A DNA stretch of 49,177 nt from Phascolarctobacterium sp. Lineage in GTDB: Bacteria > Bacillota > Negativicutes > Acidaminococcales > Acidaminococcaceae. The position numbers and the translations under genes are program-made. Shown here in pieces: positions 1 through 49,177 of this stretch. The DNA is taken from the NCBI GenBank assembly GCA_017452325.1, contig JAFTMR010000059.1, forward strand, positions 1-49,177, given 5' to 3'. How positions within the stretch are numbered: position 1 is the first letter of the stretch; each line of letters begins with the position of its first letter. A model generated the notes under the pieces. That model made no database searches and was not told the DNA's origin. It saw only the letters and a program-made list of their open reading frames with translations.

Positions 1-107
1 CCGTTTAAAATTTCTGCGGTGCGCATAAAATACGCATCACTGTAGTAGCCAGCTTTAATTTTTTCTACCGGAAAATGAAAATGTTCTACAGGTAATCTGT
101 TTTTCAT
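1..107 (-). CDS. Nicotinate phosphoribosyltransferase, N-terminal fragment
   Basis: The first 35 codons of a minus-strand gene lie at the left edge; the rest is outside the window. The start ATG at 107 is preceded by a strong GGAGGG ribosome binding site 7 bases upstream. The visible peptide contains KIKAGYYSDAYFMRTAEIL, which resembles the opening of the nicotinate phosphoribosyltransferase family (substrate-loop region with the G-Y-Y-S-D-x-Y-F-x-R-T pattern). The enzyme joins nicotinate to PRPP in NAD salvage. The call rests on this short segment only, so the family is probable rather than certain. It is transcribed divergently from the glycosyltransferase that follows. Confidence 0.6.
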   Translation of the reverse strand, partial: MKNRLPVEHFHFPVEKIKAGYYSDAYFMRTAEILN

Positions 108-160
108 TTTACGCCCTCCAAATTTATAGATATATTAAACTAAAAATATGATACAATAAT

Positions 161-181
161 AGAACTTGATATTCAAGTTCT
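161..181. repeat. 9-bp perfect inverted repeat in divergent intergenic region
   Basis: AGAACTTGA and TCAAGTTCT face each other across a 3-base TAT spacer. The element sits between the divergent nicotinate phosphoribosyltransferase and glycosyltransferase genes, just downstream of a possible minus-10 (TACAAT, 152-157). It may be an operator for a dimeric repressor or a hairpin in the 5' leader. There is no U-tract, so it is not a terminator. Confidence 0.5.
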
Positions 182-219
182 TCAGTGAAAAAAATTCCTA
201 TTTAATTGGAAGTGTGAAT

Positions 220-1323
220 ATGTCAGAAAATAAAATTACAATCTTATTGCTATCTGCTCCCATTGGTTCTGGTCATCGTTTGGCAGCGGAAGCGCTTAAA
301 CAAGCCTTTGAAAAAAATAAAAATATAAAAGTTATTCATGGCAATGTTTTTGATTTCTTCCCTGCGATTTTAGGCAAGACCTTTTTGCGTACCTACCTAT
401 GGATTTTAGATACCTGCCCTTGGATGTACGAGCTGATGTACAAATGGGGGAACAAAGGTGGAGGCTCTTTGTGGATGCGCAGTATCATCAATGGTGCCTT
501 GGCCTACTTAGGAGCAGGCTTTATTCGTAAGGCACAGCCCGACGTGGTCATTGCCACCCACGCCACTCCGGCAGGTATTATGAGTATTTACAAGCGTAGG
601 AATAAGCAAGACCTTTACCTCTGCGGGGTGATTACGGATTATACAGTCCATCGCTGGTGGTTATGTGATGGAGTAGATACATATTTTATTGCTGATGAAC
701 GCTTACAAGAAAGATTCCCTACCAACGTGGAAACCTTTGCCTATGGTATTCCTCTGCGTGATGGTTTTCATGGCTTGGACAAGGATGTCTGTCGCCAACA
801 GCTCGGCTGGAGTGAAGAGGATAAGGTTTGCCTTTTGATGGGTGGTGGGGATGGCTTGCTTCCCATGGAGGAAATCATTACTTCCCTTTTGCAGAAGGCA
901 CCTGTTAATTTGAAGCTTGTTGCCCTAACTGGCAAGAACACTTCTCTAAAAGAGAAGCTCGCTGCCAAATTTGGAAGCAAGGTTCAGATTTTAGGGTTCA
1001 CCGAGCAAATTCCTCTGTTGATGTGTGCAGCGGATATGATTATCTCCAAAGCGGGAGGTCTTAGTTCTGCGGAAGTGCTCGCTTCCGGTTTATACTTTAT
1101 CATTTACAAACCACTGCCTGGTCAGGAAGAAAACAACGCTAAATTCTTAGCTGCTAACTGTGAAGCAGTCATTGCCAACAATATTCAAGATATCCGTAAA
1201 AAAATTTTTTCTTTATGTGTGGAGAGCAGTCCTAAAACCGCACAGGGCAAAGCCTTTTACGGTAAACCTCAGGCGGCAAAAGACATTGCTAACCACATCT
1301 TGGAGCGCTTATCTAAAATTTAA
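220..1323 (+). CDS. MGDG synthase/UgtP-type diacylglycerol glycosyltransferase (GT28)
   Basis: This 367-residue protein belongs to the family of processive diacylglycerol glucosyltransferases and MGDG synthases, which add sugars to diacylglycerol at the cytoplasmic membrane face. The N-terminal acceptor domain begins with the family loop SAPIGSGHRLAAEAL near residues 10-24. The C-terminal GT28 donor domain shows the GGGDG loop and the nucleotide-sugar motif KAGGLSSAEVLA, followed by PLPGQEENN. The reading frame can be extended to a TTG at 166, but the ATG at 220 has a GGAAGTG ribosome binding site at proper distance, so I use it. It stands alone; dprA has its own promoter. The product may make glycolipids or a lipid anchor; the exact acceptor cannot be read from sequence. 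Confidence 0.85.
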   Translation: MSENKITILLLSAPIGSGHRLAAEALKQAFEKNKNIKVIHGNVFDFFPAILGKTFLRTYLWILDTCPWMYELMYKWGNKGGGSLWMRSIINGALAYLGAGFIRKAQPDVVIATHATPAGIMSIYKRRNKQDLYLCGVITDYTVHRWWLCDGVDTYFIADERLQERFPTNVETFAYGIPLRDGFHGLDKDVCRQQLGWSEEDKVCLLMGGGDGLLPMEEIITSLLQKAPVNLKLVALTGKNTSLKEKLAAKFGSKVQILGFTEQIPLLMCAADMIISKAGGLSSAEVLASGLYFIIYKPLPGQEENNAKFLAANCEAVIANNIQDIRKKIFSLCVESSPKTAQGKAFYGKPQAAKDIANHILERLSKI

Positions 1324-1327
1324 CCAC

Positions 1328-1356
1328 TTGACCTACGGCGAAAACCCTACTATAAT
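1328..1356 (+). promoter_or_regulatory. Sigma-70/A promoter for dprA-topA-trmFO
   Basis: TTGACC (1328-1333) and TATAAT (1351-1356) are separated by exactly 17 bases, about 75 bases upstream of the dprA start. Confidence 0.75.
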
Positions 1357-1431
1357 GTAGAAAATCTGTTTCTCGTTAACTATACATTTAAAATTGCAGT
1401 ACCGTAATAAAAGCATAAGGAGCAAGAACTA

Positions 1432-2571
1432 TTGGATACTTTGTATTTAGCGGCAACTTGCGCCATTGTTCCTGGTTTGGGACGTAGCAGGATACCGCGC
1501 TTAATTCAAGCATTTGGCAGTGCCAAGGCTCTCTTTGAAGCTAGCAAGGAAGAATTGCTGGCTACGGGTATATGTGAGCCTAAAAATGTAGTTCAATTTA
1601 TTACTAAACGCAGTTTTGATTTACCCCGTAAGCTGGATACCTTCTGCAAAATGAAGGGAGTACAGCTCCTAAGTATTTACGATGAGGCTTATCCAAAGGC
1701 CTTGCGTGAAATTCACGACCCACCCTTAGTTTTATATGTACGTGGACAAATTCCCAATGCGTCTTACGCCATTGGTGTAGTTGGTTCTCGTGAGGCAACC
1801 CATTACGGGTTGAAGGCAGCAAAGATTCTGGCAGGAGATTTGGCCAAAGAGGGCATACCCATTATTAGCGGTGGAGCCAAGGGCATAGACACTGCTGCTC
1901 ATGAAGCAGCTCTGCAGGCCGGAGGAACTACTGTGGCAGTGCTTGGTTGTGGTTTAGATATTAACTATCCTTCCGGCAACCAAAAGCTTTTTGAGCGTAT
2001 TGCCCAACGTGGTGCGGTTATTAGCGAATATCCGCCGGGAACAGCACCCATGGCGATAAACTTTCCTGCTCGTAATAGAATCATTGTTGGTTTAAGCAGG
2101 GGGATAGTAGTTGCAGAAGCTGCTCGCAAAAGTGGAGCGCTCATTACCGCCCACATTGCAGCTGATGAGGGACGTGAAGTGTATTGCGTTCCGGGGAACA
2201 TATTTGAAGGAACCAGTATTGGCTGTCATGATTTAATCCGAACAGGAGCAAAACTTATTGACAGTGCAACAGATATATTGGAAGAAAAAATTGCGTGGCA
2301 GTTTGCCATGCGTAATAAAATAGTTCAGCCCAATATGTTTGCCGAGGAAAATCTACCGCTTCAGGCAACTCCGAATTACAGGAGTAAACCCTTGCCTGCA
2401 TCGGACTTGGGTAAAAATATCTTGGCTTTACTACAACAAGGACCCTTATCCTTAGAAGAAATTACAGAACAAAGCGGAGCGTCATTACCTGAAATAAGTA
2501 TGGAGCTTTTGGAGCTACAGGTTGCAGGCTATCTTGACGTTGACAAGGCACAAAGATACTTCCGCTTGTAG
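1432..2571 (+). CDS. dprA: DNA processing protein DprA (Smf)
   Basis: DprA loads RecA onto incoming single-stranded DNA during natural transformation. The 379-residue protein has the usual three parts: an N-terminal helix-hairpin-helix-like region (about 1-60, with VPGLGRSRIPRL), the central Rossmann-like domain (GVVGSREATHYG, then SGGAKGIDTAAHEAAL and GCGLDINYPSGN), and a C-terminal winged-helix DML1-like domain (about 315-379). The start is TTG at 1432, supported by AAGGAG at 1417-1422; no ATG of the frame fits better. It heads the dprA-topA-trmFO run, the same order found in Bacillus (smf-topA-gid). Presence of dprA alone does not prove competence, as it is kept in many non-competent species. 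Confidence 0.95.
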   Translation: MDTLYLAATCAIVPGLGRSRIPRLIQAFGSAKALFEASKEELLATGICEPKNVVQFITKRSFDLPRKLDTFCKMKGVQLLSIYDEAYPKALREIHDPPLVLYVRGQIPNASYAIGVVGSREATHYGLKAAKILAGDLAKEGIPIISGGAKGIDTAAHEAALQAGGTTVAVLGCGLDINYPSGNQKLFERIAQRGAVISEYPPGTAPMAINFPARNRIIVGLSRGIVVAEAARKSGALITAHIAADEGREVYCVPGNIFEGTSIGCHDLIRTGAKLIDSATDILEEKIAWQFAMRNKIVQPNMFAEENLPLQATPNYRSKPLPASDLGKNILALLQQGPLSLEEITEQSGASLPEISMELLELQVAGYLDVDKAQRYFRL

Positions 2572-2582
2572 GGGGAACTTTT

Positions 2583-4694
2583 ATGACAAAAAATCTGGTA
2601 ATAGTCGAATCTCCGACTAAATCCAAGACAATAGAAAAATTTTTGGGTAAGAACTACACTGTACGTGCCTCCATGGGGCATTTGCGTGATTTACCCAAGA
2701 GCACCTTTGGTGTGGATATTGAAAATAATTTTGAGCCTAAATATATCAATATTCGTGGCAAGGGTGATTTGATTAAAGAGTTGAAGGCTTTGGCAAAAAA
2801 AGCTGATAAAGTTTTTCTGGCAACTGACCCTGACCGTGAGGGCGAAGCAATCAGCTGGCATTTGGCTCATCTTTTGGATATTGAGCCTGAGAAAAAATGT
2901 CGTATCGAATTTCATGAAATCACTTCTACTGCCATTAAGGATGCCTTAAAGCACCCTAGAACCATTGATATGGAAAAGGTGGATGCTCAACAAGCCCGTC
3001 GTATCATTGATAGAATTGTTGGCTATAAGCTTAGCCCTCTGCTGTGGCGTAAAATCCGTAAGGGCTTGAGTGCAGGTCGCGTGCAATCTGTAGCAGTAAA
3101 GATTATTGCGGATAGGGAGAAGGAAATTGCAGACTTCATTCCCCAAGAGTATTGGACTTTAAATGCCAAGTTGCGTGAAAACAGTAAGGCTCCCATTTTT
3201 GAAGCGGAGCTTGCCAAGTACAAGGGTAAAAAGTTAGAGCTTACCAGCGAGGAGCAGGCTCGCGCTGCAGAAGAAGCCTTATCCAAAGCAAGCTATAGCG
3301 TTGCAGAAGCCACTAAGAAGGAGCGCAAGCGTCGTGCTGCGCCGCCCTTTACTACTTCCAGTCTACAGCAGGAAGCTAACAAAAAGTTAAACTTCACTGC
3401 TAAAAAGACTATGATGGTTGCTCAACAGCTGTACGAGGGCGTTTCCCTTGGTAAATCTTCCGTAGGTCTTATTACTTACATGCGTACTGACTCTGTTCGT
3501 TTTGCTGATAGCGCTCGTGATGATATTCGTAATTATATTGTAGATACCTATGGTCAAGAATATTGTCCTGCCAAACCCAATGTGTATAGCAGTAAGAAGA
3601 ATGCTCAAGATGCCCACGAGGCTATTCGTCCTACCAGCATTCTGCGCACTCCTACTGAGATTGCTAACCATTTGACCAAGGACCAGCTCAAGCTTTATAC
3701 CTTGATTTGGAATAGAGCAGTGGCAAGTCAAATGAGTGACGCTGTTTATGATGTTACTACTCTCCTCATTGATGCAGGCGATTACCAGTTGCGTGCTAGC
3801 GGCGCTATCCTGAAGTTCCCCGGTTATTTGCAGCTGAGCGGCAAATCTGCTGATGACGAGAAAGAAAAGCAGGTTCCTTACTTGGAAGCAGGAACACAGT
3901 TGCTCCTGCACAAGCTTTTGCCTGCAGAACAGCACTTTACTGAGCCTCCTGCTCATTTTACAGAAGCAACCCTGGTTAAAGAGCTGGAAGAAAAGGGCAT
4001 TGGCCGCCCCAGTACCTATGCTCCCACTATTCAAACCATTCTCGACCGCGGCTACGTTGCTAAAGATGGTAAGAAGCTTCTGACCACCGAGCTTGGCTTG
4101 TTAGTTGTGGATATGCTTGTTAAATATTTCAGTGGCTTGATTAGCATACCTTTCTCCGCGGAGATGGAAAACCATTTGGACGAAATTGCTGAAAACCACG
4201 CTGACAAGAACGAAATCATTGAGAAATTTTATAAACCTTTCTCCGAAGATTTGGAGATTGCGGATAAAGATATTGTTGCAGTAGAATTACCCGTTGAAGT
4301 TAGTGATGTTCCCTGCGACAAATGCGGTAGGATGATGGTGGTTAAGGAAGGGCGCTTTGGCAAATTCCTTGCTTGCCCCGGCTTTCCAGAATGCCGCAAC
4401 ACTAAACCCATCCTGAACAAGATTGGCATTAAATGTCCGGTGTGCGGTGGGGAAGTTATTGAACGTAAAACTAAGACAAGACGTGTTTTCTATGGCTGTG
4501 AAAATTATTCCAAGGACAGCAGTGGCTGTAGCTTCCTGTCCTGGGATAAGCCGACAGAAGAGAAATGCCCTAAATGCGGCAGTATGATGTTGGAGCACAT
4601 CGAGAAAACCGGACGGAAGAAACTTTATTGCAGTAATCAGGATTGCAGCAACAGCAAGCCTGTTAGAAAGGTAAGCAAAAAAAGTGATGCATAA
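2583..4694 (+). CDS. topA: DNA topoisomerase I
   Basis: Type IA topoisomerase that relaxes negative supercoils through a transient 5'-phosphotyrosine. The 703-residue protein starts with the TOPRIM domain ([18 protein letters not shown]; acidic DPDREGEA motif near residue 80) and carries the active-site tyrosine at about residue 299 in [11 protein letters not shown]. The C-terminus holds three topoisomerase zinc fingers, each with four cysteines (beginning CDKCG, CPVCG and CPKCG). Length and domain order are those of ordinary Firmicute TopA. It lies 11 bases after dprA, and its end overlaps the start of trmFO by 8 bases, so the three genes are very likely one transcript. Confidence 0.98.
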
Positions 4695-6006
4695 ACCAAT
4701 ACATGTAATAGGTGCCGGACTTGCAGGCAGTGAAGCAACCTGGCAAATAGCTAAATACGGTATTCCCGTAATCCTGCACGAGATGCGCCCTGTGAAAAGC
4801 AGCGCTGCTCACAAGACCAATTACTTTGCTGAACTGGTATGCAGTAACAGCCTGCGTGCAGGTAATATTGAAAATGCAGTAGGCTTGTTAAAAGAAGAGA
4901 TGCGCCGCCTTGGCTCTCTCATAATGCAGCAGGCAGATGCTCACCAGGTTCCTGCGGGTGGTGCTTTGGCTGTAGACCGCGAAGGCTTCGCAGCCAGCAT
5001 TACAGAAATTGTAACCAATCATCCTCTTGTAACCGTTGTTCACGAAGAGGTAACTGACCTTGCCAGCTTGGAAGGTACTGTTATTGTGGCAAGTGGCCCT
5101 TTGACTTCGGATGCCCTCTTTGCCAATATCAAGGAGATGCTCCACGAAGATTATTTCTATTTCTTCGATGCCGCTGCGCCCATCGTAGCAGCAGATAGCC
5201 TTAACTACGACAAGGTTTATCGCGCCTCTCGTTATGATAAAGGTGATGCTGATTATCTGAACTGTCCCTTTGAAACCAAAGAAGAATACCTTGCCTTCTG
5301 GGAAGCACTCAAGACAGCGGAGCTTGCTCCCGTAAAAGAATTTGAAAAGGAAGTTTTCTTTGAAGCTTGTATGCCCATTGAAGAAATGGCAAGCAGAGGA
5401 GAGGACACCATGCGCTTCGGTCCCCTTAAACCCGTTGGCTTGGTTGACCCCCGTACCGGCAAGGAGGCCTATGCTGTAGTACAACTACGTCAAGATAACG
5501 CAGCTGCTTCCTTATATAATATTGTTGGTTTCCAAACACATTTGAAATGGCCGGAGCAAAAGCGTGTCTTTGGCATGATTCCCGGTCTGGAAAATGCAGA
5601 GTTCGTCCGCTACGGTGTTATGCACAAAAATACTTACATGAACTCTCCTCAGCTTTTGGATAACAAGTTTAACTTGCGCAGTGACAAGCGATTCTATTTT
5701 GCAGGACAAATGACGGGTGTAGAAGGCTATGTAGAATCTGCAGCAAGTGGTCTGATGGCGGGCTTACACGCTGCGCGCGCTGCCTTGGGCTTGGACGCAG
5801 TGGAGTTTCCCTCTGCAACAGCACATGGTGCTTTAGCAAATTACATCAGCAATCCGGAAGTTAAGGAATTCCAACCAATGAACATCAACTTTGGCTTGCT
5901 TCCTCCTTTAGCGCAACGTATTCGTAAGAAACGTGAGAAGAATGCTTTGATTGCAGCAAGGGCTTTGGAAGAGCTCAATCTTCTTATTGAAAAATGTGAG
6001 TTATAA
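4687..6006 (+). CDS. trmFO: Methylenetetrahydrofolate-tRNA-(uracil-5-)-methyltransferase TrmFO
   Basis: TrmFO makes 5-methyluridine at position 54 of tRNA using methylenetetrahydrofolate as carbon donor and FAD as reductant. The protein opens with the FAD-binding dinucleotide motif [15 protein letters not shown] and the conserved stretch [14 protein letters not shown]; the region [10 protein letters not shown] follows. The C-terminal [17 protein letters not shown] motif is a family signature. Length (439 residues) is typical. I start at the ATG at 4687; a GTG lies one codon upstream. Translation is probably coupled to topA by the 8-base overlap. A terminator follows at 6076. Confidence 0.97.
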
Positions 6007-6045
6007 AATAAATTTTTAATTAGTTCGTTAAAGTCTACAATTTAA

Positions 6046-6060
6046 AATTTTCAGAAAATC
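6046..6060. promoter_or_regulatory. CodY box upstream of xerC-codY
   Basis: AATTTTCAGAAAATC matches the established CodY consensus AATTTTCWGAAAATT at 14 of 15 positions. It directly abuts the minus-35 hexamer at 6061, so bound CodY would be placed to block RNA polymerase. The gene for CodY itself lies in the downstream operon, suggesting autoregulation. Function is inferred from sequence match and position only. Confidence 0.7.
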
Positions 6061-6090
6061 TTGACACTAAACAAAAGGGTGCGTTATGAT
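6061..6090 (+). promoter_or_regulatory. Candidate distal promoter of xerC-codY
   Basis: TTGACA (6061-6066) and TATGAT (6085-6090) are separated by 18 bases. The predicted transcription start falls inside the terminator hairpin at 6076-6103, so transcripts from this promoter would lack the 5' arm and not be terminated. Confidence 0.5.
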
Positions 6091-6114
6091 TATAACGCAT
6101 CCTCTTCTATTTTT
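6076..6114 (+). terminator. Rho-independent terminator after trmFO
   Basis: A 12-bp stem with one G-U wobble (arms 6076-6087 and 6092-6103, loop GATT) is followed by a T-rich run CTTCTATTTTT. It closes the dprA-topA-trmFO transcript. Confidence 0.75.
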
Positions 6115-6215
6115 AGGACGTGGCTTACTTTTTGAGCAGTGCTTTTATTGAAGTTCCTTTAATTTTATTATTGTACAGATTAGTTACGAACTTTACGAAT
6201 TGCGAGAAAAGCATC

Positions 6216-6244
6216 TTGAAAGTGTATTGTTCTTGTGTTAGTAT
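6216..6244 (+). promoter_or_regulatory. Proximal promoter of xerC-codY
   Basis: TTGAAA (6216-6221) and TAGTAT (6239-6244) with a 17-base spacer, 26 bases before the xerC start. Confidence 0.5.
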
Positions 6245-6270
6245 TATGAACGTGAGGAGTTTTGTACACA

Positions 6271-7179
6271 ATGAATAAGGCTCAACAAAAGCTTTTGCAA
6301 AGATTTCTAACATATCTCAGCGTGGAAAAAAGCAGCTCGCTTTTAACCGTTAACAATTACGAAAGAGACATTTTAAGCTTTGGTGAATTTCTTACAGAGC
6401 GTTTCAATGAAGATTTTAATTGGAAGCAGGTTGGCGCTCTCGATATCAGAGCCTACCTGGCTCATTTGAATAAGCAGGAGTACGCTCGCAGGACTATTGC
6501 TAGAAGGATATCTGCTCTACGCTCTTTTTACAAGTATCTGGTGCGCGAGAATATCTTGGAATATAATCCCTTTGCTAAGATTAAGACTCCTAAGCTGGAG
6601 AAGAAGCTGCCTGTATTTTTAGAAGAAGTAGAAATTAACGAACTCCTGGAACAGCCCGACAAGGAAGGCTTGGGCTTGCGTGACCAGGCTATTTTGGAAT
6701 TATTGTACGCTACCGGCTGTCGTGTATCGGAGCTGGTAGGTTTAACTATTTCCAGAATAGATTTAAGTAATAGATACGTTTTACTTTTAGGCAAGGGTGA
6801 CAAGGAACGCATCGTTCCCCTGGGAACCACCTGTTGCCAAGCTATTAAAGGTTATTATCCCCTTCGACAACAGTTGATGGAGAAATATAATGTTCCTGCA
6901 CATGAGTCTGTATTCGTTAATAGTCGTGGAGGAGTATTGACGGACAGAAGTGTAAGGCGCATTTTAGATAAATACATAACACAACTTGCTGTAAGCAAAA
7001 AGGTTAGTCCCCATACCATTAGGCATACCTTTGCTACGCACCTCTTAGATCACGGGGCTGATTTAAGAGCGGTGCAGGAACTGTTGGGACACGCCAATTT
7101 GTCAACTACGCAAATTTACACTCATGTGACTACGGAACGTATTACTTCTGTCTATCAGAAGAATCATCCGCGTGCCTGA
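6271..7179 (+). CDS. xerC: Site-specific tyrosine recombinase XerC
   Basis: XerC-type recombinase that resolves chromosome dimers at dif together with a partner. The 302-residue protein has an N-terminal SAM-like DNA-binding domain (about 1-95) and a C-terminal catalytic domain with all active residues: Arg151 in ATGCRVSEL, Lys176 region in GKGDKER, His248 and Arg251 in PHTIRHTF, His274 in LLGHANLSTTQ and the nucleophile Tyr283 in IYTHV. I use the ATG at 6271, with GAGGAG 11 bases upstream; a TTG at 6262 lies too close to that site. It sits directly before codY, as codV does in Bacillus, which supports the assignment as the chromosomal dimer-resolution enzyme rather than a phage integrase. 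Confidence 0.93.
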   Translation: MNKAQQKLLQRFLTYLSVEKSSSLLTVNNYERDILSFGEFLTERFNEDFNWKQVGALDIRAYLAHLNKQEYARRTIARRISALRSFYKYLVRENILEYNPFAKIKTPKLEKKLPVFLEEVEINELLEQPDKEGLGLRDQAILELLYATGCRVSELVGLTISRIDLSNRYVLLLGKGDKERIVPLGTTCCQAIKGYYPLRQQLMEKYNVPAHESVFVNSRGGVLTDRSVRRILDKYITQLAVSKKVSPHTIRHTFATHLLDHGADLRAVQELLGHANLSTTQIYTHVTTERITSVYQKNHPRA

Positions 7180-7203
7180 TTAAACAAAGGGGAGGATCCA
7201 ACC

Positions 7204-7974
7204 ATGGAATTATTAACAAAAACTAGAAAATTTAATAGATTGCTGCAAAAAGGTGAAAACGTAGAGCTGAGCGACATCGCCCGCCTGTTGCGAGACGTTG
7301 TTAACGCTAACACCTACATCGTAGGTCGTAAGGGTCAGGTTAGGGGCTACGCTTTGCTGGACGATTTTGAATGCCCGATGCTCAAGGAAGAAGTTTTAGA
7401 CAAGGGTGCTTTCCCTGAGTATTATGTGGACTTTGTTATGAGCATTGGTGACACCCTTTCCAACGCCCTGCATACTGAAAAGGATTGCTTCTTTGGCGAA
7501 AATAAGCCCTGCCTATTTGAAGGCAAAAAGACCACCATCGTTCCTATCTACGGAAATGGCGAGCGCCTTGGCACCTTGGTTGTTGCTAAAAAAGAACAAG
7601 ATTTTAGCGATGAAGACCTGCTTTTAGCAGAATATGCTGCTACCGTTTTGGGTGTAGAGATTCTGCATGAGCGTCAAGCTGAAATTCAAGAAGAAACCCG
7701 TAAAAAAGTAATGGTTCAAATTGCTTTCTCTACCTTGTCCTATTCTGAACTGGAAGCAATTGTAAACATTCTTGGTGAGCTTAACGGCAATGAAGGCCTG
7801 CTCATCGCCTCCAAGATTGCAGATAGGGTGGGTATTACCCGTTCCGTAATCGTAAACGCGTTGCGTAAATTTGAAAGTGCTGACCTGATTGAAACTAAAT
7901 CCTTAGGCATGAAAGGCACTTACATTAGAGTAAAGAACGAATATCTCTTTGACGAGTTGAAGAAGAATAAATAA
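7204..7974 (+). CDS. codY: GTP/branched-chain amino acid-sensing repressor CodY
   Basis: Global nutrient regulator that represses stationary-phase and amino-acid genes when GTP and branched-chain amino acids are plentiful. The 256-residue protein opens with the family N-terminus (LLTKTRKFNRLLQ) and a GAF-type effector domain up to about residue 150. It ends in the winged-helix domain containing ASKIADRVGITRSVIVNALRKFESA, the conserved CodY DNA-recognition helix. The ribosome binding site GGGGAGG lies at usual distance. It follows xerC after 24 bases; the hslV and hslU genes that lie between these two genes in Bacillus are absent. A CodY box upstream of xerC (6046) suggests that it controls its own operon. 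Confidence 0.96.
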   Translation: MELLTKTRKFNRLLQKGENVELSDIARLLRDVVNANTYIVGRKGQVRGYALLDDFECPMLKEEVLDKGAFPEYYVDFVMSIGDTLSNALHTEKDCFFGENKPCLFEGKKTTIVPIYGNGERLGTLVVAKKEQDFSDEDLLLAEYAATVLGVEILHERQAEIQEETRKKVMVQIAFSTLSYSELEAIVNILGELNGNEGLLIASKIADRVGITRSVIVNALRKFESADLIETKSLGMKGTYIRVKNEYLFDELKKNK

Positions 7975-7989
7975 AAGGAGTGTGTACAA

Positions 7990-8766
7990 ATGGAAAATGC
8001 TGTATTGTATGCTGTAGAAAACAATATCGCAACTATCACTTTGAACCGTCCCTCCAGCCTTAATTCCATGAACGATGCTTTGATTGACGGCATTCACGAA
8101 GCGCTGGACAAGGTACAGGCTGACGCAGAGGTTAAATGCGTGGTTCTGACAGGTAACGGCAAGGCTTTCTGTGCAGGCGGTGACTTACCCTTTTTGGAAA
8201 CCATCGACAATGTTGCTGACAAAAAAGCTTTTATCGCTAAAGTAGGTGACGTTGCAAAACGCATTACTACCATCGAAAAACCTTTCATCTGTATGATTAA
8301 CGGCGTAACTGCAGGCGCAGGCGTAAACCTGATGCTCTCCTGCGATTTAATTTACGCAACCTCTAAGGCTAAATTTGCCCAAAGCTTTGCAAAAGTTGGC
8401 TTGATTCCTGATTGCGGCGGCTTATACTTCCTGCCCAAGGCTTGCGGCGTACACAAGGCTAAAGAATTGATGTTCACTGCTGACCTGATTGACGCTGCTA
8501 CTGCAGAGAAGATTGGTATGCTGAACCATGTTTGTGATGAAGCAGAGCTGCAAGGTGCTGTTTACGCAATGGCAACCCGCTTGGCAAATAGCGCTCCGCT
8601 TTCCATTGGCTTGATTAAAAAGTACCTGAACAATACTGCTTTGACCTTGGACGAAGTGCTTGCCATCGAAGAAACTACCCAACCCTTGCTTATGGGCAGT
8701 GAGGACTGCAAAGAAGGCATTACTGCTTTCAAAGAAAAACGCAACCCTGTTTTCACCGGTAAATGA
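7990..8766 (+). CDS. Enoyl-CoA hydratase/isomerase (crotonase) family protein
   Basis: A 258-residue crotonase-fold enzyme acting on an acyl-CoA thioester. The oxyanion-hole segment GKAFCAGGDLPFL (near 54-66) and the second one INGVTAGAGVNLMLSCD (near 103-119) are intact. The second catalytic-loop position has DCGGLYFLPKACG instead of the classic Glu/Glu pair region of true hydratases, so the reaction (hydration, isomerization or decarboxylation) cannot be fixed. It starts 15 bases after codY with a good AAAGGAG ribosome binding site and so is probably cotranscribed with it. Genes of acyl-CoA or branched-chain metabolism are typical CodY targets, which makes this neighbour of interest, but the link is inference. 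Confidence 0.88.
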   Translation: MENAVLYAVENNIATITLNRPSSLNSMNDALIDGIHEALDKVQADAEVKCVVLTGNGKAFCAGGDLPFLETIDNVADKKAFIAKVGDVAKRITTIEKPFICMINGVTAGAGVNLMLSCDLIYATSKAKFAQSFAKVGLIPDCGGLYFLPKACGVHKAKELMFTADLIDAATAEKIGMLNHVCDEAELQGAVYAMATRLANSAPLSIGLIKKYLNNTALTLDEVLAIEETTQPLLMGSEDCKEGITAFKEKRNPVFTGK

Positions 8767-8780
8767 TTTAAAAGACAAAA

Positions 8781-8796
8781 TGTTTCACGTGAAACA
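8781..8796. promoter_or_regulatory. parS centromere site (ParB/Spo0J binding)
   Basis: TGTTTCACGTGAAACA is an exact copy of the bacterial parS consensus bound by ParB/Spo0J. The palindrome extends to 24 bp (8777-8800). It lies between convergent genes, outside any coding sequence. A second perfect copy is at 38673. No parA or parB gene is in the window. Confidence 0.92.
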
Positions 8797-8812
8797 TTTT
8801 AGGCAAAACTAA

Positions 8813-8850
8813 AAGCCAGCTTCCGTTTTCGGAGGCTGGCTTAATTTTTT
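8813..8850 (+). terminator. Rho-independent terminator after the crotonase gene
   Basis: A 13-bp stem with one wobble pair (arms 8813-8825 and 8830-8842) and a TTTT loop is followed by AATTTTTT. It ends the xerC-codY-crotonase transcript and lies between convergent genes. Confidence 0.85.
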
Positions 8851-8888
8851 AGTGCTTGTTAATTTTTTAGTGCTTGTTAATTTTTTAG
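8841..8888. repeat. 18-bp tandem repeat at a terminator
   Basis: The unit TTAATTTTTTAGTGCTTG is present twice exactly (8841-8858 and 8859-8876), followed by its first 12 bases (8877-8888). The repeat copies the T-tract of the preceding terminator, giving three T-tracts in a row. Confidence 0.9.
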
Positions 8889-8902
8889 GGGCGGACAGAT
8901 TT

Positions 8903-9763
8903 TTACTGCCTCTTTTGCACCTGCAGGAAGATTTTATTGATGTACCTGTTGGGGTCATTATGCAAAAGATGATTTTCAATGGGGAGGACGTAAACTTCTC
9001 CCAAGGCCTGCAAATCATTGGCTTGTAAAAATTGCTCAATGCTTTTAGAAACAATGGTAGCGTTTTCGTAGAAGGTTCCCTTAAAATAAACCTCAACATA
9101 CAAGCCCACAGGTAAGGTATAAACTTCTGTACCTTCCTCCGGTTTTTTGCTGTCATCATATTTATCCGGAGCGTATGAGAAAAAGGCAATGGTATTACGC
9201 AAAGGTTGATGGCTCAAAAAAGCCTCTCTATCAATAATCCAGCCTACAGTTTTATCCAGGACATTGTTGTCTTCAAAGGTATGCTCTGAATGTCTGGTAA
9301 AGAGCATAACCCTGTCCTTACCATTGAAGGCATCCGTAGTGAGAGTAGCACACAGCTTACGCTCCTTACGCCAGGTAAGAAGGGGCTGGTAGAAGGGAGT
9401 TTGCTTTTCTACACTGATGTTACTGGAAAAGGAGCCAATGATTTTTAAAATCTCCTGGTTCTCCTGAATAATCTTTTCGCTTTCCTGACGCTTGCTTTCC
9501 AGAATGTTTACGAAGTCTTCCTTGCTGCGATTGCCAAGGTATTGCTTGATGAGAGCAATGCTAATGTTCAGGGCACGCAAGCGCAGGATAACTTCCAAAT
9601 CCATATACTGGTGCATGGAATAATGCCTGTAACCATTTTCGCCTACAAAGGCAGGGGAAAATAACCCCATTCTATCGTAATACAGAAGGGTTTGCTTGGA
9701 TATACCAAATATATTGGCAAGCTCACCTGCCGTAAAATAATTTTGCTTTTCTTCGTTAGTCAT
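8903..9763 (-). CDS. MerR-family transcriptional regulator with effector-binding domain
   Basis: A 286-residue regulator. Residues about 11-80 form a MerR winged helix-turn-helix (YFTAGELANIFGISKQTLLY, then YRHYSMHQYMDLEVI), followed by a coiled-coil dimer helix (about 85-120) and a C-terminal domain of about 155 residues that resembles the GyrI/BmrR-like small-molecule binding fold. It has no conserved cysteine cluster of metal-type MerR proteins, so a hydrophobic or organic ligand is more likely. The start has a GAGGAT ribosome binding site. Its own promoter and that of the divergent TonB receptor carry the same inverted repeat, which points to autoregulation and control of the receptor. 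Confidence 0.88.
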   Translation of the reverse strand: MTNEEKQNYFTAGELANIFGISKQTLLYYDRMGLFSPAFVGENGYRHYSMHQYMDLEVILRLRALNISIALIKQYLGNRSKEDFVNILESKRQESEKIIQENQEILKIIGSFSSNISVEKQTPFYQPLLTWRKERKLCATLTTDAFNGKDRVMLFTRHSEHTFEDNNVLDKTVGWIIDREAFLSHQPLRNTIAFFSYAPDKYDDSKKPEEGTEVYTLPVGLYVEVYFKGTFYENATIVSKSIEQFLQANDLQALGEVYVLPIENHLLHNDPNRYINKIFLQVQKRQ

Positions 9764-9775
9764 ATTATCCTCGTG

Positions 9776-9806
9776 AGTACAACTATATGATAGGTATATA
9801 GTTCAA
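9776..9806 (-). promoter_or_regulatory. MerR-type promoter/operator of the merR-family gene
   Basis: On the minus strand TTGAAC (9801-9806) and TGTACT (9776-9781) are separated by 19 bases, the long spacer typical of MerR-activated promoters. The spacer region contains an inverted repeat, AACTATAT (9781-9788) and ATATAGTT (9796-9803), separated by 7 bases including TAGGT. The same sequence occurs at the TonB receptor promoter. Confidence 0.7.
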
Positions 9807-10029
9807 TGTTCAAAAAATTTCATGTAGTACATTATATCACATTCCTCAATTTCTTGTTACATATATTTTCGAAAACTTCCCTGTAAAACCGCTATTTAAG
9901 GGGCTTTTAGCGGGTAAGCAACTTAAAAATTTTGCTTAAAATTTTAATGTGCAGAATATTTACAACTTAATTTTTTGGCTTACGAAAAAAATAATGTAAA
10001 AATTTTGGAAGAAGCTTTGTCTCTGCTCA
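9807..10029. other. AT-rich intergenic spacer between merR-family gene and TonB receptor
   Basis: No gene is seen here. The stretch is AT-rich and holds a weak hairpin (CCGCTA 9889-9894 with TAGCGG 9908-9913). I see no cobalamin riboswitch-like conserved elements. Confidence 0.5.
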
Positions 10030-10060
10030 TTGACTATATAGTAGGTATATAGTTTACAGT
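10030..10060 (+). promoter_or_regulatory. MerR-type promoter/operator of the TonB-dependent receptor
   Basis: TTGACT (10030-10035) and TACAGT (10055-10060) are separated by exactly 19 bases. An inverted repeat, ACTATAT (10034-10040) and ATATAGT (10048-10054), with a 7-base centre ending TAGGT fills the spacer. The core matches the element in front of the divergent merR-family gene except at two central positions. This layout is the hallmark of MerR-family activation by DNA untwisting. Confidence 0.75.
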
Positions 10061-10124
10061 TAGTTTAGAGTTAAATGGGACGAATTTAGGAGAGTTCGCC
10101 ACGTTAGTAAGGAGTTGAGTTTTG

Positions 10125-12062
10125 ATGAAAAAGATGAATAAAGGTATGTTGATGGCTGCATTGATTTGTGGCGTTGTACAATGGGGGGGCACACCGGTAC
10201 ACGCAAGCGAGCTACAAGAGTTTGCTCTTGACGAATACGTTGTTACCGCAGCAAGAACCGAAACTAAATTGGTAGACACCCCTGCCAATATTAGCGTTGT
10301 AGATGCGCAAACCATCGAAGAACGTCATTACCAAGATGTTAGTGAAGTTTTGAAAGACGTTCCGGGCGCGAATGTGTTGGATAATGGTAATGGTGCCAAC
10401 GAAAAGAAAATCATGCTTAATGGTGATGAACGCGTTTTAATCATGGTTGATGGTCGTCGTTTGAACTTTGATATGGGTACTATGTCTCGCTCTGGGTATG
10501 ATATGAATATGTTGCCAGATATTGGTTTAGTGGAACGTATTGAAGTACTTAAAGGTGCTAGCGGAGCATTGTATGGTTCTGATGCTGTTGGCGGTGTAGT
10601 AAATATCATTACCAAGAAAGCAGATAGAAGCTATGGTAAAGTATCGGTGGGATTTGGTTCTCACGATAAACGAGATATGAGTGCAATGTATTCTTTTAAA
10701 GAGGGTAAAACAGGTGTAACTGTTTCTGCCGCAAAAGAAAAGCAGGGTTATTATAAATATAGAGATGCAGCAACTGATTCTACAAAAAGATGGCCCGCTG
10801 ACTCAAAATATGAGAATGAAAAGGTTTCTTTACTTGTAGAACAGGATGTAACAGAAGAAAGTACATTAGCTATTGGTTATGATTATAATAAAGTTGAGGG
10901 TTGGAATGCGTATAACGTTAAATCTTCTTATCCGTATCCCATTGAAAAAAAGACTGAAAATATTTACCTAAAATATGATTGGACTATTAATGGTTCTGAT
11001 AACGGATATATTCAATATTATCATAATGAGCTAGAGTATTTTTATGAAACTATGAAAAATGAAAAAACTAACGGTATTGATTTGCAACAAGAAGTTAATG
11101 TATCTGATGATAATAAGTTAGTTATTGGTACTTCTTGGCGTGAATCTAAAGTATATAATATTGGAAAATATGCTGAAGAAAAAAAGATCGATAATACTGC
11201 ATTTTTTATTAATGATACTTGGGAATTTGCACCTACTTGGACTTTAAATGCTGGTGTACGTTATGATGACCATAGTGAAGCTGGTGATGAAAGTACTTTG
11301 AGTGCTGGATTAAATAAAAAGTTTGATGAAAATAGTCATGCTTATATTAATTGGGGACAAATTTTTAGAACTCCTACAACTGATGACTTGTATTACATTG
11401 ACACATGGAATATGGGCAATCCAGATTTAAAGGCAGAAACTGGTGAAACTTGGACTATTGGATATAATACCAAGGTTGGTAAGAATACAGATCTTGGCAT
11501 TAACTATTTTGAAAGTGATATAGATGATGCTATTGATTGGTTACAATATGATCCTAGTGACTCCTATAAGGTGCGTGCTACTAATATAGCTAAACAGGAA
11601 AAAAGAGGTATGGAATTAACAGTAAATCATAAATTAAATGATAATGTCGCTTTAACTGGTTCATATACCTATTTACATGTAAAGAACAACTATGACAATA
11701 ATGGATTCTTGAGAGATTATCACTATATGCCTAATACTTATCGTGTGGGTATACACTATACTGATGGTAAATGGGATAGTAATATTTGGTTGCGTGCTGG
11801 TAGTGGTGGTTCTACTTCTAAAAATGCAAGATATGGATATGCTGGATATGTAGATTATAACTCTGTTTCTTACTGTGATAGTAGTTATTGGACTATTGAT
11901 ATGGCGATTACATACAAAGCAACTAAAGACTTAAGTTTCTATGCTAAAGGATACAATCTTTTCAACGAAGCTTATGCTGAACAAGCTGGTACCACTAATG
12001 GTTCTTACGACTACCCAGCACAATCCAGACGTTTCATTGTTGGTGCTGAGTACAAATTCTAG
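10125..12062 (+). CDS. TonB-dependent outer membrane receptor
   Basis: A 645-residue ligand-gated outer membrane channel. Residues 1-28 form a signal peptide with cleavage after VHA. A TonB-box-like segment (DEYVVTAARTE) follows, then the plug domain (about 50-165, with VERIEVLKGASGALYGSDAVGGVVNIITKK split over its core) and a 22-strand-type barrel ending in EYKF, the C-terminal aromatic typical of outer membrane proteins. General form is that of siderophore, haem or cobalamin receptors such as CirA/BtuB; the ligand is not clear. Start is ATG at 10125 with TAAGGAG upstream. The barrel portion (about 10620-11930) is visibly richer in A and T than the ends. No TonB/ExbBD or ABC transporter gene is adjacent. 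Regulation by the divergent MerR-family protein is likely. Confidence 0.93.
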   Translation: MKKMNKGMLMAALICGVVQWGGTPVHASELQEFALDEYVVTAARTETKLVDTPANISVVDAQTIEERHYQDVSEVLKDVPGANVLDNGNGANEKKIMLNGDERVLIMVDGRRLNFDMGTMSRSGYDMNMLPDIGLVERIEVLKGASGALYGSDAVGGVVNIITKKADRSYGKVSVGFGSHDKRDMSAMYSFKEGKTGVTVSAAKEKQGYYKYRDAATDSTKRWPADSKYENEKVSLLVEQDVTEESTLAIGYDYNKVEGWNAYNVKSSYPYPIEKKTENIYLKYDWTINGSDNGYIQYYHNELEYFYETMKNEKTNGIDLQQEVNVSDDNKLVIGTSWRESKVYNIGKYAEEKKIDNTAFFINDTWEFAPTWTLNAGVRYDDHSEAGDESTLSAGLNKKFDENSHAYINWGQIFRTPTTDDLYYIDTWNMGNPDLKAETGETWTIGYNTKVGKNTDLGINYFESDIDDAIDWLQYDPSDSYKVRATNIAKQEKRGMELTVNHKLNDNVALTGSYTYLHVKNNYDNNGFLRDYHYMPNTYRVGIHYTDGKWDSNIWLRAGSGGSTSKNARYGYAGYVDYNSVSYCDSSYWTIDMAITYKATKDLSFYAKGYNLFNEAYAEQAGTTNGSYDYPAQSRRFIVGAEYKF

Positions 12063-12401
12063 TCAGCCTTCTGAATTTTATGAAGTCTGTGATTTAGCAG
12101 CTTAGTGTTTTGACAAACTGAAAATCCTAATAATGAAGCGGAGCGTTTGCTTCGCTTCATTTGTATCTAAGGTGCGTTCTTGTTCCTGTAGCTAGTGAGG
12201 ATGCGGTTACGGTTTGAGAAGGCTCTTGCTTCCTTGGGGGTATAGTTACTACATCTTTTCCCTTGTTGGCTTTTGTGATAGAATGCTCTCAAATAGGGAG
12301 CTGTTGGTGAAAATGGTAGGCTTGCCAATTAAAAGTGTTGCTTGGATTTTGAAAGTAGCCTTGGAAATTAGAAAGCCGCTGTATAAATTGGGGATGGTCT
12401 T
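12063..12401. other. Intergenic region between TonB receptor and nitrilase-family gene
   Basis: Besides the terminator at 12132 I see no convincing gene. Weak resemblance to the 60-bp repeats of the next gene is visible around 12365 (GAAATTAGAAAGCCGCT against GAAATTGGAAAGGGGCT in the repeat), which could be decayed repeat copies. Confidence 0.4.
12132..12166 (+). terminator. Rho-independent terminator after the TonB receptor
   Basis: A 13-bp stem with one G-U pair (arms 12132-12144 and 12149-12161, loop GTTT) followed by a short T-containing tail. The tail is poor but the stem is strong. Confidence 0.65.
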
Positions 12402-13469
12402 ATGAAATTGAAATCTTTAAAAATAAAAAGCCTTCTGCTTTTGGGAGCGTTGCTTCTAGTTTTGGGCAGCTCTTCCTGTTTTGCGACGGAGCTTTCCAAA
12501 ACGGGAGGGAGTGTTCCAAATCGGAAGGTTGCTTCTGAAATTGGAAAGGGGCTTTCTAAAACGGAAGGGAATGTTCTAAATCAGAAGGTTGCTTCTGAAA
12601 TTGGGAAGGAGCATTCCAAAATGGAAGGTAGTGTTCCGAATCAGAAGGTGGCTTCTGAAAACGAGAGGGAGCTTGTGAAAGGGAAAGGTAGTAATGTTAT
12701 GAAGATTGCTCTGTGTCATTTAGATGTAAGCTGTGGACCGCAGGAAAAGAACCTTGAAAAAATTAGCAGAGCCTTGCAGATTGCAGGGGAGGGTGGCGCA
12801 CGCCTTGTGGTTACGCCGGAAACTGCTGTGCAGGGCTACTACTTCCACCGTATTGATGAGGAGCGCAAGCTAGAGGTACAGCCTGCTCCTTACTTGGATG
12901 GCTTGCGCAATTTGGTGAAGCAGTACGGCGTGTATCTTTTTCTTGGCTGCGGTGAATACGCTGAAGAAACCGGCTTGCATCATAATTCCTGCTTTGTGTT
13001 TGCGCTGGACGGAATCCTGCAAAGCCGTCACCGCAAAATCTACGGGGAGAAGCTGGGAGCAGAGAAGTGGGCAAGTCCCGGCGAGGGTATGAGTACCACA
13101 AATTGCGACGGTCTGCAGGTGGGAGTGCTTGTGTGCGCCGATAGCTGGTTTGACGAAAGACCTCTCAGCTTGAAGGAGCAGGGAGCAGATTTGCTTATAG
13201 ACATTGCTGCCTGGCCGGAGACCAAGGAAACCGGCAATCCCTTGCCTTCTTGGAAGAAGGTTACTAAGATTACAGGCTTGCCTTTCGTGTTGTGCAACCA
13301 GACGGGCAAACCTAAATGGATGGATATGAGTATTGGGGAGAGCGTGGCAATTCAGGATGAGGTTGTCAAATGCAAGTATAGTGGCGACGAGGCAGTGCTC
13401 TTCCTGGAATTTGATACTGCCACTAAGAAAATAGCTTCCAATAAATTTGAAGTAGTTAAGTTTAAGTGA
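12402..13469 (+). CDS. Exported carbon-nitrogen hydrolase (nitrilase superfamily) with N-terminal repeats
   Basis: The 355-residue product has three parts. Residues 1-28 are a signal peptide (basic start, long Leu run, cleavage probably after CFA). Residues 31-98 are three and a half copies of a 20-residue repeat with the pattern LSKTEG-x-V-x-NQKVASEIGK. From Met100 a complete nitrilase-type domain follows, beginning KIALCHLDVSCGPQEKN. The catalytic Glu-Lys-Cys triad is present: Glu in TPETAVQG, Lys in HRKIYGEK and Cys in VLVCADSW. Such enzymes cleave non-peptide C-N bonds (amides, nitriles). An export signal is unusual for this normally cytoplasmic family. The ribosome binding site GGGGATGG supports ATG 12402; an internal ATG at 12699 lacks a good site. 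Substrate unknown. Confidence 0.85.
   Translation: MKLKSLKIKSLLLLGALLLVLGSSSCFATELSKTGGSVPNRKVASEIGKGLSKTEGNVLNQKVASEIGKEHSKMEGSVPNQKVASENERELVKGKGSNVMKIALCHLDVSCGPQEKNLEKISRALQIAGEGGARLVVTPETAVQGYYFHRIDEERKLEVQPAPYLDGLRNLVKQYGVYLFLGCGEYAEETGLHHNSCFVFALDGILQSRHRKIYGEKLGAEKWASPGEGMSTTNCDGLQVGVLVCADSWFDERPLSLKEQGADLLIDIAAWPETKETGNPLPSWKKVTKITGLPFVLCNQTGKPKWMDMSIGESVAIQDEVVKCKYSGDEAVLFLEFDTATKKIASNKFEVVKFK
12489..12691 (+). repeat. 60-bp in-frame tandem repeat within nitrilase-family gene
   Basis: Three nearly full copies and a partial fourth copy of a 60-bp unit, with ends at about 12540, 12600 and 12660. The middle copies differ from each other at roughly ten positions. The repeat encodes the 20-residue linker repeat between signal peptide and enzyme domain. 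Confidence 0.92.
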
Positions 13470-13485
13470 AAGGTGCTCTTCTAAT

Positions 13486-13514
13486 TTGACAAAGTATGCT
13501 CCTATTGTTAAGAT
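13486..13514 (+). promoter_or_regulatory. Sigma-70/A promoter for the ATPase-like gene
   Basis: TTGACA (13486-13491) and TAAGAT (13509-13514) with a 17-base spacer, 28 bases before the start codon of the P-type ATPase-like gene. Confidence 0.75.
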
Positions 13515-13541
13515 TTATTTAATTAAATTAGGAGAAGATTT

Positions 13542-15314
13542 ATGAATACTATTGTCATTAAAATAAAAGGCCTGCGTAGTGCTGCCTGCGTTAGCAGTAT
13601 TGAGTACAAGCTACAGCAGTTACCCCATATGCAGGCTGTTCAGGTGGACTTTGTCACCAGCGAGGTTTTACTGCGCTCCTTTGAGAAAATAAATCTGGAG
13701 GCTGTGCAAGCTATTATTGAAGAGAATGGTTTTACCATGGAGCTTCCTGAAAAGACAGGCGCTCCCAAAAGGCAGAAGCTTCCTCAAAGCAATGCCCTGC
13801 TTTATAGCGGTATAATCTTTGCTGTATTGGGCCTTATTGAAGCTGGCATTCATTACTTTCGTTATAATCTAAGCTTGGAGCTTGTCAAGGCAGCTGCTGC
13901 GGTGGAAATGCTGCTGGTAATTGTGGTTATGAGCTTTGCCTGGCGGTATATAGCTGCCGGAATCAAGCAGCTTTCTTCTGACGTGCCCCATATGGATTCC
14001 TTGCTGGCAGTTAGCAGTATTGTGGCAGTAGCCTATAGTGCTGTTCAGGCTTGCTTTGTTTTTCAGGGTTACGCCAGCGAGTACGATTTGTATTGCGCGG
14101 CGGTGGCGGGAGCAGTGTTCTTTACTTTGTACGGGAAAAGGAATGCTCTGCTGGCAGAGGCGGCCTTTGCTAATTTTAAAACTAATAGCTTCAATTTGCC
14201 CAAGGGAACCTTGCTCATTGGAGAGGAGGAGTATCCCTTGTCAGGCAATTATCTTTTGCCCGGTGATACCATTCTTGTACGAGAGGGGCAGGTCATTCCT
14301 GCGGACGGTATTGTTATTGATGGCAGTGCAGAGGTGGACGAGGCGGAGATTAGCGGCTCCTCAGAGCTGGTTGCCAAAGAAAAGAATGGCGAAGCCCTGG
14401 CAGAGACCATTGTTAAAAGCGGTTGGCTAAAAATTAAAACTACGGCTACGGGCAAGAACGTGAGGGCTGTACAGCTGTGGCGTATGGCAAAGAAATATGC
14501 CAAGGAGCCCAAGACTATGCAAAAGCTTAGACGCAGTGACAAGCTTGCTGCCATCTTCTTACCCATCATTGCCAGTATTAGTGTGGTTGCCGCGTTAAGC
14601 TGGTACTTTTACAGCGGGGATGCTCATTTGGGCTGGAAAGTTCTGGTTTCTGTAATGCTGGGAGCTTATCCCTGTGCGTTGGGCTTTGCTCACAGCAGTG
14701 CTTTGCTGGCAGTGGTAAAGCTGGCTCAAAGCCAAGGCATTGTTTTTAAGAACCCTGCTGTTTTGGAGCAGCTGTATAAGATTTCCCTAGCAGTGTTCTC
14801 CAAGCCCAAGGGCGAAGCTAGTAACAGCATGGAGCTGGTACAGCTTACTGCGCTTAATTATTATCTGGAAAATTCCTTACCGGAGTTCCTTGCTGACGGC
14901 AGGGTGCGCACCGTTGTAGACTTGCAGCCTCGGGAAAAGGCAGAGCTTATCCGCAGTCTGCGTTGGGGCGGAGAGCGTACCTTGGTCTACGGTAACAGAA
15001 TCAGTGATATGCCCCTGCTTGCCAGTGGTGACGTGGGGATGGCAGTGCAGTACAGCGCTACGGAGCAATTTGCGCAGGTTATCCTGCCCAAGGACGAGCC
15101 CGGGCTTATTCTCAAAACCTTGGAGCTTAGCCGCACCCTTAATAAAATTTTTAGACGCAATTCTATTTTAGCCCTGTGCTTTAATATTTTTTGCTTGCCC
15201 TTGGCCATTGGTCTTTGGTACGCAATGGGGGGCTTTCTCTTGGAGCCCCTTGTTCTGGCTTTGGTAATGTTCCTGGGCGGAGCAAGCGTTATTATGAGCA
15301 GTAAGGCTTTTTAA
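13542..15314 (+). CDS. Degenerate P1B-type (heavy-metal) ATPase, probable pseudoenzyme
   Basis: An uninterrupted 590-residue frame with the layout of copper/zinc P1B ATPases but without their catalytic residues. The N-terminal HMA domain (about 1-66) keeps one Cys (Cys16 in GLRSAACV), where the family has CxxC. Membrane helices follow near 85-105, 118-140, 152-172, 183-197, 335-357 and 365-390. The actuator loop TGES is SGSS (271-274). The metal site CPC is Tyr-Pro-Cys (376-378). The phosphorylation motif DKTGT is replaced by SKPKG (420-424), so no phosphoaspartate can form. The nucleotide-binding domain is almost entirely missing, and GDGxND is GNRISD (484-489). The start has AGGAG upstream and the promoter is good. 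Role may be regulatory or metal-binding; loss of function without frameshift is the alternative. Confidence 0.88.
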   Translation: MNTIVIKIKGLRSAACVSSIEYKLQQLPHMQAVQVDFVTSEVLLRSFEKINLEAVQAIIEENGFTMELPEKTGAPKRQKLPQSNALLYSGIIFAVLGLIEAGIHYFRYNLSLELVKAAAAVEMLLVIVVMSFAWRYIAAGIKQLSSDVPHMDSLLAVSSIVAVAYSAVQACFVFQGYASEYDLYCAAVAGAVFFTLYGKRNALLAEAAFANFKTNSFNLPKGTLLIGEEEYPLSGNYLLPGDTILVREGQVIPADGIVIDGSAEVDEAEISGSSELVAKEKNGEALAETIVKSGWLKIKTTATGKNVRAVQLWRMAKKYAKEPKTMQKLRRSDKLAAIFLPIIASISVVAALSWYFYSGDAHLGWKVLVSVMLGAYPCALGFAHSSALLAVVKLAQSQGIVFKNPAVLEQLYKISLAVFSKPKGEASNSMELVQLTALNYYLENSLPEFLADGRVRTVVDLQPREKAELIRSLRWGGERTLVYGNRISDMPLLASGDVGMAVQYSATEQFAQVILPKDEPGLILKTLELSRTLNKIFRRNSILALCFNIFCLPLAIGLWYAMGGFLLEPLVLALVMFLGGASVIMSSKAF

Positions 15315-15318
15315 ATTT

Positions 15319-15356
15319 AACACTCCTACTTTGCGAAGAAGGTGGGAGTGTTTTCT
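15319..15356 (+). terminator. Rho-independent terminator after the ATPase-like gene
   Basis: Arms AACACTCCTAC (15319-15329) and GTGGGAGTGTT (15342-15352) pair with one wobble and are followed by a T run. Confidence 0.8.
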
Positions 15357-15423
15357 TATGGGAAATGTTTTTGAAGATGAAGCCTTTTAGAAGTATTTTT
15401 CACAATAATAAGTGCTACTGCAT

Positions 15424-15452
15424 TTGCTAGACAACTGCTGATAGTGTATAAT
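15424..15452 (+). promoter_or_regulatory. Sigma-70/A promoter for RNase J operon
   Basis: TTGCTA (15424-15429) and a perfect TATAAT (15447-15452) with a 17-base spacer; a leader of about 80 bases separates it from the gene. Confidence 0.75.
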
Positions 15453-15538
15453 ATATCCTAGAGTAATTGTGCGGACTCGTAGAAAAACTAATGTATAAAT
15501 TTGTACGGAAATAAAAGAAATTTGGAGGTGTATTTTTT

Positions 15539-17203
15539 TTGGGAAAAAATCAAAATAAAGTACAGATTATTCCCCTGGGAGGCTTAGGGGAAATAGGCAA
15601 GAATATGACTGTGTTTCGTTATGGCGATGACATAATTCTAATAGATGCAGGTTTAATGTTCCCTGAGGACGATATGCTGGGCATTGACCTTGTTATTCCT
15701 GATATTACCTATTTGCTGGAAAATAAAGATAAGGTGAAAGCAATTTTTCTTACCCATGGTCACGAAGACCATATTGGTGCACTGCCTTATGTGCTCAAGC
15801 AAATTGATGTACCTGTTTATGGTACCGCACTTACTCTGGGAATTTTGCAAGGCCGCCTGCGTGAGAATGGTGTTAGTGATGATAACCTCATTACCATTAA
15901 ACCCGGTGACAAGATTGGCGTAGGTGCTTTCAATCTGGAATTTATTCGCGTCAACCACAGTATTCCTGACGCTGTTGCCATTGTAATCAAAACTCCCATC
16001 GGTACCATCATTCACACCGGTGACTTTAAGTTTGACCAGACCCCTGTGGATGGACAGGTTACTCAGTTCAATAAATTTGCTGAGTTTGGTGACGCAGGAG
16101 TGCTGGCGCTGTTGGCAGATAGTACCAATGCAGAGCGCCCCGGCTTCACCCAAAGCGAAAAGATGGTTGGACAAACCTTTGATGACGAGTTCCGTTATGC
16201 TCGTAACCGTATCATTGTAGCAACCTTCTCTTCCAATGTTCATCGTATTCAACAGGTGGTAGACAGCGCTGTAAAATACAAGCGCAAGGTTGCAGTAATC
16301 GGACGCAGCATGATTAACGTTGTCAATATTGCTATGGAGCTTGGGTACCTGCGTATTCCCGAAGGTGTGCTCATCGATATTGATGATACTAGCAACTACA
16401 CTGCCAGCCAGATTGTAATCATTACAACCGGCAGCCAAGGGGAGCCCATGAGCGCCTTAACCAGAATGGCGATGAATGACCACAAGAAAGTGGGTATTAT
16501 GCCCGGAGATACGGTTATTATCTCTGCAACTCCCATCCCGGGTAACGAAAAGCTGGTTGCCCGCACCATCGACCACCTTTACAAATTAGGTGCAGATGTA
16601 ATTTACGAAAAATCTAACGGCGTGCATGTATCCGGTCACGCCAGCCAGGAAGAAATAAAACTGATGCACAATCTTGTGCGTCCCAAATATTTTATCCCCG
16701 TCCATGGGGAGTACCGCCACCTTATCAAACACGCTAATATTGCTAAAGATTTAGGTATGCCGGGAAAAAATATTGTTATTGCAGAAAATGGCAGCGTTAT
16801 TGAGCTTACCAGAAACAGTATCGGCATCAATGGCAAGATTCAATCAGGTAAGGTACTGGTTGACGGCTTAGGGGTAGGGGACGTTGGTAATATTGTTCTC
16901 CGCGACCGTCGTCAGCTTTCTCAAGACGGTATTATGATTGTAGTAGTTACTATTGATCGTGAAACCTGCCACGTTGTCAGTGGCCCTGACATTGTATCCA
17001 GAGGCTTTGTATATGTTCGTGAAGCGGAAGACTTGATGGACGAAGCTCGTGAAAAAGTGCAGAGCGCCTTAGATAAATGCGAAGCTAGCGGTGTTTCCGA
17101 ATGGAGCATGATTAAATCTGCCATTCGTGATTCTTTAGGACGCTTCTTATATGAAAGAACTCGTCGTCGTCCTATGATATTACCCATCATTATGGAAATC
17201 TAA
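15539..17203 (+). CDS. rnj: Ribonuclease J
   Basis: Zinc-dependent 5'-3' exo- and endoribonuclease for mRNA decay and rRNA processing. The 554-residue protein has the metallo-beta-lactamase core with HGHEDHIGALPYVL, then the beta-CASP domain (DSTNAERPGFT, later HVSGHA) and the C-terminal dimer domain. The start codon is TTG at 15539, 8 bases after GGAGGTG; no better ATG exists. Only one RNase J is seen here, so J1 or J2 cannot be decided. It is followed after 19 bases by ftsK, as in many Firmicutes. Confidence 0.95.
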   Translation: MGKNQNKVQIIPLGGLGEIGKNMTVFRYGDDIILIDAGLMFPEDDMLGIDLVIPDITYLLENKDKVKAIFLTHGHEDHIGALPYVLKQIDVPVYGTALTLGILQGRLRENGVSDDNLITIKPGDKIGVGAFNLEFIRVNHSIPDAVAIVIKTPIGTIIHTGDFKFDQTPVDGQVTQFNKFAEFGDAGVLALLADSTNAERPGFTQSEKMVGQTFDDEFRYARNRIIVATFSSNVHRIQQVVDSAVKYKRKVAVIGRSMINVVNIAMELGYLRIPEGVLIDIDDTSNYTASQIVIITTGSQGEPMSALTRMAMNDHKKVGIMPGDTVIISATPIPGNEKLVARTIDHLYKLGADVIYEKSNGVHVSGHASQEEIKLMHNLVRPKYFIPVHGEYRHLIKHANIAKDLGMPGKNIVIAENGSVIELTRNSIGINGKIQSGKVLVDGLGVGDVGNIVLRDRRQLSQDGIMIVVVTIDRETCHVVSGPDIVSRGFVYVREAEDLMDEAREKVQSALDKCEASGVSEWSMIKSAIRDSLGRFLYERTRRRPMILPIIMEI

Positions 17204-17222
17204 TAATTGGAAGTGCTGAATT

Positions 17223-19502
17223 TTGTCGAAGAAGACCAAACAATCCACCCAAAAGAATACCGGTGTAAAGCGCTTGCTGGGAATTGTACTTATTCTCTTT
17301 TCCGGCGCAGCTGCCTTTGCCTGCTTAAAGCAGCCTACAGAGGGAATGCTTGGTCTATTAGCAGAGCTATTGGCTCACTACTTAGGCGAGTATGGTATTG
17401 TGTTGTCCATCATCTGTTTTTTGCTGGGATGCAAAATCTTCTTCACCGCCAGAATCAACGCTTCTAAAAATCAGCAGTATCCGTCAAGCCCGGAGGCTAC
17501 TGCCCCAGGGCAAACCAAGATAAAATATATCTATGTTCCCGAAGCAAAACCGGAGCCTAAGAAAGAAGCTCCGCCTGAAAAAGTAGTGCGTAGTGTGTAT
17601 GACCAGGAGGAGTTTGAAGAATTTACTGAGGGTATAAAAAAGCCAAGTACCTTCCGTAAAATCTTAAACTATAATTCCAGTAGCACCTATGGCGATGAAC
17701 AGACCAGGGAAGAGCTGGCGCAGGACCCGGTACAGGTTCCCGAGTGGCAGGAGGATAAGCAGTCCGTAATTTTGCGACCAATCATCAATTACGATACTGC
17801 CTCTGATAAAGCTTCTAAAGACTTGTTCCCACCTGAGAGCCAGCCGCTTGCAGAAAGGGAACAGCGCAAATCCATCATCTTTAATAATTATGCCAAGAAG
17901 GATGAACTTGAGGTGGAGGAGTATCCCAAGCCCAAGATTATCAAAGAAGCTGCCAAGGAGCCTGAAATTACTATTATCGACAGTGCGGATAAGATTCAAG
18001 CTGTGGCAGATAAAGCTTCCCAAGGCAAGCTGTTCAGCGAAGATACTATAAAGAAATCTTCCTACAGGCTTCCCCCCTTGGAAATTTTAGACAAACCCAT
18101 CGTAACTGACCCTGTTTCCTACAAGACAGATATTATGCGCCAATGCTCCGTCTTGGAGCAAACCTTGGCAGATTTCAAGGTACGCGCAAAGGTGATAGCC
18201 GTTACCAGAGGGCCTTCCGTTACCCGCTTTGAGCTGGAGCCGGCTGCCGGAGTGAAGGTAAGCTCCGTAGTAAATCTGGCTGATGATATCGCCTTAAAGC
18301 TGGCTGCACCTGGTGTACGCATTGAAGCGCCCATTCCAGGCAAGGCTGCCATCGGTATTGAAGTACCCAATATTAAAAATGACCCTGTAAACTTCCGCGA
18401 GGTAGTGGATAACGATATTGTGCGCAAGCAGGAATCCAAACTGTGCATAGGCTTGGGTAAGGATATCAGCGGGAACATTATCCCTGCTGATTTATCCAAG
18501 ATGCCCCATCTATTGGTGGCAGGCTCCACCGGTTCAGGTAAATCCGTTTGCATTAACACTATTATCGCCGGTATTTTATATAAGGCTCATCCGGATGAGG
18601 TTAAGCTTATTCTGGTAGACCCTAAGGTTGTAGAATTATCTAATTACAATGGTATTCCTCATTTGCTGGTTCCGGTAGTGACTGATGCCAAGAAGGCGGC
18701 TTCCGCTCTTCACTGGGCAGTTGCTGAAATGGAAAGACGTTATAAAGCTTTTGCTGATAACCATGTACGTGAAATCAAAAGCTATAATGAGCAGGCAATT
18801 GAGAAAATGCCCTATATTGTCATCATCATTGATGAATTGTCTGATTTGATGATGGTGGCTAAGGTTGATGTAGAAGACGCCATATTGCGTCTTGCCCAGA
18901 AGGCACGTGCTGCAGGTATTCACTTAATCCTGGCTACACAAAGACCTTCCGTTGACGTTATTACAGGTATTGTCAAAGCAAACATTCCCTCCCGTATTGC
19001 CTTTGCAGTATCTTCACAAACAGATTCCCGTACCATTCTCGATATGGGTGGAGCAGAAAAGCTTTTGGGTAAGGGTGATATGCTCTTTTATCCCATTGGC
19101 TACAACAAACCGGTGCGTGTACAAGGCGCCTTTGTCAGTGATGCAGAGCTCAATCGAGTAGTGGATTTTATTATCAAGCAATCCATCCCTGTAGAATACA
19201 GGGAAGAAGTTACTACCCAAGCCCTTGAATGTGATGCCAAGAATAACCTTGACCAAGAGGATGGCACTAATCAGATGGTGGAGGACGAACTATTTGAGGA
19301 CGCTCTTCGCCTTGTGCTGGATATGGGGCAAGCCTCTTCCTCCATGCTGCAGCGTCGTTTCCGTATTGGCTATACTCGAGCTGCACGCTTGGTAGATACT
19401 ATGGAGGAGCTGGGGATAGTAGGTCAATCAGTTGGTAGTAAGCCTCGTGAAGTAATCCTGTCACGTCAAGAAATTGAAGAAAGATTTTTAAGCAATGATT
19501 AA
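17223..19502 (+). CDS. ftsK: DNA translocase FtsK/SpoIIIE
   Basis: Membrane-anchored ATPase that pumps DNA through the closing septum. The 759-residue protein shows membrane segments near residues 18-38 and 55-85 (fewer than the four often present), a charged linker of about 250 residues, then the motor domain with Walker A GSTGSGKS and Walker [11 protein letters not shown]. It ends in the gamma winged-helix domain (about 690-759, with [21 protein letters not shown]) that reads oriented KOPS/SRS sequences. The start is TTG at 17223 with GGAAGTG upstream. Its stop lies 14 bases before the rodZ-like start. The pairing with xerC elsewhere in the window fits chromosome dimer resolution. Confidence 0.95.
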
Positions 19503-19515
19503 GGGGGATAATCAA

Positions 19516-20292
19516 ATGGATAGCATAGGTAAAATATTATATGAAGCAAGAGCAGCTAAAGGTTTGACCCTTCTTGATGCGGAAAAAGCTACAAGTATTC
19601 GTTGCTCTTATTTAGATGCTCTGGAGCAGGACGACTACAGTAAATTGCCGGAGGAAGTCTTCATTAAAGGTATTATCCGTAATTATGGCAACTATTTAGG
19701 TTTAAATGGTCCTGAGCTGGTGGATATGTACAAGGCTGCCAAGGCAGGCACCGGTGTAGAAAATGTTAAAAGCCAAGGTATCCGCGAGGTAGATACCGTT
19801 AAATTAAATATTTCTCTTAAACAGCATCGTAGTGTAGGTAGCGGAGTTAGCGCTTATCAAGGCCCCACCCCTAAAAAGAACCTGGCTAAACAGATTTTTG
19901 CAGGCGCTTTGGGTGTGGTAGTTCTGGTGAGTGGCTATTTCTTGATGCCTAAGGCAATGGAATGGTTACATAAGGACGACGCAGCTGATGCTCCTGTAGT
20001 AGCAGTAGTACCCAGTCCCGCAGAAACCCAAAAGGTGGAAGCAGTAGCCCCGGTTGTTGAAAAGGTAATGGTAGAAATGATTGCCCATGGTGATTGTTGG
20101 CTGGAAGTAAATGCCGACGGCAAAAGTGTTTATGAGGGAATGTTACGCGCTAAAGACGTAAAGACCTTTGATGCCAACGAAAAGCTGATTGTCAAATACG
20201 GCAATGTAGGCGTTATGGAAGTGAAGGTAAATGGTCAGCCTGTAAGCATGCAAGGCGAACAGGGCGTAGCCATTAAAACTTATACAAAATAA
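19516..20292 (+). CDS. RodZ-like helix-turn-helix membrane protein (DUF4115)
   Basis: A 258-residue cytoskeleton-type protein. It begins with an HTH_25 domain (about 4-70; IGKILYEARAAKGLTLLDAE), then a linker, a single membrane helix (about 123-142, with GALGVVVLVSGYFLM) and a C-terminal DUF4115 domain of beta type (EMIAHGDCWLEVNADGKSVYEG). RodZ links MreB to the elongation machinery; many Firmicute proteins of this build are called YmfM. I choose the ATG at 19516, seven bases after GGGGG; an ATG at 19495 overlapping ftsK is less well placed. Its position between ftsK and ygiQ-rimO matches known Firmicute gene order. Confidence 0.88.
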   Translation: MDSIGKILYEARAAKGLTLLDAEKATSIRCSYLDALEQDDYSKLPEEVFIKGIIRNYGNYLGLNGPELVDMYKAAKAGTGVENVKSQGIREVDTVKLNISLKQHRSVGSGVSAYQGPTPKKNLAKQIFAGALGVVVLVSGYFLMPKAMEWLHKDDAADAPVVAVVPSPAETQKVEAVAPVVEKVMVEMIAHGDCWLEVNADGKSVYEGMLRAKDVKTFDANEKLIVKYGNVGVMEVKVNGQPVSMQGEQGVAIKTYTK

Positions 20293-20307
20293 TTTCGGAG
20301 AAATACG

Positions 20308-22227
20308 ATGAAAAAGTTTTTACCGATTTCTAAAGAAGAAATTGTAGAACGTGGCTGGGAGCAGATAGATTTTTTATTCGTAAGTGGTGACGCTTATGTT
20401 GACCATCCCTCCTTTGGCCCCGCTGTAATTTGCAGAGTGCTGGAAGCTCAAGGCTACAGAGTAGCTTTGCTGTGCCAGCCTGAATGGGACAAGCCCCACC
20501 GTTTCGCTGCCTTAGGCAAGCCTCGTTTAGGGGTTATGATTTCCGGTGGTAATCTTGATTCTATGCTGTGTCACTATACAGCTGCCAAAAAACCACGTAC
20601 TAATGATAAATATACTCCTGGTGGCGAAATGGGTAAGCGCCCTGACCATGCAACCATGGTTTACGCACAACAGGTAAAGAAGCTGTGGCCGGAGCTGCCT
20701 GTAATAATTGGTGGCATTGAAGCCAGTCTTAGACGTTTTGTGCATTTTGATTACTGGGAAAATAAATTACTGCCTTCCATTTTGGAAAGCAGTGGTGCTG
20801 ATTTGCTGGTTTACGGCATGGGTGAGAAGCAGGTAGTAGAAATTGCCGACTATCTTGCCGGCGGCGCTTCTCTTGAGGATATGCACTACATCCGCGGTAC
20901 AGCTTATATTAGTAGTACTAAACCTGAGCTGGACGAAAAAGAATATGTGGAACTGCCTTCTTTAGCAGAGATTAAAAATGACAAGGCACTCTTTGCCAAA
21001 GCATACAAGCTGCAAAGCAGGGAGCAGGATCCCTTCTATGGCAAAACAGTAATCCAAAAGGGTGTAAAGAAATATATAGTTCAGAATCCTTCTACCTATC
21101 CCTTGGAGCAGGCAGAGATGGACGCTATCTATGATTTAGATTATATGCGTGACTGTCACCCCTCCTATAAGCCTTTTGGCGGAATTGCTGCTTTGGAAGA
21201 GGTACAGTTCAGTATTGTAAGCTGTCGTGGCTGCTTCGGAAGCTGCTCCTTCTGTGCCATCCATGCTCATCAGGGACGCATCATCCAAGCGCGCAGTCAT
21301 GAATCCATCCTACGTGAAGCAAAGATTATTTCTCAATTACCTGGGTTCAAGGGCTATATCCACGATGTGGGTGGCCCCACTGCCAACTTCCGTCATCCCT
21401 CCTGTGCTAAACAGTTGAAGGTGGGTGTGTGCAAGGATAGACAGTGCCTGTTCCCCAATCCCTGTCCCAACATTAACGCTGACCACAGCGATTACATCTC
21501 CTTGCTACGCAAGGTAAGGGCTTTGCCGGGTATAAAAAAAGTTTTTATCCGCAGTGGTATTCGCTTTGACTACCTCTTAGCAGATAAAAACCTTAATTTC
21601 TTAGATGAGCTGTGCCGCTTCCATGTGAGTGGGCAGTTGAAGATTGCTCCCGAGCATGTAGCACCTCCCGTTTTAGAAAAGATGGGCAAGCCGGGTAAGG
21701 AAGTTTATACCCGCTTTATGCGCCTATTTGATAAAAAGAATAAGGAAATTGGCTTACCCCAATATCTTGTTCCTTATTTTATTTCCAGTCATCCCGGCTG
21801 TACCTTAAACAATGCGGTAGAGCTGGCAGAATTCTTGCGTGATATTAAGCACCACCCCCAACAGGTACAAGACTTTATTCCTACTCCGGGTAGTGCGTCC
21901 ACTGCCATGTATTATTCAGGTATTGACCCTGAAACCGGTAAATCTGTATTCGTGGCACGCAATCCCCATGATAAAGCAATGCAAAGAGCGTTGATGCAGT
22001 ATCGTAATCCTAACAATCGTCAACTGGTGTTAGAAGCACTGCAGAAAGCTAATCGAATGGACTTGGTGGGCAGTGGTCCCAAATGCTTAATTTATGTGGA
22101 CGATAAGAAGCCTAACAGACGTTTGGGCAATAAGCCTGGCGCTACTAAGGCTAATAGTAATAAACCCTACAATAAACATGTAGCCGGAAAAACTAGCGGC
22201 AAGCCCCATACCCGTAAATATAAATGA
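20308..22227 (+). CDS. YgiQ-family radical SAM protein
   Basis: A 639-residue member of the UPF0313/YgiQ family, whose reaction is not established. The family N-terminus is present (WEQIDFLFVSGDAYVDHPSF). The radical SAM cluster motif lies near residues 311-318 as CFGSCSFC, giving C-x3-C-x2-C. The late segment IAPEHVAPPVLEKMGKPG and a basic, Asn/Lys-rich tail (about 605-639) are also typical. It forms a close run with the rodZ-like gene (15-base gap) and the following lipoprotein gene. The radical SAM chemistry releases 5'-deoxyadenosine, which is relevant to the nucleoside-salvage operons downstream. Confidence 0.93.
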   Translation: MKKFLPISKEEIVERGWEQIDFLFVSGDAYVDHPSFGPAVICRVLEAQGYRVALLCQPEWDKPHRFAALGKPRLGVMISGGNLDSMLCHYTAAKKPRTNDKYTPGGEMGKRPDHATMVYAQQVKKLWPELPVIIGGIEASLRRFVHFDYWENKLLPSILESSGADLLVYGMGEKQVVEIADYLAGGASLEDMHYIRGTAYISSTKPELDEKEYVELPSLAEIKNDKALFAKAYKLQSREQDPFYGKTVIQKGVKKYIVQNPSTYPLEQAEMDAIYDLDYMRDCHPSYKPFGGIAALEEVQFSIVSCRGCFGSCSFCAIHAHQGRIIQARSHESILREAKIISQLPGFKGYIHDVGGPTANFRHPSCAKQLKVGVCKDRQCLFPNPCPNINADHSDYISLLRKVRALPGIKKVFIRSGIRFDYLLADKNLNFLDELCRFHVSGQLKIAPEHVAPPVLEKMGKPGKEVYTRFMRLFDKKNKEIGLPQYLVPYFISSHPGCTLNNAVELAEFLRDIKHHPQQVQDFIPTPGSASTAMYYSGIDPETGKSVFVARNPHDKAMQRALMQYRNPNNRQLVLEALQKANRMDLVGSGPKCLIYVDDKKPNRRLGNKPGATKANSNKPYNKHVAGKTSGKPHTRKYK

Positions 22228-22238
22228 TGGAGAGATAG

Positions 22239-23228
22239 ATGGTTCGTAAAATTTTTGCAGCTCTACTACTGCTGCTTACATTAGTCATTGCAGCCTGTGG
22301 AGAGCAGCCTGAGAAAAAAGAACAAAAGAATTTGGTGCTTTACTCTCAGCTAGAGCAAGGTTTTACTGAAGCACTCTTGAGCTCCTACGCCGAAACCAAT
22401 ACCGGCTTGAAGCTAACAGCTATTTATGAGCTCAAACCGGAATCCGTCAAGCCGGATATCATTCTGGCAGAGCGTAATGTACTGCTGGACTTACGGGGCA
22501 GCAATGCTCTGCAGGCTATAGTGTCTGACGTGGGGGACAGATTGCCCGTAAAATTTAAAGATGATAAGGGTTTTTGGTATGGTGTGTTTTATGACCCCAC
22601 TGTGTTTTTGATTAATCAACAGTACGCACGCACTGTAGGTCAGGAAAAACTGCGCAGCTGGTCTGACTTAGAATACAATAAAGATGACCTGCGTATCACT
22701 ATGGAAAATCTTTCTAGCAGTGATAGCTCCATTAATTTTCTGACCAGCTTGGCTTCCAATTTGGGAGAGTCTAAGACCTTAAATTATCTTTGGAATATCA
22801 ATCGTCATATAGAGCAATATGCCAAGTTTCCCTTTACTCCTATTAGAATGGCAGCGGTGGGTGATGCGGACATAGCAATAACAAAACAAAGTTTTGTGTC
22901 CAAGTATCTTGAAAATAATTTTCCTGCCTATGTTATTTATCCCAAGGAGGGGACTCCCATCAATTTATATGGTGGCGCTGTCTATAAGGAATGTACTAAT
23001 CCTCAGGCAGCTACTAAATTTATAAATTGGCTAATTGCAGATGAGGCGGTAAAATATGTATCCCAAACCATCGATACAGGGTATATGTTTCTTTTACCGC
23101 AGGGGATTAACGGCTCTGCTGCTAATCCGGAATTTTTATGGTTGAACACCAGCTATTTAAGTAAAGAGCAGCAGGATGCTTTAATTTCCAATTGGTTGGA
23201 AAATGTTAGGTTCAATAAGAACAATTAG
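22239..23228 (+). CDS. Periplasmic-type extracellular solute-binding lipoprotein, orphan
   Basis: A 329-residue binding protein with a lipoprotein signal peptide: basic start, Leu run and lipobox IAAC with Cys20 as the lipidation site. The rest resembles family 1 extracellular solute-binding proteins (iron/thiamine/polyamine class): NLVLYSQLEQGFTEALLSSY near the start, FWYGVFYDPTVFLINQQYA in the middle and AATKFINWLIADEAVKYV near the end. Ligand unknown. It lies between ygiQ and rimO with gaps of about 10 bases, but no ABC permease or ATPase gene is near. It could serve a transporter encoded elsewhere or have another role. Confidence 0.8.
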   Translation: MVRKIFAALLLLLTLVIAACGEQPEKKEQKNLVLYSQLEQGFTEALLSSYAETNTGLKLTAIYELKPESVKPDIILAERNVLLDLRGSNALQAIVSDVGDRLPVKFKDDKGFWYGVFYDPTVFLINQQYARTVGQEKLRSWSDLEYNKDDLRITMENLSSSDSSINFLTSLASNLGESKTLNYLWNINRHIEQYAKFPFTPIRMAAVGDADIAITKQSFVSKYLENNFPAYVIYPKEGTPINLYGGAVYKECTNPQAATKFINWLIADEAVKYVSQTIDTGYMFLLPQGINGSAANPEFLWLNTSYLSKEQQDALISNWLENVRFNKNN

Positions 23229-23238
23229 GAGGAAAGCA

Positions 23239-24558
23239 ATGAAATTAGGAATGGTAAGCCTTGGTTGTCCTAAGAACTTAGTTGATTCCGAGGTTATGTT
23301 GGGCATAATTCGTGAAAAGAATTTAGAAATTACTAATGATCCTTCCGAGGCAGATATTATCATCGTTAATACCTGTGGTTTTATCGAAAGTGCTAAGGAA
23401 GAATCTATAAATACAATTTTACAAATGGCTGAATACAAGGTGGAAGGTAACTGCAAATACTTGCTGATGACCGGTTGCCTTGGTCAACGCTATGCTGATG
23501 AGCTTTTTGAAAATATGCCGGAGGTAGATGCTATAGTTGGTAAAGATAGCTTTACCGATATTGGCTGGGTGCTTGATGAGGTTATTGCTGGCAAGCGCCT
23601 GTTACATTTAGAAAAAAATACTACCCTTAGCAATCAACCGCGAATGCTTACTACTCCTAATTATATGGCTTATCTGAAGATTGCTGAAGGCTGTGATAAC
23701 TGCTGTTCCTACTGTGCTATTCCGCAGATTTGCGGTCCCTATACAAGCCGTCCCTACGAAGAGGTTATGGCAGAAGCAAGAGAATTGGCTGCCAGTGGTA
23801 TTAAGGAAATCATTGTCGTAGCGCAAGATACTACTCGTTATGGCGAAGACCTGTACGGCAAACTGATGCTACCCCAACTCTTAAAGGACTTAAACGAACT
23901 GGAAGGGGTGGAGTGGATTCGCGTAATGTACCTCTATCCCAATAACTTTAATGACGAACTCATAGAAGCTTTTGCCAGCTTGGACAAGGTTTGTAAATAT
24001 ATAGATATTCCTCTGCAGCACGCAAGTGATGCCTTGCTCAGCAGCATGAACCGTTATGATACTAAAGCAGAGGTTGAAGCTTTACTTGCTAAGCTGCGTA
24101 CAAGAATCCCCGAAATTGTAATCAGGACTACCTTTATCGTTGGGTTCCCTGGTGAAACTGATGAAGACTTTGAAATCCTGAAGGACTTTGTTACTGTGCA
24201 ACGCTTTGAAAATGCAGGAGTATTCCAGTATTCTCAAGAGGATGGTACCGTTGCAGGAGCAATGCCCAATCAAATTCCTGAAGAAATCAAAGAAAACCGT
24301 TATCATGAGCTGATGGCGTTACAAGCAGAAATTTCTGAAGAACTGCACCAAGAAATGGAAGATAAAGAAGTAACCGTTGTAATTGAAGGCTTTGATGGAG
24401 AGAATCCGGAGCTGGCTGTTGCGCGTTCCTACCGCGAAGCACCAGAAATTGACGGCAATATTTTTGTTGAAAATGCTGGCGATTTAAACATAGGTGACTT
24501 CATTAAAGTACGCATCTTACAAGGCTTTACTTACGAAATGGTGGCTGAAAAAATATGA
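23239..24558 (+). CDS. rimO: Ribosomal protein S12 methylthiotransferase RimO
   Basis: Radical SAM enzyme that adds a methylthio group to an aspartate of ribosomal protein S12. The 439-residue protein has the N-terminal UPF0004 domain (SLGCPKNLVDSE, NTCGFIESAKEES) for the second iron-sulfur cluster, the radical SAM motif CDNCCSYC (C-x3-C-x2-C), and a C-terminal TRAM domain (about 375-439). The SLGCPKNLVDSE opening separates RimO from MiaB. The start at 23239 follows AGGAGG. Its stop overlaps the next start in an ATGA arrangement, so translation of pncC is probably coupled. Confidence 0.96.
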   Translation: MKLGMVSLGCPKNLVDSEVMLGIIREKNLEITNDPSEADIIIVNTCGFIESAKEESINTILQMAEYKVEGNCKYLLMTGCLGQRYADELFENMPEVDAIVGKDSFTDIGWVLDEVIAGKRLLHLEKNTTLSNQPRMLTTPNYMAYLKIAEGCDNCCSYCAIPQICGPYTSRPYEEVMAEARELAASGIKEIIVVAQDTTRYGEDLYGKLMLPQLLKDLNELEGVEWIRVMYLYPNNFNDELIEAFASLDKVCKYIDIPLQHASDALLSSMNRYDTKAEVEALLAKLRTRIPEIVIRTTFIVGFPGETDEDFEILKDFVTVQRFENAGVFQYSQEDGTVAGAMPNQIPEEIKENRYHELMALQAEISEELHQEMEDKEVTVVIEGFDGENPELAVARSYREAPEIDGNIFVENAGDLNIGDFIKVRILQGFTYEMVAEKI

Positions 24559-25052
24559 TTCCTAATGCTTTGGCAATCACCCTGGGTGATGAACTACTGG
24601 CACAACATAAAACCTTAGCCTTTGCAGAATCCTGTAGTGGGGGACTGGCAAGCAGTTTAGTTACTGATGTTGCAGGCAGCTCTGCCTATTTACTAGGATC
24701 TGCTGTTACATATACTAATGAAGGAAAACGTAAACTTCTTGGTGTAGAGCAAGCCACTCTAGATGTTTATGGTGCTGTTAGCGAGCAGACTGCCCTTCAA
24801 ATGGCACAGGGCGTGCGTAAATTATTTGGTAGTGATTACGGCGTAGGCATTACCGGCAATGCTGGCCCTGGTGGTAGCGAAGGTAAGCCTGTTGGTTTAG
24901 TTTATATTGCCATAGCAACAGAAAATGATGTATACTGTGAAGAGCTTACTTTTACAGCTGATAGAATAGAAAATAAACTGCGAATCGCCCTGAAAGCGAT
25001 ATCTATGGTTATTGATAAATTAAGAGTAAAGAAGATGGAGGAAAATACTTAA
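24555..25052 (+). CDS. pncC: Nicotinamide-nucleotide amidohydrolase PncC (CinA C-terminal domain)
   Basis: A 165-residue stand-alone CinA C-terminal domain that deamidates NMN to nicotinate mononucleotide in NAD recycling. The motif TLAFAESCSGGLASSLVTDVAGSS appears at residues 17-40 in split form and includes the conserved Ser-Gly-Gly; VGITGNAGPGG follows near residue 99. The N-terminal MoaB-like domain of full CinA is absent, as in many PncC proteins. It overlaps rimO by 4 bases and the helicase gene by 1 base, so it is locked in one operon. Confidence 0.93.
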   Translation: MIPNALAITLGDELLAQHKTLAFAESCSGGLASSLVTDVAGSSAYLLGSAVTYTNEGKRKLLGVEQATLDVYGAVSEQTALQMAQGVRKLFGSDYGVGITGNAGPGGSEGKPVGLVYIAIATENDVYCEELTFTADRIENKLRIALKAISMVIDKLRVKKMEENT

Positions 25053-26644
25053 TGACAAATACTCAAAAAGAAATGTTTGGTGAACTTTTACTGGATAAAA
25101 AGATTGTTGCCGCACTGACTGATATGGGCTTTGAAGAACCCTCTCCCATTCAGGCAGAGACTATTCCCTTGGTATTGGAAGGACACGATGTAATTGGTCA
25201 AGCACAAACTGGTACCGGTAAAACTGCTGCCTTTGGTATTCCTTTGGTACAAAGCATCACCGACCATCGTCATATCCAAGCTTTGATTATGACCCCGACT
25301 CGTGAGCTTGCCATCCAAGTTGCAGAAGAAGTTAGCAAAATTGGACGCACCACTCGTATCAAAGCCTTGCCTGTTTACGGCGGTCAACCCATTGAACGTC
25401 AAATCAAAGCCTTGAAAAATAATGTACAAATTGTAATTGGTACACCTGGTCGTTTGATTGACCACATCAACCGTCGTACCATTAAACTTGACCATATTAA
25501 ATTCTTGGTATTGGACGAAGCTGACGAAATGCTGGATATGGGTTTTGTTGACGACATGGAAGAAATCATGCGCAACCTGCCTTCCGAACGTCAAACCTTG
25601 TTGTTCTCTGCAACCATGCCTCGTCCCATCTTGAGCTTGACCAAGAAATATATGAAAGCTCCTAAAAACGTAGCAGTAAGCAAAGAAGACCTTACCGTTC
25701 CTCTGATTGAACAATACTACTACGAAACTAAAGATAAGATTGAAGGCTTGTGCCGTTTGTTAGACGCTGAAATCGATGGTAAACTGATTATCTTCTGCCG
25801 TACTAAAAAGGGTGTAGATGACCTTGCTATTGCGCTTTCCAGTCGTGGCTACTTAGTTGAAGGCTTGCATGGTGACTTGAGCCAAACTCAACGTGACCGC
25901 GTCATGAAAAAGTTCCGCGAAGGCTCTGCAGAAGTCCTCATTGCTACTGATGTTGCAGCTCGTGGTATTGATATTGATAACATCACCCATGTTATTAACT
26001 TTGATATTCCCCAAGATCCGGAAAGCTATGTACACCGCATTGGTCGTACTGGTCGCGCAGGTAATACTGGTGTAGCAATGACCTTCATCACTCCGCGTGA
26101 ATTCCGTCAATTGAAACTTATTGAACGCATTATTCACACTAAGATTCAACGTCGTCAACTGCCTACCGCAGCCAACGTGATTGAACGTCAACGTGAACAA
26201 ATCATCAGCAAAATGCAAACCGTACTGGAAATGAATCACTACCAAGATTACATGAGCATTGCTGAAAGCCTGCTTGATGATTACTCCGCGGAAGATGTAG
26301 CAGCTGCTGCAATCAAATTGATGCAAGAGGGCAACAAAGCCTTGGAAGCACCCCAAGAGGATATCATCGCTGCTGATCTGCAAAACACTGGCGGTCGTCC
26401 GGGGATGGTGCGCCTGTTTATCAATGTTGGTCGTGCACAACGCATCAGCGTTAAAGACATTATCAGCACCATTGCTATTGAATCTGATATTCCTGCTCGT
26501 GACATCGGTAAAATAGATATCTATGATAAATTTACTTTCGTAGAAGTTCCTGATGATGTAGCGGAAAAAGTATTGGGTGCTATGCACAAAAACACCATTC
26601 GTGGTTATAAAATTAACGTGGAACCTGCTCGTGTTCGCAAATAA
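25052..26644 (+). CDS. DEAD-box ATP-dependent RNA helicase with DbpA-type RNA-binding domain
   Basis: A 530-residue helicase that unwinds RNA in ribosome assembly or mRNA decay. All core motifs are present: Q motif (FEEPSPIQAETIP), AQTGTGKT, PTRELAIQ, TPGRLID, DEAD, SAT, ARGIDI and HRIGRTGRAG. After the two RecA-like domains (to about residue 375) and a helical linker, the last 80 residues form a DbpA/CsdA-like RRM domain (MVRLFINVGRAQRI...). This build resembles CshA/DeaD. Its start overlaps the pncC stop as TAATG. Codon use here is strongly biased (CGT, GAA, ACC), suggesting high expression. Confidence 0.94.
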   Translation: MTNTQKEMFGELLLDKKIVAALTDMGFEEPSPIQAETIPLVLEGHDVIGQAQTGTGKTAAFGIPLVQSITDHRHIQALIMTPTRELAIQVAEEVSKIGRTTRIKALPVYGGQPIERQIKALKNNVQIVIGTPGRLIDHINRRTIKLDHIKFLVLDEADEMLDMGFVDDMEEIMRNLPSERQTLLFSATMPRPILSLTKKYMKAPKNVAVSKEDLTVPLIEQYYYETKDKIEGLCRLLDAEIDGKLIIFCRTKKGVDDLAIALSSRGYLVEGLHGDLSQTQRDRVMKKFREGSAEVLIATDVAARGIDIDNITHVINFDIPQDPESYVHRIGRTGRAGNTGVAMTFITPREFRQLKLIERIIHTKIQRRQLPTAANVIERQREQIISKMQTVLEMNHYQDYMSIAESLLDDYSAEDVAAAAIKLMQEGNKALEAPQEDIIAADLQNTGGRPGMVRLFINVGRAQRISVKDIISTIAIESDIPARDIGKIDIYDKFTFVEVPDDVAEKVLGAMHKNTIRGYKINVEPARVRK

Positions 26645-26673
26645 AATTTACGACATTGTAGAGGCGTAATATA

Positions 26674-28500
26674 ATGAGTGAAATTTTAGGAAACCTTAAA
26701 GGTATTCGTAACTCTGTAATTGAAGAACTAAAAACTCTCTATGATATGAAGCTGTCTTCTGGACAGCTTCTTTCTGCGGAATTAGCATTGAAGCTGGCAG
26801 ATATCACTGAATTTATTAACCGCGAGGTTTCTGTTTATATTACTCGTAGCGGTCAGATTATCAGAGTATCTGTTGGCAGTAATGAAACCGTAGAACTGCC
26901 TGCGGTAGAAGGTAGGCGAGGTAGTAGTCGTTTAAGTGGTATCCGTTGCGTACATACTCATCCCAACGGCACTCCTGCCCTTAGTGGAGTGGATATATCT
27001 GCTTTAAAAGCTAACCGCTTCGACTGTATGATAGCCATTGGCGTTACTGCACCTGACTATAGCCAATCCACTTTGGGCTTTGGCATGATTGTGGGTGTTG
27101 ACCAAAATGAACAGTTCATTGTAGAAAACTACGGCCCTCTAACTATGGCAGAAGCGGAAACTATCTATTTCCCTAACCTTGTCACTACTGTAGAGCGTAT
27201 TTTGGATAAGCAAACCAACAGCACCTCGTTGGCACAGGCACAAGAGAGGGCAGTACTCGTAGGTATGGAATACAATGGTATGCTGAACACCTTGGGGTGG
27301 ACCATTGAAGATTCTGTAGAAGAACTTAAACAACTAGCAGATACTGCCGGTGCACAGGTAGTTGCTAGATTCCATCAAAAACGTCCTAAACCAGACCCTG
27401 CTTTCTTCATCGGTAAGGGCAAAGTACAAGAGCTTGCACTATTCGTACAACAAGAGAACATTGACCTGTGTATCTTTGATGACGAGCTTTCTCCGGCACA
27501 GCAACGTAATATTGAACAAGCCATGGGTATCAGAGTCTTAGACCGTACTGCTCTCATACTTGATATTTTCGCTCAACGTGCGCGCACTAACGAGGGCAAA
27601 CTGCAAGTAGAATTGGCGCAGTTACAATATAACCTGCCCCGTATCATGGGCAAAGGTTTGAGCCTGTCCCGTCTTGGTGGCGGTATTGGTACTCGTGGTC
27701 CTGGTGAAACTAAGCTGGAAGTAGATCGTAGACGTATTCGTGACCGCATTGCCTATATCAAAGAATGTATCGGCAAAGTTAAGAGTGTACGTCATTTACA
27801 TCGCGCTGGTAGAAATAAGGCATCAGTTCCTACGGTTAGTTTGGTAGGCTATACCAACGCAGGTAAGTCTACCTTGCTCAATACTTTGACTAATTCTGAT
27901 ATTTATGCTAAAGATCAGCTGTTCGCAACACTTGATCCCACAACGCGTCAGCTTGACTTGCCTAATAAACAACAGGCAATTTTAACAGATACCGTTGGCT
28001 TCATCCAACGCTTACCTCACCAGCTTGTTGCAGCTTTCCAATCCACTTTGGAAGAAGTTGTAGAGGCAGACGTTCTTTTACACGTTATTGACGTAAGCCA
28101 CGAACTGTACAAAGAACAGAGCAATGCAGTTTATCATGTCTTAGAACAAATAGGTGCCAAAGATAAGACCATTATTACTGTCTATAATAAAATTGATAAA
28201 CTACCTGCGGATTCTGCTCTGCCGGCACGCTTAGCGCAAGAAGAAAATAGTATCTGCATCAGTGCCAAATCCAACATTAATCTTGATAAACTGCTGGATT
28301 TGATAGCAGAAAATTTAAAACTGAAAGCGGTGGAGGAATACTTCCTCATTCCTTACAGTGATTCAGCTGCGGCTGCACGCTTACATAGTGTTGGTACAGT
28401 TTTAGAGCAAGAGTACTTAGCCGAAGGAACAAAACTTAAAGTGCGCCTAGCTGCGGAACAACTGGGCGAATTTGAAAAATATCTGAGCAAAGGTGAATAA
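26674..28500 (+). CDS. hflX: GTPase HflX with JAMM/MPN-like N-terminal extension
   Basis: HflX is a ribosome-binding GTPase that splits stalled 70S ribosomes under stress. Here it has 608 residues, against about 420 in E. coli and B. subtilis. Residues from about 190 on are a normal HflX: N-terminal domain (AVLVGMEYNG, RPDPAFFIGKGKVQEL-like segment), glycine-rich linker (GGIGTRGPGETKLE) and G domain with G1 GYTNAGKS, G3 DTVGF and G4 NKID. The extra first part (about 1-165) contains HTH at 94-96, then seven residues, Ser104, two residues and Asp107: exactly the JAMM metalloprotease pattern H-x-H-x7-S-x2-D. Candidate acidic partners are Glu71, 74 or 79. It lies after the helicase and just before the PLP enzyme, a conserved hflX-ynbB order. 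Confidence 0.92.
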   Translation: MSEILGNLKGIRNSVIEELKTLYDMKLSSGQLLSAELALKLADITEFINREVSVYITRSGQIIRVSVGSNETVELPAVEGRRGSSRLSGIRCVHTHPNGTPALSGVDISALKANRFDCMIAIGVTAPDYSQSTLGFGMIVGVDQNEQFIVENYGPLTMAEAETIYFPNLVTTVERILDKQTNSTSLAQAQERAVLVGMEYNGMLNTLGWTIEDSVEELKQLADTAGAQVVARFHQKRPKPDPAFFIGKGKVQELALFVQQENIDLCIFDDELSPAQQRNIEQAMGIRVLDRTALILDIFAQRARTNEGKLQVELAQLQYNLPRIMGKGLSLSRLGGGIGTRGPGETKLEVDRRRIRDRIAYIKECIGKVKSVRHLHRAGRNKASVPTVSLVGYTNAGKSTLLNTLTNSDIYAKDQLFATLDPTTRQLDLPNKQQAILTDTVGFIQRLPHQLVAAFQSTLEEVVEADVLLHVIDVSHELYKEQSNAVYHVLEQIGAKDKTIITVYNKIDKLPADSALPARLAQEENSICISAKSNINLDKLLDLIAENLKLKAVEEYFLIPYSDSAAAARLHSVGTVLEQEYLAEGTKLKVRLAAEQLGEFEKYLSKGE

Positions 28501-28502
28501 AA

Positions 28503-29738
28503 TTGATAGATTTTAAAGCTATAGAAGCAGCTGCTTTAGCCGAAGTCAGAGCACACAGTGCGGAGCTGGAAGAGGCTGCACTCTTTAACACTGATAAAGT
28601 AATTAACGCATTCCGTAACAATATGGTTTCTGATTTTTATCTGAAGCCCACTACTGGTTATGCCTATTCCGACGTAGGACGCGAGAAGCTAGATCTTATT
28701 TACGCAGAACTTTTTAAAACTGAAGCTGCTCTTGTTCGTTCTCAGTTCGTTTCTGGTACTCATGCACTGGCAGTTGCACTTTTGGGTAATCTTAAAGCAG
28801 GAGACGAGCTTATCGCAGTAACCGGTGCCCCTTACGATACTATGCAAACCATTATTGGTTATCCTGTAAAAATGGAAGGCTCCTTGGTTGACCTTGGAGT
28901 AAACTACAAAGAAATTCCTATGAGCGGTGATCATGCTGACCTTGAGGCAATCAAAGCTGCTGTTACGAAAAATACTACGATGATTCACATCCAACGCTCC
29001 TGCGGCTACAGTGCGGTACGTAAAACTATTACTATTGAAGAAATAGGTAAAATCTGCAAAGTAGCCAAAGAAATTAATCCCAATGTAATCTGCTTTGTTG
29101 ACAACTGCTATGGCGAATTCATAGAAAAGCAAGAGCCTACGGAAGTAGGTGCGGATCTAGTAGCAGGCTCCCTAATAAAAAATTTAGGTGGTGGACTAGC
29201 TCCCACAGGTGGCTACATAGTGGGTAGGGAAGACCTAGTCGAGAAAGCAGCCTATCGTCTTACTGCTCCTGGATTAGGTGGTGAAATGGGAGCAACCTTA
29301 GGTGATACCGCTCGTGAATTCTACCAAGGTTTATTTATGGCTCCTCATGTGGTACTGCAAGCAGTTAAGACAGCTATCTTCGCGGCTTCTGTATTCAAAC
29401 AATTGGGTTACGAGGTAAAGCCCTTGCCTGAAGAAAAACGTAGTGATATTATCCAGGCAATTACCCTCGAAAGCAGGGAACGTTTATGTAATTTCTGCGT
29501 TGCTATTCAAAGCAACTCTCCAGTTGATGCACATGTAGCTCCCGTACCGTCTCCACTGCCTGGTTATCAAGACGAGATTATTATGGCGGCAGGCACTTTC
29601 GTACAAGGTGCTTCTATAGAATTGAGTGCTGATGGTCCTTGCCGTGAACCTTTCAATGTATTCTTCCAAGGTGGTTTAACCTTTGAACATGGTCGTTTAG
29701 CTATTATGGCAGCGGCTCAAAAGGTTGGAGCTAGATAA
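28503..29738 (+). CDS. PLP-dependent methionine gamma-lyase/aluminium resistance family protein
   Basis: A 411-residue fold-type I PLP enzyme of the Met_gamma_lyase-like family, often labelled aluminium resistance protein (B. subtilis YnbB). It has the substrate-loop segment RSQFVSGTHALAVALLG (cofactor phosphate binding), DNCYGEF with the PLP-nitrogen Asp near residue 200, and the putative Schiff-base lysine in GSLIKNLGGGLAPTGGY. True reaction is not firmly known; cystathionine or methionine lyase activity is assumed from relatives. Start codon is TTG at 28503, two bases after the hflX stop. The same hflX-ynbB pairing is found across Firmicutes. Two terminators follow. Confidence 0.9.
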   Translation: MIDFKAIEAAALAEVRAHSAELEEAALFNTDKVINAFRNNMVSDFYLKPTTGYAYSDVGREKLDLIYAELFKTEAALVRSQFVSGTHALAVALLGNLKAGDELIAVTGAPYDTMQTIIGYPVKMEGSLVDLGVNYKEIPMSGDHADLEAIKAAVTKNTTMIHIQRSCGYSAVRKTITIEEIGKICKVAKEINPNVICFVDNCYGEFIEKQEPTEVGADLVAGSLIKNLGGGLAPTGGYIVGREDLVEKAAYRLTAPGLGGEMGATLGDTAREFYQGLFMAPHVVLQAVKTAIFAASVFKQLGYEVKPLPEEKRSDIIQAITLESRERLCNFCVAIQSNSPVDAHVAPVPSPLPGYQDEIIMAAGTFVQGASIELSADGPCREPFNVFFQGGLTFEHGRLAIMAAAQKVGAR

Positions 29739-29758
29739 ATAAAAGAATCACTAAAAAT

Positions 29759-29796
29759 AAAACCCTTCTATTATATTAATAACAGAAGGGTTTTTG
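29759..29796 (+). terminator. Rho-independent terminator after the PLP-enzyme gene
   Basis: AAAACCCTTCT (29759-29769) pairs with AGAAGGGTTTT (29784-29794); an AT-rich loop and T run follow. It ends the long + strand operon. Confidence 0.85.
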
Positions 29797-29831
29797 TCAT
29801 ACTGACATCACTTTGATTTTAATATCAAGCT

Positions 29832-29871
29832 AAAAAGAGAGGGAAGAGCTTCTTAGCTTCCCTCTCTTTTT
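29832..29871 (-). terminator. Bidirectional terminator between the PLP-enzyme gene and lexA
   Basis: A 15-bp perfect stem (29832-29846 with 29857-29871) carries A-runs and T-runs on both sides. It directly follows the lexA stop on the minus strand and can back up the preceding terminator on the + strand. Confidence 0.85.
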
Positions 29872-29872
29872 C

Positions 29873-30535
29873 TTAGAGCATTCTAATTACTGCGATAACT
29901 TTACCAATAACTTGAATATTGTCTGTACCTAGGATAGGCTCATAAGCATCATTTTCAGGCTGCAAACGAATTCGGCGTAATTCGCGGAAGTAACGTTTAA
30001 CAGTAGTTTCTTCACCATCAATGAGCGCAACGACAATATCACCATTGCTTGCAGAGTTTTGCTTGCGAGCTATAATGTAGTCATGATCAAGAATGCCAGC
30101 ATTAATCATACTATCACCAGTAACATGAAGCATAAACACATCTTCATTACAACCTATAAAATCCAAAGGAATAGGGTAGGTCTCTTCAACGTTCTCTACC
30201 GCAAGAATGGGGCAACCTGCGGTTACCTTACCAACCAAAGGAACAGGTACTACAGCTTTATTACGCCATTCCTCGTTTTGATTAAGAAGTTCTAACGCAC
30301 GAGGTTTAGCTGCATCACGTTGCAAGAACCCAAATTTTTCCAAGGTCTTTAAGTGATTATGAACGCTTGCGCTAGAAGAAAGACCAACAGCTTGACCAAT
30401 CTCGCGCACTGCTGGCGGATAACCTTTTTTTAAAGTGAATTCGCGTACAAAATCTAATACAGCTCGTTGACGTTCGGACAACAAGTCTTCAGTATACTTA
30501 CCATTAACAGGGGGCAATGCTCTACGTCTACCCAT
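29873..30535 (-). CDS. lexA: SOS repressor LexA
   Basis: LexA represses DNA-damage genes and self-cleaves when RecA filaments form. The 220-residue protein has the N-terminal winged helix (about 13-80, with LSERQRAVLDFV and GYPPAVREIGQAVGLSS), the Ala106-Gly107 cleavage bond in VTAGCP, and the Ser142 (GDSMINAGI) and Lys180 (ETTVKRYF) catalytic dyad. Length is normal; a short extra N-terminus of about 12 residues with a basic start is present. The GGAGGAG ribosome binding site supports the start. A consensus promoter with flanking repeats lies upstream. It is transcribed alone and ends at a strong terminator. Confidence 0.97.
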   Translation of the reverse strand: MGRRRALPPVNGKYTEDLLSERQRAVLDFVREFTLKKGYPPAVREIGQAVGLSSSASVHNHLKTLEKFGFLQRDAAKPRALELLNQNEEWRNKAVVPVPLVGKVTAGCPILAVENVEETYPIPLDFIGCNEDVFMLHVTGDSMINAGILDHDYIIARKQNSASNGDIVVALIDGEETTVKRYFRELRRIRLQPENDAYEPILGTDNIQVIGKVIAVIRML

Positions 30536-30578
30536 ATAATCTCCTCCAATCGTTTGTTCGTGCAGTTCGTCTTAATTT

Positions 30579-30607
30579 ATTTTACCAAATTGAAGCGAAT
30601 GTGTCAA
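30579..30607 (-). promoter_or_regulatory. Sigma-70/A promoter of lexA
   Basis: On the minus strand TTGACA (30602-30607) and TAAAAT (30579-30584) are separated by 17 bases, 44 bases upstream of the lexA start. Confidence 0.8.
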
Positions 30608-30618
30608 ACGATTGTTTC
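30605..30618. promoter_or_regulatory. Candidate LexA operator
   Basis: CAAACGATTGTTTC overlaps the lexA minus-35 and has the CAAAC-N4-GTTT(C/G) form, a variant of the Firmicute CGAAC-N4-GTTCG box. An inverted copy of its first ten bases (CAATCGTTTG) lies at 30547-30556 downstream of the start site. The match is imperfect, so this is a suggestion. Confidence 0.4.
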
Positions 30619-30774
30619 CTTTCCTTCAAGGATGTATTCTTTATAAAATTATCGTGTCCGATAATATATATTATGTATATTTTTCGGGCTTTATAACGAG
30701 TTTTTTATTGGCTGTCCATATAAATCCTTGCGTTAATTTCTAAAAAGGGCTTTGCTTTTGAAAAGTTTTACTAA

Positions 30775-30806
30775 AAAATTAAAAGTGAGATTTTCATCCC
30801 ACTTTC
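30775..30806 (-). terminator. Rho-independent terminator of the exported-protein gene
   Basis: On the minus strand AAAGTGGGA pairs with TCTCACTTT (one mismatch) and is followed by TTAATTTTTT. Confidence 0.7.
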
Positions 30807-30817
30807 AACTTTTATAC

Positions 30818-31552
30818 TTAAGTAAATTTTACACTCTTTAAGAAATTTAGATGCCCTTCCCAAATTTCAGTACGTACCTCCGCGTCAAGCTCAGCGGGAG
30901 TGATATTAACAAGCTTTGCTTCTTCTCTTTCTTGCATTCGTTTGATAATAGCAGGCTCCTCATTGGAGTTGTCATCATTTTTCGGAGTTAAGGCCTCAGT
31001 ATTTAAAGATACTGTAGTCAGAGTGTAAAGCTTGTTATTTGCTGAAAGAATACTGGTGTTAAGAGCATGTAGCTTTCTATTTTGCTTATACAGGTGTGAA
31101 ACTGTAATAACCTTATGTTTACCAATTTTTTCCACACTAAGAAAGGATTTTATTACCTTTTTGGTTTCTTCATCTAAATTTCCATAGGGAAGTTCGACAC
31201 CTTGTTCCACATATTTGTCTAGATTCCAAATTGCTAACGATATGGTTTTTAAGCTGAGTTCACAACGTTTTAAGAGTGTAAGCTTTTCAAATTGCTCATC
31301 AAAGAAGCTTGTAGAAAATTCTTCTCCGCAAATATTGGAGGCAACTTCATTATGAACATAGTTGATAGTGTGAGTATGCTCAGATTTTACTTCAGGATTA
31401 GGTGAACAAGTAAAGGTATAGGAGTCTTCCTTCACAGTTGTAGAAACTGCATGCTTATCATTAACCTTAAAACCTGCATCTTTATTTTCATATGCTAAGG
31501 CAGAATTTACCAAAGTTAACAACGCTATGCAGATTACTGCTGCTTTCTTCAT
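30818..31552 (-). CDS. Exported protein of unknown function
   Basis: I do not recognise this 244-residue protein. It has a clear Sec signal peptide (MKKAAVICIALLTLVNSALA, cleavage after ALA) and a polar mature part with no further membrane segment. Two cysteines (in FTCSPNP and NICGEEF) could form a disulfide. The C-terminal half is rich in Lys and Glu and might be helical. In a diderm cell it would be periplasmic. I place the start at 31552, eight bases after AAGG; two upstream starts are possible (31558 and a TTG). It has its own terminator and follows pduL after 64 bases. Confidence 0.75.
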   Translation of the reverse strand: MKKAAVICIALLTLVNSALAYENKDAGFKVNDKHAVSTTVKEDSYTFTCSPNPEVKSEHTHTINYVHNEVASNICGEEFSTSFFDEQFEKLTLLKRCELSLKTISLAIWNLDKYVEQGVELPYGNLDEETKKVIKSFLSVEKIGKHKVITVSHLYKQNRKLHALNTSILSANNKLYTLTTVSLNTEALTPKNDDNSNEEPAIIKRMQEREEAKLVNITPAELDAEVRTEIWEGHLNFLKSVKFT

Positions 31553-31616
31553 CCTCATTACCTTCTTCCACAAGTAAAATTATACAAACGACTACAACAT
31601 TTAGTGAGCTTGAAGC

Positions 31617-32192
31617 TTATTTATTGAATACTACATCCACCATCATATCGCTGTCTAAATTGCAAGCATTTGCTTCGTCAGTATCGATATGTACTTCGTC
31701 AGCGTGTGCCTCCCCTGCTCTAACTAAAACGTTATGTAAGGTAATGGAACGTTCGCCTTGAGTTACCAAGTCTACAATGTCACCATCTTTTAGACCGTAT
31801 TTAGCAGCGGTTTCAGGATACAGATGCACGTGACGAGCTGCAACGATAATGCCCTCGGAAATTTCTACTTCGCCAGCAGGACCTACAAGCTTACCACCAG
31901 CAGAGCCGGCAATTTTACCGCTGTGACGGATAGGAGCATTCAAACCAAGTTTACGAGCATCAGTCAGAGCCAGTTCGATTTGAGTTTCAGGACGCAAGGG
32001 ACCAATGATACGCAGTTTCATTTCTCCTTTGGGAGTAACCAAAGTAATTTGTTCTTCAGAAGCATATTGACCGGGTTGGCCAATTTTCTTTTTAACGTGC
32101 AGTTCACTGCCTGCACCAAATAAAATATCCATATGTTCGCGGCAAAGATGGGCGTGACGAGCGGAAACGCCTAATACTAACGGAAATTGCAT
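31617..32192 (-). CDS. pduL: Phosphate propanoyltransferase PduL
   Basis: PduL moves an acyl group between CoA and phosphate (acetyl- or propionyl-CoA to acyl phosphate), enabling ATP formation by a kinase. The 191-residue protein contains the paired family motifs SARHAHLC (about 10-17) and AARHVHLYPETA (about 117-128), whose histidines bind zinc, and the ending DEVHIDTDEANA. The N-terminal microcompartment-targeting peptide is absent and no shell protein genes are nearby, so it probably acts in the cytosol in fermentative energy metabolism. An acetate/propionate kinase gene is not adjacent. It seems monocistronic, with a TGG-extended minus-10 upstream. Confidence 0.94.
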   Translation of the reverse strand: MQFPLVLGVSARHAHLCREHMDILFGAGSELHVKKKIGQPGQYASEEQITLVTPKGEMKLRIIGPLRPETQIELALTDARKLGLNAPIRHSGKIAGSAGGKLVGPAGEVEISEGIIVAARHVHLYPETAAKYGLKDGDIVDLVTQGERSITLHNVLVRAGEAHADEVHIDTDEANACNLDSDMMVDVVFNK

Positions 32193-32231
32193 TGTTTTTC
32201 ACCTCATGAAATATTTTGGGGTACTTTTAGT

Positions 32232-32240
32232 ATTATACCA
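32232..32240 (-). promoter_or_regulatory. Extended minus-10 promoter element of pduL
   Basis: On the minus strand TGGTATAAT provides a TGn-extended perfect minus-10, 40 bases upstream of pduL. The minus-35 is weak. Confidence 0.55.
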
Positions 32241-32311
32241 TAAGTTGTGCTTTAAGGCTATGCAAAGCGCATAATTCACCCATATATAACAAAAGCAACA
32301 TTTATTGGAAA

Positions 32312-32362
32312 GTAAAAGGCACATTGCGAGGTACTTTCATAAAAATACGCTCACAATGTGCC
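32312..32362 (-). terminator. Terminator after the nfnA-nfnB operon
   Basis: GGCACATTG and CAATGTGCC (32318-32326 and 32354-32362) form a 9-bp stem with a large loop; on the minus strand TTTTACTTT follows. Confidence 0.6.
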
Positions 32363-32368
32363 AGATTT

Positions 32369-33760
32369 TTAAAGATTATTCAAATATTCGTCAATAGCTT
32401 GCGCAGCACGCTTGCCTGCTCCCATGGCAGAGATAACTGTTGCTGCACCGGTAACGATGTCACCACCGGCAAAGACGCCGGGAATGGAAGTGGCACCAAC
32501 CTCATTTGCAACGATGTTGCCACGTTTATTTACTTCTAATTCAGGAGTAGTTTGTTTGATAAGAGGATTAGGCCCTTGACCGATTGCCATAACAACCATA
32601 TCCACGTCAAGCACATACTCGCTGCCTTTAACTTCTACTGGACTGCGACGACCGCTGGCATCAGGCTCGCCCAATTCCATTTTTACACATTCCAGACCAT
32701 TTACCCAACCCTTGTCATCACCAAGAATGCGTACAGGATTGTTCAAGAGGCGTAGTTCAATGCCTTCTTCTTTGGCGTGATGGATTTCTTCCTTGCGAGC
32801 AGGCATTTCATCTTCGCCACGACGATAAACGATATAAACGTGTTCAGCACCTAAACGTTTGGCAGTACGAGCAGCGTCCATTGCTACGTTGCCTGCACCT
32901 ACGATGGCAGCTTTCTTGCCAACATAAACAGGAGTTGCCACTTTGGGGAATTGATATGCTTTCATCAGATTTACGCGAGTCAGGAACTCATTGGCAGAGT
33001 ATACACCATTGAGATTTTCGCCGTCAATTTGCATAAAGTACGGCAAACCAGCGCCAGTGCCAACGTAAACTGCGTCGAAGCCTTCTTCCTCCATCAGCTC
33101 TTTAATGGTAAAGGTGCGACCAATTACTGCATTGACAACAATTTTAACTCCTAAATCTTTCAGAGCCTTAATCTCGTGTTGGACGATTTCTTTCGGCAAG
33201 CGGAATTGAGGAATACCATACATCAATACGCCGCCTGCATCGTGGAGAGCTTCGTACAAGGTTACTTCGTAACCAAGCTTTGCCAAGTCACCAGCAGCAG
33301 TCAAGCCGGAAGGCCCGCTGCCCACGATGGCAACCTTCTTGCCTTTAGGAGTAATCTCCCCTGCTTCCACAGCGTCCAAGCCATTTTCACGAGCGTAGTC
33401 CGCAACGAAACGCTCTAAGCGACCGATGGCAACGGACTCACCCTTGATACCAAGCACGCATTTACTTTCACATTGATTTTCTTGGGGGCATACACGACCA
33501 CAAACTGCGGGCAAGCTGTTCTTACGTTTCAAAATTTTAATTGCTTCTGCGAAGTTTTCTTCTGCAACAGCTTTAATGAATTTAGGAATCTCCACGTTAA
33601 CGGGGCAGCCTTCTACGCAACGAGGCTTAGGGCAGTTCAAGCAACGCTGTGCTTCGTCTACAGCCATCTCTTTGGTATAACCTAAAGCTACCTCTTCAAA
33701 ATTTTTATTGCGGATATCAGCCGGTTGTTCCGGCATGGCATTTCTCATTCCTCCACGCAT
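32369..33760 (-). CDS. nfnB: NADH-dependent ferredoxin:NADP oxidoreductase subunit B (NfnB/glutamate synthase small-subunit type)
   Basis: A 463-residue flavoprotein of the GltD/NfnB family. Its N-terminus binds two [4Fe-4S] clusters (CLNCPKPRCVEGCP and CGRVCPQENQCESKC). The first dinucleotide fold is AIVGSGPSGLTAAGDLAK for FAD and the second is AIVGAGNVAMDAARTAKRLG for NAD(P)H; the ending GVFAGGDIVTGAATVISAMGAG contains the last FAD contact. Alone it could be read as glutamate synthase small subunit, but the overlapping upstream gene for an FNR-like subunit argues for Nfn, which couples NADH and reduced ferredoxin oxidation to NADP reduction. Start at ATG 33760 (GGAGG nine bases upstream), overlapping nfnA by 16 bases. 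Confidence 0.88.
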   Translation of the reverse strand: MRGGMRNAMPEQPADIRNKNFEEVALGYTKEMAVDEAQRCLNCPKPRCVEGCPVNVEIPKFIKAVAEENFAEAIKILKRKNSLPAVCGRVCPQENQCESKCVLGIKGESVAIGRLERFVADYARENGLDAVEAGEITPKGKKVAIVGSGPSGLTAAGDLAKLGYEVTLYEALHDAGGVLMYGIPQFRLPKEIVQHEIKALKDLGVKIVVNAVIGRTFTIKELMEEEGFDAVYVGTGAGLPYFMQIDGENLNGVYSANEFLTRVNLMKAYQFPKVATPVYVGKKAAIVGAGNVAMDAARTAKRLGAEHVYIVYRRGEDEMPARKEEIHHAKEEGIELRLLNNPVRILGDDKGWVNGLECVKMELGEPDASGRRSPVEVKGSEYVLDVDMVVMAIGQGPNPLIKQTTPELEVNKRGNIVANEVGATSIPGVFAGGDIVTGAATVISAMGAGKRAAQAIDEYLNNL

Positions 33761-34587
33761 CTGCAATGACCTCCACAGCTATATTCCAAAACTTCTTGGT
33801 TTTTGTACATTTGCTGGCGCATTACAAGGTTAGCAAAATCAACTTGATGCGCATCAAATTCCGGACCATCTACGCAAGCAAATTTATTTTCACCACCAAC
33901 CATCACACGACAACCACCACACATACCGGTACCATCAACCATAATAGTGTTCAGACTTGCGGTTGTGGGAACCTCAAAAGGTTTGGTAGTTGCAGCAACG
34001 TTCTTCATCATAATTACGGGACCAATGGCGAGCACCAGATCAACTTTAGCACCTGCTTCTAGCATTTCACGCAAGGGGTCAGTTACAAAGCCTTTACGTC
34101 CTGCACTACCATCATCAGTTGTAACGATAACTTCGTCGCTGATGGCAGCCATCTTATCTTGCCAGATAACCAGATCTTTATTGCGAGCACCAATGATGGA
34201 GATTACCTTGTTACCCAATTCGTGATAAGCACGTGCGATGGGATAAACAGGTGCAACACCAATACCACCACCAACTACCACAACGGTACCAAAGTTTTTC
34301 ATATGGGACGGTTGCCCTAAGGGACCAGCAATATCAAGAATATCATCGCCTTCTTTGAAGCTTTCGCATAAATGCTGGGTAGTATTGCCTACGGCTTGCA
34401 CGATTAGGGTAATGGTACCTTTTTCGCGGTCAAAGTCAGCAATAGTAAGTGGAATACGCTCACTGTATTCGTCAGTGCGTACCATCACGAATTGCCCCGG
34501 TTGGCATTTGTGGGCTACTAAGGGAGCATCCACAACGAATTCGTAAATACTGGGAGCCAGATTTTGCATAAATAGAATTTTAGCCAA
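33745..34587 (-). CDS. nfnA: NADH-dependent ferredoxin:NADP oxidoreductase subunit A (NfnA/sulfide dehydrogenase alpha type)
   Basis: A 280-residue ferredoxin-NADP reductase-like subunit. It has the FAD-binding barrel (RIPLTIADFD), the NAD-binding fold (VVVVGGGIGVAPVYPIARAY) and a C-terminal cysteine group, MCGGCRVMVGGENKFACVDGPEFD in two parts, that holds a [2Fe-2S] cluster. A further Cys-rich tail (CGGHCRC) ends the protein. With NfnB it would form the electron-bifurcating transhydrogenase NfnAB or the related sulfide dehydrogenase SudBA. It begins 19 bases after mtaD in the same operon. Confidence 0.88.
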   Translation of the reverse strand: MAKILFMQNLAPSIYEFVVDAPLVAHKCQPGQFVMVRTDEYSERIPLTIADFDREKGTITLIVQAVGNTTQHLCESFKEGDDILDIAGPLGQPSHMKNFGTVVVVGGGIGVAPVYPIARAYHELGNKVISIIGARNKDLVIWQDKMAAISDEVIVTTDDGSAGRKGFVTDPLREMLEAGAKVDLVLAIGPVIMMKNVAATTKPFEVPTTASLNTIMVDGTGMCGGCRVMVGGENKFACVDGPEFDAHQVDFANLVMRQQMYKNQEVLEYSCGGHCRCVEE

Positions 34588-34606
34588 TATCTTTCACCTC
34601 ACAATT

Positions 34607-35887
34607 CTATTTTTTTAACAGTTCATCAACGCAGGCACAAGCTTCTGCATAAATTTTTTCTTCATCAAAATTGGTAAGCTTGCCGTTTGCCAGAACAACT
34701 TTGCCGGCAACAAGCACAGTATCTGCGTCATTAGCATTAGCAGCATAAACCAAAAGGGAAAGCTTGTTGTGACGGGGGTACCAATAGGGTTTGTGCATAT
34801 CCCAAAGAACGATATCTGCCAAGTAACCAGCTTCTAATTTACCCAAGTTTTCAAAACCAAGAACTTTGGCGCCGTTAACAGTCGCCATCTCCCAAGCTTG
34901 TTCAGCAGGAACAGCCAAGGGATTAAAGGAGGTTGCTTTGTGGAGCATGGCAGCCAAGCGGCACTCTTCCAGCATATCCAAATTATTGTTACTGGAAGTA
35001 CCATCAGTACCAAGGCCAACGCAAATTCCTTTTTCCAACATTTTATCTACAGGCGCAATACCGCTCGCCAGTTTCAGATTACTTTGAGGGTTGTGGGCAA
35101 CGCGCACCTTTTTAGCTGCCATAATATCCATATCTTCATCAGTCAGATGTACAGCGTGAGCAGCGATGGTACCAAGGTCAAACATTCCCAATTTATCCAT
35201 CATCACAATGGGAGTAACGCCATGTTCTTTAACATAGTCCTCCACTTCGCCCTTAGTTTCGCACAGGTGCATCTGAATTTCTACATTATTTTCTTTAGCA
35301 GTACCAATAATTTTCGCCAGATAATCAATAGGGCAAGTATAAGGAGCGTGGGGACCAAAGGTTACGCGGATGCGACCATTGTCATAACCGTTCCAGTCCT
35401 TAGCAAATTGGATATTTTCTGCCAGCTTCTCGTCTTTGTCAGGAGCAAGTCCAATCAAGCCGCGACACAGGTTAGCACGAATACCGGTTTCTGCGCAGGC
35501 TTTGGCAACCTCGTCCATGAAGTAGTACATATCTGCAAAACAAGTAGTGCCGCCTTTCAGCATTTCTGCGATACCCAGCATTGCACCCCAGTAAATATCT
35601 TTAGCACCCATCTTCGCTTCAAAGGGCCAAATTTTATTTTGCAGCCAGTCCATCAGCGCCATATCATCAGCATAGCTACGGAGCAAGGTCATAGAAACGT
35701 GACCATGGGTATTCACCATACCTGCAGTAGCAAGCTTACCTGCTCCGTCCAGCACTTCTGCATCTGCGAAGTCAGCAGGAACTTCCGTACCAATGTAAAC
35801 AATCTTTTCGTTTTCAATAGCGATACAGTTCATTTCGCCGTTAGGAGTATGTAAAAGCTCTACATTTTTTATTAAGAGTTTGGTCAT
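34607..35887 (-). CDS. mtaD: 5-methylthioadenosine/S-adenosylhomocysteine deaminase
   Basis: A 426-residue amidohydrolase that deaminates S-adenosylhomocysteine to S-inosylhomocysteine and methylthioadenosine to methylthioinosine. The metal-binding set is complete: HGH in NTHGHVSMTLL, His in MHLCETKGE, His in AHAVHLTDED and Asp in GLGTDGTSSNNNLDM. The sequence is of the MtaD type (Thermotoga TM0936) rather than guanine deaminase. Start at 35887 with GAGGTG six bases upstream; an in-frame GTG lies within that site. It sits 15 bases after the class II aldolase gene and before nfnA, which links SAM by-product recycling to redox genes in one operon. Confidence 0.92.
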   Translation of the reverse strand: MTKLLIKNVELLHTPNGEMNCIAIENEKIVYIGTEVPADFADAEVLDGAGKLATAGMVNTHGHVSMTLLRSYADDMALMDWLQNKIWPFEAKMGAKDIYWGAMLGIAEMLKGGTTCFADMYYFMDEVAKACAETGIRANLCRGLIGLAPDKDEKLAENIQFAKDWNGYDNGRIRVTFGPHAPYTCPIDYLAKIIGTAKENNVEIQMHLCETKGEVEDYVKEHGVTPIVMMDKLGMFDLGTIAAHAVHLTDEDMDIMAAKKVRVAHNPQSNLKLASGIAPVDKMLEKGICVGLGTDGTSSNNNLDMLEECRLAAMLHKATSFNPLAVPAEQAWEMATVNGAKVLGFENLGKLEAGYLADIVLWDMHKPYWYPRHNKLSLLVYAANANDADTVLVAGKVVLANGKLTNFDEEKIYAEACACVDELLKK

Positions 35888-35902
35888 CTCATTCACCTCT
35901 AT

Positions 35903-36607
35903 TTATTTTTCCTCGCCCATTTGCCTTTTGGAATAATGCTCCTCGTAAAAGGAGTGCATAATCTCTGCGTCTTCATTAGAAAGCTCCACTGCTCCCCCAC
36001 AACTTTGGCAGATAATGGCGATTTGGGCAGCCTTCTCTAAAATCTCTGCAACAATCAGTGCGTCTTCTAAAGATTTTCCCCAACACACCGCACCATGATT
36101 GGCAAGCAGTACGCCTTTCCTCCCGTTCATTGCTTTTACTGCATTATCCGCCAGTTCCTGCGTTCCCGGCAAACCGTATTCTGCGCAGTTGACCCTACCA
36201 CCGATGATTTGCACAATGTCTTCAATAATAGCAGGTACAGGCTTGCGCATGGCAGCAAGTGCGCTGGCGTAAATGCTGTGGGTATGAATAATAGCTTGCG
36301 CTTCGGGGCAAGCATTGTAAATCGCAGTATGTAGCTTGCTTTCGGAAGAAGGCGTTAGCGCACCATCCAAGGTTTGGCAAGCATCATCTATGATTACGAT
36401 ATCCTCCGGTTTTTGGTTGGCATAACCCCGTCCGGAAGGCGTAACTGCGTAAACACCATCAGCAATCTTCACGCTGATATTACCCCAAGAACCCGCTACA
36501 AGCTTGCGTTCCATAAGCTCCTTACCCATGGCAACAACAGCTTCTCGCGCAGTTTGGAGCACTGTAGTTTCTACCTTTTTATTTTTTAGAAGAACAGCCT
36601 CTTGCAT
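35903..36607 (-). CDS. Class II aldolase (fuculose-1-phosphate aldolase-like, candidate Ald2)
   Basis: A 234-residue zinc aldolase of the class II aldolase/adducin family. It shows the phosphate-binding segment GSWGNISVK (about 41-49) and TPSGRGY, the catalytic Glu in SSESKLH, and the zinc histidines in IHTHSIYASAL and HGAVCWG. Family members split fuculose-1-phosphate, ribulose-type sugars or 5-(methylthio)ribulose-1-phosphate. With mtnP and mtnA only a few kb away and mtaD directly downstream, a role as the dihydroxyacetone phosphate-releasing aldolase (Ald2) of methylthioadenosine and 5'-deoxyadenosine salvage is likely, but this is inference. An MtnB dehydratase role is less likely because no other MtnBCD genes are present. 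Start at 36607 after GGAGG. Confidence 0.85.
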   Translation of the reverse strand: MQEAVLLKNKKVETTVLQTAREAVVAMGKELMERKLVAGSWGNISVKIADGVYAVTPSGRGYANQKPEDIVIIDDACQTLDGALTPSSESKLHTAIYNACPEAQAIIHTHSIYASALAAMRKPVPAIIEDIVQIIGGRVNCAEYGLPGTQELADNAVKAMNGRKGVLLANHGAVCWGKSLEDALIVAEILEKAAQIAIICQSCGGAVELSNEDAEIMHSFYEEHYSKRQMGEEK

Positions 36608-36639
36608 CCTGTTAACCTCCAAAACAATTTTACTCTTTC

Positions 36640-36648
36640 ATTATAACA
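36640..36648 (-). promoter_or_regulatory. Extended minus-10 promoter of the aldolase-mtaD-nfnAB operon
   Basis: On the minus strand TGTTATAAT gives a TGn-extended perfect minus-10, 33 bases upstream of the aldolase start. Confidence 0.55.
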
Positions 36649-36676
36649 TTTCCAATTATTTTAATAAAGTAATCCT

Positions 36677-37270
36677 CTAGGCTTCCTTTGTTAAAATTAG
36701 GTTCAACCATTTTTCATCTCTTCTTTCAGCTCTTACATCAGCGTTCACCCATAACTCTTTAAGCTTCAAGCCAGGAACCTCACGCAGAAAAAGCTTAAAC
36801 TTTTCTTCAGTCATATCTGTAAAATATCGTCCCTTACGTTCCCCTTCATACATTCCATATTTAAAGGATGTATAGATAATACCATTCTTTTTGGTTGCCA
36901 GAACCATTTTATTCATTACATCTTTTAATTCTTCCCAAGGTAAATGCAGAATGGAAGAACACGCCCAAATTCCATTATAAACATTTACCTCAGACAAATC
37001 CTGAAAGAACATATGCTTAACTTCCACGCCGGTAAACATACTTGCAAACTTACATAATTCTAAAGAACCATCAATGGCTGTTACCTTAAACCCACGCTCA
37101 AGAAAATATTTGGTATCCCTTCCGCTACCACAGCCAAAATCTAATATATGAGCTTTTTCCGGTAACATATTTAAAAATTTTTCCTGTGTATCTTTAAAAT
37201 CAACATTCAAAGTATCTTCCACAAAATTTTTATGTTGCTCATTATAATATTCTAAAGTTTTATCCTTCAT
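36677..37270 (-). CDS. Class I SAM-dependent methyltransferase
   Basis: A 197-residue methyltransferase. Motif I is ILDFGCGSGRDTKYF (about 38-52), motif II has VTAIDGSLELCKFA with the acidic residue for the SAM ribose, and ACSSILHLPWEEL fits motif IV. The overall form is like small TehB-type or Methyltransf_11 proteins. The substrate cannot be read. It starts after GGAGG at proper distance and stands between the aldolase operon and the exonuclease gene, in the same direction. Confidence 0.88.
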   Translation of the reverse strand: MKDKTLEYYNEQHKNFVEDTLNVDFKDTQEKFLNMLPEKAHILDFGCGSGRDTKYFLERGFKVTAIDGSLELCKFASMFTGVEVKHMFFQDLSEVNVYNGIWACSSILHLPWEELKDVMNKMVLATKKNGIIYTSFKYGMYEGERKGRYFTDMTEEKFKLFLREVPGLKLKELWVNADVRAERRDEKWLNLILTKEA

Positions 37271-37305
37271 ATAATATCCTCCAATCCGTCTACTACTTCC
37301 TAATA

Positions 37306-37346
37306 CAAAAGACCCAACAGCTTACTACTTACAGACTGTTGAGCCT
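37306..37346 (-). terminator. Terminator downstream of the exonuclease gene
   Basis: CAACAG and CTGTTG arms (around 37315-37320 and 37336-37341) extend with two mismatches to A- and T-runs on each side. It separates the exonuclease gene from the methyltransferase gene. Confidence 0.5.
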
Positions 37347-37380
37347 TTTTATTTAATCAGAATATTTCATGTGAAAGATT

Positions 37381-37974
37381 TTAACCTTCAATTCTATCTT
37401 CCTTCGCCTTGAGGTACGACTCATAAGTCCAACCCTTTTCTAACATCTTCATCAAAACCTTGCCAGTGTTGTACGCATCATCAAAAGCTGTATGAGCCAA
37501 GCCATCAGCTTCTACTCTTAAATCATCTATCGCTGCTTTCAGACCGGGAGTGCTTTCTGCTCCAATCCAAATTTTATAGGCTTCAGCAAGGTCAAGGTAG
37601 TCTTCCAGATGAATAGGGTTATCCAATTTATGCCTATTACATCCTTCTGCTAAAACCTTGTAGTCCGCATCGCCCCAAGCGATAAAAAGAGTGTTGCCTG
37701 CTTTGTACATTGCAGTAAGCTTTTCAAGCATTGCAGGGAACTCAATCCCCTTCTTCATATCCTTGTCGGTAATCATACAAAAATCCATAGCGTCCTTGGC
37801 ATGCTTGGGAAAGAAATGTGGTTTAACAAAGTTTTGCAGCTTACCACCTTCTTGTAAATTTTCACCTACAAGCTTTACTGCACCAACTTCAATGATTTCA
37901 GGAAAGAAGGCGCGCGGACGACCAACAGGACGTTTATAAAAGGTAAATTCAAAATCCACTACTAAGTAATTCAT
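37381..37974 (-). CDS. DEDDh-type 3'-5' exonuclease (KapD-like)
   Basis: A 197-residue exonuclease of the RNase T/DnaQ superfamily. Exo I motif is VVDFEFT (Asp and Glu near residues 7 and 9), Exo II lies in IAWGDADYKVL and Exo III is HTAFDDAYNTGKVL with the catalytic His and Asp. The best comparison is KapD or other small RNase-T-like proteins, which act on nucleic acid 3' ends. Two ATG codons are adjacent (37977 and 37974); the second is better spaced from AGGTGG. It follows the intergenic toxin-antitoxin island. Confidence 0.87.
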   Translation of the reverse strand: MNYLVVDFEFTFYKRPVGRPRAFFPEIIEVGAVKLVGENLQEGGKLQNFVKPHFFPKHAKDAMDFCMITDKDMKKGIEFPAMLEKLTAMYKAGNTLFIAWGDADYKVLAEGCNRHKLDNPIHLEDYLDLAEAYKIWIGAESTPGLKAAIDDLRVEADGLAHTAFDDAYNTGKVLMKMLEKGWTYESYLKAKEDRIEG

Positions 37975-38125
37975 CATAAACCACCTATATCTTTAATCCA
38001 ATCTAAAAGATCTTCAATTTATATAGCTATACTTTATATCAGCTTAAACCCTATTATATAACATAGTAAGTAAAATTCAACCTCTTTCTGTGCTTAGTCG
38101 TTATTGACTTTTATAGGTAAGTTAT

Positions 38126-38154
38126 TTGACACTTTCAGAAACAAGCTTTATAAT
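38126..38154 (+). promoter_or_regulatory. Consensus promoter of the antitoxin RNA
   Basis: TTGACA (38126-38131), a 17-base spacer and TATAAT (38149-38154): a perfect sigma-70/A promoter with no coding sequence behind it on this strand. Confidence 0.85.
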
Positions 38155-38159
38155 AATAA

Positions 38160-38250
38160 ACAAGGAAGCCTAGCGAGTGGTGTCGCCGAGCTTTCCTCAG
38201 GTATTTTGAGTACAGAAAAGCCGGCTATGTCACATTAGCTGGCTTTTACT
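38160..38250 (+). ncRNA. Candidate type I antitoxin RNA
   Basis: A transcript of about 90 bases is expected from the perfect promoter at 38126 to the bidirectional terminator at 38216-38247. It contains no plausible reading frame. It runs convergently toward the small toxin gene and shares the terminator with it. Its 5' hairpin carries AGGAAGCC (38163-38170), a direct repeat of 38342-38349; the toxin mRNA leader therefore carries the complementary GGCUUCCU. The plan matches the Fst/RNA II arrangement of the par locus of pAD1. Both ends are predicted from sequence only. Confidence 0.65.
38216..38247. terminator. Bidirectional terminator shared by toxin mRNA and antitoxin RNA
   Basis: AAAAGCCGGCT (38217-38226 region) pairs with AGCTGGCTTTT (38237-38247) with one wobble. 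On both strands the stem ends in a T-run. The toxin stop codon overlaps the stem. Confidence 0.8.
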
Positions 38251-38320
38251 GTTTCTGAATAATGGCAACTACCAACATTGCGAACATTATCATTAAAGTT
38301 AATGCTTCGTAAACGCTCAT
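38246..38320 (-). CDS. Small hydrophobic type I toxin (Fst/TxpA, putative holin-like toxin family)
   Basis: A 24-residue peptide that opens MSVYEALTLMIMFAMLVV and ends IIQKQ. The MSxYEALxLM opening followed by a short membrane helix is the signature of the putative holin-like toxin family (TxpA, Fst relatives), which depolarize or disturb the cell membrane when overproduced. The ribosome binding site AAGGAGGTGG is very strong, and a TTGAAA-N17-TATAAT promoter lies upstream. The leader can fold (GAAGCCGGCTTC is self-complementary), as expected for a toxin mRNA held back from translation. It is somewhat shorter than most family members (about 30 residues). The gene is too short for standard gene finders. 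Confidence 0.75.
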   Translation of the reverse strand: MSVYEALTLMIMFAMLVVAIIQKQ

Positions 38321-38369
38321 AGTTTACCACCTCCTTCACAGAGGAAGCCGGCTTCGCTAGGCTACGTTT

Positions 38370-38398
38370 ATTATAACAAAAACCATTTATGTTTTCAA
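38370..38398 (-). promoter_or_regulatory. Promoter of the toxin mRNA
   Basis: On the minus strand TTGAAA (38393-38398) and TATAAT (38370-38375) with a 17-base spacer. Confidence 0.75.
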
Positions 38399-38411
38399 AC
38401 AAATTTTCTTT

Positions 38412-38534
38412 TTAACTACTTATATTCGTACAAAATATTAAAAAGCTCACTACTTGCGATTTACAAGTAGTGAGCTTTTCATTTTGTTCAACACTTGATA
38501 CTCGCACATAACCATAAATTTTTGACATAGCCAT
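38412..38534 (-). pseudogene. N-terminal remnant of a serine recombinase (resolvase/invertase)
   Basis: The frame begins MAMSKIYGYVRVSSVEQNE, the typical start of serine recombinases, including the catalytic Ser of the YVRVSS segment. Homology stops after about 19 codons, exactly where a terminator hairpin begins; the frame then runs through the hairpin to a stop at 38412 with unrelated residues. A ribosome binding site (AGGAAGGGGA) and a good promoter remain. It looks like a recombinase gene that lost its interior and rest by deletion. A function as a short peptide or transcript is possible but unproven. Confidence 0.65.
38441..38479 (-). terminator. Strong terminator in the recombinase remnant
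   Basis: A 16-bp perfect stem (38441-38456 with 38464-38479, loop of 7) is followed on the minus strand by TTTTTAATATTTT. The hairpin starts where recombinase homology ends. Confidence 0.85.
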
Positions 38535-38559
38535 TCCCCTTCCTAAATATATCTACATT

Positions 38560-38588
38560 TATATATGCTTCTTTTAAAAAGAGGTCAA
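38560..38588 (-). promoter_or_regulatory. Promoter of the recombinase remnant
   Basis: On the minus strand TTGACC (38583-38588) and TATATA (38560-38565) with a 17-base spacer, about 25 bases upstream of the remnant start codon. Confidence 0.6.
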
Positions 38589-38596
38589 GACATAAA

Positions 38597-38626
38597 AAAA
38601 GACACCGGATTTCTCCGATGTCTTTT
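38597..38626 (-). terminator. Terminator of the mtnP-mtnA-ahcY operon
   Basis: AAAAGACA and TGTCTTTT pair, with CGGA/TCCG inside after one mismatch; on the minus strand a run of seven T follows. It lies downstream of the 84-residue protein gene, beyond parS. Confidence 0.75.
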
Positions 38627-38672
38627 AAAATTTCATAAATTTTTTTCAGAAGGGATGTCCCTCTCCTGTAAA

Positions 38673-38688
38673 TGTTTCACGTGAAACA
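38673..38688. promoter_or_regulatory. parS centromere site (second copy)
   Basis: TGTTTCACGTGAAACA, exact match to the parS consensus; palindrome of 22 bp at 38670-38691. It lies between the stop codon of the 84-residue protein gene and its terminator, so it is probably transcribed. Confidence 0.92.
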
Positions 38689-38697
38689 TTTTAGTTT

Positions 38698-38952
38698 TTA
38701 GCCGTTGATGTGTTCGTCGATGATGGTATCCAATGCGCCGATGATTGCTTTGGGGTCAGCTTCACATTTTTCTGCCATTTTCAGAACCAAGCTTGCCATC
38801 AAGTGCATTACATGTTGGTCAGTTACTTCGTGGAAGGAAAAGGTGGTAGCACCATCTCTGTCAACAAAATAGCCAATAGCACTGTCAACATCATGTGCTT
38901 CGTTAAAAGTTTTAAAGCCTGCGTTAAGTAATTCTACTCTATTATTGCTCAT
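38698..38952 (-). CDS. Small conserved-looking protein of unknown function
   Basis: I do not recognise this 84-residue acidic protein. It has no signal peptide or membrane segment, four His spread through the chain (HDVD, FHEVTDQHVMHLM) and a helical C-terminal part (EKCEADPKAIIGALDTIIDEH). A GGAGG ribosome binding site precedes the start. It lies 39 bases after ahcY and is probably the last gene of the mtnP-mtnA-ahcY operon, so it may be linked to SAM recycling. Confidence 0.8.
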   Translation of the reverse strand: MSNNRVELLNAGFKTFNEAHDVDSAIGYFVDRDGATTFSFHEVTDQHVMHLMASLVLKMAEKCEADPKAIIGALDTIIDEHING

Positions 38953-38991
38953 GTTAAGATACCTCCAAGTATTTGCTGTAGTAAATTTATA

Positions 38992-40236
38992 TCATTCAGC
39001 TTCTAAATAAGCTTTTTGTTCTTCGGTCAATACGTCAATGCCTGCACCCATTGCTTGCAGTTTCAGTGCTGCAATTTCAGTGTTCAGTTCTTCCGGCAAA
39101 ACGTACAATTCGTTTTTCAATTCGCCTTTATGCTCCAGAACGTACTTCATTGCCAAGAATTGCATCGCAAAGGACAAGTCCATAACTTCGATGGGATGTC
39201 CATCGCCACAAGCAAGATTTACTAAACGGCCTTCGCCCAACAGGTTCAGCTTGCGACCATCTGCCATGGTGTAGGTCATGATGTTCTTGCGTACTTCATA
39301 AGGAACAATTACAGAAAGTTCTTCCAAATGATTTTTGTTTACTTCTACATCGAAGTGACCAGCGTTGGAAAGAACTGCGCCGTCTTTCATCACTGCCATA
39401 TGTTCTTTGGTGATTACGTCCTTGCAACCGGTTACAGTTACAAAAATATCGCCATATTTAGCAGCTTCAATCATAGGCATTACGCGGAAGCCGTCAAATA
39501 CTGCTTCAATGCCTTTGATGGGGTCAATTTCGGTTACGACAACATTGGCGCCCAAGCCTTTAGCGCGCATAGCAACGCCTTTACCGCACCAGCCATAGCC
39601 TGCAACAACAACAGTTCTGCCTGCTACGGACATATTAGTTGTACGCATGATGCCGTCCCAAGAAGATTGACCGGTGCCATAACGATTGTCAAAGAGATAT
39701 TTGCAATAAGCGTCGTTAACAGCAATCATAGGGAATTGTAAATGACCAGCTTTAGACAAAGCTTTTAAGCGATGTACGCCAGTGGTTGTCTCTTCGCTAC
39801 CGCCAATAAGCTTGCCAATCAGGTCTTTACGTTCACCATGAAGCATATTTACCAAGTCGCCACCATCGTCAATGATAAGGTCCGGTTCAACTTTCAAAGC
39901 TTCACGCAGGTATACGTCATATTCTTCGCTAGTACAAGCGTGGGTTGCAAATACGGTAATACCGCTATCTACGAGAGCAGCAGCAACGTCGTCTTGAGTG
40001 GACAGCGGGTTACTGCCGGTTACAACAACATTAGCGCCTGCATTTTTCAACACTTGTGCCAAATAAGCGGTCTTTGCTTCCAAGTGGATGGTAACAACCA
40101 TATTCAAACCTTTAAAGATTTGGTCTTTGCTGTATTTTTCGTTCAAGATGTTGAGCAAGGGCATGTATTCTTTTACCCAAGCAATTTTTTGTTTACCGGA
40201 CGGAGCCAGGCTAATATCTTTAATCATGCTTTCCAA
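38992..40236 (-). CDS. ahcY: Adenosylhomocysteinase (SAH hydrolase)
   Basis: NAD-dependent enzyme that splits S-adenosylhomocysteine (or S-inosylhomocysteine in some lineages) into homocysteine and the nucleoside. The 414-residue protein contains the substrate segment THACTSEEYDVYL, the NAD-binding fold VVAGYGWCGKGVAMRAKGLGA and the late NLACGDGHPIEVMDLSFAMQ motif. It lacks the roughly 40-residue insert of eukaryote-type enzymes and so is of the Thermotoga/archaeal-like short class. I keep the TTG start at 40236 because AAGGAGG lies 11 bases upstream within the mtnA end; an ATG at 40227 is the alternative. It follows mtnA after 3 bases. Confidence 0.95.
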   Translation of the reverse strand: MESMIKDISLAPSGKQKIAWVKEYMPLLNILNEKYSKDQIFKGLNMVVTIHLEAKTAYLAQVLKNAGANVVVTGSNPLSTQDDVAAALVDSGITVFATHACTSEEYDVYLREALKVEPDLIIDDGGDLVNMLHGERKDLIGKLIGGSEETTTGVHRLKALSKAGHLQFPMIAVNDAYCKYLFDNRYGTGQSSWDGIMRTTNMSVAGRTVVVAGYGWCGKGVAMRAKGLGANVVVTEIDPIKGIEAVFDGFRVMPMIEAAKYGDIFVTVTGCKDVITKEHMAVMKDGAVLSNAGHFDVEVNKNHLEELSVIVPYEVRKNIMTYTMADGRKLNLLGEGRLVNLACGDGHPIEVMDLSFAMQFLAMKYVLEHKGELKNELYVLPEELNTEIAALKLQAMGAGIDVLTEEQKAYLEAE

Positions 40237-40239
40237 GGC

Positions 40240-41292
40240 TTATAGTTCCTCCTTAATCTGTGCTTGCAACAATTTTATATTTTCTGCGTAAGGAGCAGTA
40301 ACTACTCCGTATTCAGTAATGATACCTGCAATAAGTTCCGCAGGAGTTACGTCAAAAGACGGGTTAAAGGTTAGAGCTTTGGCAGGAGCAGTCACTTCAC
40401 TGCGGAATTGTTTTACTTCGTCAGCACTGCGTTCTTCGATAGGAATTTGCTCACCGCTTGCAAGGGTAAAGTCAAAAGTGCTAGTAGGTGCCGCGATATA
40501 AAAGGGTATGCCGTGTGCTTTCGCAGCCAGCGCTACGCCGTAGGTACCAATCTTATTAGCAGTGTCACCATTGGCAGCAATTCTATCTGCTCCAACAACT
40601 ACTGCGTTGATGCCTTTGGTCTTCATTGTCCACGCTGCCATACCGTCAGTAATGACAGTTACAGGAATATTATCTTCCACAAGCTCGTAAGCAGTCAAAC
40701 GTGCGCCTTGCAGTAAGGGACGGGTTTCGTCTGCGTACACCATAAGCAGCTTGCCTTGCTTATGTGCTTCGCGCACTACTCCCAAAGCAGTACCCCAACC
40801 ACAGGTAGCCAACGCACCAGCATTACAGTGAGTCAAGAGTACTGTGTTCTGCGGTAAAACTTCTGCACCGTACTCACCCATCCTCTTGTTGATGGCAATA
40901 TCGTCGTTGTAAATCTTTACTGCCAACTTTTCCAGCTCTGCAATAATTTTGAAAGGTGCCAAGCCTTCGCCATTAAGCTTCACCGCCAGGGCGTAAACCT
41001 TTTTGGCAGCCCACTCTAGATTTACGGCAGTGGGTCTGGCGCTAATCAAATCGTCTTTGATTTTGTTAAGAGTTCCTAAAAAGTCAGGACGCTTGGCAGC
41101 TTCCCTGGCACCAAGTACCATGCCAAAGCCTGCTGCCGCACCAATAGCAGGTGCTCCCCTAACTTCAAGCCGTTTGATGGCAACCTTTACACGTTTATAA
41201 TCCTCGCAAGTAATCAGTTCAGTTGCTTGCGGAAGCTTTGTTTGGTCAAGAAGAACAAGCTTGCCGTTCTCCCAACGCATAGTATCAATCAT
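40240..41292 (-). CDS. mtnA: S-methyl-5-thioribose-1-phosphate isomerase
   Basis: Converts methylthioribose-1-phosphate to methylthioribulose-1-phosphate in methylthioadenosine salvage. The 350-residue protein shows the family motifs RGAPAIGAAAGFG, the catalytic Cys region HCNAGALATCGWGTALG, and GADRIAANGDTANKIGTYG with the catalytic Asp. It belongs to the eIF-2B-like family but these motifs are specific for MtnA. The start has AAGGAAG upstream. It lies 12 bases after mtnP and 3 bases before ahcY. Confidence 0.96.
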   Translation of the reverse strand: MIDTMRWENGKLVLLDQTKLPQATELITCEDYKRVKVAIKRLEVRGAPAIGAAAGFGMVLGAREAAKRPDFLGTLNKIKDDLISARPTAVNLEWAAKKVYALAVKLNGEGLAPFKIIAELEKLAVKIYNDDIAINKRMGEYGAEVLPQNTVLLTHCNAGALATCGWGTALGVVREAHKQGKLLMVYADETRPLLQGARLTAYELVEDNIPVTVITDGMAAWTMKTKGINAVVVGADRIAANGDTANKIGTYGVALAAKAHGIPFYIAAPTSTFDFTLASGEQIPIEERSADEVKQFRSEVTAPAKALTFNPSFDVTPAELIAGIITEYGVVTAPYAENIKLLQAQIKEEL

Positions 41293-41304
41293 CTTCGCAC
41301 TTCC

Positions 41305-42103
41305 TTACAGTTTAAAACCGCCTACTTCTGCCATAGCTTGCTTACATTTACATACAGTATCTACAATACCGTCATACTTAATGAATTCCACAATTAAATC
41401 TTGCATTTTAGAAATGCTCTTACCCATTTCTTCAACAACTTCGCTATGAGTAAGTGGTGTGGGAGAAATGCCTGCCGCCATATTGGTTACAATGGAAACG
41501 GTTGTATAACACATCTCTGCTTCACGAGCCAAGATGGATTCGGGAATATTGGTCATACCAACAAGGTCACCGCCTAACATAGCGAACATTTTAATTTCTG
41601 CAGCAGTTTCAAAACGCGGACCTTCAGTACATACATAGGTTCCGGTTCTATGGAAAGGAATATCCATTGTGTTGAGAATATCAATCACTTTTGCACGCAG
41701 TACAGGGCAATAAGGAGTAGTCACATCAACATGAGCAACGCCACGATATTCATCATCATAAAAGGTATTGATGCGGCTCTTAGTAAAATCTAAAGCGTTG
41801 TCACACACAACAAAGTGACCTGCTTTCATTTCAGGGTTCAAGGAGCCAACAGCAGTTGTCGCAAAAATCTCTTCTACACCTAAGCTTTTTAATGCCCAGA
41901 TGTTAGCACGATAGTTTACTTTATGAGGCGGTGTGCTATGATTCACACCATGACGAGTAATGAACACTACTTTATTGCCATACAGCTCACCAATTTTACA
42001 AGCTGCTTGTCCATAAGGAGTATCAATGATCTTATTTTCAAAGCCATCTAAAAATTCTGCATCATAAATACCGGTGCCACCGATGATTGCAATATTACGC
42101 ATT
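41305..42103 (-). CDS. mtnP: S-methyl-5'-thioadenosine phosphorylase
   Basis: Phosphorolyses methylthioadenosine to adenine and methylthioribose-1-phosphate, so no MtnK kinase is needed. The product is a purine nucleoside phosphorylase family 2 protein: IAIIGGTGIYD at the start, the phosphate site TRHGVNHSTPPHKVNYRANIWAL in two parts, ATTAVGSLNP, and the base-pocket segment GMTNIPESILAREAEMCY. The last part fits methylthioadenosine phosphorylase better than inosine/guanosine phosphorylase, though broad activity, including 5'-deoxyadenosine, is possible. The ATG at 42103 has GGAGG eight bases upstream; a start further upstream (42126) is unlikely. It is the first gene of its operon. Confidence 0.93.
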
Positions 42104-42185
42104 ATCGCATCCTCCTTTAAATACATATCATAAAATGAGTACTACACTCACAAATTATCTATATAATCATACCATATTTACTACT

Positions 42186-42227
42186 TAAAATAAAGAAAGA
42201 CCGATTAGCTAAAAGTCAATCGGTCCG
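42186..42227 (-). terminator. Rho-independent terminator after pssA
   Basis: GACCGATT and AATCGGTC (42199-42206 and 42218-42225) form an 8-bp stem; on the minus strand a T-rich tail (TTTCTTTATTTT) follows. Confidence 0.75.
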
Positions 42228-42240
42228 TTTGTACTGAGAA

Positions 42241-42924
42241 TTATTTACCTAAAACCAAAGCGTAGAAAAAGTTGATTACGCCAGCAATAGTGTAAGTGAA
42301 CATAGCTATGAAAGGCCAAGCAGATGGAGTTTGATAAAGCATATATACACCAATAGCTAAAGCCACAAGGCAGGGAGCAAGGAACATAGGATTGCCCTTA
42401 CCTTTAAAATCAGGATACTTTACCTCGCTGTACATAATTACGGCAACACCAAATGTTAATGCCGCCACGCACCATGCATCAGCTTGATAACCGGAAAGTA
42501 CATAAGTTGCCAAGCAGCAAGCGCCTGCAGGAATAGGCATCCCTTGAAAATAACCTTTAACATCATCAACATTGCAATTGAAACGTGCCAAACGTAATGC
42601 ACCACCAATGGTAAAGAAGGAAGCAATAACCATACCGGTCATTCCCAAATCTTGCATACCATATTGATAAATCATGATAGCAGGTGCAACACCAAAGGAT
42701 GCAAGGTCACACAAGGAATCCATTTCAATACCGAAGCGTCCCCCTGCTACACCTAAGAAACGAGCTGCTCTGCCATCCATTGAATCAGCAAGCATTGCCA
42801 AAACTATGAACAAGGCAGCGTGGAAAAAATCCTTTTCGATAGACATAAATATGGATAAAACGCCTAATACAAGGCTCAGTGAACTGATACTGTTAGGAAC
42901 CAGTCTACGAAGCTTATAATTCAT
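42241..42924 (-). CDS. pssA: CDP-diacylglycerol-serine O-phosphatidyltransferase
   Basis: Membrane enzyme that makes phosphatidylserine. The 227-residue protein carries the CDP-alcohol phosphatidyltransferase signature as DSMDGRAARFLG, then GIEMDSLCD (pattern D-G-x2-A-R-x8-G-x3-D-x3-D), and about seven hydrophobic segments. It overlaps psd by one base (TAATG), the usual pairing for phosphatidylethanolamine synthesis. A terminator follows. Confidence 0.95.
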   Translation of the reverse strand: MNYKLRRLVPNSISSLSLVLGVLSIFMSIEKDFFHAALFIVLAMLADSMDGRAARFLGVAGGRFGIEMDSLCDLASFGVAPAIMIYQYGMQDLGMTGMVIASFFTIGGALRLARFNCNVDDVKGYFQGMPIPAGACCLATYVLSGYQADAWCVAALTFGVAVIMYSEVKYPDFKGKGNPMFLAPCLVALAIGVYMLYQTPSAWPFIAMFTYTIAGVINFFYALVLGK

Positions 42925-43553
42925 TAGTCCTTAATCCTCCCAACGATGGTAACACCACCGACAACCTTCTGATATTTCTTAACACAAATCTCTACATTCT
43001 TAGGAACAACCAATTCGGTACTGGAGCCGAATTTAATCATGCCATAGCAATCCCCTTGTTCAACCTTATTACCCAAGGTTACCCAAGACACAATACGACG
43101 TGCCAAAAGACCTGCAACCTGGCTTACCAGAATACGAATTCTACCATTGTCTAAACCAATAGCATGACGTTCGTTTTCGAAGGAAGCAGATTTCTTATAA
43201 GCAGGAACAAACTGACCGCAGGTATAACGCTGATATTTAATCTCACCATCAATGGGGCTACGGTTAACGTGTACGTCAAACACAGAAAGGAAAATAGTTA
43301 CCTTGGTGGCAGGCTCATTAAGATACTCGTCATCATAAATATCTTCAATTGCCATTACGGTTCCATGTGCAGGAGAATACAGCACCTTCGGGTCGTATGG
43401 AGTTTTATAAGTGGGATTACGAAAAAAGTAAACAAAGAATAACAGTAATACAGCAGGAATAACAGCCCACACAGGACCGCAGAAGAAATATGTAGCAAGC
43501 GTAATTACAAATACGCCAAATATAATCGGGTAACCATCTTTAACGATAACCAT
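42924..43553 (-). CDS. psd: Phosphatidylserine decarboxylase (short, archaeal-type)
   Basis: Converts phosphatidylserine to phosphatidylethanolamine using a pyruvoyl group made by self-cleavage. The 209-residue proenzyme has two N-terminal hydrophobic segments (about 10-45), the SPAHGTVMAIED region, FLSVFDVHVNRSPIDG with the conserved His, and the cleavage site Gly-Ser in MIKFGSSTEL. Length and the FGSS site place it with the short psd-A class. The ribosome binding site GAGAGG is properly spaced. A promoter lies 60-90 bases upstream inside and beside the wecG terminator. Confidence 0.95.
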   Translation of the reverse strand: MVIVKDGYPIIFGVFVITLATYFFCGPVWAVIPAVLLLFFVYFFRNPTYKTPYDPKVLYSPAHGTVMAIEDIYDDEYLNEPATKVTIFLSVFDVHVNRSPIDGEIKYQRYTCGQFVPAYKKSASFENERHAIGLDNGRIRILVSQVAGLLARRIVSWVTLGNKVEQGDCYGMIKFGSSTELVVPKNVEICVKKYQKVVGGVTIVGRIKD

Positions 43554-43575
43554 AAATAAAGCCTCTCTTCCAAGG

Positions 43576-43615
43576 TAAAAATAATGTGATGGAACAACCT
43601 ATTCCATCACATTAT
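43576..43615 (-). terminator. Rho-independent terminator after the wecG-type gene
   Basis: A 14-bp perfect stem (43581-43594 with 43602-43615) is followed on the minus strand by TTTTTACC. Confidence 0.85.
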
Positions 43616-43642
43616 TATAATACAGTCTTGCCTTTTTGTCTA
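43614..43642 (-). promoter_or_regulatory. Promoter of psd-pssA
   Basis: On the minus strand TAGACA (43637-43642) and a perfect TATAAT (43614-43619) with a 17-base spacer. The predicted start lies within the terminator stem, so the new transcript escapes it. Confidence 0.65.
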
Positions 43643-43688
43643 TTTATAGTTGCCTATACAACTACTAGAACGGCTTTATGGCTTACTT

Positions 43689-44429
43689 CTAGTCTTTGTT
43701 GCCACTAAACAGCACCTTCAAAACGAATTTTGGCAAAGCCATCATTCGCATAAAACGACTTGGCTGCTTATAAAGTCGGAACGCCCATTCCAAGGAAGCA
43801 TCCTGCATCCACTTAGGAGCGCGCTCCATTTTTCCAGCAAAAACATCAAAGCTGCCACCAATTCCCATTAAAACTTTGGGCTTGAGCTGGTCGCGATAAC
43901 GCACCAACCATTTCTCCTGCTTAGGCGCACCTAAGGCAGCAAAAAGCATATCTGCACCAGAAGCATTGATTTCGTCAATTATACTTTGGCTTTCTTCTTC
44001 TTTAAAGTAACCATTGCGACAACCAACAACTTTAACTCCTGGGTAAAGCTCTTCGGATTTTGCCTTGGCTGCTTCCGCAATACCGGGCGAACCTCCAAAG
44101 AAATATGCCTTATAGCCTTTTTGCGATGCTCTTTCAAGCAGCTGACAGTACAGGTCAAAGCCTGCAACGCGTTCAGGAATCTTATATCCTAAATGTCTGC
44201 CGGCCCATACTGCACCCGCTCCATCAGGTAACACCAGCTGCGCATCTTGAGAGACAATTTTTTTATAATCAGCATCTTGCTGACACATCATGATTATTTC
44301 AGCGTTAGCAGTAACAACAAATGCTTGCTTGCCGTTTTGGATACTGTATTCCAATGTGGAAACAGCTTCCCCCATTGTCAAAGGGTGCACTGGTACACCC
44401 AGTATTTTTACCGGCTCTTTAATTTGCAT
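43689..44429 (-). CDS. WecG/TagA/CpsF-family glycosyltransferase
   Basis: A 246-residue GT26 enzyme that transfers a sugar (N-acetylmannosamine or its acid in known members) to a lipid-linked intermediate for a surface glycan. Visible motifs are VVTANAEIIMMCQQD with the catalytic-base Asp/Thr region, LPDGAGAVWAGR, FFGGSPGIAEAA and the family hallmark GAPKQEKWL, followed by MGIGGSFDVFAGKMERAPKWM. The acceptor polymer is unknown; no other glycan genes are adjacent. It follows the response regulator gene after 22 bases and ends at a strong terminator. Confidence 0.92.
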   Translation of the reverse strand: MQIKEPVKILGVPVHPLTMGEAVSTLEYSIQNGKQAFVVTANAEIIMMCQQDADYKKIVSQDAQLVLPDGAGAVWAGRHLGYKIPERVAGFDLYCQLLERASQKGYKAYFFGGSPGIAEAAKAKSEELYPGVKVVGCRNGYFKEEESQSIIDEINASGADMLFAALGAPKQEKWLVRYRDQLKPKVLMGIGGSFDVFAGKMERAPKWMQDASLEWAFRLYKQPSRFMRMMALPKFVLKVLFSGNKD

Positions 44430-44451
44430 TTTTAACCTCTTACACGCAAAG

Positions 44452-45156
44452 CTATTGTATATAAACGTTCAGTAAATCGCTTTGCTTGTCAACACATAAA
44501 TACTTATAAACAGGACGACCAACAGATCCTCTATGCAAATCCAGTTTCAACAAACGCAAGGTTTTGAGGAATTCCAAGTACTTGCGAATGGAAACACGAG
44601 AAATACCAACTTTTGCAGATACTTCTTCAGTAGTGAACATGCCATCAAAAGTGAGGATGCATCTCCAAACAACTGCCAAAGTGTTTTTATCCAAACCTTT
44701 GGGAAGTGCCACAACGGGTTCTTTCTCATTACGGATAATAGTTTTATCCAGTTCAGATTGCTCAATGATTTCTTGGTCTTCTACAATGTGATAACGTTTT
44801 AAGTAATTATTGAGAGCTAAATTAAAACGTTCAAATTCGAAGGGTTTAATAATGTAGTCAACTGCGCCCAAACGCAATGCCTGCTTAATTTTATCTTTAT
44901 CATTGGCAGCAGACACGATGATAACATCCACATCAAAACCATTTTCTCGAATTTTGGCAAGCAATTGTAAGCCATCCATGGAAGGCATGAACACGTCAAG
45001 AATGAGCAAGTAATAATCTTTAACCTGCAGCAATTTCAAAGCTTCATCACCACTACGAGCCATGTCGCACAGTTGGAAACCTTTAATCTGACTTAAATAA
45101 TGTTCATGAAGTTGCGCTACCATAGGATCGTCTTCTACAACTAACACGTTAATCAT
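44452..45156 (-). CDS. Two-component response regulator, CitB/DcuR type
   Basis: A 234-residue regulator with a receiver domain (Asp9, Asp10, phosphorylation site Asp54 in LLILDVFMP, Lys104 in YIIKPF) and a C-terminal helix-turn-helix (about 170-225; TTEEVSAKVGISRVSIRKYLEFL) as in CitB, DcuR and DctR. Relatives control uptake and breakdown of citrate or C4-dicarboxylates. It overlaps the sensor kinase gene by 8 bases. No carboxylate transporter gene is seen in the window, so the target is elsewhere. Confidence 0.92.
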   Translation of the reverse strand: MINVLVVEDDPMVAQLHEHYLSQIKGFQLCDMARSGDEALKLLQVKDYYLLILDVFMPSMDGLQLLAKIRENGFDVDVIIVSAANDKDKIKQALRLGAVDYIIKPFEFERFNLALNNYLKRYHIVEDQEIIEQSELDKTIIRNEKEPVVALPKGLDKNTLAVVWRCILTFDGMFTTEEVSAKVGISRVSIRKYLEFLKTLRLLKLDLHRGSVGRPVYKYLCVDKQSDLLNVYIQ

Positions 45157-46828
45157 TTAATTCACCATCCCTTTTTATGGGTAATCTAACAGTAAAGGTT
45201 GTACCTTCTCCTTCAGAAGATTCTACGGCAATAGTACCTTCCAAATTATCAATACTTTGTTTTACGAGGTATAGGCCATAGCCATGCCCCTGTCCCTTAC
45301 TGGAGTAACCACGTGTAAAAATATTTTTTATAGTTTCCTCGTCCATACCTGGACCGGAATCTTCAACAGTGATAACGATTTCTTTATCAAAATCTAGAAT
45401 ACTTAAGCTTACGATACGTTCGCCATCAAAATTTTCTAAGGCGTCAAACGCGTTTTCTACTATATTACCTGCTATGAGTACAATATCATGAACAGAAGGC
45501 ACTTCCAAATCGTTGTGCAATTCACTTTCCTCGGATAAGGAGAAATCAATGTCGAGCTCGCGGCTACGACTAATCTTACCCAGAACAAAGCCTGCCAATG
45601 TAATATCGCGCAAGCGGGTAACTACATAGTTTACCTCTGACTGGCGGTTGTAGGCAACTTCCTTGGTAAAGGTCTTCAATTCATCATAAGCCTTCATCTC
45701 AATAAGCCCCATGATTACATGCATCTTGTTCATAAACTCATGGGTTTGTGCCCTTAAAGCAGTGGAGTAATTTTTAAAACCTGTCAACTGGTTAGCCAGT
45801 TCCTCTACTACAGATTTTTTACGGAAGGTAAATACCGCGCCAATAATCTTATCATTCAGCATTAAAGGCACAGAAGTAATGATGAACAAAGTGTCACCAA
45901 TTTTTACACCTACATTAGTGGTAATCTTACCTTCATTGAGTATGCTATCAAAGCTTATATTTTTGATAATGTCTTTAAGATTTTTGCCTACCAATTCATT
46001 AGCAGCAAAAATCTTCGCTTCCTTCAACAATGTTTCTGCTTCAATGTTAACAAGAGTAATTACCCCCTTGTCATCAATGGTTATTACACCTTCGCGAACA
46101 GAGTCAAGGATGATATTACGTTCTTGCAACATAGCTGCGATAGCTTCCGGCTCCAAACCAAAAAGAATCTTCTTAATTCTACGCGCAAGATAAATAGCTC
46201 CCAAAATACCTACCGACAAACCAAAAGCAGTCATTAACAGCAAGAATATAATAGAGTCTATTGCGGAGTTCTTCATAATGTCGTCCGAATAACCTGTTAC
46301 AACATAGCCAACAACAACATTATTATCATCTTTTACATAACCAAATGCTCTATTAGGAATATTATAGTTTTCACGCCAGCTAATCTTAGATTTGGTGGAA
46401 TACTTTTCTACCAGCTCCAAAGAGTGACGTTTAAAATCAGTTAACTTTCCCGGGTTATAGAACACGCGTAACTTAAAATCCTTATCATAAATAGCAACGC
46501 CCGCTTCGTCGGAGTTATCTACCTCATTAACGTAGCTTTCCATCAATTTATCATCATACTGATCTTGAACGGTCAAACCATCAATAATTTCATCAGAGTG
46601 ACATAAAATATTGTTAATACTTACTGCGTTAATTGCTACACGGTCATAGATTACCTGTGCTACTCTCTGCGTAGTAAACAATGCAGAGGGCAACAGAGCA
46701 ATGAATACAACCATGGTAATCAAAATGATTATCTTTTGTGATAAGGTAAAGTATTTATGAATGTTCTCATATTTATTTGTATTTCTAATTTGAGATTCTT
46801 TATTTGCTTCTTTAGATCTTTTCAACAT
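45149..46828 (-). CDS. Sensor histidine kinase, CitA/DcuS type
   Basis: A 559-residue membrane kinase. After a polar start come a membrane helix (about 32-51), an extracytoplasmic PAS-like sensor domain (about 52-188), a second helix (about 190-214), a cytoplasmic PAS domain (about 230-340), the phosphoacceptor His363 in RAQTHEFMNKMH and the HATPase with NIVENAFDAL, EDSGPGMD and GHGYGLYLVK. This arrangement is that of CitA/DcuS, which sense citrate or C4-dicarboxylates. The sensor domain is divergent, so the ligand is open. The start ATG lies inside the end of prfC (17-base overlap) with no clear ribosome binding site, suggesting translational coupling or a weakly translated start. Confidence 0.92.
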   Translation of the reverse strand: MLKRSKEANKESQIRNTNKYENIHKYFTLSQKIIILITMVVFIALLPSALFTTQRVAQVIYDRVAINAVSINNILCHSDEIIDGLTVQDQYDDKLMESYVNEVDNSDEAGVAIYDKDFKLRVFYNPGKLTDFKRHSLELVEKYSTKSKISWRENYNIPNRAFGYVKDDNNVVVGYVVTGYSDDIMKNSAIDSIIFLLLMTAFGLSVGILGAIYLARRIKKILFGLEPEAIAAMLQERNIILDSVREGVITIDDKGVITLVNIEAETLLKEAKIFAANELVGKNLKDIIKNISFDSILNEGKITTNVGVKIGDTLFIITSVPLMLNDKIIGAVFTFRKKSVVEELANQLTGFKNYSTALRAQTHEFMNKMHVIMGLIEMKAYDELKTFTKEVAYNRQSEVNYVVTRLRDITLAGFVLGKISRSRELDIDFSLSEESELHNDLEVPSVHDIVLIAGNIVENAFDALENFDGERIVSLSILDFDKEIVITVEDSGPGMDEETIKNIFTRGYSSKGQGHGYGLYLVKQSIDNLEGTIAVESSEGEGTTFTVRLPIKRDGELND

Positions 46829-48425
46829 CAGCCGGTACCGTCAAGAATTGAATTCCAGGGTTACGATCCAAAATCCAGTTCAAGGACCACTCGTTATTTA
46901 CCAAGATAACAGGACGTTCCTTTTTATCATATACAAGCATACCATTGTCCAAACCCTTGATATTATCCAACAACTTCTTATCTTCTGCGTATACCCAACG
47001 AGCAACGGAATAAGGCAGTTGGTTCATTAAGAGGTGCGCACTGTATTCATTGTTCAAACGATACTCCAAAACCTCCAGCTGCAATACGCCAACAACACCT
47101 ACAATGAAGCTTTCCAAACCAACACCCTTTTGCTCGAATACTTGAATAGCGCCTTCTTGGGACAATTGCAGGATGCCCTTTTCAAATTGCTTACGCTTCA
47201 AAGAATCTTTAGGCTGTACACGAGCAAAGATTTCCGGCGGAAATACAGGGAAGTCTTCAAACTGCAGCTTCAGCTTGCTATCACTGAGGGAATCGCCAAT
47301 ACCAAAGATACCGGGATCAAAGACACCAATAATATCACCAGGATACGCTTTCTCTACAATGGTTCTCTCTTGAGCGAGGAACTGTTGAGGCTGAGCAAGC
47401 TTGATAACCTTATTGGACTGCTTGTGATAAACGCTCATACCCTTATCAAAAACACCGGAACAAATACGCATAAAAGAAATTCTGTCGCGGTGAGCAGGGT
47501 TCATATTAGCTTGAATTTTAAAAATAAAAGCAGAGAATTCTTCATTCTCCGGTACCAACATTGTACCATCTTGTAATTTACGGGGTTGTGGTTTAGGTGA
47601 CAATTCCAAGAATTTTTCCAAAAATGCCTGTACGCCAAAGTTTGTCATGGCACTACCAAAGAACATAGGGGTTAATTCGCCATTGTTAACCTTTTCCATA
47701 TCGAATTCATCCCCTGCCATATCAAGCAGTTCAATATCGTTACACAGGTTTTCATACAGTTCATCACCAAGCAGTTCCTGAATCTTAGGATCATCCAGAG
47801 AGCCTGTAGTAGATTTCAATTTCTTAGCGCCGTGGCTACCATCCTCTTCAAACAACTCAATACTGTTCTCCAAACGATTATAAACACCCTTGTAATGACC
47901 ATCGATACCAATGGGCCAGTTAATAGGATACGCACGGATGTGCAATACTTTTTCCAGCTCGTCCATCAAATCAAAGGGGTTACGTCCATAACGGTCAAGC
48001 TTATTTACAAAAGTAAAGATGGGCAAATGACGGCGATGACAAACCCAGAACAATTTTTTAGTTTGAGGTTCTACGCCTTTCGCTGCGTCAATAAGCATTA
48101 CGGCACTATCAGCTGCCATAAGAGTACGATAGGTATCTTCAGAGAAGTCCTGGTGACCAGGGGTATCCAGAATATTTACGCGATAACCATCGTAATCAAA
48201 TTGCAACACAGAAGAAGTAACAGAAATACCACGCTGCTTTTCGATTTCCATCCAGTCAGACACTGCGTGCTTGTTACTTTTTCTGGCTTTAACAGAACCA
48301 GCCAGATGTATAGCTCCACCATACAACAAAAGTTTTTCAGTTAAAGTAGTTTTACCTGCATCAGGGTGAGAGATAATCGCAAAGGTACGACGCTTCTCAA
48401 TCTTTTCCAACAATTCTTCCATCAT
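46812..48425 (-). CDS. prfC: Peptide chain release factor 3
   Basis: RF3 is a translational GTPase that removes RF1/RF2 from the ribosome after termination. The 537-residue protein shows G1 SHPDAGKTTLTEKLL, the switch-1 RGISVTSSV segment, G3 DTPGHQDFSEDTYR and G4 NKLDR, then domains II and III of RF3 type. The presence of SVKARKSNKHAVSDWMEIEKQRG (residues about 44-66, seen in two parts) separates it from EF-G. Two adjacent ATG codons compete for the start. Its end overlaps the sensor kinase start. Confidence 0.96.
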   Translation of the reverse strand: MMEELLEKIEKRRTFAIISHPDAGKTTLTEKLLLYGGAIHLAGSVKARKSNKHAVSDWMEIEKQRGISVTSSVLQFDYDGYRVNILDTPGHQDFSEDTYRTLMAADSAVMLIDAAKGVEPQTKKLFWVCHRRHLPIFTFVNKLDRYGRNPFDLMDELEKVLHIRAYPINWPIGIDGHYKGVYNRLENSIELFEEDGSHGAKKLKSTTGSLDDPKIQELLGDELYENLCNDIELLDMAGDEFDMEKVNNGELTPMFFGSAMTNFGVQAFLEKFLELSPKPQPRKLQDGTMLVPENEEFSAFIFKIQANMNPAHRDRISFMRICSGVFDKGMSVYHKQSNKVIKLAQPQQFLAQERTIVEKAYPGDIIGVFDPGIFGIGDSLSDSKLKLQFEDFPVFPPEIFARVQPKDSLKRKQFEKGILQLSQEGAIQVFEQKGVGLESFIVGVVGVLQLEVLEYRLNNEYSAHLLMNQLPYSVARWVYAEDKKLLDNIKGLDNGMLVYDKKERPVILVNNEWSLNWILDRNPGIQFLTVPADVEKI

Positions 48426-48434
48426 TTCTCCCTC

Positions 48435-48995
48435 TTAGTCCATCATATTTTGAGCTTCATATAATCTATAAGCTTCTATGATTTGTTCCTTAACATATTC
48501 CGGTACGGGACGCTCTGTTTCCAGCTCACCCTTCATATTAAAACGGAAGGCAAGGTTTTCAAATCTTTCGCCTGCATAGGTTTCACAGGTTACAGTTGTA
48601 CGCATAAACTCATCATTAAATATGCAGTCTTTCAAAAGATGCGCCTTACGTTCTGTATCCCAAGCCTGATAAATTTGGTACAGCCTTTGTTGTGCTTCCA
48701 CAGGAATATCCTCACCAGTTACAACTGTTTCAGTTTCATCAATGGGAGTGCAGTCCATATTGCGATACACAGTTCCATCTTCCAATTCGATGGTAACGGT
48801 AAGAACGTAGTCCTCTTCAAAATAAACGGCGTCTTTTACTTTCCATTTATCACGCCACTCTTTGATGCAGGCAGGACAAATGAATTTTGTATCTCGAATA
48901 TTAGTGCTAATGTAGTTATCACGATAATAAAGCTCTCCTTCCGGCAAAAACTTATTACCGCATTCGCTGCAAACAAGCTGCAAGGTACGAATCAT
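48435..48995 (-). CDS. Zinc-ribbon protein of unknown function
   Basis: I do not recognise this 186-residue protein. The N-terminus has a zinc-ribbon pattern: Cys9-x2-Cys12 (CSECG) and Cys40-x2-Cys43 (CPACI). The remainder is acidic, soluble and probably mixed alpha/beta (for example YVLTVTIELEDGTVYRN and VTCETYAGERFENLAFRFN). The start at 48995 has GGAGGTAA upstream. The open frame extends further through the tRNA gene, but that part is not real coding. It lies 9 bases before prfC and is probably cotranscribed with it. Confidence 0.8.
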   Translation of the reverse strand: MIRTLQLVCSECGNKFLPEGELYYRDNYISTNIRDTKFICPACIKEWRDKWKVKDAVYFEEDYVLTVTIELEDGTVYRNMDCTPIDETETVVTGEDIPVEAQQRLYQIYQAWDTERKAHLLKDCIFNDEFMRTTVTCETYAGERFENLAFRFNMKGELETERPVPEYVKEQIIEAYRLYEAQNMMD

Positions 48996-49026
48996 TACTG
49001 TTACCTCCAAGATTAGATTTAGACAT

Positions 49027-49061
49027 ACAAAAAAAGCCTTTACGGTGGAACCCGTAAAGGC
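49027..49061 (-). terminator. Terminator after tRNA-Pro
   Basis: GCCTTTACGG and CCGTAAAGGC (49036-49045 and 49052-49061) form a perfect 10-bp stem followed on the minus strand by a run of T. Confidence 0.85.
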
Positions 49062-49074
49062 AATCGATCCGAAA

Positions 49075-49151
49075 TGGTCGGAGCGGCGGGATTCGAACCC
49101 ACGACCTCTTCCACCCCAAGGAAGCGCTCTACCAAGCTGAGCCACGCCCCG
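49075..49151 (-). tRNA. tRNA-Pro (anticodon GGG)
   Basis: On the minus strand a 77-base tRNA with encoded CCA folds normally. The acceptor stem starts with C1-G72, typical of bacterial tRNA-Pro. The anticodon stem is CTTCC/GGAAG with loop TTGGGGT, giving anticodon GGG, and the T arm contains GTTCGAATC. A TATAAT minus-10 lies at 49165-49170 just upstream. Confidence 0.95.
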
Positions 49152-49177
49152 AATCACAAAAACTATTATACAGATAA

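Follow-up and report, generated by a model that had tools for sequence, protein, structure and literature searches.

A P1B-type pseudo-ATPase apparently maintained in Phascolarctobacterium, and its possible conversion from metal pump to membrane receptor or regulator

The pseudo-P1B-ATPase gene and its altered motifs

The window analyzed here is a stretch of 49,177 nucleotides from Phascolarctobacterium sp. (contig JAFTMR010000059.1), and its genome has uncultured Phascolarctobacterium MAGs as database neighbours, of which three come from deer gut. On its forward strand lies a gene for a protein of 590 amino acids, with an ATG start and no internal stop. A promoter with an extended -10 element is found 5' of the gene, and a terminator-like hairpin is found after it. 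The features of the locus, with the evidence for each in brackets, are as follows.

13486-13514, +, promoter TTGACA-N17-TAAGAT with extended -10 (TG), conserved across the four species of the genus
13542-15314, +, pseudo-P1B-ATPase gene, 590 aa (open reading frame, Pfam, orthologues, dN/dS)
13554-13733, +, HMA domain, aa 5-64, S13-x-x-C16 in place of CxxC (Pfam, 26.1 bits); most conserved segment in the genus
13794-13976, +, helices MA and MB, aa 85-145 (structure model); lowest conservation in the membrane part, 53% identity
13992-14171, +, helices M1-M2, aa 151-210; Met151 retained, exit Glu replaced by Ala186, Glu205 position lost (model, alignment)
14199-14447, +, actuator domain, aa 220-302; SGSS (14352-14363) for TGES (Pfam, model, alignment)
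14532-14732, +, helices M3-M4, aa 331-397; YPC (14667-14675) for CPC (model, alignment)
14799-14813, +, SKPKG at the DKTGT site, aa 420-424; varies among species (alignment)
14850-14906, +, junction of the deletion of N-domain and HAD motif II, about aa 437-455 (alignment)
14907-15101, +, the half of the P-domain that is left, aa 456-520, 81% identity; K466 (HAD III) and D489 kept, GNRISD (14991-15008) for GDGxND (model, alignment)
15102-15308, +, helices M5-M6, aa 521-589; FN for YN and MxxGG for MxxSS (model, alignment)
15319-15352, +, terminator-like hairpin (sequence)

The protein is of P1B fold by origin, with an E1-E2_ATPase domain (PF00122, aa 236-393, 3e-30), eight membrane helices and homology to CopA. 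The Pfam scan of the 590-residue protein did not find a HAD hydrolase domain. Against the heavy-metal P-type ATPase model TIGR01525 the protein scores 177 bits, below the cut-off of 346 (that of TIGR01511 is 397); the four other pseudo members scanned also fall under the TIGR01525 cut-off, and P1B proteins from the genomes G005 and G008 lie above it. An AlphaFold2 model built from 27 aligned sequences (mean pLDDT 82, pTM 0.69) contains the HMA fold, the eight membrane helices, the actuator domain and a small remnant of the P-domain, and the top Foldseek matches of this model are CopA and ATP7B structures. The TMq values are 0.65-0.68 to E2-state CopA and ATP7B versus 0.46 to E1 CopA, with rmsd values of 9-13 Å for the E2 entries. 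These high-rmsd superpositions of a model from a 27-sequence alignment give a faint hint that the protein might adopt a fixed E2-like form.

Column-by-column alignment with intact P1B proteins places SKPKG at the phosphorylation motif DKTGT (aa 420-424), SGSS at the actuator motif TGES (aa 271-274), YPC at the M4 motif CPC (aa 376-378) and GNRISD at motif IV GDGxND (aa 484-489), of which the last Asp, D489, is alone retained. A deletion of about 150 residues has removed the N-domain together with HAD motif II (TGD). The HMA motif CxxC has become SxxC (S13, C16) with loss of the first Cys, and a single HMA Cys makes the classic CxxC chelation of Cu(I) impossible within one domain. Several copper-path positions are lost as well, namely E189 of LpCopA, the exit Glu whose role is described in PMC11213822, and the entry Glu E205 and Y682 in AfCopA numbering (PMC9433437). 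One Cys of the CPC motif (C378) and M576 are still present in the window's genus. The P-type cycle cannot run without the phospho-Asp, the TGE Glu and the nucleotide domain. As judged from its sequence, the protein cannot form an aspartyl-phosphate or hydrolyze ATP by this cycle.

The initial annotation, made from the DNA letters, had described an unbroken frame of 590 codons with a TTGACA-N17-TAAGAT promoter and a terminator, the changes in DKTGT, TGES, CPC and GDGxND, and the missing nucleotide-binding domain, all of which were recovered here. The losses in the HMA motif and along the copper path come in addition to those that it listed. It had also recognized an HMA-like domain, membrane helices and an actuator domain in the order of the family, with which both Pfam and the structure model agree, and the structure prediction that it had proposed yielded a coherent model of P1B fold. 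In E. coli copA, a frameshift makes a separate HMA chaperone. A comparable product was looked for here and rejected, as the linker has neither a conserved slippery site nor synonymous conservation.

Distribution, single origin and selection

Each of the three further species sampled from the genus has a full-length orthologue (75, 71 and 64% identity) in which the motif changes and the deletion recur. In all four members the gene sits directly upstream of rnjA and then ftsK, and the promoter is kept in each of them, though the upstream genes differ in two species. Two of the checks suggested by the initial annotation can be answered on this basis. Homologues of full length with the same lost motifs exist throughout the sampled genus, and conserved neighbours are found in rnjA-ftsK; the TonB receptor and exported amidase, beside which the gene had been said to lie, are not constant, being shared with G003 only and replaced by other upstream genes in G001 and G002. 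Given this variation, neither the TonB receptor nor the amidase, an exported carbon-nitrogen hydrolase, provides evidence of function, and a partnership with them was rejected. The TonB receptor (window 10122-12062) has its highest scores against receptor models for B12 and heme, far under their cut-offs. The carbon-nitrogen hydrolase (window 12402-13469) carries about three near-repeats, SKTxGSVxNxKVASExGK, after its signal peptide, and these repeats are not alike between the window and G003.

Three diverged homologues, which lack the phospho-Asp and have the N-domain present, were found in two other genera of Acidaminococcaceae, one in G024 and the others in G013 and G025. The Glu of the A-domain and the first Asp of motif IV are missing from them too. 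Their genes lie downstream of an aminotransferase gene and a uridine-kinase-like gene, a locus different from that in the window's genus, and no neighbouring gene is common to all three carrier genera. The genomes compared are drafts or metagenome-derived and some are incomplete. Among them, 59 genomes of the family and 380 of the class yielded no further pseudo-pump member, no orthologues outside Acidaminococcaceae were seen at high score in the 380 of the class, and a peptide-pattern scan of species genomes returned only the already-known lineages.

None of the seven pseudo members retains the phospho-Asp, the Glu of the actuator domain, motif IV's first Asp or the residues at the E189, E205, Y682 and S715 positions. 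The phospho-Asp is replaced by Ser in all four members of the window's genus and by Ala or Gly in G024, G025 and G013. The M4 metal motif is YPC in the window's genus, CPG in G024 and CPC in G025 and G013; the surviving Cys of CPC differ from one lineage to another. The nucleotide-binding domain with its HP motif is absent in the window's genus and retained in G024, G025 and G013.

A maximum-likelihood tree built from 41 P1B-like proteins sets the seven pseudo members apart from the rest by a branch supported at 100/99, and they still form one clade in quick trees from which the longest branches or either subgroup had been removed. The first tree placed the intact P1B of G005 (L006) next to the pseudo clade, a placement to be read with care because the long branches leave both the relations inside the clade and the identity of the closest intact relative uncertain. 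Independently of the tree, residues including S13, D36, A186, Y357 and G359 are identical in all seven members, unlike in 20 comparison P1B proteins. The single clade and the shared derived residues indicate that the pump probably died, with loss of phosphorylation, before the three genera of Acidaminococcaceae split. The likely order of loss is phosphorylation first and the N-domain later, in the window's genus.

For the closest pair, the window and G003, the Nei-Gojobori dN/dS is 0.166 with dS of 1.05; intact CopA and the ZntA-like pump of the same genome pair give 0.066 and 0.101, respectively. The G025/G013 pseudo pair gives 0.13, and the values over pseudo pairs with measurable dS range from 0.07 to 0.17. 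This pairwise method saturates, and in several other pairs the synonymous sites are saturated with protein identity still at 63-71%. By these estimates the constraint on the pseudo-pump is roughly half that on the active CopA, and its evolution is far from neutral. The constraint is uneven along the protein. The HMA domain is the most conserved segment in the genus (84% mean identity, pN/pS 0.12), followed by the P-domain remnant (81% identity, pN/pS 0.16), and conservation is lowest in three stretches, the segment that once held DKTGT, the linker that follows HMA and the pair of helices MA/MB.

The reading frames are intact in all seven pseudo members, and a broken remnant was observed only in G011, the second species of G024's genus. 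The orthologous site there is a true pseudogene of two fragments with stops (L132:3223-3549), one from the HMA and one from the C-terminus, with the remainder deleted. The gene can therefore be lost, and it is dispensable in some lineages. For the window's genus, the orthologues in three further species and the dN/dS of about 0.17 show the frame to be more than chance. A recent decaying pseudogene was rejected for this genus on the grounds of orthologues with the same losses, the dN/dS values and the conserved promoter. The proposal in the initial annotation that selection, not random decay, has preserved the frame is thus upheld, its dN/dS check having pointed to purifying selection. Overall there is a strong case from the sequences for a protein that is not a pump and is kept by selection.

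Possible roles of the pseudo-pump

An intact CopA coexists with the pseudo-pump in six of the seven carriers, the exception being the G024 genome, which is 73% complete, and a ZntA-type pump is present in all seven. Metal export in the carriers is therefore covered by other genes. The residues retained in all seven pseudo members correspond to M158, D/E336, the HAD-III Lys and the second Cys of HMA; on the cytosolic side of the window protein, the retained set is represented by Cys16, Met151, an acid at 333 (Asp333), Lys466 and Asp489. In CopA the copper entry site is formed by M158, E205 and D336, and CopZ docks on that face (PMC9433437). The retention of residues on the side where active CopA takes up copper and docks CopZ favours a binding or regulatory protein. 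The reading that we consider likeliest, with a probability of roughly 40%, is that the pseudo-pump is a CopA-like P1B derivative kept as a membrane-anchored receptor or a docking/regulatory protein working on the cytosolic side.

From these sequence features we infer the exact job of the protein as follows. The ancestor would have been a CopA-like P1B ATPase that lost phosphorylation and copper translocation before the three genera split; the window's genus would then have dropped the nucleotide-binding domain, and the remainder would have been kept by selection. The single-Cys HMA, the entry residues Met151 and Asp333 and what is left of the P-domain could together serve as a binding surface. 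Its candidate partner is either an HMA protein, namely CopZ or CopA through its own HMA, or else a metal/thiol ligand. The protein body may be locked in one conformation, perhaps E2-like. It is noted that the role of the HMA/HMBD domain has been called enigmatic even for active pumps (PMC9433437).

Other explanations were weighed against this receptor or docking role. The HMA and membrane body could have been neofunctionalized to bind a non-transition-metal small molecule or a protein, in line with the loss of metal-binding Cys and copper-path residues and with the pseudo-specific D36, R45, Y357 and G359, which are fixed in all seven members. However, all seven also keep the entry Met and one Cys of the HMA, and such a new ligand appears doubtful. 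We find it rather unlikely that the protein is a regulatory or structural subunit in a heteromer with intact CopA or another transporter, altering its activity or stability. Pseudoenzymes often regulate active paralogues, six of the seven carriers do have an intact CopA and the membrane body is kept whole in the structure model, but linkage to copA was seen in none of the genomes and P1B pumps generally need no such subunits.

The initial annotation had favoured a non-pumping role and listed a passive channel among its forms. Pumping is excluded by the sequence, as it supposed, whereas a passive path for copper is unlikely because most of the copper-carrying residues of the membrane are gone. 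The eight membrane helices are present and the window's genus still has C378 and M576, but the exit Glu, entry Glu, Tyr682 and S715 positions are lost in every member, the surviving CPC Cys vary between lineages and MA/MB are the least conserved membrane part, making a passive metal channel or carrier hardly credible. A slowly decaying relic, with its frame kept only through weak selection against misfolding, would fit the true remnant in G011 and a constraint weaker than that on CopA. Against it stand seven intact frames, the conserved promoter and dN/dS of 0.07-0.17 with synonymous sites near saturation at 64-75% protein identity, and we regard a relic of this kind as very improbable.

Comparison with known P-type ATPases and pseudoenzymes

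Kinases and proteases are known to include many pseudoenzymes. Among the open-access papers searched, none linked P-type ATPases to the terms pseudoenzyme or pseudo-ATPase, and no natural conserved examples of inactive P-type ATPases turned up. The present proteins may, as tentatively as the receptor role itself, represent a naturally evolved P-type pseudo-ATPase family, maintained by selection, in which a metal pump became a membrane receptor or regulator working through its HMA domain, with intermediates preserved. The inactivation steps visible in the clade offer a way to ask what the P1B body and HMA do besides pumping. They also call for caution, as P1B-like proteins of metagenome-derived genomes may not be metal exporters.

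The nearest catalytically complete relative found is the intact P1B of G005 (L006), which is 29% identical over the whole protein and shares Arg45 in HMA. Unlike the pseudo-pumps, it has all the catalytic and metal motifs and scores over the heavy-metal P-type ATPase cut-off. It adjoins an ECF S-component gene. The same kind of gene, of riboflavin type, adjoins a P1B of G008 that has no HMA domain and carries CPS and TGEV (L013:1315-3339, L043:3930-4499). The S-component gene beside these intact relatives had no match in any pseudo-carrier and is uninformative on partnership. A separate observation concerns three species of g16, another genus of Acidaminococcaceae, whose CopA-like P1B proteins of 613-616 aa have intact TGES, CPC, DKTGT and GDGVND with the nucleotide-binding domain missing (L035:4560-6401, +; L036:198-2036, -; L037:3476-5323, -). 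The dN/dS of these N-domain-less proteins is 0.10 for the G018/G028 pair.

The P-type ATPase KdpB is a precedent for a subunit that energizes another subunit within a complex. In contrast to the pseudo-pump, KdpB retains the catalytic Asp and ATP hydrolysis, and the pseudo-pump locus is without kdp-like neighbours. With the P1B-1 pumps of the CopA type (LpCopA, 3RFU/4BBJ; AfCopA, 7R0G; ATP7B), the window protein shares the HMA domain, the MA-MB and M1-M6 helices, the actuator domain, the proline kink of M4 and the order of domains. It differs from them in having no phospho-Asp, TGE Glu, N-domain or HAD motif II, in YPC for CPC and in the loss of the exit and entry Glu and the Tyr. An engineered counterpart is the dead ATP7B mutant C983S/C985S/D1027A (7XUK, 7XUN), which was studied with the chaperone ATOX1 present, according to the entry title, and in which the Cys of CPC and the phospho-Asp were likewise removed. 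That mutant is laboratory-made and keeps its N-domain, whereas the losses of the window protein are natural, inherited and more extensive.
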